Assembly: GCA_902520595.1 (NCBI GenBank)
Contig: CABYOM010000008.1
Span: 1-43,281 of the forward strand
Direction of reading: 5' to 3'
Source of the DNA: an uncultured Candidatus Poseidoniales archaeon
GTDB taxonomy: Archaea; Thermoplasmatota; Poseidoniia; Poseidoniales; Poseidoniaceae
DNA: 43,281 nt
Of this stretch, positions 1 through 43,281 are shown in pieces; within the stretch, counting starts at the first letter, position 1, and every line of letters starts with the position of its first letter. Under the pieces are notes generated by a model. It made no database searches. It was given only the letters and a program-made list of their open reading frames with translations, and was not told the origin of the DNA. A program made the position numbers and the translations under genes.

Positions 1-287
1 TCCCGCAGTTCTTGTTCTTGTTCAGCCACAGTGACTTTGTGCCCTGCTTTGAGCATCCCTCGAATATTGTCTTCTAGAGCATGCCATGGGAAACCTGCCA
101 TTTGAATCGGTTTTTCTGCTTTTTTATCTCGAGAAGTCAGGGCTAAACCGAGGACTTCTGAACCAACTTCTGCATCTTCGTGGAACAATTCATAGAAATC
201 ACCCATTCTGAAGAAAAGAACAGTATCGGGGTGTTCCTTTTTGATGTCCATGAATTGGTCCATCATCCCCCTTTTTGCCATGCTCAT
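1..287 (-). CDS. mutS: DNA mismatch repair protein MutS, N-terminal part (partial)
   Basis: This is the first ~95 codons of a gene that runs off the left edge of the window. The translation begins MSMAKRGMMDQFMDIKKEHP and continues into FFRMGDFYELF, which matches MutS domain I. The Phe-x-Glu pair (F-Y-E) that stacks on and contacts the mismatched base in MutS1 proteins is present. Further on, AGHKVTVAEQ corresponds to the conserved GHKVAICEQ stretch. The start at 287 is preceded by AAGGAG at good spacing. The protein would recognise mismatches, but the clamp and ATPase domains lie outside the window. It is separated by about 100 bp from the upstream same-strand gene. The family call is strong despite truncation; the subtype (MutS1) rests on the F-x-E motif. 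Confidence 0.93.
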   Translation of the reverse strand, partial: MSMAKRGMMDQFMDIKKEHPDTVLFFRMGDFYELFHEDAEVGSEVLGLALTSRDKKAEKPIQMAGFPWHALEDNIRGMLKAGHKVTVAEQEQELR

Positions 288-389
288 AACACTCCTTGCT
301 CTCGCTGGAGTCTACTGTCGTGGCCGAGAGCACATGAAGGTTCTCGCGCAGTCGAGAAAGAACATCCGTTTTCTCAGGAGAATTGTATT

Positions 390-1640
390 TTATTGATTCT
401 GCCGCATCCGGCTAAATGCCGTCCACAGCATGACGCCCATCACAACGCTTGATGCAGTAAAGAAGATAAAATTCAAGAAACCACGACCACTCTCTATAGA
501 ACCTATCGCCATGGTGTCTATGGAGTATGTCCCCGGCTCACCACTGTCATCCATTCCGTGCGCATAGATCACTTCATTTGAAACACCTGAAACTTCAACA
601 TTGAGTGGCAATGGTCGTGCGAGAGGCATTTTCTCTGCCACCCCCTCTGTCATACGAACGACCGATGTACTTCCCTCGCCTGCGAAGAACCAGACAGCAC
701 CTTTTTCATCACGTGCGGCAGATTCACTCGCCACTTGAATCTCTGTCATTGTTCCATCAAGAGCAATGTGAACAGCAGTGTCGGTTCCGGCTGCGATAAG
801 GCTACCATTTTCAAGTTTAATGAGTGAGTGAATATCACCTTGATCTATTTCTTCGACGTATGTAAGCATTGGTGCAGTCAGTTCTGAGGACCATGAAATC
901 AAACCTATGACAGGATGTTTGATTGGTGTAGCAGGACTGTTTTCATCGGTTCCGAAGGAATTGGCCATCAAACCAGTTGCAACCCATGTTCCTTCATCCA
1001 GTGCTTCAACCATGTTCCATTCGTAACCATCGTTGTTCACCATAGCAGAAGTTACCGTGGCGCCCAAGATAGCGATTGGGACTGGTTGGAGTGGTGCAGC
1101 AATATCGCCAAATCCTCGTAAACTTGATTTGCTTCCTTCATCAGTTACCATGAGCCAATGATATGCATCGCCATTGGGTTGTTCAGCGACATCTAAGATA
1201 TCGAAAGATGCTTCATCTTCGTTTAAATCGATAACGGTGCGTTGCAATGTTTCAGAATATACTGGGATGACTTCAAGGGTGTTATTTGAGGGAGAAACGA
1301 CAATACTTCCATCGTGCAGTTGTGTCATAAATGTCATGCCTAATACATCTTCATAATCAGCACTGATGTCCATGACTTCACCTTGCTCATCATAGTGAAA
1401 AATCACTCCTCCTTCATCCGCCAATACCATGGCGGTATAGCTGCCAGAATCTCCGTAAACGATATCCATTACACGTCCGTCAACGGCTTCGAGTCCGTTG
1501 CTTCTGTAGTCAACACCTGGTAGAGATGATGTGCCTTGTATGGCGATTGCTCCAAGGATGATGAATACAAAAAAGCCAGAAATAGCGACCCATTGGTGTT
1601 CAGATTCTTCTTCAAGAAGCCCCCTCCAACCCTTCGCCAT
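390..1640 (-). CDS. Membrane-anchored beta-propeller-like protein of unknown function
   Basis: I do not recognise a named family. The protein has one hydrophobic segment near the N-terminus (about residues 17-35, ISGFFVFIILGAIAIQ) and one at the C-terminus (ending MGVMLWTAF before a basic tail). About 340 residues lie between them, with recurring blade-like strands such as GSIVVSPSNNT, GSLIAAGTDTAV and GAVWFFAGEG. This pattern suggests an exported propeller domain held at the membrane. The start was placed at 1640 (MAKGWRGLLEEE); an in-frame ATG at 1700 would add 20 residues, and neither has a clear ribosome-binding site. A similar anchored propeller is encoded at 19633-20808. Function is unknown; an envelope or sensing role is inference only. 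Confidence 0.75.
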   Translation of the reverse strand: MAKGWRGLLEEESEHQWVAISGFFVFIILGAIAIQGTSSLPGVDYRSNGLEAVDGRVMDIVYGDSGSYTAMVLADEGGVIFHYDEQGEVMDISADYEDVLGMTFMTQLHDGSIVVSPSNNTLEVIPVYSETLQRTVIDLNEDEASFDILDVAEQPNGDAYHWLMVTDEGSKSSLRGFGDIAAPLQPVPIAILGATVTSAMVNNDGYEWNMVEALDEGTWVATGLMANSFGTDENSPATPIKHPVIGLISWSSELTAPMLTYVEEIDQGDIHSLIKLENGSLIAAGTDTAVHIALDGTMTEIQVASESAARDEKGAVWFFAGEGSTSVVRMTEGVAEKMPLARPLPLNVEVSGVSNEVIYAHGMDDSGEPGTYSIDTMAIGSIESGRGFLNFIFFTASSVVMGVMLWTAFSRMRQNQ

Positions 1641-1789
1641 ATATGCAGGATGAGAAACGGGCACATGAAACCTTTTATTCAATATGTATCGATGATTCAT
1701 TTCATGATTTTTGAAAATCCTTCGGCAAGGCTTGAGGCGGAGACATCATAAAGGGAATATCGGTCGCAGGAGTGCTTGGAGAGAGTATC

Positions 1790-2329
1790 ATGGCACGTAA
1801 ACCAGCATCTATGTATCGCCGTCTTAAGGGCCCTGCCTATACTCGTCGCAAGTATATCGGTGGTGTACCGAACAACAGAATCCAGTCTTTCCATGCTGGA
1901 AACCGAGTTGCTGCTGAGACAGGTCAATTCAAAGTAATCATGGAACTTCGCGCTGACAACAGTTGCCAGATTCGGCACACTGCACTTGAAGCGGCTCGTG
2001 TTATCTCAAATTCGACAATTCGTAAGATTGCTGGAACAGAGGGATATGCTCTTCGCGTCCACACCTTCCCTCACCACATCCTCCGTGAAAACAAGCAAGC
2101 AACTGGCGCAGGTGCTGACCGTGTCTCTCAAGGTATGCGATGTGCATTCGGAAAGAACGTTGGAACAGCTGCTCGTGTTAAGCGAGGTCAAAGAGTTATG
2201 TCACTGCAAATTAATCCAGAACACTACACTGTTGCTCGAGATGCTCTTCGAAAGGCGAGTATGAAGTTCCCGACCCCGTGCACAGTTCGTCTTATCCAAG
2301 GCCACGAGCACCTCAAGGGTCTCGTTTGA
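1790..2329 (+). CDS. rpl10e: 50S ribosomal protein L10e (uL16 family)
   Basis: The 179-residue product begins MARKPASMYRRLKGPAYTRR and contains GGVPNNRI and, near the C-terminus, TPCTVRLIQGHEHL, all typical of archaeal L10e, the counterpart of bacterial L16. The protein sits near the peptidyl-transferase centre and tRNA-binding region of the large subunit. The ATG at 1790 was chosen over an in-frame ATG at 1772 because it gives the family's usual N-terminus and has a GGAGAG-like ribosome-binding site. Length is normal. The next gene downstream, ABCE1, is also translation related, but a 203 bp gap suggests separate expression. A short perfect inverted repeat begins 8 bases after the stop. Confidence 0.96.
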   Translation: MARKPASMYRRLKGPAYTRRKYIGGVPNNRIQSFHAGNRVAAETGQFKVIMELRADNSCQIRHTALEAARVISNSTIRKIAGTEGYALRVHTFPHHILRENKQATGAGADRVSQGMRCAFGKNVGTAARVKRGQRVMSLQINPEHYTVARDALRKASMKFPTPCTVRLIQGHEHLKGLV

Positions 2330-2336
2330 AATCCAT

Positions 2337-2351
2337 TTGGGCTCAGCCCAA
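2337..2351. repeat. Short perfect inverted repeat after L10e
   Basis: TTGGGCT-C-AGCCCAA, 7-bp arms around one base, begins 8 bases after the L10e stop codon. It could form a small hairpin at the transcript end. No T-run follows, so it does not resemble a usual archaeal terminator. It shares the core GGCTCAGCC with an inverted repeat just upstream of aIF2-alpha at 8827-8839. Confidence 0.4.
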
Positions 2352-2532
2352 TGTTGGTCAAACCTCTGTTAGGGATGGATTCTTGGGCGCGAGTTCCTTA
2401 AGTCAGAACCAAAGCCATCAATACAGCAAACAACGGAGATTTAGTTATGAACGGATTAAATTTTGAGCGGCTCTTTGAGTACGTCTCAGTCTTTTACCAA
2501 TCATCCAACCTTTCTTATCGGGAGGTGATTCG

Positions 2533-4305
2533 ATGAGAGTTGCCATTCTTGACCAAGAGCGATGTAAGCCGAACAGTAACGCATTCAAGTATCTGCAAAA
2601 GTATGCTGGAATGTGCGGTAGCGAATGCATTCAAGCAACTGAAGAAGAATGTAAAATCCTTGAATCAGCATGTCCACCTTGCCTTATTCGAGCCAAACTT
2701 TGTCCAGATGATGCGGTAAAAATCATCAATCTCCCAGAAGAACTCGATACCGATATGATCCACCGTTTTTCGTTGAATGGTTTCCGCCTTTTCCGACTAC
2801 CCGCTCCACGAAAACGTCAGGTCGTTGGAATACTCGGTCCGAACGGTATTGGAAAATCAACTGCTATCAAACTCCTCTCTGGTTCATTGCGTCCAAACCT
2901 TGGAGATTGGGAAAGTACTCCGCCAGATTGGGACGAGATCATCACAATGTTCCCCAGGGGTGAACTACGCGATTACCTTGGTTTGGTTTCAGAAGGTAAA
3001 GTGACCATTTCTACCAAACCACAGCACATTGACAAGTTGCCCAAAGTGTTTGATGGCGAAGTACGTGAACTCCTTTCGCGTGTCGATGATCGAAATGAAC
3101 TCGATTCCTTTGCCGAGGATTTGGGTATCACGCACATCTTGAGACGTAAACTTGGCGTTCTTTCCGGAGGTGAATTACAACGGGTAGCGATTTGTGCGAC
3201 TATGCTGAAGGAAGCAGACGTTTACTTCTTTGACGAACCCTCATCGTATCTCGATATTTATGAAAGAATGAGGATGGTTCTTATTCTTCAAGCATTAGCT
3301 GAGAGGGGTAAACGCGTTTTAGTTGTCGAACACGACTTGGCAATTCTCGATGTTCTGTGCGACTTGGTTCACATCGTTTATGGAGACAAGGGTGCTTATG
3401 GAATATTTACTCCTTCACGCTCAACTCGCACTGCAGTTAATGCCTATCTGGATGGATTCTTAGTCGAGGAAAATGTTCGCATTCGTGACAAGCCTATTCG
3501 GTTCATGAAGCATTACGAGCGAGCCAGTGAACAGGGCAGTACTGTCCTAGAATGGGGAGATTTGGAAAAGAAACTTGGCGATTTCACACTAACAACTGGC
3601 CAAGGTGCAGTTCATCGCTCAGAGGTTGTAGGTGTTGTAGGTCCGAACGCTACTGGTAAATCGACGATGATTAAAATTCTCGCTGGCGAGATGGATTATG
3701 ACGCAGGATGGGTATCTGATGGTGCTTCAATCTCTTACAAACCGCAACATATTGCTGCTGATTTTGATGGTAGTGTTCAGCTTTGGCTCGATACTGAAAT
3801 TGGCCCGAAGTGGCGTTCTGGTGAGTTCAATGTCACCGTCATACGGGCTTTAGGCGTTGACAAATTACTTCCAAAAAGAGTTAAGAAACTCTCCGGGGGG
3901 GAACGTCAAGCGGTTGCTATTGCAATCTGTCTAGGTCGAGAAGCAGATCTGTACTTGTTTGATGAGCCTTCTGCCCACTTGGATGCAAATGCCAGAATGG
4001 TTGCTGCTAAGGCCATTCGTAAGACCATGGAAACCAATGAAAAATCGGCATTTGTCATTGATCACGACGTTTATTTTATCGACATTGTAAGTGACTCTTT
4101 ACTTGTTTTTGAAGGCGAAGGAGCAGTTCATGGCTCTGCTAAAGGCCCATTCCGTCTTCGTGAAGGTATGAATCGCTTCCTGCAAAGTGTGAACATCACA
4201 TTTCGGCGAGACCATGATTCAAAACGCCCTCGTATCAACAAACCTGAGAGCCGTAAAGACAGAGAGCAGAGGTCAGATGGCGACTTCTACTCGTTTGAAA
4301 ATTGA
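2533..4305 (+). CDS. rli1: Ribosome recycling ATPase ABCE1/Rli1 with divergent Fe-S domain
   Basis: This is a twin-ABC ATPase of 590 residues, the usual length. Both nucleotide-binding domains are complete: Walker A GPNGIGKST and GPNATGKST, signatures LSGGELQRVAI and LSGGERQAVAI, Walker B with FFDEPSSYLD and LFDEPSAHLD, and H-loops VVEHD and VIDHD. The protein splits post-termination ribosomes. The N-terminal Fe-S region is unusual. Only seven cysteines (11, 28, 32, 40, 47, 50, 57) are present instead of the canonical eight, and the second cluster motif reads C-x2-C-x6-CP, with Arg53 where the third cysteine is expected. The start at 2533 has a strong ribosome-binding site (GGAGGTGAT). The following nuclease-like gene starts within 15 bases of the stop, so the two are probably co-transcribed. 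Confidence 0.96.
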   Translation: MRVAILDQERCKPNSNAFKYLQKYAGMCGSECIQATEEECKILESACPPCLIRAKLCPDDAVKIINLPEELDTDMIHRFSLNGFRLFRLPAPRKRQVVGILGPNGIGKSTAIKLLSGSLRPNLGDWESTPPDWDEIITMFPRGELRDYLGLVSEGKVTISTKPQHIDKLPKVFDGEVRELLSRVDDRNELDSFAEDLGITHILRRKLGVLSGGELQRVAICATMLKEADVYFFDEPSSYLDIYERMRMVLILQALAERGKRVLVVEHDLAILDVLCDLVHIVYGDKGAYGIFTPSRSTRTAVNAYLDGFLVEENVRIRDKPIRFMKHYERASEQGSTVLEWGDLEKKLGDFTLTTGQGAVHRSEVVGVVGPNATGKSTMIKILAGEMDYDAGWVSDGASISYKPQHIAADFDGSVQLWLDTEIGPKWRSGEFNVTVIRALGVDKLLPKRVKKLSGGERQAVAIAICLGREADLYLFDEPSAHLDANARMVAAKAIRKTMETNEKSAFVIDHDVYFIDIVSDSLLVFEGEGAVHGSAKGPFRLREGMNRFLQSVNITFRRDHDSKRPRINKPESRKDREQRSDGDFYSFEN

Positions 4306-4319
4306 GGTGCAGTGAGGAA

Positions 4320-6083
4320 ATGCCAGTAGGAATGCCACCATTAGGAGGACCATTAGGACGTTCTCGCTCACGCATTTCAGCCAGTGGCCTCACTACATTT
4401 CTTCGATGTAAAAGGCAATGGTTTCTTGGCTCTAAAGTCGGTATATCTGGTCCATTAAGGCCTTCACAGGTCATTGGAATTGTACTTGAAGATGCCCTAT
4501 GTGGAATAATGATGCAACGACCTCAACATGAATTTACCTCCTTTTCCGAATTGAAAAAATGGATGTTAGAATTGATTCCTAAAGCATCTCAAGAAGCGCT
4601 TGCAGCAGGAAAAGTTCTCTGGGATGAAGGCCTTTGGTATGCGCCCGATACATCATGGGATGATGTAGAAATTGAATCGTTCGAGTCGCGTCTTGAAAAT
4701 GGGTTGTCGCTGTTGTTTGAAGAAGTCGAGGCGTGCTACAATGCGAATGGTGGCCCTTATCTAGACTTAATGAGAACAAATGAATCTCCCTTTAAAATCC
4801 CATCACCTGCTTGGGGTGATGAACCATATTTCCCCGTACCAGACAAAGTTCGCAACCATGATTTACGTTCATGGGCTGTTGTTGAACAAGCGATGAAATG
4901 GAGGGAATCAGGTTCACCAGTCTCCTGGAATGAGGCTCTGGAAATCGCTCGCCCGTGGACGAAAGATCCCCGTGTACATCAGCCTCAACGCTTGTTTCAC
5001 CCCGAGCGTTGGGCTGCAGGAGAACTGGACTTAGTTCTTCGATGGGATGGTCGTATTCGAATCGTCGACATCAAATCAGGTAATCCCAGTTCTCGATTTG
5101 CTGAATCACTTCAGCATCAACTTCGATTTTATGCATGGCTTTGGCATGAGACGCATGACAATCAATGCATTGACGGCTTGGAGGGGTGGTATCTCAATGG
5201 CCCTCATCGTATTCAGTATGAAGCACCTCTTGCTGAAGAATATGAGATGATGACCGCTGAATTCTCTCAAGTTAATTCTGAAATGCTAGCTATGGGTTCA
5301 GGTCCAGCAGCATTGCCTGTTCTCCCTGAAGATGCTTGTGATGGAAGTGCTGCAGGCTGCCATTGGTGCAGCCTTGCTCGGAATGAGGAAGGTCAATGGT
5401 TTGGTGATGAACTGCTTTCAGAAATCACTTCAGTTCGAGATATTCCACTCACTGCGCCGAGTGAATTACTTTCAAAGATACCAGTCCGGGTTAGTGTTCA
5501 AGGGAAATTTACCGGTGCTTGGGGCCCGTTGCCAAATCATTTTGGTGAACCCGTACTTGGAGCAATGTTGGTTGCGGGCGGCGTTCAAATTACCGTCGAA
5601 GAGAGCGAGCCGGGAAGTTACCCTCTTCTACATGAACAGGAAAGTAGTGAACTGGTTATTCTTGACGCACTCCCCGGCGTGTGGAGAGGGGCTCCTCGAT
5701 TATACGTTGATTCAAGAACACGCATTCTGCCTATCGCTCAAGCAGAGAAAGAATTTGAGAATACAGAAAAACCACTTTCAGAAAGAATGACGAGAATCGG
5801 TTTGCTTCGTACTCGAGCGAATGTTGAAGGCATTGTTCTCAGTGTCCGTAAGCGCTCAGGTATTCGATTAGATGCGAAGCCCTGGACAATGCTGAACGTA
5901 CATCTTTGGGACGGCCATTCGGTGGTTGAAGTTGCATCCTTTGGTTCGAGTATTACCGGTCAAATGGAGTCATTACGACCAGGTCAAACACTGAAGTTAT
6001 TGGCCGCTGAAATTGGTTGGAGAGCAGGACTGCCCCAACTTAGAATTGATACAAGAAAAACCCGTCTACAAATCAAGGAATAG
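4320..6083 (+). CDS. Cas4/RecB-like PD-(D/E)XK nuclease with C-terminal OB fold
   Basis: This 587-residue protein has the hallmarks of an Fe-S-containing PD-(D/E)XK nuclease of the Cas4/AddB type. There is an N-terminal FLRCKRQWFL (Cys30), a catalytic core GELDLVL (about 234-240) followed by RIVDIKSG (Asp250, Lys252), and QLRFYAWL (about 267-274). A C-terminal cysteine set follows (Cys340, Cys347, Cys350 in GCHWC), which with Cys30 can ligate a 4Fe-4S cluster. After about residue 495 the sequence resembles an OB fold (ANVEGIVLSV ... TMLNVHLWDG ... LRPGQTLKL). The gene directly follows ABCE1. The start at 4320 has GAGG upstream; TTG 4302 or ATG 4332 are alternatives. It is probably a DNA-processing nuclease; the exact role is unknown. 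Confidence 0.82.
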   Translation: MPVGMPPLGGPLGRSRSRISASGLTTFLRCKRQWFLGSKVGISGPLRPSQVIGIVLEDALCGIMMQRPQHEFTSFSELKKWMLELIPKASQEALAAGKVLWDEGLWYAPDTSWDDVEIESFESRLENGLSLLFEEVEACYNANGGPYLDLMRTNESPFKIPSPAWGDEPYFPVPDKVRNHDLRSWAVVEQAMKWRESGSPVSWNEALEIARPWTKDPRVHQPQRLFHPERWAAGELDLVLRWDGRIRIVDIKSGNPSSRFAESLQHQLRFYAWLWHETHDNQCIDGLEGWYLNGPHRIQYEAPLAEEYEMMTAEFSQVNSEMLAMGSGPAALPVLPEDACDGSAAGCHWCSLARNEEGQWFGDELLSEITSVRDIPLTAPSELLSKIPVRVSVQGKFTGAWGPLPNHFGEPVLGAMLVAGGVQITVEESEPGSYPLLHEQESSELVILDALPGVWRGAPRLYVDSRTRILPIAQAEKEFENTEKPLSERMTRIGLLRTRANVEGIVLSVRKRSGIRLDAKPWTMLNVHLWDGHSVVEVASFGSSITGQMESLRPGQTLKLLAAEIGWRAGLPQLRIDTRKTRLQIKE

Positions 6084-6092
6084 AACTTGATA

Positions 6093-6293
6093 TTAGCCAC
6101 CAGAAGAGATCGTTGTGACCAAAAGTTTCACTGATTGTGAAAGAACAGTTGCATGAGGTAAAATCACGCCATCATGGCTGACGATGACCATCGAGGGTAG
6201 AATCTCTGCTTTTGTCAAAGCTTGCCGAACAGTCCCTCCACTTTCGATATCTATTCTGACATCATAGTCTCGTCCCTTGAGGTGTATCTCCAT
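6093..6293 (-). CDS. ThiS/MoaD/SAMP-like ubiquitin-fold sulfur carrier
   Basis: This 66-residue protein starts MEIHLKGRDYDVRIDI and ends VTTISSGG. The size, the internal GGTVRQAL and VIVSHDGVIL elements, and the exposed C-terminal Gly-Gly match ThiS/MoaD/SAMP beta-grasp carriers. Such carriers are adenylated and thiocarboxylated at the terminal glycine for tRNA thiolation or cofactor synthesis; archaeal versions can also tag proteins. ATG 6293 was chosen because it gives the family's normal N-terminus and is preceded by GGAG; the longer reading frame upstream is antisense to tRNA-Ser. Which pathway it serves cannot be told from the window because no E1 or sulfurtransferase gene is adjacent. 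Confidence 0.85.
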   Translation of the reverse strand: MEIHLKGRDYDVRIDIESGGTVRQALTKAEILPSMVIVSHDGVILPHATVLSQSVKLLVTTISSGG

Positions 6294-6348
6294 ACTACTC
6301 CGTATCAACACCATGCTTATGACGGTGGCGCTAAACCGGACACTTGCG

Positions 6349-6431
6349 GCCGAGATCGCATAGCCCGGTATTGCGGTGGATTCGAAATCCACTGTCCTTG
6401 TGACGCGGGAGTTCAAATCTCTCTCTCGGCG
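6349..6431 (+). tRNA. tRNA-Ser(CGA)
   Basis: A cloverleaf can be folded by eye. The acceptor stem is GCCGAGA with TCTCGGC. The D arm is GCA/TGC. The anticodon stem GTGGA/TCCAC encloses the loop TTCGAAA, with anticodon CGA at 6383-6385. A long variable arm contains a GTC/GAC stem, and the T arm is GGGAG-TTCAAAT-CTCTC. The discriminator base is G at 6431. The long variable arm and CGA anticodon both indicate serine (UCG codons). No CCA is encoded and no intron is visible. It lies head-to-head with the sulfur-carrier gene and upstream of the TM2 gene. Confidence 0.95.
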
Positions 6432-6489
6432 CCTCCCACTCATCCAAGCAACTTTTAGCCGCTAGGCTGTGGGGGTAGTGAGTGAGGTT

Positions 6490-6912
6490 ATGCAACCCCC
6501 AACCGATCAAAATCCTTCTCTTCAGGACAGTGTTGTTGGTGGCGACTTACATACCGGTCATGTCATTCACAACCATTACCACATGCCTCAGCAACCCCAA
6601 CAGCCTCAATACCATCAACAACAGGTTGCAATGCAACAACCTGTGCAGCAATACCAGCAGCCCCAACAATACTACCAACGTCCAGGAAATTATAATCCAA
6701 ATCCACAAGGTCCCAAAAAAGATGTTTTAGTGGCTTACCTTCTGTGGTTTTTCCTTGGCCCGCTTGGTGCTCATCGCTTTTACTTCAACCATATTGGTAT
6801 GGGCTTGTTATATCTGTTTACTTTTGGTGGATGCGGATTACTTTGGCTCATGGACGCGATTTTAATTCCTGACATTGTCCGGAGAGAAAATATGGTGTAT
6901 TTCCGTAATTGA
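6490..6912 (+). CDS. TM2-domain membrane protein with Gln/Pro-rich N-terminal region
   Basis: The C-terminal part is a TM2 domain: two hydrophobic helices, VLVAYLLWFFLGPLGAHRFY and MGLLYLFTFGGCGLLWLMDA, joined by a short turn with the family's GxxGxHRFY motif. The domain ends with an aspartate-rich LMDAILIPDIV segment. The N-terminal ~80 residues are a low-complexity Gln/Pro/Tyr-rich cytoplasmic linker preceded by a short GGDLHTGHVIHNHYH motif. The protein is a small membrane component of unknown role. The start is uncertain: ATG 6490 is used here, with in-frame GTG at 6469 or 6478 also possible. The gene ends two bases before the stop of the convergent PAC2 gene. Confidence 0.82.
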   Translation: MQPPTDQNPSLQDSVVGGDLHTGHVIHNHYHMPQQPQQPQYHQQQVAMQQPVQQYQQPQQYYQRPGNYNPNPQGPKKDVLVAYLLWFFLGPLGAHRFYFNHIGMGLLYLFTFGGCGLLWLMDAILIPDIVRRENMVYFRN

Positions 6913-6914
6913 TA

Positions 6915-7679
6915 TCACATGTAAAACGCATCTGGTGACTCGGTTAATTCTCCAACCAAGTCTTCGACTTTACCGGGGGCTAATGAAGATAATTTTTCAG
7001 TTAACTTCGCTTGAATGTCGCTAGGTAAAGCGATTCCAAGTTCAAACCATCTATCTAAGTGTTCCAGTAATCTTTGGGATGCAAATACATCACCGCTTGA
7101 ACCAACCGTAGTAGCAATCGCGCACGCACTGTTGATATTGAACAGTGGTCCGTTGGATGCAATTAAGGCCGCAAGTCCGATTGCACCAGATTTTGGCTCG
7201 TCGCGACGTACATCAATGCCGCCTGCCTCCAAATCAATCCTGTGTGCAGCGCTTGAAGCGACAATGAAGACTTCTTTTCGGGTTGGAGAATCCATAAGTC
7301 CAGCGAGAACGTAAAGCGTAGTTATGCCTTGAACTTCAAGCCATTGAAGAATTTCTCTTGCCATCGTTCCTTGGTGTTCGGGTTCCAATGGCTGTGAAGT
7401 TCCTGTGAGTGTGAGCACTCTTTTCCCAGTAACCGATTCTATAGAGGAAAGGGTGAGGTGAGGTGGGGCGAGTAAACCGTCTTCATCAAGGGTTGCTAAA
7501 GGCGGGAGTGCAGTATGATGTAATCGAGCAATTTCACTGCAAAGATGTGATGAATTAATGCCTTCAATGGCTACCTTGCCGACATTTCCTACACCTGGTA
7601 GGGCAAAGAACAGAATGTCATGTTTTCCAACCACTGTATTGGATCCTCTCCATTCAATATGCAATCCCATGTTGAGCAT
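6915..7679 (-). CDS. PAC2-family protein (proteasome assembly chaperone 2-like)
   Basis: The product has the PAC2 family pattern: a glycine-rich ALPGVGNVGKVAIEGI segment near residue 30, a central TGTSQPLEPEHQGTMAREIL region, and AGAxGL-like AIGLAALIASNGPL. Homologous archaeal proteins (PbaA/PbaB type) resemble eukaryotic proteasome assembly chaperones, though their substrates are unclear. It is the last gene of the L44e-S27e-aIF2alpha-Nop10 cluster, a context widely conserved in Euryarchaeota. ATG 7679 is used; ATG 7670 is equally reasonable because a TATA-like CATTATAG at 7696-7703 would put transcription start close to it. Family assignment is good; function is inferred. Confidence 0.85.
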   Translation of the reverse strand: MLNMGLHIEWRGSNTVVGKHDILFFALPGVGNVGKVAIEGINSSHLCSEIARLHHTALPPLATLDEDGLLAPPHLTLSSIESVTGKRVLTLTGTSQPLEPEHQGTMAREILQWLEVQGITTLYVLAGLMDSPTRKEVFIVASSAAHRIDLEAGGIDVRRDEPKSGAIGLAALIASNGPLFNINSACAIATTVGSSGDVFASQRLLEHLDRWFELGIALPSDIQAKLTEKLSSLAPGKVEDLVGELTESPDAFYM

Positions 7680-7758
7680 AACCGATTACGCCGCGCTATA
7701 ATGTTTCACATTCAAATGAAGCTGAAAGGTGCAATTGCGATGGCAGCAATGAAAGGCA

Positions 7759-8001
7759 TCATTCTTCTTCTGAAGCATCGTGCACACTTTTCATTTCGTC
7801 CAAAGAAGGGAGTGAAGCAAGGCTGCTTGCCCAATTTGCATCAGTGACGTTGTACATTTTTCGTCGAATTTCAGCACGGTGGTCCTCAGGCGACCACTTG
7901 AGCGGCGCTGCAGCTTGTGCATTTCCTCCACATGAGGGACATGTCGTGGCTAAAGTCCATGCCCCACACTGAAGGCATTGTTGTAGAAGTTGTCGCGCCA
8001 T
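7759..8001 (-). CDS. nop10: Nop10-like H/ACA ribonucleoprotein subunit
   Basis: The 80-residue product has a zinc ribbon with C9-x2-C12 and C21-x2-C24 (QCLQCGAWTL, TCPSCGG). It is followed by PLKWSPEDHRAEIRRKMY, matching the Nop10 signature of a proline- and aspartate-containing linker and basic helix. Nop10 bridges Cbf5 and the guide RNA in archaeal H/ACA pseudouridylation complexes. About 30 acidic residues after the helix exceed the usual Nop10 length of roughly 60. ATG 8001 gives the normal N-terminus and has a GGTGG site. An ATG at 8043 overlapping the aIF2alpha stop (ATGA) would add 14 residues and cannot be excluded. Confidence 0.9.
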   Translation of the reverse strand: MARQLLQQCLQCGAWTLATTCPSCGGNAQAAAPLKWSPEDHRAEIRRKMYNVTDANWASSLASLPSLDEMKSVHDASEEE

Positions 8002-8039
8002 ACTACCACCGTTGCGATTCAAGTTTATCAGTAGAGCCC

Positions 8040-8825
8040 TCATTCACGGTATGAAGTGGCTTCTCCACCAGCAGAAAGGACATGGTCGATGGTTGATTTT
8101 GTTGCGTTTTCCCAAATCGATTCTGCCGTTTTGAAATCTGGTGCTTTCAATTCGATACGATATTCCGGTGCGCCGTTATAGTGGCAACGAACTTCAATTT
8201 CTTCTTCTTCAGAAGAGAATGATTCAGCAGCGAGAAGTGCATTTTGAATAATTTCAACACCATTAATGTCGTTAATGCTCAATGTCAAGATGCCTCGTAT
8301 CTCAACGAAGTCTGGGATGATGTTTTCTACAGCGATTTCAGTGAAAGGTTTTAGCCAATCTCCTTCAAATCCAGCATCAGCCAATGAACCTTCATTCATC
8401 GCAGCTTCCTCAAATGCTGCGTAAAGACCCCCATAAGCGTCAATCAGTTCTTGTTTTGATGATTCAATCTCTTCATTATTCCATCCAACTTTTTCGCCCA
8501 AAACTTTCAGCAATTGGGTTGCTCGTTGCTCATTCTTCCATTCTTGAAGTCGTTCACGACGTCGCTCCTCAGAAACGGATTTCAGTGAAAGTTCCAATGA
8601 AGTCCCGTCTTTACGTGTTCGCATTACTTTACAGATCAGACGCTGACCTTCTCTGACATAGACTCGAATATTTTTTACCCATCCACTGGCAATCTCACCG
8701 ATAAATATGAAACCTTCAAGACCTTCGAATTCATCGAGTTTGACATAACAACCATTCTGTTTTACAGTGGTTACTGAGACAACAACGAGTTCGCCTTCAT
8801 TTGGCGAGTTGATGATATCTGACAT
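8040..8825 (-). CDS. eif2a: Translation initiation factor aIF2 subunit alpha
   Basis: The 261-residue product begins MSDIINSPNEGELVVVSVTT and continues with an S1/OB domain (GCYVKLDEFEGLEGFIFIGE, then KNIRVYVREGQRLICKVMR). The helical middle region and C-terminal alpha-beta domain of aIF2alpha follow. With the beta and gamma subunits it delivers initiator tRNA to the small subunit. Length is normal. The gene is the centre of the L44e-S27e-aIF2alpha-Nop10 cluster, 15 bases after S27e. Its ribosome-binding site (GGAGG) lies inside a 13-base inverted repeat at 8827-8839, which could mask it. Confidence 0.96.
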   Translation of the reverse strand: MSDIINSPNEGELVVVSVTTVKQNGCYVKLDEFEGLEGFIFIGEIASGWVKNIRVYVREGQRLICKVMRTRKDGTSLELSLKSVSEERRRERLQEWKNEQRATQLLKVLGEKVGWNNEEIESSKQELIDAYGGLYAAFEEAAMNEGSLADAGFEGDWLKPFTEIAVENIIPDFVEIRGILTLSINDINGVEIIQNALLAAESFSSEEEEIEVRCHYNGAPEYRIELKAPDFKTAESIWENATKSTIDHVLSAGGEATSYRE

Positions 8826-8826
8826 A

Positions 8827-8839
8827 GAGGCTCAGCCTC
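8827..8839 (-). repeat. Inverted repeat overlapping the aIF2alpha ribosome-binding site
   Basis: Read on the minus strand this is GAGGCT-G-AGCCTC, arms of six bases, filling nearly all of the 15-base gap between S27e and aIF2alpha and overlapping the GGAGG sequence. It could form a weak hairpin that modulates aIF2alpha translation; this is inference from position only. Confidence 0.35.
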
Positions 8840-8840
8840 C

Positions 8841-9011
8841 TCATTCAAGTGTTTCTAAAACGGTGCATCCGATAAGGTTCGCTTTTCCACCCGATGGAAT
8901 GGAAAGGGTTGCTCCACAAACAGTGCAAGAAATCAACGATGTTGATCGAGAATAAATGGTTGCTTCACTACCGCAATCTTTGCAGGTCACTTTGAGGAAA
9001 TTTTTTGCCAT
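8841..9011 (-). CDS. rps27e: 30S ribosomal protein S27e (eS27)
   Basis: A 56-residue product reading MAKNFLKVTCKDCGSEATIY and onwards, with a four-cysteine zinc ribbon: Cys10/13 (CKDCG) and Cys29/32 (CTVCG). The following SGGKANLIGCTVLETLE is the typical S27e end. It belongs to the small ribosomal subunit. It lies between L44e (12-base gap) and aIF2alpha (15-base gap), the usual archaeal order. Zinc ligands are intact, in contrast to the neighbouring L44e. Confidence 0.96.
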   Translation of the reverse strand: MAKNFLKVTCKDCGSEATIYSRSTSLISCTVCGATLSIPSGGKANLIGCTVLETLE

Positions 9012-9023
9012 TTTTTATTCAAC

Positions 9024-9308
9024 TCACTTATCGATTAATTCGAACTTCTTAGAACGTCGGCAAGGTGCGTAGTGGGCTTTGCCAGTTTCAGTACAACGGT
9101 AGAGAATGTTAACTCGCTTGGTTGGCTTTTCACGGCCATCAGGCTTTGGACGAGGGAAACCACGGTAACCAGCCATGACACGACGGAAACGGCGTTGACC
9201 CCAGCGAAGTTCAGAAGCTCGCTTCTTCTTCACTCGCTCAATAGTGTGCATTGTGTGCTTACCAGCAGATGGGCTGTAACGCTTGACTTGACGTGGCATT
9301 TTTACCAT
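9024..9308 (-). CDS. rpl44e: 50S ribosomal protein L44e (eL42), zinc-ligand-poor form
   Basis: The 94-residue product contains RVKKKRASELRWGQRRFRRV, a very characteristic L44e block, and GKAHYAPCRRSKKFELID at the C-terminus. The protein lies near the E site of the large subunit. Most archaeal L44e proteins carry a zinc ribbon with an N-terminal CPxC and a C-terminal CxxC. Here the first pair reads YSPSAGKH and the second RCTETGK, leaving only Cys72 and Cys83, so zinc binding is probably lost. It is the first gene of the translation cluster, with a TATA-like box at 9345-9350 and a GGTG ribosome-binding site before ATG 9308. Confidence 0.94.
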   Translation of the reverse strand: MVKMPRQVKRYSPSAGKHTMHTIERVKKKRASELRWGQRRFRRVMAGYRGFPRPKPDGREKPTKRVNILYRCTETGKAHYAPCRRSKKFELIDK

Positions 9309-9344
9309 AAGAGCACCTTGAGCATTCGGCCCACAAGAGTCGGC

Positions 9345-9350
9345 TATTTA
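9345..9350 (-). promoter_or_regulatory. TATA-like box for the L44e operon
   Basis: On the minus strand the sequence reads CCCTAAATAGCC. The box centre lies about 39 bases before the L44e ATG, predicting transcription start near 9321 and a short leader containing the ribosome-binding site. On the plus strand the same bases read CTATTTA and could also serve the divergent gene at 9414. Confidence 0.5.
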
Positions 9351-9413
9351 GGGGTGTCGCATTCCAAAGCAGAGGTAATTCGGGAGACTGCGAGTAAAAC
9401 AGGGGGAGAGATA

Positions 9414-10235
9414 ATGAACATTCAAGGCTTCGAATATGACATGGACGAGATGCTCCAGGCGCTTCTTCTGTTCTGGATACCTGTCGCCATGGTGCCTTTG
9501 GGGCTTTGGTTCTCACTGTCCTCTCAATCGAAATCCACCATGGCTAATGGAAGGTTTCTCGCCTTCCTTGGCATCATAATGGTCTGCTTAAGTCCTTGGT
9601 CAGTACCCTCATCACCCTCCTCCGCCGCCGGTCATTTACTCGGCGCTGTTATCGGTCCATGTATGCTGATTATCATCGGAATTTATCTCATCTCTTTTTC
9701 AGGAAATGTCGCCGTAGGAAAATTACCTCGAAGTGATCGAAGATTAGGGGTGCTGATGAGTGGTTCTGGTTTTGTCTGGTTGGCCGGTATGCATTGGTGG
9801 ATACTCACACCTCAACTCTCTCCCGATGTAGTGAATCCATACTGGTATGTTTTCTGGCCTACATTCATTTTACTCACTTCGTGTTTAGCCTCGTGTTCTG
9901 CAGTAACATTGTTGACTCTCGGTGACCGGCGAAGAGCAGAGTCAAATGCAATGTTTATTCTTTCTGGCTTGTCGATTCTTATCCTGTTACTCGGAATCAA
10001 CATCGATGGACCTTTGGTTGAGGCGAATGAATTTCGCGAACATCTCTGGTTAGCAATTGCCGATATGGCAGGTATTGCTGTAGGAAGTTTACTTTCAATC
10101 CTAATCTTTGCCTTCGTAATTTACACCTATGAACGCAGTCTTCCGCCACCAAAATCCATCCACCCACCCACTTCGTCAGAACTTGACCAAGTTTCAAAAC
10201 TTCTTCGCAATCATCTTGGAGGTGAAGAGGAATGA
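9414..10235 (+). CDS. Multipass membrane protein of unknown function
   Basis: I do not recognise this 273-residue protein. It has about seven hydrophobic segments, including LLLFWIPVAMVPLGLWF, FLAFLGIIMVCLSPW, LLGAVIGPCMLIIIGIYLI, FILLTSCLASCSAVTLL and LSILILLLGINI. A cytoplasmic proline-rich tail ends in HLGGEEE. The start at 9414 is supported by GGGGGAGAG upstream; the open frame extends further upstream only as antisense to L44e. Its stop overlaps the start of the next membrane protein gene (ATGA), so the two products are probably made together and may form a complex. Confidence 0.75.
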   Translation: MNIQGFEYDMDEMLQALLLFWIPVAMVPLGLWFSLSSQSKSTMANGRFLAFLGIIMVCLSPWSVPSSPSSAAGHLLGAVIGPCMLIIIGIYLISFSGNVAVGKLPRSDRRLGVLMSGSGFVWLAGMHWWILTPQLSPDVVNPYWYVFWPTFILLTSCLASCSAVTLLTLGDRRRAESNAMFILSGLSILILLLGINIDGPLVEANEFREHLWLAIADMAGIAVGSLLSILIFAFVIYTYERSLPPPKSIHPPTSSELDQVSKLLRNHLGGEEE

Positions 10236-10708
10236 AAGAATCTTCTTTATCCATGACGTGGAGAATGATTTTCCTCGCCTTTTTACTCCCTCCATTGCTT
10301 ATTCTGGCGCTCGATATTACGTTCTATGGTTCTTTCAAAGGAATAGATTCCGGAGTATCTTTTACTCGCTTTGCAAATGCAACATTAACGGCATACACCC
10401 TTTGCTCTCTGTTTTTACTCGGCAACCTCTTCTTCTATGGAGAATCAAGAAACAGACCTTTGGCACCACTTGTTGGTATGGTTGTTGCGACCCTCTTAGG
10501 AATTTTAGCAACAGTGTTTTTCATTGGTCAAGGCCCTATGCTGCTCGAAGACAATGGTTCCGTGCAAGCCCAAGCTATCTACAATATCGTTCACATGTTC
10601 GTCTCATCAGGGGCTATTCTGATGTCTGTTTGCGTCGCCTTAGGCGTTACCTTTTCAGCAATCACTTCTCAGAAACCTCGGAGTGATTTCGACTTGGAAG
10701 AAGAGTAA
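10232..10708 (+). CDS. Four-helix membrane protein of unknown function
   Basis: A 158-residue product with four predicted transmembrane segments (MIFLAFLLPPLLILALDI, TAYTLCSLFLLGNLFFY, LVGMVVATLLGILATVFFI, MFVSSGAILMSVCVALGV) and an acidic C-terminus, DFDLEEE. It starts four bases before the end of the preceding membrane protein gene (ATGA overlap), indicating translational coupling. No recognisable enzymatic motif is seen and I cannot assign a family. The pair sits between two ribosomal protein genes on opposite strands. Confidence 0.72.
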   Translation: MKESSLSMTWRMIFLAFLLPPLLILALDITFYGSFKGIDSGVSFTRFANATLTAYTLCSLFLLGNLFFYGESRNRPLAPLVGMVVATLLGILATVFFIGQGPMLLEDNGSVQAQAIYNIVHMFVSSGAILMSVCVALGVTFSAITSQKPRSDFDLEEE

Positions 10709-10786
10709 CCCGTAAAATCGCCAACAAGACAACAGCCGTCGGTTTGATAAGGGGGAGGTCGGTGGGGCGGCTATACAGGTGTTTCT

Positions 10787-10966
10787 ATGTCGAAAGGTAC
10801 TCCGTCCATGGGTAAGCGACAAAAGACCGCTCACATTCGTTGCCGCCGCTGTGGCCGCAACTCTTACCACAAGCAAAAGGGCGTTTGCGCTGCTTGCAGT
10901 TACGGTGCCACAGCACGAATGCGTAAATTCAGTTGGTCTAAGAAGGCTCACCGTCCTAAAGCTTGA
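10787..10966 (+). CDS. rpl37e: 50S ribosomal protein L37e (eL37)
   Basis: A 59-residue product, [20 protein letters not shown]..., with two CxxC pairs (Cys19/22 in CRRCG and Cys34/37 in CAAC). The basic tail [13 protein letters not shown] matches L37e. The zinc finger binds 23S rRNA. The ATG at 10787 has AGGTG upstream at normal spacing. The purF gene follows 70 bases downstream; L37e next to purF is a recurring arrangement in Euryarchaeota, usually with an LSm gene as well, which is absent here. Confidence 0.96.
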
Positions 10967-11036
10967 GGCGAAGGATATGATTCTAAGCCGCAATGGCTAC
11001 AAAGCGTCAAGCACTCGATGGAGTTGAGGCAAAGCA

Positions 11037-12578
11037 ATGTGTGGCATCATTGGAATCGTTGGGCGTAATAATGTCCATGTTAACCAACTGATCTATGACG
11101 GACTCACCGTGCTACAACACCGGGGTCAAGATGCCGCTGGAATTATGACCGATTTTGAGGGTCAATTTCGTCTCCGCAAGTCTAAAGGTCTCGTTTCTGA
11201 CATTTTTTACACACGTCACATGCGCCGACTACAAGGCCATATTGGTATAGGGCATGTTCGGTATCCTACTGCAGGTTCCTCTTCTCGTTCAGAAGCACAG
11301 CCATTCTATGTCAATTCCCCCTATGGTCTTGGCTTGGCGCACAACGGAAATTTGACCAATGCATCACAACTTCACGTGCAATTAACAGATAACCATCACC
11401 GTCACATGAACACGACCAGTGATTCAGAACTCTTGTTGAATATGCTCGCTGTTGAATTAAGCAGTAACTCGTCCAATCTTTCGATCGAAGGCGCACCTCA
11501 TCTTGATGTTGAAACGGTCTTTCGAGCAGTACATAACCTGCATCAGCGAGTCGAAGGCAGTTACGCTTGCGTCTCCATTATTTCTGGATATGGTTTGTTG
11601 GCATTCCGAGACCCTCACGGCATCCGTCCCCTCATCTTTGGGAAAAGAGAAATTGGTGATGAAACCGAATGGATGGTCGCCAGTGAATCAGTTGCTATAA
11701 CTGCTCTAGGATTTGAGATTGTACGCGATGTCGAACCAGGTGAAGCGATATTCATCTCCACATCTGGCCACCTTTTCCACCGCCAATGCTCAGAAAAAGT
11801 AGAAGCTTCTCCCTGTATCTTTGAACATGTTTACTTCGCACGTCCTGATTCGGTTATTGACGGTATTTCAGTCTACCACGCACGACTTAACCAAGGAGAT
11901 ATATTGGCAAAACGAATTCTCGAGCAGTGGCCAGACCATGATATCGATGCAGTGATTCCAGTTCCAGATTCTGGCAGGATTGCCGCCCTTCAAATGGCGG
12001 ATGCATTGAACGTACCCTACCGGGAAGGATTTGTTAAAAATCGGTATGTAGGTCGAACATTTATCATGCCAGGACAAGCGTTGAGGGAAAAATCAGTTCG
12101 TCGAAAACTCAATGCTATTGAACACGAGTTTTCCGGCAAAAACATCCTCCTTGTCGATGATTCTATTGTTCGAGGAACTACAAGTGCACAAATTATCGAA
12201 ATGGCACGCGATGTAGGTGCGAAGAAAGTCTATTTCGCTTCAGCAGCACCTCCAGTTCGTTATCCAAATGTCTACGGAATTGATATGCCAGCTGTTACAG
12301 AGTTTATTGCAAATGGAAAATCGGTTGATGAAATTAATGCCATCATTGGTAGCGACCGACTGTTCTACCAAGATCTTGAAGATTTAATTGAAGCGACTTC
12401 TATTGGAGAGCATCCACCGTCTCGATTTGATACCAGTTGTTTCAATGGAGAATACGTTACTGGAAATATTGACGATGACTATCTTGAAAAATTGTTCAAT
12501 TCCCGTAACGACTCGGCGAAGAAAGAATCGAGTGAAGACGATGAAATCGTCGATATGCATAACGATAATGCTGATTGA
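11037..12578 (+). CDS. purF: Amidophosphoribosyltransferase (PurF)
   Basis: This enzyme converts PRPP and glutamine to phosphoribosylamine, the first step of purine synthesis. The product starts MCGIIGIVG, so Cys2 becomes the N-terminal nucleophile of the glutaminase domain after Met removal, and no propeptide is present. The motifs [20 protein letters not shown] and AHNGNLTN line the glutamine site. The PRPP-binding loop [13 protein letters not shown] lies at about residues 370-382. The 513-residue length is slightly long because of an acidic C-terminal tail ([15 protein letters not shown]). The start at 11037 has GAGG upstream. Confidence 0.96.
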
Positions 12579-12583
12579 GGCGT

Positions 12584-12600
12584 ATTATCAGCGCGATAAT
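12584..12600. repeat. Small inverted repeat after purF
   Basis: ATTATC-AGCGC-GATAAT, six-base arms around five bases, lies just after the purF stop codon and before the next same-strand gene. It could be a weak transcript-end hairpin or a protein-binding site; there is no further support. Confidence 0.3.
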
Positions 12601-12651
12601 CTTGAATCAATCAAGGGATGGGGTTAATTGTCCCATGCCCTTCATCGATTC

Positions 12652-14307
12652 ATGCTCAGTACCCATTCGGTGCACATTGCATTCAAACCAGAGGCAAAAG
12701 TAACCGCTCTTGGGTTATCGAAGGACGGAGATGTGGCTGTTTGGGCTGAAGGCGACGGTCGACTTTTCATCGCCAAAGAATCTCAAGGCGTTTTAGAACC
12801 CTCAACGTCGTGGCAAGCACCCGCACTTATTCGTGGTGTTGTTTTACGTGACAATCTTATTTTTGTTCTTGATGATGAAATCGGACTTAGTTGTATAGAT
12901 TTAGATGGCGAAATTCTTTGGCAAAATGAAATTGGTGCAGGAGGTTTTCATCTCCAACAACTTCCAAACCAACTCGCTCTTATCGATGGGCTAGGCCGCC
13001 TCCATTTGATTGGTTATGATGGCTCAAAATTGGATAGTTCGAAAATTTCTAATTCCGAATTAAACCAGCAGTATCAAGATATTTTACGCACTTCAACCGT
13101 CGGAGAGTACTTGATTTTAGCACATGAAAGCGGGGAAGTTCAAGCCCTTAAAAATGGTCAATGTGTTTGGTCAAGGCCAGTTCGCGGCCAAACAGGAGAA
13201 GCGATAACTTGCCTTGGCTCAGACGACAAGAATAATCTCGTTCTCGGAAGAGAGGGGTACGCCCTTGTAGCTGGTGATGAGGAAGTGCTCGAAATAGAAA
13301 TATGGAATATTGAGCAACAGCAACTCCTTCACAGAGTCGATGTGAAAAGTCGATTGCTGCAATCTATTCCTACCGAAAGAGGATTTCTCTGCGGTTTTGA
13401 TGATGGCCAAGTTACTGAAGTGTTATCGAAGGAATCGTATCGATTTGAACCACGACTTTCTTGCGGCTATCCAATTCAAAACCTACTTTTACGAAAAGGC
13501 TGCATTGTTGCATCTGCATGGTTTTACATCTATGGACTCGATGCTGAAGGCCGAGAATGGAAGATTGAACACCAAGGTATGCCAAACCTGATTGAAGCAT
13601 CGCAAGATGGCTCTGTGTGCCTTTTTGCTGGTGAAGATCAAAATGACTGGACCGATGTGGAGCCTATCGGTTTATTCTCATTAAATCAAGAACTATTGGA
13701 AATTGACTCTTCAGAACTAACCCTTTGGTTTGAAAAATCAGAAGAAGTGAACCTCCTAACTGCTGAAGAACTCTATAGAGTAGATGATAAAATGAATGAT
13801 TTCTTCACTCAAGAAGAGTTAGATTCGATGAAATCCTCGCAACCTGCAGACGTTGCAGTCGAAGCATTACACAGTGCGTTAGAAGGTGCCGTTGGGACTT
13901 CTCAACAGGTAGCAGAGGACGGTTCACTCGATGTTGATACTGATGAATTACTGGCGCAACTCGATGATGCTATTGAAAAAATGGCTCTTATCCCTTCAGA
14001 GGATTTACTGGGTGAATTGAACACTGAAGTTGGAGAAGTCATTGTGCCGAGGGCAGTATCTGGTGATGACCAAAATCTCAACGCAGACGAAGACGGTTCA
14101 GCCATTGTGACCCTTGATGGTTCGCAATCTTATGATCCCCAAGGTCGAATTCAAACTTGGTCATGGATAGAAGGCAGTGGCAAAGAGATAGCATCTTCCG
14201 CTAAAGTGCGTGTCCGCATCCCACGTGGCAGCCATACATTTGAGTTGAGGATTTGTGATCGGGACGGTCAGTGGTCCAGTGATTCCCTCCATATCATGGT
14301 TAATTGA
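12652..14307 (+). CDS. PQQ/WD-like beta-propeller protein with C-terminal PKD-like domain
   Basis: The first ~370 residues show repeated blade-like strands ending in aromatic or acidic turns (GDVAVWAEGDGRLFIA, IDLDGEILWQNEI, LGRLHLIGYDGS, YIYGLDAEGREWKI), as in PQQ or WD-like propellers. An acidic linker follows (about 390-460). The C-terminal ~85 residues, with VTLDGSQSYDPQGRIQTWSW and FELRICDRDGQWSSD, fit a PKD/immunoglobulin-like domain. No signal peptide is visible with the start used, so the protein may be cytoplasmic. The start is uncertain: TTG at 12628 would add 8 residues and follows a GGGATGGGG stretch. Function is unknown. The next gene begins about 40 bases after it. Confidence 0.7.
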   Translation: MLSTHSVHIAFKPEAKVTALGLSKDGDVAVWAEGDGRLFIAKESQGVLEPSTSWQAPALIRGVVLRDNLIFVLDDEIGLSCIDLDGEILWQNEIGAGGFHLQQLPNQLALIDGLGRLHLIGYDGSKLDSSKISNSELNQQYQDILRTSTVGEYLILAHESGEVQALKNGQCVWSRPVRGQTGEAITCLGSDDKNNLVLGREGYALVAGDEEVLEIEIWNIEQQQLLHRVDVKSRLLQSIPTERGFLCGFDDGQVTEVLSKESYRFEPRLSCGYPIQNLLLRKGCIVASAWFYIYGLDAEGREWKIEHQGMPNLIEASQDGSVCLFAGEDQNDWTDVEPIGLFSLNQELLEIDSSELTLWFEKSEEVNLLTAEELYRVDDKMNDFFTQEELDSMKSSQPADVAVEALHSALEGAVGTSQQVAEDGSLDVDTDELLAQLDDAIEKMALIPSEDLLGELNTEVGEVIVPRAVSGDDQNLNADEDGSAIVTLDGSQSYDPQGRIQTWSWIEGSGKEIASSAKVRVRIPRGSHTFELRICDRDGQWSSDSLHIMVN

Positions 14308-14345
14308 GGCTCAAGTCTCATGAAGGGGTGCAGTGTCGCAGTCTT

Positions 14346-15113
14346 ATGGGCGTTATCGAGCCATGGGTCGAAACCTTTGTCGTTGGCGTGTTGCAAATGC
14401 GTTGTTCAATCGTTACCGACAGAGTAACGGGCGATACGGTCATCATTGATGGCGGCGGTGAACCTGATCGAATCATCGATTGGGTCGATCGATTCGATGG
14501 CATAGGTCCCGACTGGTCGAATGGGCCTCGTTCTCAAGAGGAAATGAAGTTACAGAAAATCCCTGAACGTAAGGTTGTTGCTTTGCTCAACACCCACGCG
14601 CACTTTGACCACACCGGTCATATTCCTGACCTTTTGAAACGTTATCCAGTCAAATGGTACCTTCATCCCGCAGATACCTTTTTACAAACTTTAGCTCAAA
14701 TTTCTGGTCAACGTTATGGATTACAACTTCCACCTCCTGCAGTCGCTGATGTGGATTTAGTCGATGGAGAAGTTCTCGAATTGGGTGCTCTTGGATTTGA
14801 AATTCTTCATACACCGGGTCATTCCCTGGGTGGATGTTGCCTTCGTTTAATTGTCGATGGAGGAGTCGACCATTTGTTTGTGGGAGATACGCTCTTTGCC
14901 GGTTCAGTTGGTCGCACAGATATACCTAACAGCGGTGGAGATTTCACAGTTCTTGCTCATTCGATTCACACTCGTCTTTGGCCTTTGGACCCGGAAACTT
15001 TTGTCTATCCCGGTCACGGACCGCTTACAACGATTGATCATGAAAAAGCGACAAATCCATTTGTTGGAGTTGACTCAGGTTCAGGCGTCTTCGGCCGAGG
15101 CAAATATGCCTGA
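14346..15113 (+). CDS. Metallo-beta-lactamase-fold hydrolase, glyoxalase II-like
   Basis: The 255-residue product has the metal-binding motif THAHFDHTGH (HxHxDH), followed by HTPGHSLGG, FVGDTLFAGSVGRTD and YPGHGP. These are the four conserved metal-ligand regions of the glyoxalase II branch of the superfamily. The likely reaction is hydrolysis of a thioester such as a glutathione-like or CoA conjugate, but the substrate is unknown. ATG 14346 (MGVIEPWVETF) gives a normal N-terminus; upstream TTG or GTG codons are in frame. The stop is immediately next to the stop of the convergent etfA gene with no spacer. Confidence 0.88.
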   Translation: MGVIEPWVETFVVGVLQMRCSIVTDRVTGDTVIIDGGGEPDRIIDWVDRFDGIGPDWSNGPRSQEEMKLQKIPERKVVALLNTHAHFDHTGHIPDLLKRYPVKWYLHPADTFLQTLAQISGQRYGLQLPPPAVADVDLVDGEVLELGALGFEILHTPGHSLGGCCLRLIVDGGVDHLFVGDTLFAGSVGRTDIPNSGGDFTVLAHSIHTRLWPLDPETFVYPGHGPLTTIDHEKATNPFVGVDSGSGVFGRGKYA

Positions 15114-16046
15114 TTAAGCCATCATAGATGCAAGTGAAGATTGCAGAACTGGTAATGCTTCTTCCCATGATGCCACGATTCCATAGTCAGCGTGTTGGAA
15201 AATTGGTGCATCTGCATCCTTATTGATAGCAACGATATATTTCGATGATCTCATGCCAGCCAAGTGTTGAATCGCACCAGATATTCCAACTGCGATGTAG
15301 AGATTCGGGTTGACGGTTTTACCAGTTTGTCCGACTTGCATTGAGTGCGGAATTTCATCCCAAGTATCAACAGCTGCTCGTGAAGCACCAACAGCGGCTC
15401 CTATTGTATCAGCAAGGGTTTCCAAATGTGAGAAGTTTGCAGGCGTGCCCATTCCACGGCCTCCGGAAACAATGATATTGGCTTCAGCCACATCGAGTCG
15501 ACTCGAAGCACGAGCCATAAATTCTTGAACTGCAGTAGCGACATTTCCAGAGGTATCAACAACTGATACTTCGCCTGAACCGCCGGTGCCTGATGAATCA
15601 AACACGTTTGGACGAACAGTTACAATCGCATCACTGCTTAAACTGACGGTTTGCATTGCTTTGCCGGAATAAATTGGAGAGGTCAAATGACCACCTTCAA
15701 TTTTTACGACGTCTTGAACAACGGAAATTCCTCTTCGAGCAGCAAGCCGAGCCGCGAGGTCTTTTGATTGGGGGGATGCCGATGTCAGGATAACCCCTGC
15801 AGGAGCAACTGCATCGAGAGCAGAAGCCCATCCAGCAGCATCATAGTTTGAGAATACATCGGATTTAGCGGCTATAACTTTGCCTGCACCAGCGTATTGT
15901 GCAGCAGCATCGGCTACACTTGCGTCAGCGCACGGAACAATGACGGTAGGTTGAGATCCCAGTGCGTTAGCAGCGGTAATGAGTTCGGATGTTGTAGGGT
16001 GAACTGCACCCTTCACGATTTCAGCGATTACTATAGTTTCGGACAT
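15114..16046 (-). CDS. etfA: Electron transfer flavoprotein subunit alpha
   Basis: The 310-residue product begins MSETIVIAEI and has the EtfA C-terminal FAD-binding region: VSGGRGMG, GAAVGASRAAVD, QVGQTGKTVNPNLYIAVGIS and GAIQHLAGM, then AINKDADAPIFQHADYGIV. EtfA with EtfB accepts electrons from acyl-CoA dehydrogenases and passes them to a quinone reductase. The start at 16046 is preceded by AAGGTGA; an in-frame GTG at 16055 is part of that site. It lies 10 bases after etfB, so the two are an operon. The glutaryl-CoA dehydrogenase at 20879 is a likely electron donor. Confidence 0.96.
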   Translation of the reverse strand: MSETIVIAEIVKGAVHPTTSELITAANALGSQPTVIVPCADASVADAAAQYAGAGKVIAAKSDVFSNYDAAGWASALDAVAPAGVILTSASPQSKDLAARLAARRGISVVQDVVKIEGGHLTSPIYSGKAMQTVSLSSDAIVTVRPNVFDSSGTGGSGEVSVVDTSGNVATAVQEFMARASSRLDVAEANIIVSGGRGMGTPANFSHLETLADTIGAAVGASRAAVDTWDEIPHSMQVGQTGKTVNPNLYIAVGISGAIQHLAGMRSSKYIVAINKDADAPIFQHADYGIVASWEEALPVLQSSLASMMA

Positions 16047-16056
16047 TTTTTTCACC

Positions 16057-16794
16057 TTAAATTACGTTTGCCTCATCACGGAGGAGTTGTGCTACTTCTG
16101 CTGCTGCAGCCCCGCCTTGGTAGGATTTACCGGCAGGTTTGGCAGGCGGCATGCTGTGGGATACCACGGAAATGGTCGATGCGGGAATTTCGAAATTGTG
16201 AACATCAACTTTTGCTTTCTTGGCTTGCATAATACCCTTAACATTGGGCTTTCGAACCTTGATATTACCCTTGTCACACGAGACCACTGCAGGAAGAGGC
16301 ACGTTCACACGGGCATTTCCTCCGGACGCAGGCATAACAACGGAAAGTTGGTCGCCGTAGGCGACGCTTATTGTGTTCGATACTGATGACCAACCAAGAC
16401 GTTCAGCAAGTCCTGGGCCAGTAGAACCCGCTCCAGTATCTGCTGCAGATTTACCGCAATAGACGACGTCTGCTCCGAGGCTTGACACAGCAGAAGCAAG
16501 AACACTTTGTAGTGCATTTGAATCAAGTTCTGCGTCACAATCCACGCGAACAATGTGGTCAACTCCAATGGCTTTCGCATCCTTGAGAACTTTATCAGCG
16601 CCGGCACCGCCAACGGTAATTGCAGTAACTTCTCCGCCGCTCGAATCTCGGTGTTGAAGTGCGGTTTCGACAGCAAATTCGTCGTAAGGGCTCATTACTT
16701 TCTTGACGGCGGAAAGGTCGACTCTATCGCCAGAAACGGCGATTCGAGCATTGGTGTCGGGCACTTGTTTGACGAGGACGATTATGTTGGCCAT
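16057..16794 (-). CDS. etfB: Electron transfer flavoprotein subunit beta
   Basis: The 245-residue product starts MANIIVLVKQVPDTNARIAV and contains MSPYDEFAVETALQ, GADVVYCGKSAADTGAGSTG and GNARVNVPLPAVVSCDKG, all characteristic of EtfB. The subunit binds AMP and carries the loop that docks acyl-CoA dehydrogenases. A GGAGAG ribosome-binding site precedes the ATG. A TATA-like sequence at 16890-16896 suggests a leader of about 70 bases. The gene is divergent from the MCM-N-like gene. Confidence 0.96.
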   Translation of the reverse strand: MANIIVLVKQVPDTNARIAVSGDRVDLSAVKKVMSPYDEFAVETALQHRDSSGGEVTAITVGGAGADKVLKDAKAIGVDHIVRVDCDAELDSNALQSVLASAVSSLGADVVYCGKSAADTGAGSTGPGLAERLGWSSVSNTISVAYGDQLSVVMPASGGNARVNVPLPAVVSCDKGNIKVRKPNVKGIMQAKKAKVDVHNFEIPASTISVVSHSMPPAKPAGKSYQGGAAAAEVAQLLRDEANVI

Positions 16795-16889
16795 GTGAGA
16801 CTCTCCAGTGGGATTAACTTCTCCACTTCGGTGAGATTCATGAACGTTTGCACCACATTGTATGGTTTTAAGCAGGCATAATTTTCTAC

Positions 16890-16896
16890 AATATAA
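16890..16896 (-). promoter_or_regulatory. TATA-like box for etfBA
   Basis: Minus-strand AGTTATATTG lies about 98 bases before the etfB ATG, predicting a start near 16867. It is the best A/T-rich match in the 177 bp divergent gap; the plus-strand gene at 16972 has only weaker candidates. Confidence 0.4.
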
Positions 16897-16971
16897 CTCG
16901 GAGGAAACGAAGTAAGATAAAACCTACTTATCAAAACGTTTCTTAACCGCCACGCTTCGCAGATAGAATCC

Positions 16972-17859
16972 ATGAAGCGAAAAAACCCAACTGAACCACC
17001 AGCTAAAGACCAGAAAACCCTAGCCTCATGGAGGCTCTTGTTTGAAAGCGAGCCCTACAAACAAGACCTTGACACACGTCCTGGTGAGGGAGAATATGTG
17101 TTTGGTTTCGAAATCGAGTGGGATGATTTAGAAGATTTTGGTGATCTTCAACTGGAACTTTCTGAAAATTTTGAAGCAACGCTCGAGATTGGAAATCAGG
17201 TTATGAAAGAACAATATGCGAATCGAAAAATGTCAACTCGCCCGGTAATTCGAGTTATTAATCTCCCTAACAATCGTTCATATGAAGTCAGTGATTTACG
17301 CATGAGAGACCGTTCTCGTTTCCTTGCTTTTGATGCGATTGTTACTTCGACAAGCCCTGTAATTGGCTGGTTAAAAACCAGCGCTTATCAGTGCAATGAT
17401 TGTGGTTCGAAATGGTCGGTGAACGAACGACTCGCCCGTCCTCGTGAAAAAGTCAAATATTGCCGAACATGCCTTGATGTTATTCTTGAAGATATGAGTA
17501 AAAAGAAGCCGAAAACCTATCACAAAGACCCTGATGATGTTTCATTACTGGTCGAAGATTGTTACTATGAAGACATTCAATACCTTGACATCATCTCTCC
17601 ATTGATGCTGGAAAGTGGAATGACTGACCCTTCCGAAAGAATTCAAGTGGTTGTCTTTGATGAGTATGTAGGACAATTTTCGAAAGGTGATTGTCTCACT
17701 CTCAACGCAGTTGTTGCTGTAGACCCGCTTATCAATCGTGATTTCATTCGAGATACTCGAAGAATGGTTTTCCTCAAAACTCACAGCATTGAAGAAGGCT
17801 TTTCAAATCATGAAGAAATAGAACATGAATTACAAAGCGAATCTTCATTTTCTGAGTGA
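16972..17859 (+). CDS. Free-standing MCM N-terminal-domain-like protein
   Basis: The 295-residue product resembles only the N-terminal half of an archaeal MCM helicase. An alpha-helical start is followed by SYEVSDLRMRDRSRFLAFDA (the position of the MCM 'RHIGKLVSVEG' strand). Next comes a zinc finger with Cys141/144 and Cys164/167 (CNDCGSKW, YCRTC). An OB fold then runs from about 193 to 270, with YLDIISPLM, RIQVVVFDEYVGQFSKGD and CLTLNAVVAV. There is no AAA+ module, Walker motif or arginine finger. The acidic C-terminus overlaps the 3' end of tyrS on the other strand by 15 bases. It may bind single-stranded DNA or regulate the full-length MCM; that is inference. Confidence 0.75.
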   Translation: MKRKNPTEPPAKDQKTLASWRLLFESEPYKQDLDTRPGEGEYVFGFEIEWDDLEDFGDLQLELSENFEATLEIGNQVMKEQYANRKMSTRPVIRVINLPNNRSYEVSDLRMRDRSRFLAFDAIVTSTSPVIGWLKTSAYQCNDCGSKWSVNERLARPREKVKYCRTCLDVILEDMSKKKPKTYHKDPDDVSLLVEDCYYEDIQYLDIISPLMLESGMTDPSERIQVVVFDEYVGQFSKGDCLTLNAVVAVDPLINRDFIRDTRRMVFLKTHSIEEGFSNHEEIEHELQSESSFSE

Positions 17860-18990
17860 AGTGACAGCATCAAGCGTTTCTGGATGTTTCTCAAAATGTT
17901 CGTTCACGCGCTGTAAGCCGCGACTTATGCCATTGGCAATCCCCAATTTCGCATCGAGGGGGTGGAGGGTGCCATCGGCAACTGCAGCTTTGAATTCATC
18001 GAGGTTCGTCCAATTCGAAGGCTCACCGAATTTAGGATTAGGAGTTACAAGAATTTCTCCCCACTCTGGAAGAACGACATGCTCGGCGAGTTCATAGACG
18101 GGCGAGAGAGGATCTTCTGGTGCAAGGTAAGCATGTTTTTGCATTTTCTTACGAAGTGCCTTTTCACTGTCATGCAATAATATTGCGCCTGAAGGATCTG
18201 ATTTGCTCATCTTGTGATCAAAACTTTCCATACGAATCCCCGATGCTTTGAGCGATGACAGAATAGGCGTATGCAAGCAAGTAGGCTTCTTCCAGTTCCA
18301 ACGGGTGGCAACATCACGCATGAACATGTGCGCCTTGCGTTGGTCCATTCCTCCAAGCGCTACATCGATTTCCATTTCAAAAATGTCACTCGCCTGCATT
18401 GCAGGATAGTAGAACTTCGACAGATCGTGGTCAGATGAAGCCTCATCACGACCCATTATTGTGAATGTTTTGCGAACCTTAGCCAGTGTTGCACCCTTCG
18501 AACATCTGAGAACCCGCGCCCAATAATCACCCGAATCCATAATTTGTGAAGCCCAAACAAAACGTAGTTGTCCTGGACCGTCTCCTTCTTCAGGATATTC
18601 GAGTAGTGCCCGGAAAGTTTCTTCCATGTAGGTTGCAGTGGTTTGTATATCTTCCATTACTCCATCGAATTTATCGTTCACCCAAGCATGCCAATCCGCT
18701 AAAAATATCAGAACGTTTGCATCCGCTTCAAGCATTCTTCGTAATTGTAAAGATATCACTTTCCAGCCAATGTGGGCCTTTCCAGATGGTTCAAAACCGA
18801 CATAACAGCGAATCACGCCATCGCCGGCCATGCTGGTATTTTCTGCTAAGCAATTTACCAAGTGGTCAACGCCTACTGTTTCTTCAACTTGTCCAACCAT
18901 CAAAGCAAGTCTTTTCTGTTGGAGTTCATTCAATTCCAAAATCTTCGGGCAATCTTCGACAAAGGATTCGAGAGATGAATCAATGCCCAT
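17845..18990 (-). CDS. tyrS: Tyrosyl-tRNA synthetase, archaeal/eukaryotic type
   Basis: The 381-residue product carries the class I signatures YVGFEPSGKAHIGW (HIGH-like at 73-76) and DHKMSKSDPSGAI (KMSKS at about residue 260). It also has the TyrRS motifs FLADWHAWVNDKF, YYPAMQASDIF and ALGGMDQRKAHMFMRD. It charges tRNA-Tyr. The N-terminal ~50 residues and the absence of an S4 domain fit the archaeal/eukaryotic type. It follows the DUF5611-like gene by 12 bases on the same strand. Its 3' end overlaps the end of the convergent MCM-N-like gene. Confidence 0.96.
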   Translation of the reverse strand: MGIDSSLESFVEDCPKILELNELQQKRLALMVGQVEETVGVDHLVNCLAENTSMAGDGVIRCYVGFEPSGKAHIGWKVISLQLRRMLEADANVLIFLADWHAWVNDKFDGVMEDIQTTATYMEETFRALLEYPEEGDGPGQLRFVWASQIMDSGDYWARVLRCSKGATLAKVRKTFTIMGRDEASSDHDLSKFYYPAMQASDIFEMEIDVALGGMDQRKAHMFMRDVATRWNWKKPTCLHTPILSSLKASGIRMESFDHKMSKSDPSGAILLHDSEKALRKKMQKHAYLAPEDPLSPVYELAEHVVLPEWGEILVTPNPKFGEPSNWTNLDEFKAAVADGTLHPLDAKLGIANGISRGLQRVNEHFEKHPETLDAVTSLRK

Positions 18991-19002
18991 AATACCACGT
19001 TC

Positions 19003-19527
19003 TCAAATCAAATCGTTTAGTTTCTTGACTTTTCCTTCCGATGGAGGCGTGCCGGAGTCAATCATGGATTGTAATTCAGCAATCATTGCGTTTGCTTTAT
19101 CGATGGTTTCTTGGTCAATACTCTTGCTCATTTCCATCATTTTATGGGCCATTTTTATTGCAGATTTGGCTTTGGAGAATTTCTTTGCATCTTCTTTTGC
19201 CTTATCACCGCGCTGTTTAGGAGAGTATCCAGTGACCTCATCAAGGAATGAGGACCACCTCTTACGAGACTCCATGGCTTTTTCACGTCCGCCATCTGCA
19301 GAGAGGAAATCATTGAGGTCTTCACCCTTCATTTGTTCAACATCGACAACCAGTTTTCCGTCAGAACCAAAATGCCCGGTGATGTGAGTAAGAATTGCGA
19401 ATGAACCTGTAAATACGCCCTCTGCATTCACTTGAATATCGTCGAAATACGTTGTTGCTATACGTGCAAGACCTGCATTCCCACCGATATTTTTCTCTAA
19501 ACCGCGCTTAACTGCGAATCGCTCCAT
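19003..19527 (-). CDS. DUF5611-like protein
   Basis: A 174-residue product starting MERFAVKRGLEKNIGGNAGL, with an alpha-beta domain (VFTGSFAILTHITGHF, KLVVDVEQM) and a closing SFLDEVTGYSPKQR. This layout resembles the small archaeal family DUF5611; the match is from memory and moderate. About 60 residues after it form a lysine-rich helical tail. The start was placed at 19527. A GTG at 19644 would add 39 residues but would overlap the start of the divergent gene at 19633. It lies 12 bases upstream of tyrS and is probably co-transcribed with it. Confidence 0.65.
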   Translation of the reverse strand: MERFAVKRGLEKNIGGNAGLARIATTYFDDIQVNAEGVFTGSFAILTHITGHFGSDGKLVVDVEQMKGEDLNDFLSADGGREKAMESRKRWSSFLDEVTGYSPKQRGDKAKEDAKKFSKAKSAIKMAHKMMEMSKSIDQETIDKANAMIAELQSMIDSGTPPSEGKVKKLNDLI

Positions 19528-19632
19528 GCATCTGCGAAGAGTCTCTTTGCCATAAGGCTCACCGTTGAGAGGAACGAGAAAACCACTTCCCAGCGTAGAA
19601 GGGGTTTTTTTGTAGTTGGCTTTGGGCAAATC

Positions 19633-20808
19633 ATGCGAGGCCACCTTTTTTTCGGCATATGCCTCGTTCTCATGCTTTCACCGAGTGTCCCTGCACAGCC
19701 TGAGTCACTCATTCAATTGGAACTGGTCGACACGCTCGGAGAGTCAGATCTCGGCATCAATGCTGGAAAAGTTTCTCCGGACGGTTTGTCCGTAATGTTG
19801 GTCGGTGAGGACGGTTATGCTCACCTCATCTCGGCATTCAGTGCTGAGGACCGAAGCCAAGATATTGAATTGAATACTGCTCGAAGTGCCTCATTACACG
19901 ATGTTTCATGGCACCCCAGGGGCGAGACTGCTCTTCTCACCGGAGAGATGGGGGTCGCTCTTCGATATACCGCTGAAAACCATGCAATTTCAACAGTCAA
20001 CGGTTCTGGCTCAATCATTGGATTGCATATGACTGCAGTTGAATGGCGTCCTGCTGGAGACTATGCTTACTTCGGTGCATCAGATGGGACCATCTGGAAG
20101 TTTTCAGAAGGTTCAGGAATGGAGGCAATCGAGGACACTCGCTCCTCTGGCATTAGTGACATCGCTTGTCATCGAAACCAAAACGTATGCGTTGTAACGA
20201 CGCTCAGCGATGGCCTTGCAGTTCTTTCTTCTAACCATCAACTCACATTCCTTTCGGGTACTGCTGGAGATACTTGGATTGGAGTCGATTGTGCGGATGC
20301 AACACTCAATGAATGTGTGGCTTTTGCCAGTGGCTTGAAAACGCAAGCAGTTCGCCTTGACATGGTTGACCCAAGTCAATCGACACTTCGAGCTATGATG
20401 CAACTTTCCATGATTGAGGGTGATTTTGCAGGAGTCTCTCGAGGGCATGATGGAACCACCTTAATCCACATGGCGCCATTCGCGACCATTCGTCAGCAAC
20501 CTTTGGTATCAGAGGCATTTGCCCAAATTCTGGCTGAAGATGCTGTTGAATGGGACCCTATTGTATCAGGTCGCTCTATTGAGATGGTTTGGGAAAATGC
20601 ACATCAAGAAGGCTTCATCATAACGTCGTTTGGAAACATCGTTTCGTTTGAGACCTACAGCGAAGTTGTTGAACTCGGTTTGATGTCGATTATCGTTATG
20701 GCTGCTGTGACGATTTCTGTCCCCGGCGTCGTTATCGGACTGATATACATGAACAGTCCTTATCTTCAAAGAAAGTATCTTCAGATAAGAGGACTGGACA
20801 AAAAATGA
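19633..20808 (+). CDS. Secreted, membrane-anchored beta-propeller protein
   Basis: The 391-residue product has a signal peptide (MRGHLFFGICLVLMLSPSVPAQ). Repeated WD-like blades follow, such as GLSVMLVGEDGYAHLISAF, HDVSWHPRGETALLTGEMG, AVEWRPAGDYAYFGASDGTI and DIACHRNQNVCVVTTLSDG. A single C-terminal transmembrane helix (LGLMSIIVMAAVTISVPGVVIGLIY) precedes a basic cytoplasmic tail. The propeller should therefore face outside the cell. No partner or ligand can be named. The ATG at 19633 gives a complete signal peptide. Topology parallels the protein at 390-1640, though order of anchors differs. Confidence 0.78.
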   Translation: MRGHLFFGICLVLMLSPSVPAQPESLIQLELVDTLGESDLGINAGKVSPDGLSVMLVGEDGYAHLISAFSAEDRSQDIELNTARSASLHDVSWHPRGETALLTGEMGVALRYTAENHAISTVNGSGSIIGLHMTAVEWRPAGDYAYFGASDGTIWKFSEGSGMEAIEDTRSSGISDIACHRNQNVCVVTTLSDGLAVLSSNHQLTFLSGTAGDTWIGVDCADATLNECVAFASGLKTQAVRLDMVDPSQSTLRAMMQLSMIEGDFAGVSRGHDGTTLIHMAPFATIRQQPLVSEAFAQILAEDAVEWDPIVSGRSIEMVWENAHQEGFIITSFGNIVSFETYSEVVELGLMSIIVMAAVTISVPGVVIGLIYMNSPYLQRKYLQIRGLDKK

Positions 20809-20878
20809 CCTCCTCTAAGTGATTGCGAGAGGGTTAGGTTCTTGAAGCCCCTCGGGGACCCAAACATGAGAGGATAGT

Positions 20879-22054
20879 ATGGAGCCTTACGAAGGGATAG
20901 ATTTCTACGACATTGAAAGCTTGCTTACAGAAGAAGAAATAATGATTCGCGACATGGTCCGTGATTGGGTTGACGAAGAAGTTCTTCCTAAAATCGAACA
21001 TGCATGTGATGAAGGTGTTTTCCTCGATGAATGGCGAGTCGCACTCGGTGAAATGGGTGTGCTCGGTGCACCATTGAAGGGCTATGGTTGCCCTGGACTT
21101 TCCTACGTTGCTTACGGTTTAATCTGTCAAGAACTCGAGCGTGGTGACTCTGGCCTCCGCTCTTTTGCCTCTGTTCAAGGGTCCCTTGCAATGTATCCCA
21201 TCTGGGATTTCGGTTCTGAAGAACAGAAGAATTACTACTTGCCGAAGTTGACGACTGGTGAATGGATTGGATGTTTTGGTTTAACTGAGCCTGATTATGG
21301 TTCGAATCCTGGTGACATGATTACAAAAGCCGAGGATAAAGGCGACCATTACCTCTTGAACGGGGCTAAAATGTGGATTACAAACGGAACTATTGCAGAT
21401 GTTGCCGTCGTTTGGGCGAAACTTGACGGTGTCATTCGCGGGTTCATTGTCGAGAAAGATGATGAAGGATTTTCTGCTCCTGAGATGAAAGGTAAACATT
21501 CTTTGAAAGCCTCCGTGACCAGTGAACTGGTGTTCCAGGACTGTAAAATTCCTAAAGACAGGATGTTGCCGAATGTAAAGGGACTGAAAGGACCTTTCTC
21601 TTGTCTTAACAACGCTCGATTTGGTATCTCTTGGGGCGCTTTAGGCGCAGCCATGTCCTGTTTCCACAGCGCAAAGACATACGCACTTTCGCGTATCCAA
21701 TTCGATCATCCCATCGCATCGTACCAACTGGTTCAGAATAAATTGGCTTGGATGCTCCGTGAAATTACCAAAGGACAACTCTTGGCTTACCACTTGGGGC
21801 GTAAGAAAGACGATGGAACCTGGTTCAACGAGCAAATCTCACTTGCTAAGATGAATAACGTTGACATCGCTCTCGAGATTGCTCGTGTTGCTCGAGACAT
21901 TCATGGAGCGAACGGAATCCTTGACGAATATCCAGTTATGCGCCACATGGCAAATCTTGAATCTGTCAAAACATATGAGGGTACTCACGATATTCACAAC
22001 TTAATTATTGGAAGATACATTACTGGTATTCAGGCATTCACGCGAACAGTTTGA
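20879..22054 (+). CDS. gcdH: Glutaryl-CoA dehydrogenase-like acyl-CoA dehydrogenase
   Basis: The 391-residue flavoprotein follows the glutaryl-CoA dehydrogenase pattern rather than that of a general acyl-CoA dehydrogenase. It has ELERGDSGLRSFASVQGSL (with the arginine that binds the glutaryl carboxylate), GCFGLTEPDYGSNPGDM, YLLNGAKMWITNG, and KTYEGTHDIHNLIIGR with the catalytic Glu at about residue 367. The enzyme would dehydrogenate and decarboxylate glutaryl-CoA to crotonyl-CoA, in lysine or tryptophan breakdown, reducing ETF (encoded at 15114-16794). AGGA precedes the ATG. Substrate is inferred from motifs. Confidence 0.9.
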   Translation: MEPYEGIDFYDIESLLTEEEIMIRDMVRDWVDEEVLPKIEHACDEGVFLDEWRVALGEMGVLGAPLKGYGCPGLSYVAYGLICQELERGDSGLRSFASVQGSLAMYPIWDFGSEEQKNYYLPKLTTGEWIGCFGLTEPDYGSNPGDMITKAEDKGDHYLLNGAKMWITNGTIADVAVVWAKLDGVIRGFIVEKDDEGFSAPEMKGKHSLKASVTSELVFQDCKIPKDRMLPNVKGLKGPFSCLNNARFGISWGALGAAMSCFHSAKTYALSRIQFDHPIASYQLVQNKLAWMLREITKGQLLAYHLGRKKDDGTWFNEQISLAKMNNVDIALEIARVARDIHGANGILDEYPVMRHMANLESVKTYEGTHDIHNLIIGRYITGIQAFTRTV

Positions 22055-22095
22055 TTAAAACCCCTTCATTACTGTTGAATCTGGTAAAACAGGTC

Positions 22096-22102
22096 TTTAT
22101 AT
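22096..22102 (+). promoter_or_regulatory. TATA box of the DUF2892 gene
   Basis: CTTTATATG fits an archaeal TATA box. The predicted start lies about 26 bases downstream, near 22125, leaving almost no leader before the GTG at 22139. A perfect inverted repeat sits directly between box and predicted start. Confidence 0.6.
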
Positions 22103-22105
22103 GCG

Positions 22106-22127
22106 CTTATCCGAAGTTTAGGATAAG
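22106..22127. promoter_or_regulatory. Candidate operator: inverted repeat CTTATCC-N8-GGATAAG
   Basis: Seven-base perfect arms at 22106-22112 and 22121-22127 with an eight-base spacer. It lies immediately downstream of the TATA box and spans the expected transcription start. This placement is typical for an archaeal repressor that blocks polymerase recruitment. The regulator is unknown. A hairpin in the RNA is less likely because transcription would begin inside the repeat. Confidence 0.5.
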
Positions 22128-22138
22128 AGTTGAATCAT

Positions 22139-22327
22139 GTGAATCTCAGTCTTACCGACCGAATAATCCGAGTCACTGCCGGTTTCGGAATGGTTGCTAT
22201 TGATTATGCATCGAATCTTAATTGGGATATTTTGTTACTTGCGGTCGGAGTATGGGGTGTAGTGACATCAGCATTTGGTTACTGCCCATTTTACAAATTG
22301 ATGGGACATTCAACATGCCCAATCTAA
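22139..22327 (+). CDS. DUF2892-family small membrane protein
   Basis: A 62-residue product starting at GTG: NLSLTDRIIRVTAGFGM, then two hydrophobic helices and FGYCPFYKLMGHSTCPI. The TDRIIR start, two helices and terminal CPxY...G..TCP match the DUF2892 (YgaP C-terminal-like, inner-membrane) family; the two cysteines are conserved there. A TTG at 22130 would add three residues and cannot be excluded. The gene has its own TATA box and candidate operator. Its stop codon ends one base before that of the convergent phytoene synthase gene. Confidence 0.8.
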   Translation: MNLSLTDRIIRVTAGFGMVAIDYASNLNWDILLLAVGVWGVVTSAFGYCPFYKLMGHSTCPI

Positions 22328-22328
22328 T

Positions 22329-23627
22329 TCAAACCGCTGGTAAAATACCAATTCGTGCAAGTCCGGACCAAACAGGGTCTAGGAATGCCGGCAAGATTCT
22401 GTGTCTCATGTAAACCGCAGCTGCAAGGCTAATCTTCTGAACCTTGTTCAACTTAACACGCTTGGTGAATACGTCACCTTGTTGTCGTTCAATCTGTCGC
22501 AGAATCTTATCATAGAAAGCAATCATTGCGGCAGGAGAGTAACGCGTTCGGCGCGGAAGGAGTGGTAAGAGTTGCCGAGCCTCTGCCAAGTAAGTTCGGG
22601 CTCTTCGAGCGTATTCTCTGCAATAAGGTTCCCAATGTTTGTTCAGTACGACTTTTCCTGACAACTCACTTTCATCAATTCCGTTAGATTCAAGTTCGTT
22701 AAGTGGGAGGTATACTCGGTCCCTTTCAATATCTTCTCCAACGTCCCGCAAAACATTCGTCAGTTGCATAAAGATCCCCCATGATTCGGCAAATTTCTTA
22801 GCACGAGGGTCTTCATATCCATAAATTTCAATGCACATAAGGCCGACTACAGATGCAACTCGATAGCAATACACATACAATTCGTCAAAACTACGGTATC
22901 GATTGTTGTAAAGATCATCTTCCATACCAGATATGAGGTCGTCAAAGACTTCTCTTGGAATCGAATAACGCTCTACCGTTTCCTTCAGTGCGAGGAAGAC
23001 AGGATCTGTTGAATAGACATCGGTATAACATGTTGAAAGTTTTTTGCGGAAGAAAAACAGTTGAGTTATTTTGTTGAGATAGGCTTCATGGTCGAGTATA
23101 GTTCCTTGGTCTTGCAGACTTTCAAGTTGGTCACGATAGGCAACCGCTTCCGGATCCATCTCTCCCATACTCCCCGGGAATCGGTCAGACCAATCGCCAT
23201 CTGCGATATCATCTGCTCTTCGGCAGAAGGCGTAGACTGCGCACATTGCATGTCGTTGTTCATCAGGGAGATATTTGAACGAGTGATAGAAGTTTCCTGC
23301 CTCACGCATGGTGAGTTCTTCACAGTAACGGAAGGCTAAGCGAGTGAGTTCTTGTGGAGGCTTGTCAGACCATATAGGAGCATCAAGATGTGAAAAAGGA
23401 TCGACTAATTCATTTGTTTCTCCGACAATTCCAATGAATGTAGCACCTTCACGTAGAGCTTCCATTGCCGTGACGCTCACAGCTTTCACAGCATCTCGGG
23501 CGAGCATTACACCAGCACGAAGCCTGTCAAGGGTCGTCATTCTCTTCTCTTCATCTTCCGATTCTCTTGAATTTGCATTTCCCTTCAAAGGGAAAAGTAA
23601 TTCCAAAGGTTTTCGGCGCTCGAGCAT
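22329..23627 (-). CDS. crtB: Phytoene synthase (squalene/phytoene synthase family) with N-terminal extension
   Basis: The 432-residue product has both Asp-rich metal-binding motifs: CRRADDIADGD (about 135-145) and LTNVLRDVGEDIERDRVYLP (about 290). It also has FYHSFKYLP and YCYRVASVVGLMC. The second motif, with VGED, is the phytoene synthase form, so the likely reaction is head-to-head condensation of two geranylgeranyl diphosphates, the first step to carotenoids and retinal. About 100 residues precede the catalytic domain, more than usual, with no recognised domain. The start is uncertain: ATG 23627 is used, with ATG 23540 as an alternative. It lies downstream of a paralogue on the same strand. 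Confidence 0.88.
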   Translation of the reverse strand: MLERRKPLELLFPLKGNANSRESEDEEKRMTTLDRLRAGVMLARDAVKAVSVTAMEALREGATFIGIVGETNELVDPFSHLDAPIWSDKPPQELTRLAFRYCEELTMREAGNFYHSFKYLPDEQRHAMCAVYAFCRRADDIADGDWSDRFPGSMGEMDPEAVAYRDQLESLQDQGTILDHEAYLNKITQLFFFRKKLSTCYTDVYSTDPVFLALKETVERYSIPREVFDDLISGMEDDLYNNRYRSFDELYVYCYRVASVVGLMCIEIYGYEDPRAKKFAESWGIFMQLTNVLRDVGEDIERDRVYLPLNELESNGIDESELSGKVVLNKHWEPYCREYARRARTYLAEARQLLPLLPRRTRYSPAAMIAFYDKILRQIERQQGDVFTKRVKLNKVQKISLAAAVYMRHRILPAFLDPVWSGLARIGILPAV

Positions 23628-23695
23628 CGTGACCGGTTGTCGCTCATACTCTACCCTTTTTGAGTTCTGCCCTTAATTGGACAAATCTACTTTTT

Positions 23696-24712
23696 TCAAT
23701 TGCCTTTGTTTTTCTTGAGAAGACGATTGACTCCTCCTGGGATAATCAGGGCGCGTAGAAGTTTTTTCGCATATGATTTTATTTCATCCCGTGTAACTTT
23801 AATTCGTTCTTCCGAATTTAACACATTTCCAGTTCGTAATAAAGTCACAGTTCGCTGGCCGATGAGAACTGGAAGCATGCAAGAGGCTTTGAGACGTAAT
23901 TGAGAATCTGGTAACATCGAAATATATTCGATGGCTGCGTCAAGGTGTTGGTTGGTCAGGTCAAGATATTCATCGTACAGAGGTCGAAAAGCATTGATGT
24001 TTTTGTCATCCATCAAGTCTTCAGGTTTGAGGTTATATCTTTCAAGGGCCTGTTCAGGAATGTAACATCGACCAAATCGAAGGTCTTCAGGTATGTCTCT
24101 CAAGATATTGATCATTTGCAATGATTTGCCAAACCGAATACCCTTCTCAAAGAATTCTTTTTCTTTTTTCTCGGGAAGTGTAAACAGATGTTCAAGAGAC
24201 ATTTTACTCCAAAATACACCGACAGAGCCCGCAACTCTGAAAGCATAATCATCCATTTGTTCATCGGATTCAAGGGCTGAAATGTTCCCATCCTCATTTG
24301 CAGTTCCAAATCGCTCAAGGTCGAGTATTTGGCCGCTGACAATAATGTCGAGACATTCAAGCATAAGCCCTTGGTCCACCTTACTATAGACTTCAAGTCC
24401 CGCAACCACATCACCAACATTTCGTAAAAGTTCCGCCTCATTTTCGTTGCTTTGTATTCCTGCAAGTTCGGTAAAGTCTGGCAGTGATGACGATTTTCCT
24501 TGGGCAACATCGTTGTATTCCTGAAGAAGCTTTAGAAGAAAATCGGTCTCACCGTGCTTCGAATCTGCAATCGTATCAGCAACTCGAGCAAGAAGATAGA
24601 GTAATCCAATCTGCCCTCGGATTTTCTTTGGAAGATACTTCAAGGTTGGATAAAAAGATCGGGAGGTTGCTTCGAGCAATGCATCGATTTTTTCATTGAT
24701 AAGCACTGCCAT
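23696..24712 (-). CDS. Squalene/phytoene synthase family protein, squalene-synthase-like
   Basis: The 338-residue product contains TSRSFYPTLKYLP, LLARVADTIADS (first Asp-rich motif, 46-50) and MINILRDIPEDLRFGRCYIP (second motif, about residue 207). The IPED form of the second motif and the SRSF start resemble squalene-synthase-like members rather than CrtB. The reaction is presumably condensation of two prenyl diphosphates; whether the product is squalene, a dehydrosqualene or phytoene cannot be told. ATG 24712 has a strong site (AAAGGAGGGGG). It is upstream of the phytoene synthase paralogue with a 68 bp gap, so they probably form one transcription unit. Confidence 0.82.
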   Translation of the reverse strand: MAVLINEKIDALLEATSRSFYPTLKYLPKKIRGQIGLLYLLARVADTIADSKHGETDFLLKLLQEYNDVAQGKSSSLPDFTELAGIQSNENEAELLRNVGDVVAGLEVYSKVDQGLMLECLDIIVSGQILDLERFGTANEDGNISALESDEQMDDYAFRVAGSVGVFWSKMSLEHLFTLPEKKEKEFFEKGIRFGKSLQMINILRDIPEDLRFGRCYIPEQALERYNLKPEDLMDDKNINAFRPLYDEYLDLTNQHLDAAIEYISMLPDSQLRLKASCMLPVLIGQRTVTLLRTGNVLNSEERIKVTRDEIKSYAKKLLRALIIPGGVNRLLKKNKGN

Positions 24713-24766
24713 TTTATCCCCCTCCTTTGAGCGCAACAGTTCTCTCTTCTTGACCCTGTGGGGTGG

Positions 24767-24772
24767 TATAAT
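24767..24772 (-). promoter_or_regulatory. TATA-like box for the prenyl synthase pair
   Basis: Minus-strand CATTATACC predicts transcription start near 24743, about 30 bases before the ATG at 24712, with the AAAGGAGG site inside the leader. The adjacent palindrome at 24774-24786 covers the expected BRE position. Confidence 0.5.
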
Positions 24773-24773
24773 G

Positions 24774-24786
24774 CCCGATAATCGGG
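24774..24786. promoter_or_regulatory. Candidate operator palindrome CCCGAT-A-ATCGGG
   Basis: A perfect 6+1+6 palindrome directly upstream of the TATA-like box of the squalene-synthase-like gene. Binding here would interfere with or assist TFB at the BRE. It lies in the 221 bp divergent gap and could also affect the zinc-ribbon gene. No regulator is identified. Confidence 0.45.
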
Positions 24787-24851
24787 TTCTGTTGTAGAAT
24801 TAAAGTACGAATGAAAAGGCTTCAGTTCTTAATCCGGCGCCCCAGATTTGA

Positions 24852-24859
24852 ATATATTT
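24852..24859 (+). promoter_or_regulatory. TATA-like box for the zinc-ribbon/helicase unit
   Basis: GAATATATTTAC on the plus strand predicts a start near 24882, giving a leader of about 50 bases that ends with a GGGGTGG ribosome-binding site before GTG 24934. Assigned from sequence only. Confidence 0.4.
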
Positions 24860-24933
24860 ACTTCAAAATCAGGGATAATCGGTCGTAAGCCTTTAGGCTG
24901 GGATATGCGAGCATCAAACCTCGGGGTGGTATC

Positions 24934-26517
24934 GTGGAGTGTGGCTCGTGTAATGAACAGATTCCAGATGACAGTATATTTTGTCCTGAATGTGGTTCTC
25001 GGCAAGAAATGTCACGCGCTGGAGGTTTTACCAACCCGAGTTCAATCGGCCTCAGCGGACAAGAAGTATCTGGAGGTCGAAACTTTGGTGTTGTTTCAGG
25101 TGAAGCAATTCGTCAACAGCGAGACATGAACATCGGCAACACAAATGTCCCACCGGAAGTGCTTCAGCAAATCGCCATGGGTATCCAACAGCAACAGAAT
25201 ATTCCTCCCGGTCAGTACCCTCCTCAAAACATTCCGCCAAATCAAATGGGACAATTGCCCCCTCAGAATTTTCCTCCAAATCAGGTGAATCAATTTCCCC
25301 CGCAAGGAATGCAACAGCAACCACTGCAAGGAAATGTAACACCCCACATTCAATCTGATCGTCCACAGCAAGCACGAGGTCCGTCCCTTTCCAGCGGCGC
25401 AATACCTCAAAAACCTGTTAGCAATATATCGGCATCGACACCGGGTGGGACAGTTGTTGCAAATAATCCTGCAGCATCTCCAACCGATGCTATGGTCAAC
25501 CGGTTGGCTGAGGCAGAACGGGCAATGAAAGACGAACGCCGAAGTCAGTGGCTCAACATGAATCAAACTCCAGCTGGTAATGTACTGGCATCTCTTGGCG
25601 CTGATTTGCCTTCTCATCTTCGTGGAGCAGATGCATCAAATCCAGCCCAAGATGTTCTTGCAGGCGCTCTTGGACAATCTCAAGATGCTCCGAATGAAGC
25701 ACTCTTGCGCAGGATGTGTGAAGTAGCAGTTCGTCGTGTTGCTCGTAAGCGTGGTGTGGCAGTTGAAACACCTCAAGCGAAAGTTGAATCCGATATCCTC
25801 AATGTCAACGTCACCTATATTGATGACGGCCGTGTACTTGACACTCCTGAAGACCTTACTCAAGCATTCCAACACGCGATCGAAACCGAGGTCGCTTTGA
25901 AGGGCTTTGATCTCACCACTGAACTCAAGTTATTCCGTTCTAAAGACGGTGAGGTCCAGAATCTCGATGGCAGTGATTCAGCAGACGATGGCGTTGAGAT
26001 GTTTGCTTGTGAAATCTGTGATGGACTTGTCAAAGAGACCGACAACGAATGCCCTCACTGTGGAGCAATTTTCGAAGATGATATCGAGGAGGTTGTCGAA
26101 CCTCAACGTCGTGGCCCACCTAAGCGCGGCGGTCCACCAAAGCGTAGCGGTCCACCCGGTCCTTCCAAAGGCGGTCCTCCAAAGAAGAGCGGCCCACCCG
26201 GTCCTTCCAAAGGCGGTCCTCCAAAGAAGAGCGGTCCACCCGGTCCATCAAAGGGCGGTCCTCCAAAGAAGAGCGGCCCACCTGGTCCATCAAGGGGAGG
26301 TCCTCCAAAGAAGAGTGGTCCACCTGGTCCATCAAAGGGAGGTCCTCCAAAGAAGAGAGGTCCACCTGGTCCATCCAAAGGCGGTCCTCCAAAGACGAGC
26401 GGTCCACCCGGTCCATCCAAAGGCGGTCCTCCAAAGAAGAGCGGCCCACCCGGTCCATCCAAAAGGGGTCCTCCAAAAGGCGGACCATCTGGACCTAAGA
26501 GAGGCCCACCTCGTTGA
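24934..26517 (+). CDS. Double zinc-ribbon protein with Pro/Gly/Lys tandem repeats
   Basis: I recognise no named family. The 527-residue product opens with a zinc ribbon (CGSCNEQIPDDSIFCPECG). A Gln/Pro/Asn-rich region follows to about 170, then an alpha-beta region about 250-350 (RRMCEVAVRRVARKRGV, ILNVNVTYIDDGRVLDT). A second zinc ribbon comes next (CEICDGLVKETDNECPHCG, about 358-377), then a basic tail of eight 14-residue repeats, GGPPKKSGPPGPSK, at residues 399-510. The start codon is GTG with GGGGTGG upstream. A large helicase gene follows after 16 bases, so the proteins probably act together, perhaps on nucleic acid through the zinc ribbons and cationic tail. Confidence 0.75.
   Translation: MECGSCNEQIPDDSIFCPECGSRQEMSRAGGFTNPSSIGLSGQEVSGGRNFGVVSGEAIRQQRDMNIGNTNVPPEVLQQIAMGIQQQQNIPPGQYPPQNIPPNQMGQLPPQNFPPNQVNQFPPQGMQQQPLQGNVTPHIQSDRPQQARGPSLSSGAIPQKPVSNISASTPGGTVVANNPAASPTDAMVNRLAEAERAMKDERRSQWLNMNQTPAGNVLASLGADLPSHLRGADASNPAQDVLAGALGQSQDAPNEALLRRMCEVAVRRVARKRGVAVETPQAKVESDILNVNVTYIDDGRVLDTPEDLTQAFQHAIETEVALKGFDLTTELKLFRSKDGEVQNLDGSDSADDGVEMFACEICDGLVKETDNECPHCGAIFEDDIEEVVEPQRRGPPKRGGPPKRSGPPGPSKGGPPKKSGPPGPSKGGPPKKSGPPGPSKGGPPKKSGPPGPSRGGPPKKSGPPGPSKGGPPKKRGPPGPSKGGPPKTSGPPGPSKGGPPKKSGPPGPSKRGPPKGGPSGPKRGPPR
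26128..26463 (+). repeat. Eight 42-bp in-frame tandem repeats
   Basis: Eight consecutive units each encode GGPPKxSGPPGPSK with few changes (KR, KT, R for K). Third-position differences are scattered among units, so the array is not freshly expanded, but neighbouring units are very alike. The phase is strictly kept at 42 bp. It encodes an extended cationic Pro/Gly-rich tail of the zinc-ribbon protein. It has no spacers and is not CRISPR. Confidence 0.95.
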
Positions 26518-26533
26518 AGTTGGGGGCTAATTT

Positions 26534-29317
26534 TTGACAGAATTACCTGATTTTGGAAACATTCGTTTCGCAGGAACATTACGTCCATCTCAAGAGGCTG
26601 CAAGTTCAATTATTCGACCTCAACTTGATTCAGGGAAGAGCCGATTGCATATTGTTGCCCCACCTGGATCTGGAAAAACAGTCCTTGGGCTCTATGTTTG
26701 GTCAGATCTCGTTCGAAAACCCGCTCTCGTTCTGTCTCCAAATTCTGCGATACAAGCTCAATGGGCGGCAAGAACCTCTCTTTTTGATTTGGATGGAAAA
26801 GATGAATTTATCAGTACAGACCCTGAAAAACCAGGGTTACTCACTTCATTGACTTATCAATCAGTCACCATGCCTCGGAAGGGAGGAGAAGACCTTGACG
26901 AAGCCGCCATAGAGTTGTGGATTGAGAAACTTATACAAAAAGAAGAAGCCTCAAACCACGAAGAAGCATTGGCTTGGCTCGAAGACTTAGAACAAAAAAA
27001 TGACGAGTATTATACCAAACGTCTCTCGACGTATAGGAAAAAAGTGAGGGATGAATTTGCAGAGCATGGAAATGCATTATGGACATTACACGAAAGTGCA
27101 AAAGCGAATCTTATTCGGCTTCAAAAGATTGGAATTGGTCTCATCATATTGGATGAATGCCACCACTTAATGCACCATTGGGGACGGGTTCTTTCTGAAG
27201 TCAGAGAGATGTTTGACAATCCTGTTGTTCTCGGTTTAACTGCAACTCCTCCAGAAGGAGGTGGATTCAAAGAAGCCGATGTAGAACGCTATGAAGAATT
27301 CTTTGGACCAGTTGATTACAGTGTCCCTGTTCCTGCTTTAGTCCGTGCTTCAAACCTTTCACCCTACCAAGATTTGTGTTATTTTGTTCGGCCAGCGAGT
27401 CATGAGTTGCAGTATATCGCGGGTGTTGACGAAGAGTTTGAATCACTTCTTAGCGAATTACGGGAAACAAATTATGGTGCCGAGGCAGATCGAGTCCCTG
27501 ACCTTGACCGGTGGGTACAAAACCAATTGCGGGAGAGAAAGTCACCAAATGGAGAAACGCTTTCTTGGCGACAATATGAGCAAAGATATCCAGCATTTGC
27601 CGAAGACTCTCGTCGTTTTTTACAATTGAACCACAAGGACTTGCCAAACGATGTCCCTGAAATTTACATGAAGAAGAATGATGAATCCTTTACTCGAATT
27701 AGTATTTTAAGGAACGTACTTTCGCGTTATGTACGTCATGGTTTGCGCCGTTCCAAATCAAAAGAAGACCACGCTCTTGCTGAATCAGTTGTCGCCCGTT
27801 TGCGAATGCTCGGAGTTATGATTACTGAAACCGGTTCACGAGCATGCGCTTCACCTGTCGGGCGTGTAATGGCCTATGCTTCTGCTAAAACAGAAGCAGT
27901 GAATGAGATTATTTCAGTGGAAATGCAAACGCTTGGCAAAGATATTCGTGCAGTCATTGTTACTGATTATGAAAAAACCTCTGCGACAACTCTTGTTGAA
28001 GGAGTTCTGGATGAAGAAGCAGGAGGGGCAATCTCTGTTCTTCGCTCATTAGTCCATCATCCTGCTGGAGATTATTTAGACCCAATTTTGATGACAGGGA
28101 GTACCGTTTTGGTCGATGATGATTTGTATGAACCTTTTATCGCCAAAGCAGAACTTTGGGTCGCAGAGCGACAACTCGACATTCGACTTGATGGTCGCCC
28201 CCACCAGGGTTTCATGGAAATCCACGGCAAGGGCAAGGATTGGATTCCTCGATATTATTCTTTGATGATTACTGAATTTTTCCAAGAAGGTTTTACTCGT
28301 TGTTTAGTTGGAACTCGGGGATTACTTGGTGAAGGTTGGGATGCTTCCCGAATCAATGTTCTCGTGGATATGACTTCCGTAACAACCAGTGTAAGTATTA
28401 ACCAACTTCGTGGTCGTTCCATCCGTATAGACAAATTGTGGCCTGAGAAAGTAGCCAACAACTGGGACATCATCTGCATAGCCGAAGAATTTACCAAAGG
28501 TTTTGATGATTATGAGCGCTTCAAGGAAAAGCACAAGCAATTGTATGGAGTTTGTGATGACGGGACTATCGAGAAGGGAGTTGGTCACGTTCACGCTGCG
28601 TTCAATGACGTGCGTCCAGAAGGAATCAGCGAAGGCATGGCCCTCTTCAATGAAGATATGATGCGCCGTGCTCGTAATCGTGAACATGCCCGAGAGCTGT
28701 GGGGAATAGGCCAGCCATTTGGCACCGAAGCCCGACCTGCCCTCGAAGCCAAAGCACCTTCAGGATTTGCCCTCGGGTTTAAGTTCGGAAGTCAAAAACA
28801 AATGTGGACAGACACCTCACTCACCCTTGCGATTTCAAAAGCAATTGTGGGTGCATACAATGAACTGGGAGAGATGACAAAACACTGTTCTCCAAAGGGC
28901 GGAGAGCGAGGCGGTGGCTGGTTACGATATCATTTGCATCATGCGACTCCTGACGAGGCTGAATTGTTCAGTGAATCGCTTGAAGAGGTCCTTGGCACGC
29001 TTGAAAAAGCGCGTTATGTCGTGGCACGTTCGTCTCAATTTATGCAAGATACATGGGTGTCAAAGCTAATGCCAGAAGTCATCGCAAAGTACTTGAGAAA
29101 AGAAGTCAGTGTCATTCAAATGTATCATAAAGTTCCTTCAAAACTCGCTTCGAGTAAAGAGAGGGCGGAAGTTTTCCTCAAACACTGGTTCCAACACGTA
29201 GGTCCTGGGCACATCACATATATGCGCAATGATGAAGGAAAAGAACTGATGAACTCGATCTTGCAGAAAAGCCTCGGTCCACAAGTTGGCCTACACAAAA
29301 AGAGTGTCTACTTGTGA
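26534..29317 (+). CDS. Large SF2 DEAD/DEAH-type helicase
   Basis: The 927-residue product has a full SF2 motor: RPSQEAA (Q-like), APPGSGKTVLG (Walker A), LIILDECHHL (DECH box), GLTATPP (motif III) and LVGTRGLLGEGWDASRINVL (motif V). Motif VI is INQLRGRSIR. A long insertion of about 120 residues with charged helices (EEALAWLEDLEQKNDEYY) sits between motifs Ia and II. The C-terminal ~300 residues are unassigned. No nuclease motif was seen. The start is TTG at 26534 because the Q-like region and Walker A lie upstream of the first in-frame ATG. The stop abuts that of the convergent gene at 29318. DNA or RNA substrate is unknown. Confidence 0.85.
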   Translation: MTELPDFGNIRFAGTLRPSQEAASSIIRPQLDSGKSRLHIVAPPGSGKTVLGLYVWSDLVRKPALVLSPNSAIQAQWAARTSLFDLDGKDEFISTDPEKPGLLTSLTYQSVTMPRKGGEDLDEAAIELWIEKLIQKEEASNHEEALAWLEDLEQKNDEYYTKRLSTYRKKVRDEFAEHGNALWTLHESAKANLIRLQKIGIGLIILDECHHLMHHWGRVLSEVREMFDNPVVLGLTATPPEGGGFKEADVERYEEFFGPVDYSVPVPALVRASNLSPYQDLCYFVRPASHELQYIAGVDEEFESLLSELRETNYGAEADRVPDLDRWVQNQLRERKSPNGETLSWRQYEQRYPAFAEDSRRFLQLNHKDLPNDVPEIYMKKNDESFTRISILRNVLSRYVRHGLRRSKSKEDHALAESVVARLRMLGVMITETGSRACASPVGRVMAYASAKTEAVNEIISVEMQTLGKDIRAVIVTDYEKTSATTLVEGVLDEEAGGAISVLRSLVHHPAGDYLDPILMTGSTVLVDDDLYEPFIAKAELWVAERQLDIRLDGRPHQGFMEIHGKGKDWIPRYYSLMITEFFQEGFTRCLVGTRGLLGEGWDASRINVLVDMTSVTTSVSINQLRGRSIRIDKLWPEKVANNWDIICIAEEFTKGFDDYERFKEKHKQLYGVCDDGTIEKGVGHVHAAFNDVRPEGISEGMALFNEDMMRRARNREHARELWGIGQPFGTEARPALEAKAPSGFALGFKFGSQKQMWTDTSLTLAISKAIVGAYNELGEMTKHCSPKGGERGGGWLRYHLHHATPDEAELFSESLEEVLGTLEKARYVVARSSQFMQDTWVSKLMPEVIAKYLRKEVSVIQMYHKVPSKLASSKERAEVFLKHWFQHVGPGHITYMRNDEGKELMNSILQKSLGPQVGLHKKSVYL

Positions 29318-30373
29318 TCAATTAGAACACGATTCACATTGGAACGTTTTGCCTCTGTGAGAATCACAGAATCTTTTTCGGCAATCAAAGCAACGGAAAT
29401 CAAACGAGTCGACCGTGTTCGAACAGCCAGGATGGCCACATGTCTCATCAGATGATTGGGCTTTTGTTGTCGATGTGTTTTGACTACCCCAGAATCCTCC
29501 GCTGGGTTGAGATGGCTGGGAAGGTGCTGAATTGAAAGCGCTGGAAGAAGAAAGACCGAGCGTCTTCAAAACGTGGTCATTGGCAAAGAATTCCTCTGTT
29601 TCTCTTTGCGACATGATTCCGTATGAGAGGGCATGAGCCTTTGCTTCTTTAACATCGTCAAATCCACGATTATTCAACCCCATACGACCGATGATACTGT
29701 CGTAATTTCGAATCCGACTTGCAGTCATGTTACCGTCTTTCCATCGCTTTCGACGCCGAGGATTCGACGGCCTTACCTGATTGAATGCAGGGATATTTTG
29801 CTGAGATGGCAACGTCGGGTATGATGATTGAGTTGGTGTGATTTGCTTCCCTTTCTGCCCGGTTAATTGGGTGCGAAAATTCCCCATTCGTGCATAGAGG
29901 CCGCCAGTCGCAACAGTACTGCCTTTTGCCCCCATCATCAAAGCCACGATTAAACCGAGAGTAGCTAAAATCGCGAAGAAACCAGAACAGCAGTAATACA
30001 AGTAAATATCAGAGGTTTGCGACTCAAATGAATAACTGGAAGGGTCATCAGTCGGGAAGTAAATTTGAATATCTGAGCCAATTGGGAATGCAGCCATAAT
30101 TTGAGATCTACATGACTCACTGCTTTCCATAGAACCTGTTGTAGTGCCCGTGTATTCTTTCTCTACACTACCATCCTCGGTCGCTGCATAACGAAATTCA
30201 ATGTTAGCCGTGCACGTGTAATAACCTGAATAATATTCATCATAGGTTGTTTCAGAGGTTATAGTTGCATCTGTTGAAACATATTCAGTATCAGATGAAC
30301 CCGCCGCAGCGAAGACAAAAAGTCCTGATAGGAGTGTTGAAATTATGAAAATTACGATGCCAAATTTATTCAT
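29318..30373 (-). CDS. Membrane protein with C-terminal AN1-like zinc finger
   Basis: The 351-residue product has an N-terminal hydrophobic segment (FGIVIFIISTLLSGLFVFAAA). A ~95-residue Tyr/Ser/Thr-rich extracytoplasmic domain follows, in which a YTCTANIEFRY ... GSDIQIYFPTDDPSSYSFE layout resembles DUF3592 proteins. Next come a second membrane segment (GFFAILATLGLIVALMMG) and a basic linker. The C-terminal cysteine-rich domain has C-x4-C-x9-C-x2-C-x4-C-x2-H and a final C-x2-C, close to an AN1 zinc finger. ATG 30373 is preceded by GGTG; ATG 30412 would add 13 residues. A structured leader lies upstream. The role is unknown; the zinc finger should be cytoplasmic. Confidence 0.72.
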   Translation of the reverse strand: MNKFGIVIFIISTLLSGLFVFAAAGSSDTEYVSTDATITSETTYDEYYSGYYTCTANIEFRYAATEDGSVEKEYTGTTTGSMESSESCRSQIMAAFPIGSDIQIYFPTDDPSSYSFESQTSDIYLYYCCSGFFAILATLGLIVALMMGAKGSTVATGGLYARMGNFRTQLTGQKGKQITPTQSSYPTLPSQQNIPAFNQVRPSNPRRRKRWKDGNMTASRIRNYDSIIGRMGLNNRGFDDVKEAKAHALSYGIMSQRETEEFFANDHVLKTLGLSSSSAFNSAPSQPSQPSGGFWGSQNTSTTKAQSSDETCGHPGCSNTVDSFDFRCFDCRKRFCDSHRGKTFQCESCSN

Positions 30374-30384
30374 TTTAACACCGA

Positions 30385-30456
30385 TTAAGTTTGCTGTTGG
30401 CGCTGTTCCCATGCGCCAACAGCGAGTGGTTTCATACGCACGTGTGCAGCCGTCAT
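30385..30456 (-). CDS. Possible 23-residue upstream ORF in the leader
   Basis: An ATG at 30456, preceded by GGAG, opens 23 codons (starting MTAAHVRMKPLAVGAW) that read through the 11-bp hairpin and stop 12 bases before the ATG of the main gene. It might couple translation to leader folding. The coding evidence is only the start, spacing and stop; it may be fortuitous. Confidence 0.25.
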   Translation of the reverse strand: MTAAHVRMKPLAVGAWEQRQQQT

Positions 30457-30479
30457 TGCCGAAGCTCCGGTGGGAACAG
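30393..30479 (-). promoter_or_regulatory. Structured 5' leader: hairpin with loop complementary to upstream segment
   Basis: An 11-bp perfect stem (30393-30403 with 30413-30423, GCTGTTGGCGC/GCGCCAACAGC) encloses a 9-base loop. The loop plus one arm base (30403-30411) is perfectly complementary over 9 bases to 30471-30479, upstream in the minus-strand transcript. A pseudoknot or two alternative folds could form just before the ribosome-binding site of the AN1-like gene. Transcription from the TATA box at 30498-30505 would start close to the 9-base segment, so whether it is fully transcribed is uncertain. Confidence 0.5.
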
Positions 30480-30497
30480 TTACAACTCAGTAAGGCG

Positions 30498-30505
30498 ATA
30501 TATAA
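30498..30505 (-). promoter_or_regulatory. TATA box of the AN1-like membrane protein gene
   Basis: Minus-strand GATTATATATCG is one of the best TATA matches in the window. It predicts a start near 30475, about 100 bases before the ATG at 30373. It lies just after the priS stop on the same strand, so the gene is likely transcribed separately from sucCD-priS. Confidence 0.6.
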
Positions 30506-30522
30506 TCATTGGTGATTGAAAA

Positions 30523-31821
30523 CTATTCCCTGCGTACTATTCTCATCGAGGGTTCTTGAGTCCCTGAAGTGTCCTTCTCATCCATCTTTATCTCCATACC
30601 CATTCGTTTTGAAAGTTCTAAGTGGGCTAAGGACCAAGGCCATTTGCACGAATCGTTCGTCTCTTGTGCGAGTACATTGATTGGGATCAACTCACTGTCC
30701 CAGCCACTGTTTTCGACGAGTTGACCTGAGATGCGAATCCAAGCATGGTCTCTTTGTTTCAGTTCATGCGCTAAATGAGAAAAGCCATTTTTCTTGGCCA
30801 TTTTGGCGAGATATTCACGCGGCATTGCTCGAGGGACTAACATCAACGTACGTTGCCCATCCGTCCAAAATACAGTTGAGCCTAATTGAGCATCTTTACA
30901 GAGTTTGAGTGCCTTTTCAACTGCCTTTTTTGGTTCCCCCCAACTGCGTGGCAGCCATTCAATCAAGGCTGAACGATTCTTTGTTCCAGGGACATGCGTG
31001 CTCACTTCAAGACTGGTCTGCTGCTGAGGAATCATCTCTATGTTTGCCTTTTTTCGAGTGAACAGAGATTTTTTTCTTGCGGCTTTTTTTGGCATTTTGA
31101 GGGATTGCGGATGACGATTGAGGTCATTCATCCATTCGTTAAACGGCCGATGAAGTTGTTCAATGGTAATAATCGAACAAATCCACCCTGTTTTTCCGTG
31201 AACAGTGCCGGGTACTCGTATGATTCGGCGAGTATCTGCCGTAATTTTTGTATCGATGTGGAGGCCGTCTGTAACGGCTCGTTGAAGCAGTTTCTTTCTT
31301 GAATCTCTCACTGTATCTTCACGAAGTTTTGGGTCAGGAATTTGGAATTTCTCTCTTTCGAGATCATGATAAAAAAGATGGAAACCTTTGCTACCTGAAA
31401 AGGTCACGTGGGAGAATGAATATTCTGATTTATCCTTCATCCAATCAAACATGCTCACAGCGTATTTACGAGCCAATTCCATATTTTTCTGGCAAAAAGG
31501 AGGAACATCAATATCAAAGACGACCAAATGATCGAGAAGTATTGGATGTGATGTTTCAGTATCATTGAGTCGAGGCAAATCGACTGGATTGAGCCAAGAA
31601 GAGGTTGAGACATAAACATCGGTTGGAACTGCTTTTCCTACTGCCTTGAGGAAGGTCACAGCATCACGTATTCTGCGAGGTGAAGAATACCAACGATTGT
31701 TCAATGTTCTCCACCGAAACTGATGTTGAGTCGGCTTTTTCATCCACGAAAAGTCAATATGAAAGTCCTTTGAATAGTGGTCTTCCAAGACAGAGGGGTC
31801 AAACGCTGACTCTTCTGCCAT
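30523..31821 (-). CDS. priS: DNA primase small (catalytic) subunit PriS, archaeo-eukaryotic primase family
   Basis: The 432-residue product has the primase catalytic signatures: LVVFDIDVPPF (Asp103 and Asp105), FSGSKGFHLFYHD (about 141-153) and HIDTKITADTRRIIRVPGTVHGKTG in positions 189-212, supplying the third acidic residue and the basic nucleotide-binding residues. Within its family this fits PriS, which with PriL makes primers for replication. The C-terminal ~200 residues are poorly conserved and contain a basic Lys-rich linker near 245-262. The gene lies 30 bases after sucD in the same direction, an unusual partner. No PriL gene is in the window. Confidence 0.88.
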   Translation of the reverse strand: MAEESAFDPSVLEDHYSKDFHIDFSWMKKPTQHQFRWRTLNNRWYSSPRRIRDAVTFLKAVGKAVPTDVYVSTSSWLNPVDLPRLNDTETSHPILLDHLVVFDIDVPPFCQKNMELARKYAVSMFDWMKDKSEYSFSHVTFSGSKGFHLFYHDLEREKFQIPDPKLREDTVRDSRKKLLQRAVTDGLHIDTKITADTRRIIRVPGTVHGKTGWICSIITIEQLHRPFNEWMNDLNRHPQSLKMPKKAARKKSLFTRKKANIEMIPQQQTSLEVSTHVPGTKNRSALIEWLPRSWGEPKKAVEKALKLCKDAQLGSTVFWTDGQRTLMLVPRAMPREYLAKMAKKNGFSHLAHELKQRDHAWIRISGQLVENSGWDSELIPINVLAQETNDSCKWPWSLAHLELSKRMGMEIKMDEKDTSGTQEPSMRIVRRE

Positions 31822-31851
31822 GCTCTGCTGAAAGGATATCGGTTAATGGCT

Positions 31852-32775
31852 TCACCGTAAGCCCACAGCTTTGAGTGATTCAAGCAGAACCTTTCCAAGT
31901 TCTGATGGATCCATTGCACAGGCAATTCCAGCGGCTCTAAATGCCTCAAACTTTTCTTCAGCAGTTCCTTTTCCACCGGAGATAATTGCCCCTGCGTGTC
32001 CCATTCTCTTACCAGGAGGTGCAGTGGCACCTGCAACGAATCCTACAATAGGTTTGGTGACATTATCAGCAGCCCATGCAGCGGCTTCTTGTTCAGCATT
32101 TCCGCCAATTTCACCAATCATGATAATCGCTTCAGTTTGCGGGTCGGCTTGGAATGCAGCAAGGCAATCAATGAATCCTGTTCCATTGACCGGGTCTCCG
32201 CCGATTCCAATACAGGTTGATTGTCCTTCATCAATGCTCATTGTCTGAGCAACTGCTTCATAGGTCAATGTTCCCGACTTGCTGACAATACCAATGCGGC
32301 CCTTTGCGTGAATGTGTCCTGGCATAATACCAATTTTGGCTCCACCAGTTTCACCAGGGGTAATGATTCCCGGACAGTTCGGTCCAATGAGACGAACTCC
32401 CGGTCTGTTCTCAACGTAAGCAACAGCCTTGACCATGTCAAGTGTAGGAATACCTTCAGTGATGCAAACGATGACGCCTTCACCTTTGACTGAATCAAAA
32501 GCATCTGCTGCTTCCATAATCGCTTCAGCTGCAAATGGCGGCGGGACATAAATGACGGTGGCGTCAGCATCTGTAGCTTCGATGGCTTCAATCATGCCGT
32601 GCCATACTGGGAATGTTTTTCCTTGCAATTCAACGGTTTGACCGCCTTTACCTGGAGTACAACCACCAACGATTTTGGTGCCGTATTCGACCATCTTGTC
32701 TGCGTGGAACATACCTTGCTTACCGGTGATTCCTTGAACCAGAACCTTTGCATCTTCTTCAATCCAAATTGACAT
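31852..32775 (-). CDS. sucD: Succinyl-CoA ligase (ADP-forming) subunit alpha
   Basis: The 307-residue product has a CoA-binding Rossmann domain ([18 protein letters not shown]), [31 protein letters not shown] and [12 protein letters not shown]. The active-site histidine that is phosphorylated lies in [15 protein letters not shown] (about residue 258). It interconverts succinyl-CoA and succinate in the TCA cycle with nucleotide phosphorylation. The start at 32775 overlaps the stop of sucC by one base. priS follows 30 bases downstream. Confidence 0.97.
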
Positions 32776-33983
32776 TATTCTTCACCTCCAATAAGAGAAA
32801 CAATCTTTTGAGCACCCTCCGCTAAATCATCAGCAGCGTGAATATTCAATGTTGAAGCAGCCAATATTTTCTTTCCTTCATCAACATTGGTTCCAGCAAG
32901 TCGAACGACGAGAGGAACTTCCAATGAGAGAGCTTCAGTTGCTGAAATGACACCGCGTGCAATAATGTCGCAGCGCATGATACCACCAAAGATATTCACA
33001 AGAATACCCTTGACATTCGGATCTTCAAGAATAATTGAGAAAGCAGTTTTGACTTGCTCTTCGTCCGCTCCACCTCCGACATCGAGGAAATTAGCAGGTT
33101 CGCCTCCATACAGTTTGATGACATCCATGGTCGCCATTGCGAGGCCAGCACCGTTGACTAAACAACCGATGTTACCGTCGAGTTTGACATAAGATAACCC
33201 CGTTTCTTTTGCACGTATTTCGACATCCTCTTCTTCAGAAAGGTCTCTCAAGTCATCCCAGTTTTTGTGACGGAATTCTGCGTTTTCATCAAAAGAAATC
33301 TTTGAGTCAAGAGCAACGATTTCATCACTACCCGTTCGTACGAGTGGATTGATTTCAACCATTGCGCAGTCTTCTTGAATGAACATTGTATACATGTTTG
33401 ACAACATCTTTCCAAAAGATCTCAATGCTGGCCCTTGTAGACCAAGTGCCATACCTAAGTCGCGCTTTTGGAAACCAAGGAGTCCAGCATTTGAATCAAC
33501 AACAACCTTGTGAATAAGTTCAGGAGTATTGTGAGCGACGTCTTCAATATCCATGCCACCTTCAGTTGAAGCCATGATGAGAACGGATTTGTTATCTCGG
33601 TCAACAAGCAAGGCAAGATAGTATTCGTGAGCGATATCGCACCCTGCTTCGACGTAGAGATTGTTGACAATCTTTCCTTCTTCACCGGTTTGAATCGTCA
33701 CCAAAATGTTTCCTAAAATATTGGAGGCATAGGATTCGACTTCTTGTCTTGAGAAAGCGATTTTCACACCACCGTCCATGACATGTTCACGTGTTTCAGG
33801 ATGGTAGAGTGTTCCTTTTCCTCGACCTCCTGCGTGGATTTGCGACTTGACAGCTACGACTTTACTTCCAAGAGAATCATACGCAGACAGGGCTTGTTCA
33901 ACACTTGTGCAATGCACGCCTTCAAGAACAGCAACGTTGTTGTCTCGAAGAAGGGATTTTCCTTGGTATTCGTGGATATTCAT
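32775..33983 (-). CDS. sucC: Succinyl-CoA ligase (ADP-forming) subunit beta
   Basis: The 402-residue product begins [20 protein letters not shown] and has the ATP-grasp features of Suc[70 protein letters not shown] and [12 protein letters not shown]. It binds nucleotide and, with SucD, forms succinyl-CoA ligase. GGAGAG precedes ATG 33983; an in-frame TTG 12 bases upstream is part of that site. Normal length. Confidence 0.97.
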
Positions 33984-34120
33984 AATGCTCTCCAATCATC
34001 CCAAAGAAAGACCGTCTTTGAATACTTTGATGCGGCACTTGGCACAAATGAATCCAACAGTTGAGAATTGATGTCTAGAATAGAGGTGTTTTGATAGGTA
34101 ATCGATGAAAGGCCCTGTTC

Positions 34121-35119
34121 ATGCAAGTGGTGGTTTTGGCTGGTGGAGTTGGCTCTCGTCTTCGTCCGTGGACCGACTCAATGCCGAAACCATTGCTTCC
34201 TATGCTTGACATGTCACTGCTTGAAAGAGTCGTCGAAGGAGTTCCACATCACTTGATTGATGAGGTCGTCGTTGCAGGTGGATACAAAGTAGAAATGATT
34301 GAAGAGTATTTTGCTCAAGCAGAAGTTGATTTTGATGTTCGAATTGTTAACGAAACGCAACCTTTGGGAACTGGTGGCGCTTTAGGGAACTGCAGGGATG
34401 TTGTGAGTGGCCGATTTGCTTGCTTTAACGGTGATATTGTATCTTCGCTTCAAGTGGAACCTCTCCTGGAACTGCACAAACTCAACGGTGGGGTAGGAAG
34501 CCTTGCGCTTTGGGAAGTTGAAGACCCCACACGCTTCGGTATTGTAGGATTGGATGATGAATCACGCATCACTCAATTCAAAGAAAAACCAAAACCGCAT
34601 GAAGTTTTTTCAAATTTAATTAACGCTGGTTCATATGTTTTTGAAGATGATATATTCGACTATATGCCTGAAGGAAAGCATTCTATAGAAAGAGATGTTT
34701 TTCCAGGTCTCGCTGAAGAGCGCCTTTTAAATGGTCAACAATTCCAAGGTTATTTCATCGATGCCGGAACTCCTACCGCATGGTCGGATGCTGTTCATCG
34801 GTGTATCCATGAACAACGTTTCACTCGTGGAAAAGTCGAAGGAAACTCATGGTATGGATCAACTACAAGCCAAACCTCTGAAACGGTTACTGAGTCAATG
34901 ATTGAGACCGGTGTGGACTTCATGAACAGTAAAATTCACCGTTCAACGCTCTTGAAAGGTACATCTGTAGGTGAGAACACAGTCATCAAAGAATGCCTTA
35001 TCGGAACTCGAGTAAAGATTGGAAAAGGCGCTCATCTTGAGAATGTCGTCGTCGGTCACGACAGTATCATCCCTGAAGGGTCGCATCTGATTGGCGGACA
35101 ATGGCCTCGAATGGAATGA
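34121..35119 (+). CDS. Sugar-1-phosphate nucleotidyltransferase (GDP-mannose pyrophosphorylase-like)
   Basis: The 332-residue product has the nucleotidyltransferase start VVLAGGVGSRLRPWTDSMPK with the GxGxRL...PK signature, TQPLGTGGAL, CFNGDI and the sugar-binding FKEKP and NAGSYVFE motifs. A C-terminal left-handed beta-helix with hexapeptide repeats (STLLKGTSVGENTVIKECLI, VKIGKGAHLENVVVG) follows. It activates a sugar-1-phosphate with an NTP, probably mannose or glucose for glycan synthesis; the exact sugar and nucleotide are not clear from sequence alone. The triosephosphate isomerase gene follows 52 bases on. Confidence 0.88.
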   Translation: MQVVVLAGGVGSRLRPWTDSMPKPLLPMLDMSLLERVVEGVPHHLIDEVVVAGGYKVEMIEEYFAQAEVDFDVRIVNETQPLGTGGALGNCRDVVSGRFACFNGDIVSSLQVEPLLELHKLNGGVGSLALWEVEDPTRFGIVGLDDESRITQFKEKPKPHEVFSNLINAGSYVFEDDIFDYMPEGKHSIERDVFPGLAEERLLNGQQFQGYFIDAGTPTAWSDAVHRCIHEQRFTRGKVEGNSWYGSTTSQTSETVTESMIETGVDFMNSKIHRSTLLKGTSVGENTVIKECLIGTRVKIGKGAHLENVVVGHDSIIPEGSHLIGGQWPRME

Positions 35120-35171
35120 ATGTTCATCGAACCTGCGAAGACCTCAAATGCACTTCAGTTCTGCCAAAGAC

Positions 35172-35840
35172 ATGAACAAACCGTTGGTCGTTGTTAATTT
35201 CAAAACATATGCTTCAGCAAGTGGAGAGACCGCTGAGCGCCTCGCTCTTGCTATGCAGGCTCATGCGAACGGTCCCGCCAGAATGGTAGCGGTTGTCTCC
35301 GCCTTTGATTTGGAAGCCGTTCGTCGAGTTGCACCATCTTTGGAAGTATGGACTCAACACTTGGACCCGGTTGGCCAGGGTGGTTTTACTGGATGGCTTG
35401 AACCGCACACTGCACTTTACCGTGGTGCACAAGGCACTATCATCAACCACGCAGAACACAAGGTTTCGATGGAACATGTTGCTCAGTTAATGCAGCAATT
35501 ACCAGATGATTTCCCAATGTGTGGGTGTGCTGCAGATGTTGACGAGGCTCAACACCTTGCAGAGATTGGCCCAACATTCATTGCTGTGGAACCTCCAGAA
35601 TTGATCGGTGGAGATATCTCTGTAACCACCGCAGATCCTTCGATTGTCAGCGACACGGTTGCTGTCGTAAAAGCGGTGAATCCGAATGTTCGCGTCCTTT
35701 GTGGTGCAGGAGTCAAAAACGGCGCTGATGTTGCAAAAGCAGTTGAATTGGGAGCAGAGGGAGTTCTGCTTGCCAGTGGTGTCACCAAAGCGAGTGATGT
35801 TGAAGCAGTTCTCGCTGATTTGACTTCAAGCCTTGCTTGA
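35172..35840 (+). CDS. tpiA: Triosephosphate isomerase, archaeal type
   Basis: The 222-residue product is the short archaeal form. It has VVNFKTYA (Asn and Lys of the active site), NHAEHK (electrophilic His), IAVEPPELIGG (catalytic Glu) and VLCGAGVKNGADV with LLASGVTKA (phosphate-binding). It interconverts glyceraldehyde-3-phosphate and dihydroxyacetone phosphate. ATG 35172 gives the family's normal N-terminus; ATG 35148 is in frame upstream. The 3' end overlaps that of the convergent gene by 15 bases. Confidence 0.95.
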   Translation: MNKPLVVVNFKTYASASGETAERLALAMQAHANGPARMVAVVSAFDLEAVRRVAPSLEVWTQHLDPVGQGGFTGWLEPHTALYRGAQGTIINHAEHKVSMEHVAQLMQQLPDDFPMCGCAADVDEAQHLAEIGPTFIAVEPPELIGGDISVTTADPSIVSDTVAVVKAVNPNVRVLCGAGVKNGADVAKAVELGAEGVLLASGVTKASDVEAVLADLTSSLA

Positions 35841-36716
35841 CTGTGAGCAGTGAGCCAGTTCCAGAAGTTTTTGTTCTTGTTGAGCTTGAAGCAAACCTTG
35901 AGACGCTGGGCAATGTGAGCGGAATGAACAGGATTCACATGTCCTTTTTGATGCAGCTAAGGGTAATAATGCCAGATTAAATTGCCCATATCTGTGCATA
36001 TTTTGCATCGCGTGATAATCGTTTTCAAGTAATCGCATTGAATCTCGGAATGACTGACGTGTTGGCTGATAAGTTTCAGTGTGCCAGAATCCTTTTCGCC
36101 AACCAATTGTGTGCAAACGATAGGATAATTCTCGTTTTGGAAAACCCTCTTGTTGCTTTGCCCAGAAAACCATATAATTCGCTTCCAGTTCATCGATGGA
36201 TTTTTTCGGAGCACTCTGCATATCAAATCGAATCAAATGCCATTTATTTTGAACCAAAATAGCCAAGTCTGGTGATGAATAAATACGTCGAGTATCCTTG
36301 ACTACAGATTCAGTTCGGTCCAATACATACCAACAAGGATGTATCTTTCGAACCAATTGCTGAATAATTCTGCAGCGCCAAAGCAAGGTCATGCGATGGT
36401 TTGCATAGCGCAATAATGCTGCAGAATATTTTGTTGAAACCCTGTGATTTGAGTTTTCTAGATTTTTTTGAAGAGCACTTTTGAGTTGGTGTTCGACCAA
36501 CTTTAGCGACCACACTTTCCCTTCGCGAAGGTCTTCAATTCGTTCTATCAAAATTTCTTTCATTGCCCGAAGCATCAAATCCCAAGGCATTCTTCTGCTG
36601 GAAGTAAACTTTGATGCGTTGGATTTTGATTGATGACCATAGCGTAAGTACCATGCTCTTGGACATTTTAAGAATAAATCTCTTCGCGTTCTACTCCAGT
36701 CAATTTGTGCCTGCAT
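35826..36716 (-). CDS. Degenerate PD-(D/E)XK nuclease-like protein with Fe-S cysteines
   Basis: The 296-residue product resembles Cas4/AddB-type PD-(D/E)XK proteins. There is an N-terminal RRDLFLKCPRAWYLRYG block and a C-terminal CESCSFRSHC set, which together give the four Fe-S cysteines. The core region is SPDLAIL followed by HLIRFDMQSA. The D of motif II is kept, but the E-x-K motif reads D-x-M, so the catalytic lysine is missing. It may be an inactive DNA-binding relative of the nuclease at 4320. ATG 36716 was chosen to avoid overlap with the upstream gene; starts at 36806 or 36827 would overlap it. The 3' end overlaps tpiA. Confidence 0.7.
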   Translation of the reverse strand: MQAQIDWSRTRRDLFLKCPRAWYLRYGHQSKSNASKFTSSRRMPWDLMLRAMKEILIERIEDLREGKVWSLKLVEHQLKSALQKNLENSNHRVSTKYSAALLRYANHRMTLLWRCRIIQQLVRKIHPCWYVLDRTESVVKDTRRIYSSPDLAILVQNKWHLIRFDMQSAPKKSIDELEANYMVFWAKQQEGFPKRELSYRLHTIGWRKGFWHTETYQPTRQSFRDSMRLLENDYHAMQNMHRYGQFNLALLPLAASKRTCESCSFRSHCPASQGLLQAQQEQKLLELAHCSQSSKA

Positions 36717-36754
36717 ACCCCCAAGATGGGCATCAACGCTTGTCAAACAATCGG

Positions 36755-39061
36755 TTAAATCACGCCGATATTCATCAAAGAAATCAAACTGTTTCCAAAC
36801 GACCATAGTGCAATTGGAACGATACACCAGCCTGAATAGCGAGCGAAGAAATCCTCTCCTAAGTCACCAAACATCAGTGAGATATTTCCGCCTAATGAGG
36901 TGATGAATCGTAGCAGCAATACAACTGCACCACCAAGTAGAATCATCAGCAGCAGGCCAAATACTCCAGCAAATATACCGAAAATACCACTCAGCATTGT
37001 GGCTCCAACTCCTTGAGGGAACAGCGACGGGAATGCCAACCATCCAAACCAACCAAGCCAAATACCAATCAGGACATCTCTCTGCATGTCTTCAACTCCA
37101 CGCCAATTACGGAATGCTTCTGGGAAGAATTTATGAAAAATTCTTCCTACAATTACAGCCTCATATGGTGTCCCACGACGAGCGGTCACAATGCTCATTT
37201 CAACCATCCAGAGAATCATTGCCATATCAAGCCAAAACAATAGGTTCGATGGAATTGGTGCGAGCGTTGCGATTAAAACTGGGAGATTAATCAGAACAAT
37301 GCCTGCTCCACCCGCAGCAATGACTGCTCCCATGTGCATGCCGAATGGAAGTGGCTCCTCAAGCACTTCATATTCCTCGCGAGGTAAAGCAAGGAAAAGC
37401 AAAATAAGCCCAGGTCCGAAGAAGAGTGAGAAATACGACCAAGAACTCGTGCTGCCACCTGTGTTGATACTTTCTACAGCACTGACAATTTCTTCAGATG
37501 ATGCGCCAGGCGCGTTTGAGTAGACAACTCTCATGGTTTTGTCAAGAACAAGAATCGAATCTGCAGTTCCGTTCGGTGAACTTTGTGTGAAGGATTCATC
37601 GATATCGACATACGTCATCCATGTCAGGTTATAATTCGTCTTCATTGCAGCAACGTCAGTTGTGGATGCATCCATTCCAGCAAGAACGTGAATCACGGTA
37701 ATGTCTTCACCGATTAAGTCAAGCGTTTTGTTCAACTCAATGGCTTGTTCTGCCACGTTTTGCGTCCCAGGTAAGGCAACAGCAACTACGAGTGCGTCCT
37801 TACCATCAAACAGTTCTGAAACCGTCATTGGTTGCACATTTTCATCATAGACATCGGTATCAAACATTCGAGCGTGATCATCAATCAGTTCATTTGAACC
37901 TAAATTTGGCTGACTAATAGCTGTTGGAATGAATAACAGCATCATCAATACCAGTGCGATGAGAATCGGTAGGGGTGGAAGTTCTCCACCTCGCTCCTGC
38001 ATAAACATGAAACCGAAAAGAGAAAAAATCGTTGTGAGCGATAAGAAGATGGTTGAACTTGCAAGGCCCTTATCGGTTTTTTCAACCTCAAATCGAATGA
38101 TTCCAGAGGCATGACAATCGCTGTTTAAGTCGCCTGATATCGTTTGAATACAAATCTCAAGATTTGCATCTCCGGGTGTTAATGCTGCTAACCCAGACCA
38201 TGCCCAAACTGTTCGATTTCCTTCGACCGAACGGTCAATTTTCAATCTCCCTGTTGAGGTTTCCATGATCGAATCTTCATCTTTGACAAACTTCTCGTCA
38301 TATGCGAGCGGACCCCAGAGTTCCCATTTTGCGGTTTTGACATCATCAACACCCCATGGGAATAAGGGTTCAAATTCAATATGAGCACGGCGTTCAGAAT
38401 CAACAAAAACACTCGCTTTGGGCTCATAGATTTGGCCTTCCATAATGATGCCGCCGCTGTTTTGCTCGAACGCACCCCACTGAACTTGGATCGAACTTCC
38501 AATACAGTTGTTTTGGGCAGAAACAGAGAGAGTGAAAACCTGACCAACGTCCATCGAGAGGAATGTTTCAATGCGTTCTCCAGAGAAATTCATGGCTGAG
38601 TTTGATGTAGCGGTGTCAACGACTTGTGTTACGACCGAATCATAAACTGGAACACCACCTGCATCCACCGAGTAGATCATGGTAAAACTCTTGTCAACAC
38701 CCCATTGGCGTTCACAGAATTGCGGTCCACCTACACCGTCGATGTAAGCAGACATGAATACGGTCATATTGACAGTAGCATTGATTGGATTTTGCAACGG
38801 TTCGCTGCTGATGGTGAATATCGGTACAATTCCTGCACCGTAATTCACAGGATGACTTCCGACTGCATTGTCGGTTCGGCCACGTTGTAAGACCGCTTCT
38901 TCAACATTCAAACCTTCGACAAATAATCGTTCCATGGGTTTGATATCCCATTCGACAAAACCGGGTTCGTAAGTCTCATCTTCAATCGCCTCAACTGCTC
39001 CAGTTGCCATAACTCCAATGAGGAGTGCAAGGAGAACAAAGGCGAGGCTACGCTGGCGCAT
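36755..39061 (-). CDS. Large membrane protein with thioredoxin-like domain and polytopic C-terminus
   Basis: This 768-residue protein is not one I can name. It has a signal peptide (MRQRSLAFVLLALLIGVMA), a ~350-residue beta-rich exported region, and two membrane helices (STIFLSLTTIFSLFGFMF, ILIALVLMMLLFIPTAI). A ~125-residue domain follows with thioredoxin/AhpC-like order: ELFDGKDALVVAVALPGTQN, ITVIHVLAGMD, WMTYVDIDESF and ADSILVLDKTMRVVYSN. The usual CxxC is replaced by PGTQ, so redox activity is unlikely. About six transmembrane helices end the protein. The start at 39061 follows GGTGATG; ATG 39067 or 39088 are alternatives. Confidence 0.72.
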   Translation of the reverse strand: MRQRSLAFVLLALLIGVMATGAVEAIEDETYEPGFVEWDIKPMERLFVEGLNVEEAVLQRGRTDNAVGSHPVNYGAGIVPIFTISSEPLQNPINATVNMTVFMSAYIDGVGGPQFCERQWGVDKSFTMIYSVDAGGVPVYDSVVTQVVDTATSNSAMNFSGERIETFLSMDVGQVFTLSVSAQNNCIGSSIQVQWGAFEQNSGGIIMEGQIYEPKASVFVDSERRAHIEFEPLFPWGVDDVKTAKWELWGPLAYDEKFVKDEDSIMETSTGRLKIDRSVEGNRTVWAWSGLAALTPGDANLEICIQTISGDLNSDCHASGIIRFEVEKTDKGLASSTIFLSLTTIFSLFGFMFMQERGGELPPLPILIALVLMMLLFIPTAISQPNLGSNELIDDHARMFDTDVYDENVQPMTVSELFDGKDALVVAVALPGTQNVAEQAIELNKTLDLIGEDITVIHVLAGMDASTTDVAAMKTNYNLTWMTYVDIDESFTQSSPNGTADSILVLDKTMRVVYSNAPGASSEEIVSAVESINTGGSTSSWSYFSLFFGPGLILLFLALPREEYEVLEEPLPFGMHMGAVIAAGGAGIVLINLPVLIATLAPIPSNLLFWLDMAMILWMVEMSIVTARRGTPYEAVIVGRIFHKFFPEAFRNWRGVEDMQRDVLIGIWLGWFGWLAFPSLFPQGVGATMLSGIFGIFAGVFGLLLMILLGGAVVLLLRFITSLGGNISLMFGDLGEDFFARYSGWCIVPIALWSFGNSLISLMNIGVI

Positions 39062-39123
39062 TGTCATCACCACATGGTTTTGGTTCATGAAGGCAGTGGC
39101 CCTTTGCGAACGATTCCTCGAAA

Positions 39124-39897
39124 TCATGCAAAGAAGTTTGAAGATAAAATAATCCACATTACAAGCATTCCAAAGGTAATGGAAAGACCGTTAACGCCGC
39201 CCTTTGTCAAGTAGCCTCGATTTTCAAATACGGCTCCTAAGACACTGTCCATTTGGCATCCTAGCCAGCCAAGTAATGCTACAAGAGCCGTTTTCTGCAC
39301 TCCTATCATGAAACTGTCACCGTCGGTGTTGGTGACAAGCCATGCACCCAATGTGAGCACAGAAATCATGAGCGAGCCAACAAAAGCAGCTTTCTGTCCA
39401 GATGGAGAGAATCCTCCATTTATCCCTGGTTCACACGGTTTCATGGTCGTAATCATGCGGACATTATCATCAAGGCAACCAATTTCACTTGCGAATGTAT
39501 CCGATGAAGCAACCGCTACGGCGGCACCGAACATCCAAATTCCATTATACCAATCTTCGGTCACGAAGGCAAAAATGGCGACCAGTCCAGGAAGTCCACC
39601 GTTGGCAATGACGTTACCGTAGCTTCGATGTCCGTCATCTGATTCGGACATCCCTCTTGCTCTCTTTTCATCAAATCTCCATTTCGTCGCCTTGTGAGAA
39701 GCCAAGAGAAAACCCAGCAGTATCAAGAGCCAAGTCCAGTGACCCATCCCTCCGACGACAAAGCCAAGTGCAGTAGCTGCAAGAACGCCAGGGTTATCGA
39801 GCATTTTTGCCTTTCGAGAGATAACGACAAGGCCGATGAGAAGTGCCGTTGTCACGATCAAGTTACCCTGATTGAGACCGCCAGAAAGTACATCCAT
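39124..39897 (-). CDS. DUF92-family membrane protein (phytyl-phosphate-kinase-like)
   Basis: The 257-residue polytopic protein has the DUF92/TIGR00297 pattern: an early KAKMLDNPGVLAATALGFVV, SYGNVIANGGLPGL, the acidic core AVASSDTFASEIG, GGFSPSGQKAAFVGSL, and a C-terminal GYLTKGGVNGLSITFGM. A plant member (VTE6) phosphorylates phytyl phosphate, and archaeal members are presumed to act on prenyl phosphates. That would fit the prenyl-lipid genes elsewhere in the window, but the substrate is unknown. It follows the PrsW-like gene by about 90 bases on the same strand. Confidence 0.87.
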   Translation of the reverse strand: MDVLSGGLNQGNLIVTTALLIGLVVISRKAKMLDNPGVLAATALGFVVGGMGHWTWLLILLGFLLASHKATKWRFDEKRARGMSESDDGHRSYGNVIANGGLPGLVAIFAFVTEDWYNGIWMFGAAVAVASSDTFASEIGCLDDNVRMITTMKPCEPGINGGFSPSGQKAAFVGSLMISVLTLGAWLVTNTDGDSFMIGVQKTALVALLGWLGCQMDSVLGAVFENRGYLTKGGVNGLSITFGMLVMWIILSSNFFA

Positions 39898-39985
39898 CGA
39901 TATTCCTCCATCTCTTGCGGGGATTCTTCTCCTTGAAAGGTGCTTTGCCTGCGAAATACGCTATACGGCGTTTCTTTCGCCTTGT

Positions 39986-41416
39986 TCAGGAAAGGGCGGT
40001 TGGTAAGATTCTTCGAGTGATTTGCCAAAGTGCGAGTATCAAGATGAATACCCACCCAAAGACCATAACAGCTTGAAGGGCCCAAAACACGTCATTTGAT
40101 AAAATGCCTAAAATCCAAGAAGACCCATTCCAAAAGGCATGGAAAAACATTGCTAATCCAACTGCATAAAATGGGTTTTTTGGAAGTGGTATTGCGTTGT
40201 CTTTCGAGGCGCATAACCACTTTGGAATGTGCATTTTTGGGTCGTATTCGGTCGATGATTGTTTGACGATTTGCCCAGATGAGTCCATAAGCATCCATGC
40301 TTGATCGGTCCGAGGCATAATGCTCTCTTGAGCTACAACATATCCCGGTTGCTGAAATTGTACCTTTCTATTGGAGAGGTAATGGCCTATGGCATATCCG
40401 GAAATCCCTGTCCAAAGTCCGTGAGCAGGAATTGAACCTATGCCCCGCAATATGCTGGTAAAGGCAAATGAAAATGCTGCAGCTTCTCCGGCAAAAAAAG
40501 CCGTCATAACATACATCGAATTTTCGAGCAGTGCAAATCCTAGACCAACGGTAAAACCGATTTGAAAACCTCGTCGTGGGCTGTCGATAAATCGAGCCAA
40601 GACAAGGACTGCGGCAGCTTTGCAAATTTCTTCACCGATTGGTGCTGAAAGGAAAAGAATCATGCCATAACCTAACCCCATCGGATCGACAGTCTCAAGC
40701 CCAATTGCGTTGAGAAGAATTGGTGATAAAAAAGAATTAATCAAAATAGCAGGCAGTGTTGAAACCATACCAGCAATCAGCATCCATTCGGCTAACCTTC
40801 GGGTTGTAGGTAAGCCGAAGTAAGCATTGAGGGTCGACCACCATGCAAAAACTGGAGTTGAAAATCCAATAACAAAGGCAGGTATGGCAATGAAGGCGAA
40901 AAGCAGACCTGTGTAGAGATTTAACCCATACATCATAGGTAACATGAACAGAGTGCTGACCAATACACCTCCGAAAAATAACAACCATAGATGCTTACCT
41001 GGAGGCATTTCTAATGGCGCAGTATCCCTTACTAAGTGATGTTCGATAACGATAGGCGAAGGTGATTGAATTGCGGTCCGTGGAGCAATCATGTTGAACG
41101 TTAGTCCAAAGGGGGATTCTCTGGCTCGGATAATGTGGGTAAGTTTGGGTCGTCGAAGAAATGCAAATCCAGCAACGCATGGAATTAAGCATGCAGAGCC
41201 AAAAATGGTTAGCCATGGATTGGAAGGTCCGATATCACCGTCAAAATCGCTATCCAATATTCCTGCAAAGATCGGCACGGATGAGACCTGAACGATAATC
41301 AAAACCAGAAATACAAAGCCGAGCATTGAGCGAACAACCTTCCAAGGTGAAGAGGGGTGTGCCAATACCAGACCTGGGGGTGCAGGGGTCAACGGAGTTG
41401 TCGGAAGGCCCTGCAT
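39986..41416 (-). CDS. PrsW-family intramembrane protease
   Basis: The 476-residue protein has nine or more hydrophobic segments and the PrsW active-site pattern: SAPIGEEICKAAAVLVL (E-E-x-x-K), ALLENSMYV, AHGLWTGISGYAIG and FFHAFWNGSS. PrsW enzymes are intramembrane proteases that in bacteria cleave anti-sigma factors; archaeal substrates are unknown. ATG 41416 is used; a GTG at 41488 would add 24 residues. A soluble ~65-residue loop (YVVAQESIMPRTDQAW to PKNPFYAV) lies between the last two catalytic segments. Family assignment is firm; role is not. Confidence 0.85.
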   Translation of the reverse strand: MQGLPTTPLTPAPPGLVLAHPSSPWKVVRSMLGFVFLVLIIVQVSSVPIFAGILDSDFDGDIGPSNPWLTIFGSACLIPCVAGFAFLRRPKLTHIIRARESPFGLTFNMIAPRTAIQSPSPIVIEHHLVRDTAPLEMPPGKHLWLLFFGGVLVSTLFMLPMMYGLNLYTGLLFAFIAIPAFVIGFSTPVFAWWSTLNAYFGLPTTRRLAEWMLIAGMVSTLPAILINSFLSPILLNAIGLETVDPMGLGYGMILFLSAPIGEEICKAAAVLVLARFIDSPRRGFQIGFTVGLGFALLENSMYVMTAFFAGEAAAFSFAFTSILRGIGSIPAHGLWTGISGYAIGHYLSNRKVQFQQPGYVVAQESIMPRTDQAWMLMDSSGQIVKQSSTEYDPKMHIPKWLCASKDNAIPLPKNPFYAVGLAMFFHAFWNGSSWILGILSNDVFWALQAVMVFGWVFILILALWQITRRILPTALS

Positions 41417-41618
41417 GGTGTGAACAGCAAGACCGTTCCCTATCACATTTACCAAGAGGTCCCGCTCAGTTCGCCCATCACTCGTCACTGAGATAAACAG
41501 CAGTCGGCTCTAGCACTCATCATTGCGGGATTGGTCCTCTAACCTCTTACACATCAACCCACCGGAGACATTGAGAGAAAAACACGCCTTGATAACCTCG
41601 ATATTTTCATTTCGTGAC

Positions 41619-41930
41619 ATGGGCCTCAGAGAGTATCTCTTCGCTCCTCGCAAAGATCATCGCGGATGGTCGACTCCGAGCGAGGCAGCACGCCTGTATT
41701 TTCTCCTGCTCTTAATTGTCGTTGGGTTGTGGTCATGGCCGAAAACCAACGGCAATGTGGCTTTATGGCTCGGTCTTGTTTTCTTTATTTCAACACCTTT
41801 GCTCACTGTAGGTTGGTGGCTCATTTCTCTGGTAAGTCAAAAGACAGAAACCCGAGTCTTGGTCGATTCATTGCATCGAATCGACCGTTCCAAAAAACAG
41901 TCGGTTCACTTGTCTTCAAGGAAGCCATAG
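41619..41930 (+). CDS. Small two-helix membrane protein of unknown function
   Basis: A 103-residue product with an amphipathic start (MGLREYLFAPRKDHRGWST), two hydrophobic helices (YFLLLLIVVGLWSW and LWLGLVFFISTPLLTVGWWL) and a basic C-terminal tail. I recognise no family. ATG 41619 was used; the longer upstream frame starts with TTG. The last 25 bases overlap the 3' end of the convergent P5C dehydrogenase gene. Confidence 0.6.
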   Translation: MGLREYLFAPRKDHRGWSTPSEAARLYFLLLLIVVGLWSWPKTNGNVALWLGLVFFISTPLLTVGWWLISLVSQKTETRVLVDSLHRIDRSKKQSVHLSSRKP

Positions 41931-43281
41931 CCCCAAGAATGCGGCGGTGCGAATGTTTCCTTTATTGAACGAGGAGATACCCAGCGCAACAAGTTGAGTG
42001 GTGAGCCTGCCTTGTCATTTGTACCGCTGCCACGTGCGCCACCGAACGGTTGTTGGCCAACGACAGCACCGGTTGGCTTGTCGTTGATGTAGAAGTTACC
42101 CGATGAATAGCGAAGAGCCTTCATTGCAGTTAGAATATCTTCGCGCTTGGTCGCAAAAATCGAACCAGTCAGTGCATATTCAGATGTTTCATCACACGTT
42201 TTGAGCACCGCATCATATCCATCGTCTGGGTAGACGTAAATCGAAAGAACTGGACCAAATATTTCCTCAGCCATCGATTCATAGTGAGGGTCAGAACAAA
42301 TGATTGTGGTCGGTTCTACAAAGTATCCCGTTGAACCATCGTATCCGCCACCAGTCACTATCTCGCAGCCGGGGTCTGCCTTGGCTCGGTCGATGTAAGC
42401 AGTGATGTTGTCAAAGGACTTCTTATCAATTACAGCAGACATGAAATTGGTAAAATCTCGAGGATCGCCAATGGTGATTTTCCCAACTTCAGCACAATAT
42501 TCATCTTTGATTCTGTTCCAAACACTTTGTGGGATATAGGCGCGACTTGCCGCACTGCATTTTTGTCCTTGGAATTCAAAGGAACCACGTAAGAGGGCGA
42601 CAATCAAAGCAGCTTCATCACAATCGGGATGAGCGACAATGAAATCCTTTCCACCAGTCTCACCGACGACTCGTGGGTATGATCGGTATTTTTCGAGGTT
42701 ATTGGCAACGTCGCGCCACATGTTTCTGAATACATTGGTAGAACCAGTAAAGTGAATGCCGGCGAGCATCGGATGGGAAAGAACAGTGTCTCCAACCATG
42801 CTTGCTTTACCAGGAATGAAGTTAATGACGCCTGCTGGAAGACCTGCATCCATCATCAAACGCATAAGTAAGTAGTTGGATACATACGAGTTGCGGCTTG
42901 GTTTCCAAACACCTGTGTTACCCATGATAGCCATGCTCGAAGGTAGGTTTGCAGCAATACTTGAGAAATTAAAGGGCGTAACAGAAAATACGAAACCTTC
43001 CAGCGGACGGACTTCACTTGAGTTCCACATGCTCGAAGGGGATACAGGCGGTTGCATGTCTTCGTAGATTTCACGAGCATAAACGGTGTTAAATCTCCAG
43101 AAGTCGATTAGTTCACATGCGGAGTCAATTTCTGCTTGATGGCACGTTTTTGATTGGTTGAGCATGGTGCTGGCGTTGATTTGAGCTCGGTATTCTCCAC
43201 GGAGCAATTCACTTGCTTTCAAAAAAATAGCACACCGTGCTTCCCACGGCATTGTCGACCACATTTCATGTGCATCCAAAG
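41906..43281 (-). CDS. pruA: Delta-1-pyrroline-5-carboxylate dehydrogenase (partial, 5' end outside window)
   Basis: At least 457 residues of an aldehyde dehydrogenase are present; the start lies beyond the right edge. The P5C dehydrogenase type is shown by AEIDSACELIDFWRFN, VSVTPFNF-like VFSVTPFNFSSIAANLP, VVGETGGKDFIVAHPDCDEA and FEFQGQKCSAASRAYIP, which holds the catalytic Cys. SSGNFYINDKPTGAVVGQQP and GARGSGTNDKAG are further matches. It oxidises glutamate-gamma-semialdehyde to glutamate in proline and arginine catabolism. With glutaryl-CoA dehydrogenase, ETF and succinyl-CoA ligase it points to amino-acid use. No proline dehydrogenase is in the window. Confidence 0.95.
   Translation of the reverse strand, partial: LDAHEMWSTMPWEARCAIFLKASELLRGEYRAQINASTMLNQSKTCHQAEIDSACELIDFWRFNTVYAREIYEDMQPPVSPSSMWNSSEVRPLEGFVFSVTPFNFSSIAANLPSSMAIMGNTGVWKPSRNSYVSNYLLMRLMMDAGLPAGVINFIPGKASMVGDTVLSHPMLAGIHFTGSTNVFRNMWRDVANNLEKYRSYPRVVGETGGKDFIVAHPDCDEAALIVALLRGSFEFQGQKCSAASRAYIPQSVWNRIKDEYCAEVGKITIGDPRDFTNFMSAVIDKKSFDNITAYIDRAKADPGCEIVTGGGYDGSTGYFVEPTTIICSDPHYESMAEEIFGPVLSIYVYPDDGYDAVLKTCDETSEYALTGSIFATKREDILTAMKALRYSSGNFYINDKPTGAVVGQQPFGGARGSGTNDKAGSPLNLLRWVSPRSIKETFAPPHSWGYGFLEDK

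Follow-up and report, generated by a model that had tools for sequence, protein, structure and literature searches.

A conserved pseudoknotted RNA with a predicted kink-turn, genetically linked to a divergent second primase in Poseidoniales

L7Ae is a kink-turn-binding protein that is universal in archaea. It binds the kink-turns of archaeal non-coding RNAs, and where kink-turns lie in mRNA leaders translation is repressed by L7Ae, as described in excerpts of two studies (PMC5539422; PMC6298567). Such L7Ae-responsive leaders resemble the RNA considered here in being archaeal 5' leaders with a 3-nt bulge and tandem G-A pairs near the translation start; it differs from the excerpted examples (PMC5539422; PMC6298567) in that a tetraloop closes the C helix of its kink-turn, the Shine-Dalgarno (SD) site lies outside the kink-turn, and the kink-turn is one element of a larger RNA that has a pseudoknot and is linked to a primase gene.

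Several other systems are close in arrangement. Retrons and other pairings of a polymerase with a non-coding RNA (PMC12887533; PMC12405507, both in excerpt) are commonly described as having a nucleic-acid polymerase, a dedicated structured RNA before a variable third gene, and a patchy distribution. The present locus shares these traits, but its polymerase-type gene encodes a PriS-family, i.e. archaeo-eukaryotic, primase and not a reverse transcriptase, and no template or guide segment is obvious in the RNA. Type III toxin-antitoxin systems such as ToxIN, by general account, likewise place a pseudoknotted RNA just before a small protein gene, whereas here there are no repeats and no ToxN-like domain, and the primase is a constant partner. 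Orphan riboswitch candidates with pseudoknots are also compact, highly conserved and located at mRNA 5' ends; in contrast, the present RNA occurs in a single gene neighbourhood within one archaeal phylum, and for it no clue to a ligand, no clear expression platform and no Rfam match was found. Compared by eye with box C/D sRNAs, it has a single kink-turn and neither a guide nor a second motif. Tan1, an abundant non-coding RNA of 229 nt from Ca. Thalassoarchaea, was reported as of unknown nature in the same archaeal order (PMC5069720, in excerpt); by its description, the only basis of comparison, it may or may not overlap this RNA. Searches of the open-licence PubMed Central literature on primases with non-coding RNAs, kink-turn leaders and Poseidoniales RNAs turned up no description of the RNA, nor of any structured RNA dedicated to a primase of the archaeo-eukaryotic kind. 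To our knowledge no such RNA is known, and no system we are aware of pairs a primase gene so strictly with a structured RNA of its own.

Planktonic Poseidoniales have been described as the most abundant archaea of the ocean surface and are without cultured representatives (PMC6461757, in excerpt). In the window, i.e. the whole analysed stretch of 43,281 bases, the RNA is encoded on the minus strand; a primase-like gene (31821-30523) precedes it, and a gene for a 351-aa protein (30373-29318) follows. The neighbourhood comprises:

30523-31821, minus strand: PriS2 (a name coined in this analysis), predicted divergent second primase small subunit with FDID, SGSKGFH and DTRRIIR..HGKTG motifs (motifs, profiles, predicted fold)
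30498-30506, minus strand: TATA-like box ATTATATAT, conserved in 13 leaders
30393-30477, minus strand: conserved structured RNA, 85 nt in the window genome, predicted 5' end at about 30477
30379-30382, minus strand: SD-like GGTG before the ATG at 30373; GG invariant, GGTG in 11 of 13 leaders
29318-30373, minus strand: YN/AN1-like gene, 351 aa, with N-terminal membrane segment, YN core and AN1-like zinc finger
26534-29317, plus strand: convergent superfamily-2 XPB-like helicase, a frequent neighbour of the cassette in both families

Architecture and covariation of the RNA

The 3' part of the RNA is a hairpin, GCTGTTGGCGC-ATGGGAACA-GCGCCAACAGC (30423-30393), of 11 perfect pairs with a 9-nt loop, the only perfect hairpin of at least 11 bp in a scan of both strands of the 43,281-base window. 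Its loop with one arm base, TGGGAACAG (30411-30403), is the perfect complement of CTGTTCCCA upstream on the same strand (30479-30471). Both the stem and its upstream loop complement had been claimed in a preliminary description of this DNA, and they are exact as claimed; 0/3000 dinucleotide shuffles of the 149-nt intergenic region gave an 11-bp hairpin, and 0/3000 gave even an 8-bp one whose loop has an 8-nt complement upstream. The following parts are distinguished, all on the minus strand:

30471-30477: pseudoknot 5' strand GUUCCCA, partner 30405-30411 (compensatory changes; loop-swap control on loci chosen by PriS2 alone)
30450-30470: predicted kink-turn CCG-GA-GC(UUCG)GC-AAU-GA-CGG with covarying flanking helices, missed in the preliminary description; NC helix CCG/CGG, C helix GC capped by UUCG, tandem GA 30467-30466 and 30454-30453, bulge AAU 30457-30455
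30438-30447: hairpin P2, GCAC-AC-GUGC, length differing by lineage; two of four pairs changed on both sides (alignment A4)
30424-30437: joining segment J2/3, before P3, conserved in part (by eye)
30393-30423: P3, the 11-bp hairpin with 9-nt loop (window scan, shuffles, covariation)
30405-30411: pseudoknot 3' strand UGGGAAC, within the P3 loop (compensatory changes; loop-swap control)

Relatives were gathered by protein homology of the flanking genes, the RNA not being used. In 13 distinct orthologous leaders, whose downstream proteins share 36-89% identity, a block of 85 nt is kept far better than the flanking promoter and spacer. Across 10 distinct rows, the pseudoknot, the small hairpins and P3 have 250 of 250 cells paired, with six pairs doubly changed, and slid controls have 27-41% of cells paired. 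For example, GUUCCCA/UGGGAAC is replaced by GUUUCCA/UGGAAAC in four leaders (L007, L008, L034, L038) and by GUCCCUA/UGGGGAC in L039. A more diverse set, 40 of 62 sequences picked with a pseudoknot filter and after removal of the minus-strand artefacts L004 and L091, has 91.9% of 945 cells paired (32-42% when slid) and 140 double-change cells (42 ± 5 in shuffles). The loop-swap control was free of this filter: 122 distinct 3' flanks were taken solely by the end of the PriS2 gene, and the loop of the strongest hairpin was tested. In 105 of the 122 flanks that loop has a complement of at least 6 nt where one would be expected upstream; with loops exchanged among genomes the share is about 28%. 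Native complements fall below 5 nt in eight flanks, four of which are loci of the second family (f37, see below) where another hairpin was chosen. The pairing of the loop with the upstream segment, suggested earlier as a pseudoknot, is thus backed by compensatory changes in related leaders, and the contrary outcome named with it, orthologous leaders lacking such changes, is contradicted.

The segment directly after the first pseudoknot strand, between the two strands, is a predicted standard kink-turn by its sequence pattern and its covarying flanking helices. RNAs were parsed with a pattern that demanded a GA..TGA kink-turn and a pseudoknot, so that evidence comes from features outside the pattern only; L194, L213 and L234 were left out of 113 rows as chance matches, giving 110 RNAs, in two of which (L010, L066) the pseudoknot parse is doubtful. 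The pair 4n-4b, next to 3b:3n and outside the demands of the parser, is GC, TA, AT or CG in 31, 27, 26 and 23 of the 110 RNAs, i.e. Watson-Crick in 107/110, and the C and NC helices covary. C-helix caps vary across sub-types among UUCG, GAAA, UUAG and similar loops, and the bulge is NNU. Earlier folds, with CCG/CGG as a small hairpin with a 6-nt loop or with GUUCC paired to GGAGC (RNAalifold), were given up; diverged sequences showed the kink-turn instead.

According to the excerpts of PMC5539422 and PMC6298567, a Watson-Crick 3b:3n pair impedes folding by ions alone, C:G at -1b:-1n promotes it, and all kink-turns analysed by those authors fold upon L7Ae. In the parsed RNAs 3b:3n is C:G in 84/110 and C:A in 24/110, and -1b:-1n is C:G in 107/110, in part imposed by the parser. 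The published ion-folding rules are undecided for these RNAs because 3b:3n is mostly C:G while -1b:-1n is C:G. Since every kink-turn analysed there folds on L7Ae, we infer that L7Ae would bind here too. Taken together, the aligned letters show a structured RNA of about 85-101 nt, with the 5' end pseudoknotted to the loop of the 3' hairpin and with a kink-turn and a variable hairpin.

A covariance model free of the pseudoknot found the RNA in more Poseidoniales, in four main sub-types and several rarer ones. At gathering score no Rfam 15 family matches it, the window having only a tRNA-Ser elsewhere; a search of the region up to E 10 gave chance-level matches only, and five diverged loci gave none. 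Outside Poseidoniales, the RNA model has no convincing match in a phylum-wide sample of 389 genomes (best E 0.006). Matches of the R2 model beyond the order (E 0.006-0.09) were taken as noise; the one in G496 is not at the PriS2 locus of that genome.

Promoter, ribosome-binding site and downstream gene

Over 110 distinct loci the A/T content peaks 26-28 nt before the conserved G with which the pseudoknot begins. A distance of about 26 nt separates the TATA box from the conserved RNA, which stops short of the SD site. From archaeal promoter spacing, transcription is predicted to start at about 30477 ± 3, and therefore the upstream pseudoknot strand is probably transcribed. The TATA box pointed out in the preliminary description (ATTATATAT, 30506-30498) is there, and its geometry fits a transcript starting at the first 9-mer; a start downstream of 30471, the case in which 30471-30479 would not be transcribed, has no support from this predicted start. 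The 23-codon upstream ORF that had been described as crossing the hairpin also exists in the window (MTAAHVRMKPLAVGAWEQRQQQT), its ATG being that of the kink-turn's AAUGA, but it is not conserved: of 13 leaders, three have a stop after seven codons and a fourth has a frameshift, and group B has UGUGAC at the position of its start and no ATG. A uORF peptide was rejected, the ORF being broken or frameshifted in 4/13 leaders.

The gene start at 30373 is supported by conservation. Pairing of the SD region with the leader is -10.7 kcal/mol for native and -10.3 ± 0.3 kcal/mol for swapped leaders (SE about 0.3, 107 loci), and SD sequestration was set aside for lack of a clear difference. The two-state control of the AN1-like membrane gene that had been suggested may still apply, although the ribosome-binding region pairs with its leader no better than swapped controls do. 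As regards a riboswitch-like expression platform, there is no signal of SD sequestration, and a T-run follows P3 in 8 of 11 group C loci. An intrinsic terminator of the upstream primase gene was also considered and dropped; a scan gave no terminator-like site, and the RNA in the window has no T-run after it.

Most lineages have the start of the gene no more than about 25 nt beyond P3, which leaves no space for another promoter, so that the RNA would be part of the small gene's mRNA and may be no more than a leader. Group C is different: a T-run comes after the RNA in 8 of 11 loci, RNA and gene are 149-157 nt apart where measured, and a 15-nt box before the gene, TGAAAGAYTATGTGC, is invariant in 11/11. 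Located about 60 nt beyond the RNA (L021, L025, L073, L090 and relatives), this box is similar to the TATA region that precedes the RNA; by that similarity it may be a second promoter, or else a further RNA element.

The proteins encoded downstream vary. The window protein has a membrane segment and an AN1-like finger (zf-AN1 E 0.0011, below the cut-off), others have amphipathic starts of MGFFD type, and those of genus g18 have 86-125 aa and no finger. A short YN core (in the window NYDSIIGRMGL...EFFANDHVLKTLGL) is weakly common to the two Poseidoniales groups compared (hhalign E 0.016). The predicted structure of the 351-aa protein has a mean pLDDT of 61 and no significant PDB match, the best being at E 0.0057 and OB-fold matches coming next (E 0.014 and above). 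The downstream YN protein of locus L182 (89 aa) has a weak likeness to the first three-helix domain of RecX (E 0.0011, below the cut-off). In a single case, G022, the YN/AN1 gene is found between sucD and the helicase without PriS2 and without the RNA; in G019 and G184 sucD is followed directly by the convergent helicase. The helicase was rejected as a strict partner, being present in 177/318 genomes, some of them without PriS2. Next to it, at 24934-26517 on the plus strand, is a gene for a zinc-ribbon protein with a long C-terminal GPPKKSGPPGPSKG repeat, possibly disordered.

The second primase and its linkage with the RNA

Canonical archaeal PriS and PriS2 have in common the fold and the DxD, SGxKGFH and DTRRIIR..HG.TG motifs, but PriS2 is an additional gene in several genomes that also have canonical PriS, and it scores far under NCBI cut-offs. 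The window gene reaches 24.4 bits with the Pfam primase model (cut-off 26.8), and PriS2 reaches 40.2 bits with the NCBI PriS equivalog model (cut-off 143.5), which excludes it from canonical PriS. A primase-family match was obtained in 18/18 genomes tested, and VFDID, SG.KGFH and DTRRIIR.P..HG.TG are invariant in 18/18 aligned PriS2. The predicted fold (mean pLDDT 84) has archaeal PriS structures as best match (E 6e-8). Two primase genes are present in G003, G093, G169, G132 and G040, the canonical one at 50.6-57.8 bits and the RNA-adjacent one at 25-38 bits. By these profiles and motifs, the gene upstream of the RNA is a second, divergent primase gene and not the housekeeping PriS. The window gene (30523-31821, minus strand) would be annotated as replicative PriS; it is an accessory PriS-like gene in 138/318 Poseidoniales genomes. 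A viral origin was considered and rejected: the PriS2 profile had 0 matches in viral contigs and none in phage records. Two DNA patterns searched against the viral contigs matched two contigs each. The defence database searched holds no PriS2 match.

The RNA and PriS2 are strictly linked. PriS2 was detected in 138 of 318 Poseidoniales genomes, and 115 genomes have both RNA and PriS2, one the RNA only, 23 PriS2 only and 179 neither; these genomes are related and many are incomplete, and a Fisher test of the counts ignores shared ancestry. RNA presence was here taken at E up to 1e-6 (116 genomes); E up to 0.1 gives 126. In the single RNA-only genome a fragment upstream, at the contig edge, matches PriS2 (E 1.3e-6). 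Ten of the 23 PriS2-only loci were read with their flanks. Six are intact at the primase end and in the flank (G083, G159, G172, G184, G188, G190), and a diverged RNA is seen by eye in 6/6; the other four (G290, G191, G156, G161) are cut or broken before the primase end. In the remaining PriS2-only genomes many matches, by their coordinates, are at contig edges or fragmentary. The RNA follows PriS2, not the AN1-like gene, in its distribution, and at least in the cases of G022, G019 and G184 the two are gained and lost together.

A second lineage has the same arrangement. With the PriS2 profile a single genome from a different family (f37) was identified, and six PriS2 genes of genus g121 were then obtained from its relatives, next to weak matches that resemble canonical PriS. 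In 6/6 of these loci the architecture between the PriS2 stop and the small gene is the same, with unrelated pseudoknot letters (CACUCC/GGAGUG): the block has a kink-turn, GA-UUCC(UUCG)GGAA-GAU-GA, and a hairpin whose 7-nt loop bears the second pseudoknot strand. The pseudoknot letters are invariant and so are backed within f37 by recurrence only; one C-helix pair and one P3 pair are changed on both sides. The architecture arose in 1/5000 shuffles of the f37 intergenic region and is found nowhere else in the six loci, a result to be weighed with the fact that the f37 RNA was found by seeking the known architecture. The descriptor used requires a C helix of at least 3 bp and misses the window's own RNA (2 bp). 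Profile comparison detects no relation between the f37 downstream protein and the YN family, and its gene has no Pfam match above chance. This post-RNA gene (L278-L283) encodes 140-144 aa, with the start MG[LI]F.GLLG and a conserved KG.L...GL..D....W.A.N.

Possible roles of the RNA

We favour the reading, at a probability of about 0.5, in which the RNA is a partner within the PriS2 cassette and is produced as the third gene's 5' leader. The cassette would have the order PriS2, RNA, small protein gene, the RNA being the RNA element of an accessory cassette. Transcription would most likely begin at the first pseudoknot strand and continue into the small gene in most lineages; L7Ae would clamp the kink-turn and the pseudoknot would fix the fold. 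The resulting RNA particle may act with or on PriS2, presumably in contact with it, and the small protein may be a third component. The RNA would work as RNA, after a presumed release from the mRNA. Genetic linkage does not prove a physical partnership of RNA and PriS2.

The principal alternative, somewhat less probable though it may hold together with the favoured one, is a purely cis-acting leader, in which the RNA only controls translation of the small gene (termination in groups B/C) by folding near the ribosome-binding site in response to L7Ae, PriS2, the product of the gene itself or a metabolite. The placement of the RNA, which starts some 26 nt downstream of a TATA box and in most lineages ends just ahead of the start codon, fits this, as do the repression of translation by archaeal L7Ae through leader kink-turns (excerpts of PMC5539422 and PMC6298567) and the YN core weakly common to downstream proteins of two Poseidoniales groups (hhalign E 0.016). 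Against a pure leader stand the pairing of the ribosome-binding region (-10.7 vs. -10.3 ± 0.3 kcal/mol with swapped leaders), the unrelated downstream protein of f37 where PriS2 and RNA persist, the gene without RNA in G022, the 149-157 nt that part RNA and gene in group C where measured, and the conservation of the RNA exceeding that of the protein. An action with PriS2 is preferred.

Less can be said for the remaining explanations. A type III toxin-antitoxin-like scheme, in which the pseudoknotted RNA is an antitoxin that silences a small, fast-evolving YN protein, is improbable: the order of promoter, pseudoknotted RNA, T-run (groups B/C) and small gene resembles ToxI-ToxN as generally known, and the distribution is patchy with divergent small proteins, but each locus read has a single RNA copy and no tandem repeats, the proteins scanned have no ToxN-like domain, and PriS2, always present, has no role in the scheme. 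The preliminary description had also offered the two 9-mers as inverted DNA sites for a transcription regulator, and one copy does overlap the predicted start site. That idea has very little chance of being right, since the letters covary in a variety of ways from lineage to lineage, like paired bases and unlike a fixed binding site of a protein, and it does not account for the compensatory changes seen also in P2, in P3 and in the helices of the kink-turn. Attenuation through the upstream ORF across the hairpin can be given hardly any credence: the 23-codon ORF is present in the window but stops after seven codons in 3/13 leaders, is frameshifted in another and has no ATG in group B (UGUGAC).

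An extension of the favoured partnership with PriS2, speculative and rather unlikely in its full form, would be a primase-based counterpart of retrons. RNA, L7Ae and PriS2 would form a particle, with the RNA used by PriS2 or restraining it, and the third protein in its varied forms, whether membrane-anchored, zinc-finger or amphipathic, would be the effector of an accessory, possibly antiviral, cassette of planktonic archaea.

A conserved RNA linked to a second primase in two lineages offers a specific, testable entry to what may be an RNA-protein module. Should it prove to be only a leader, it would represent a class of archaeal regulatory RNA with unusually strong structural evidence.
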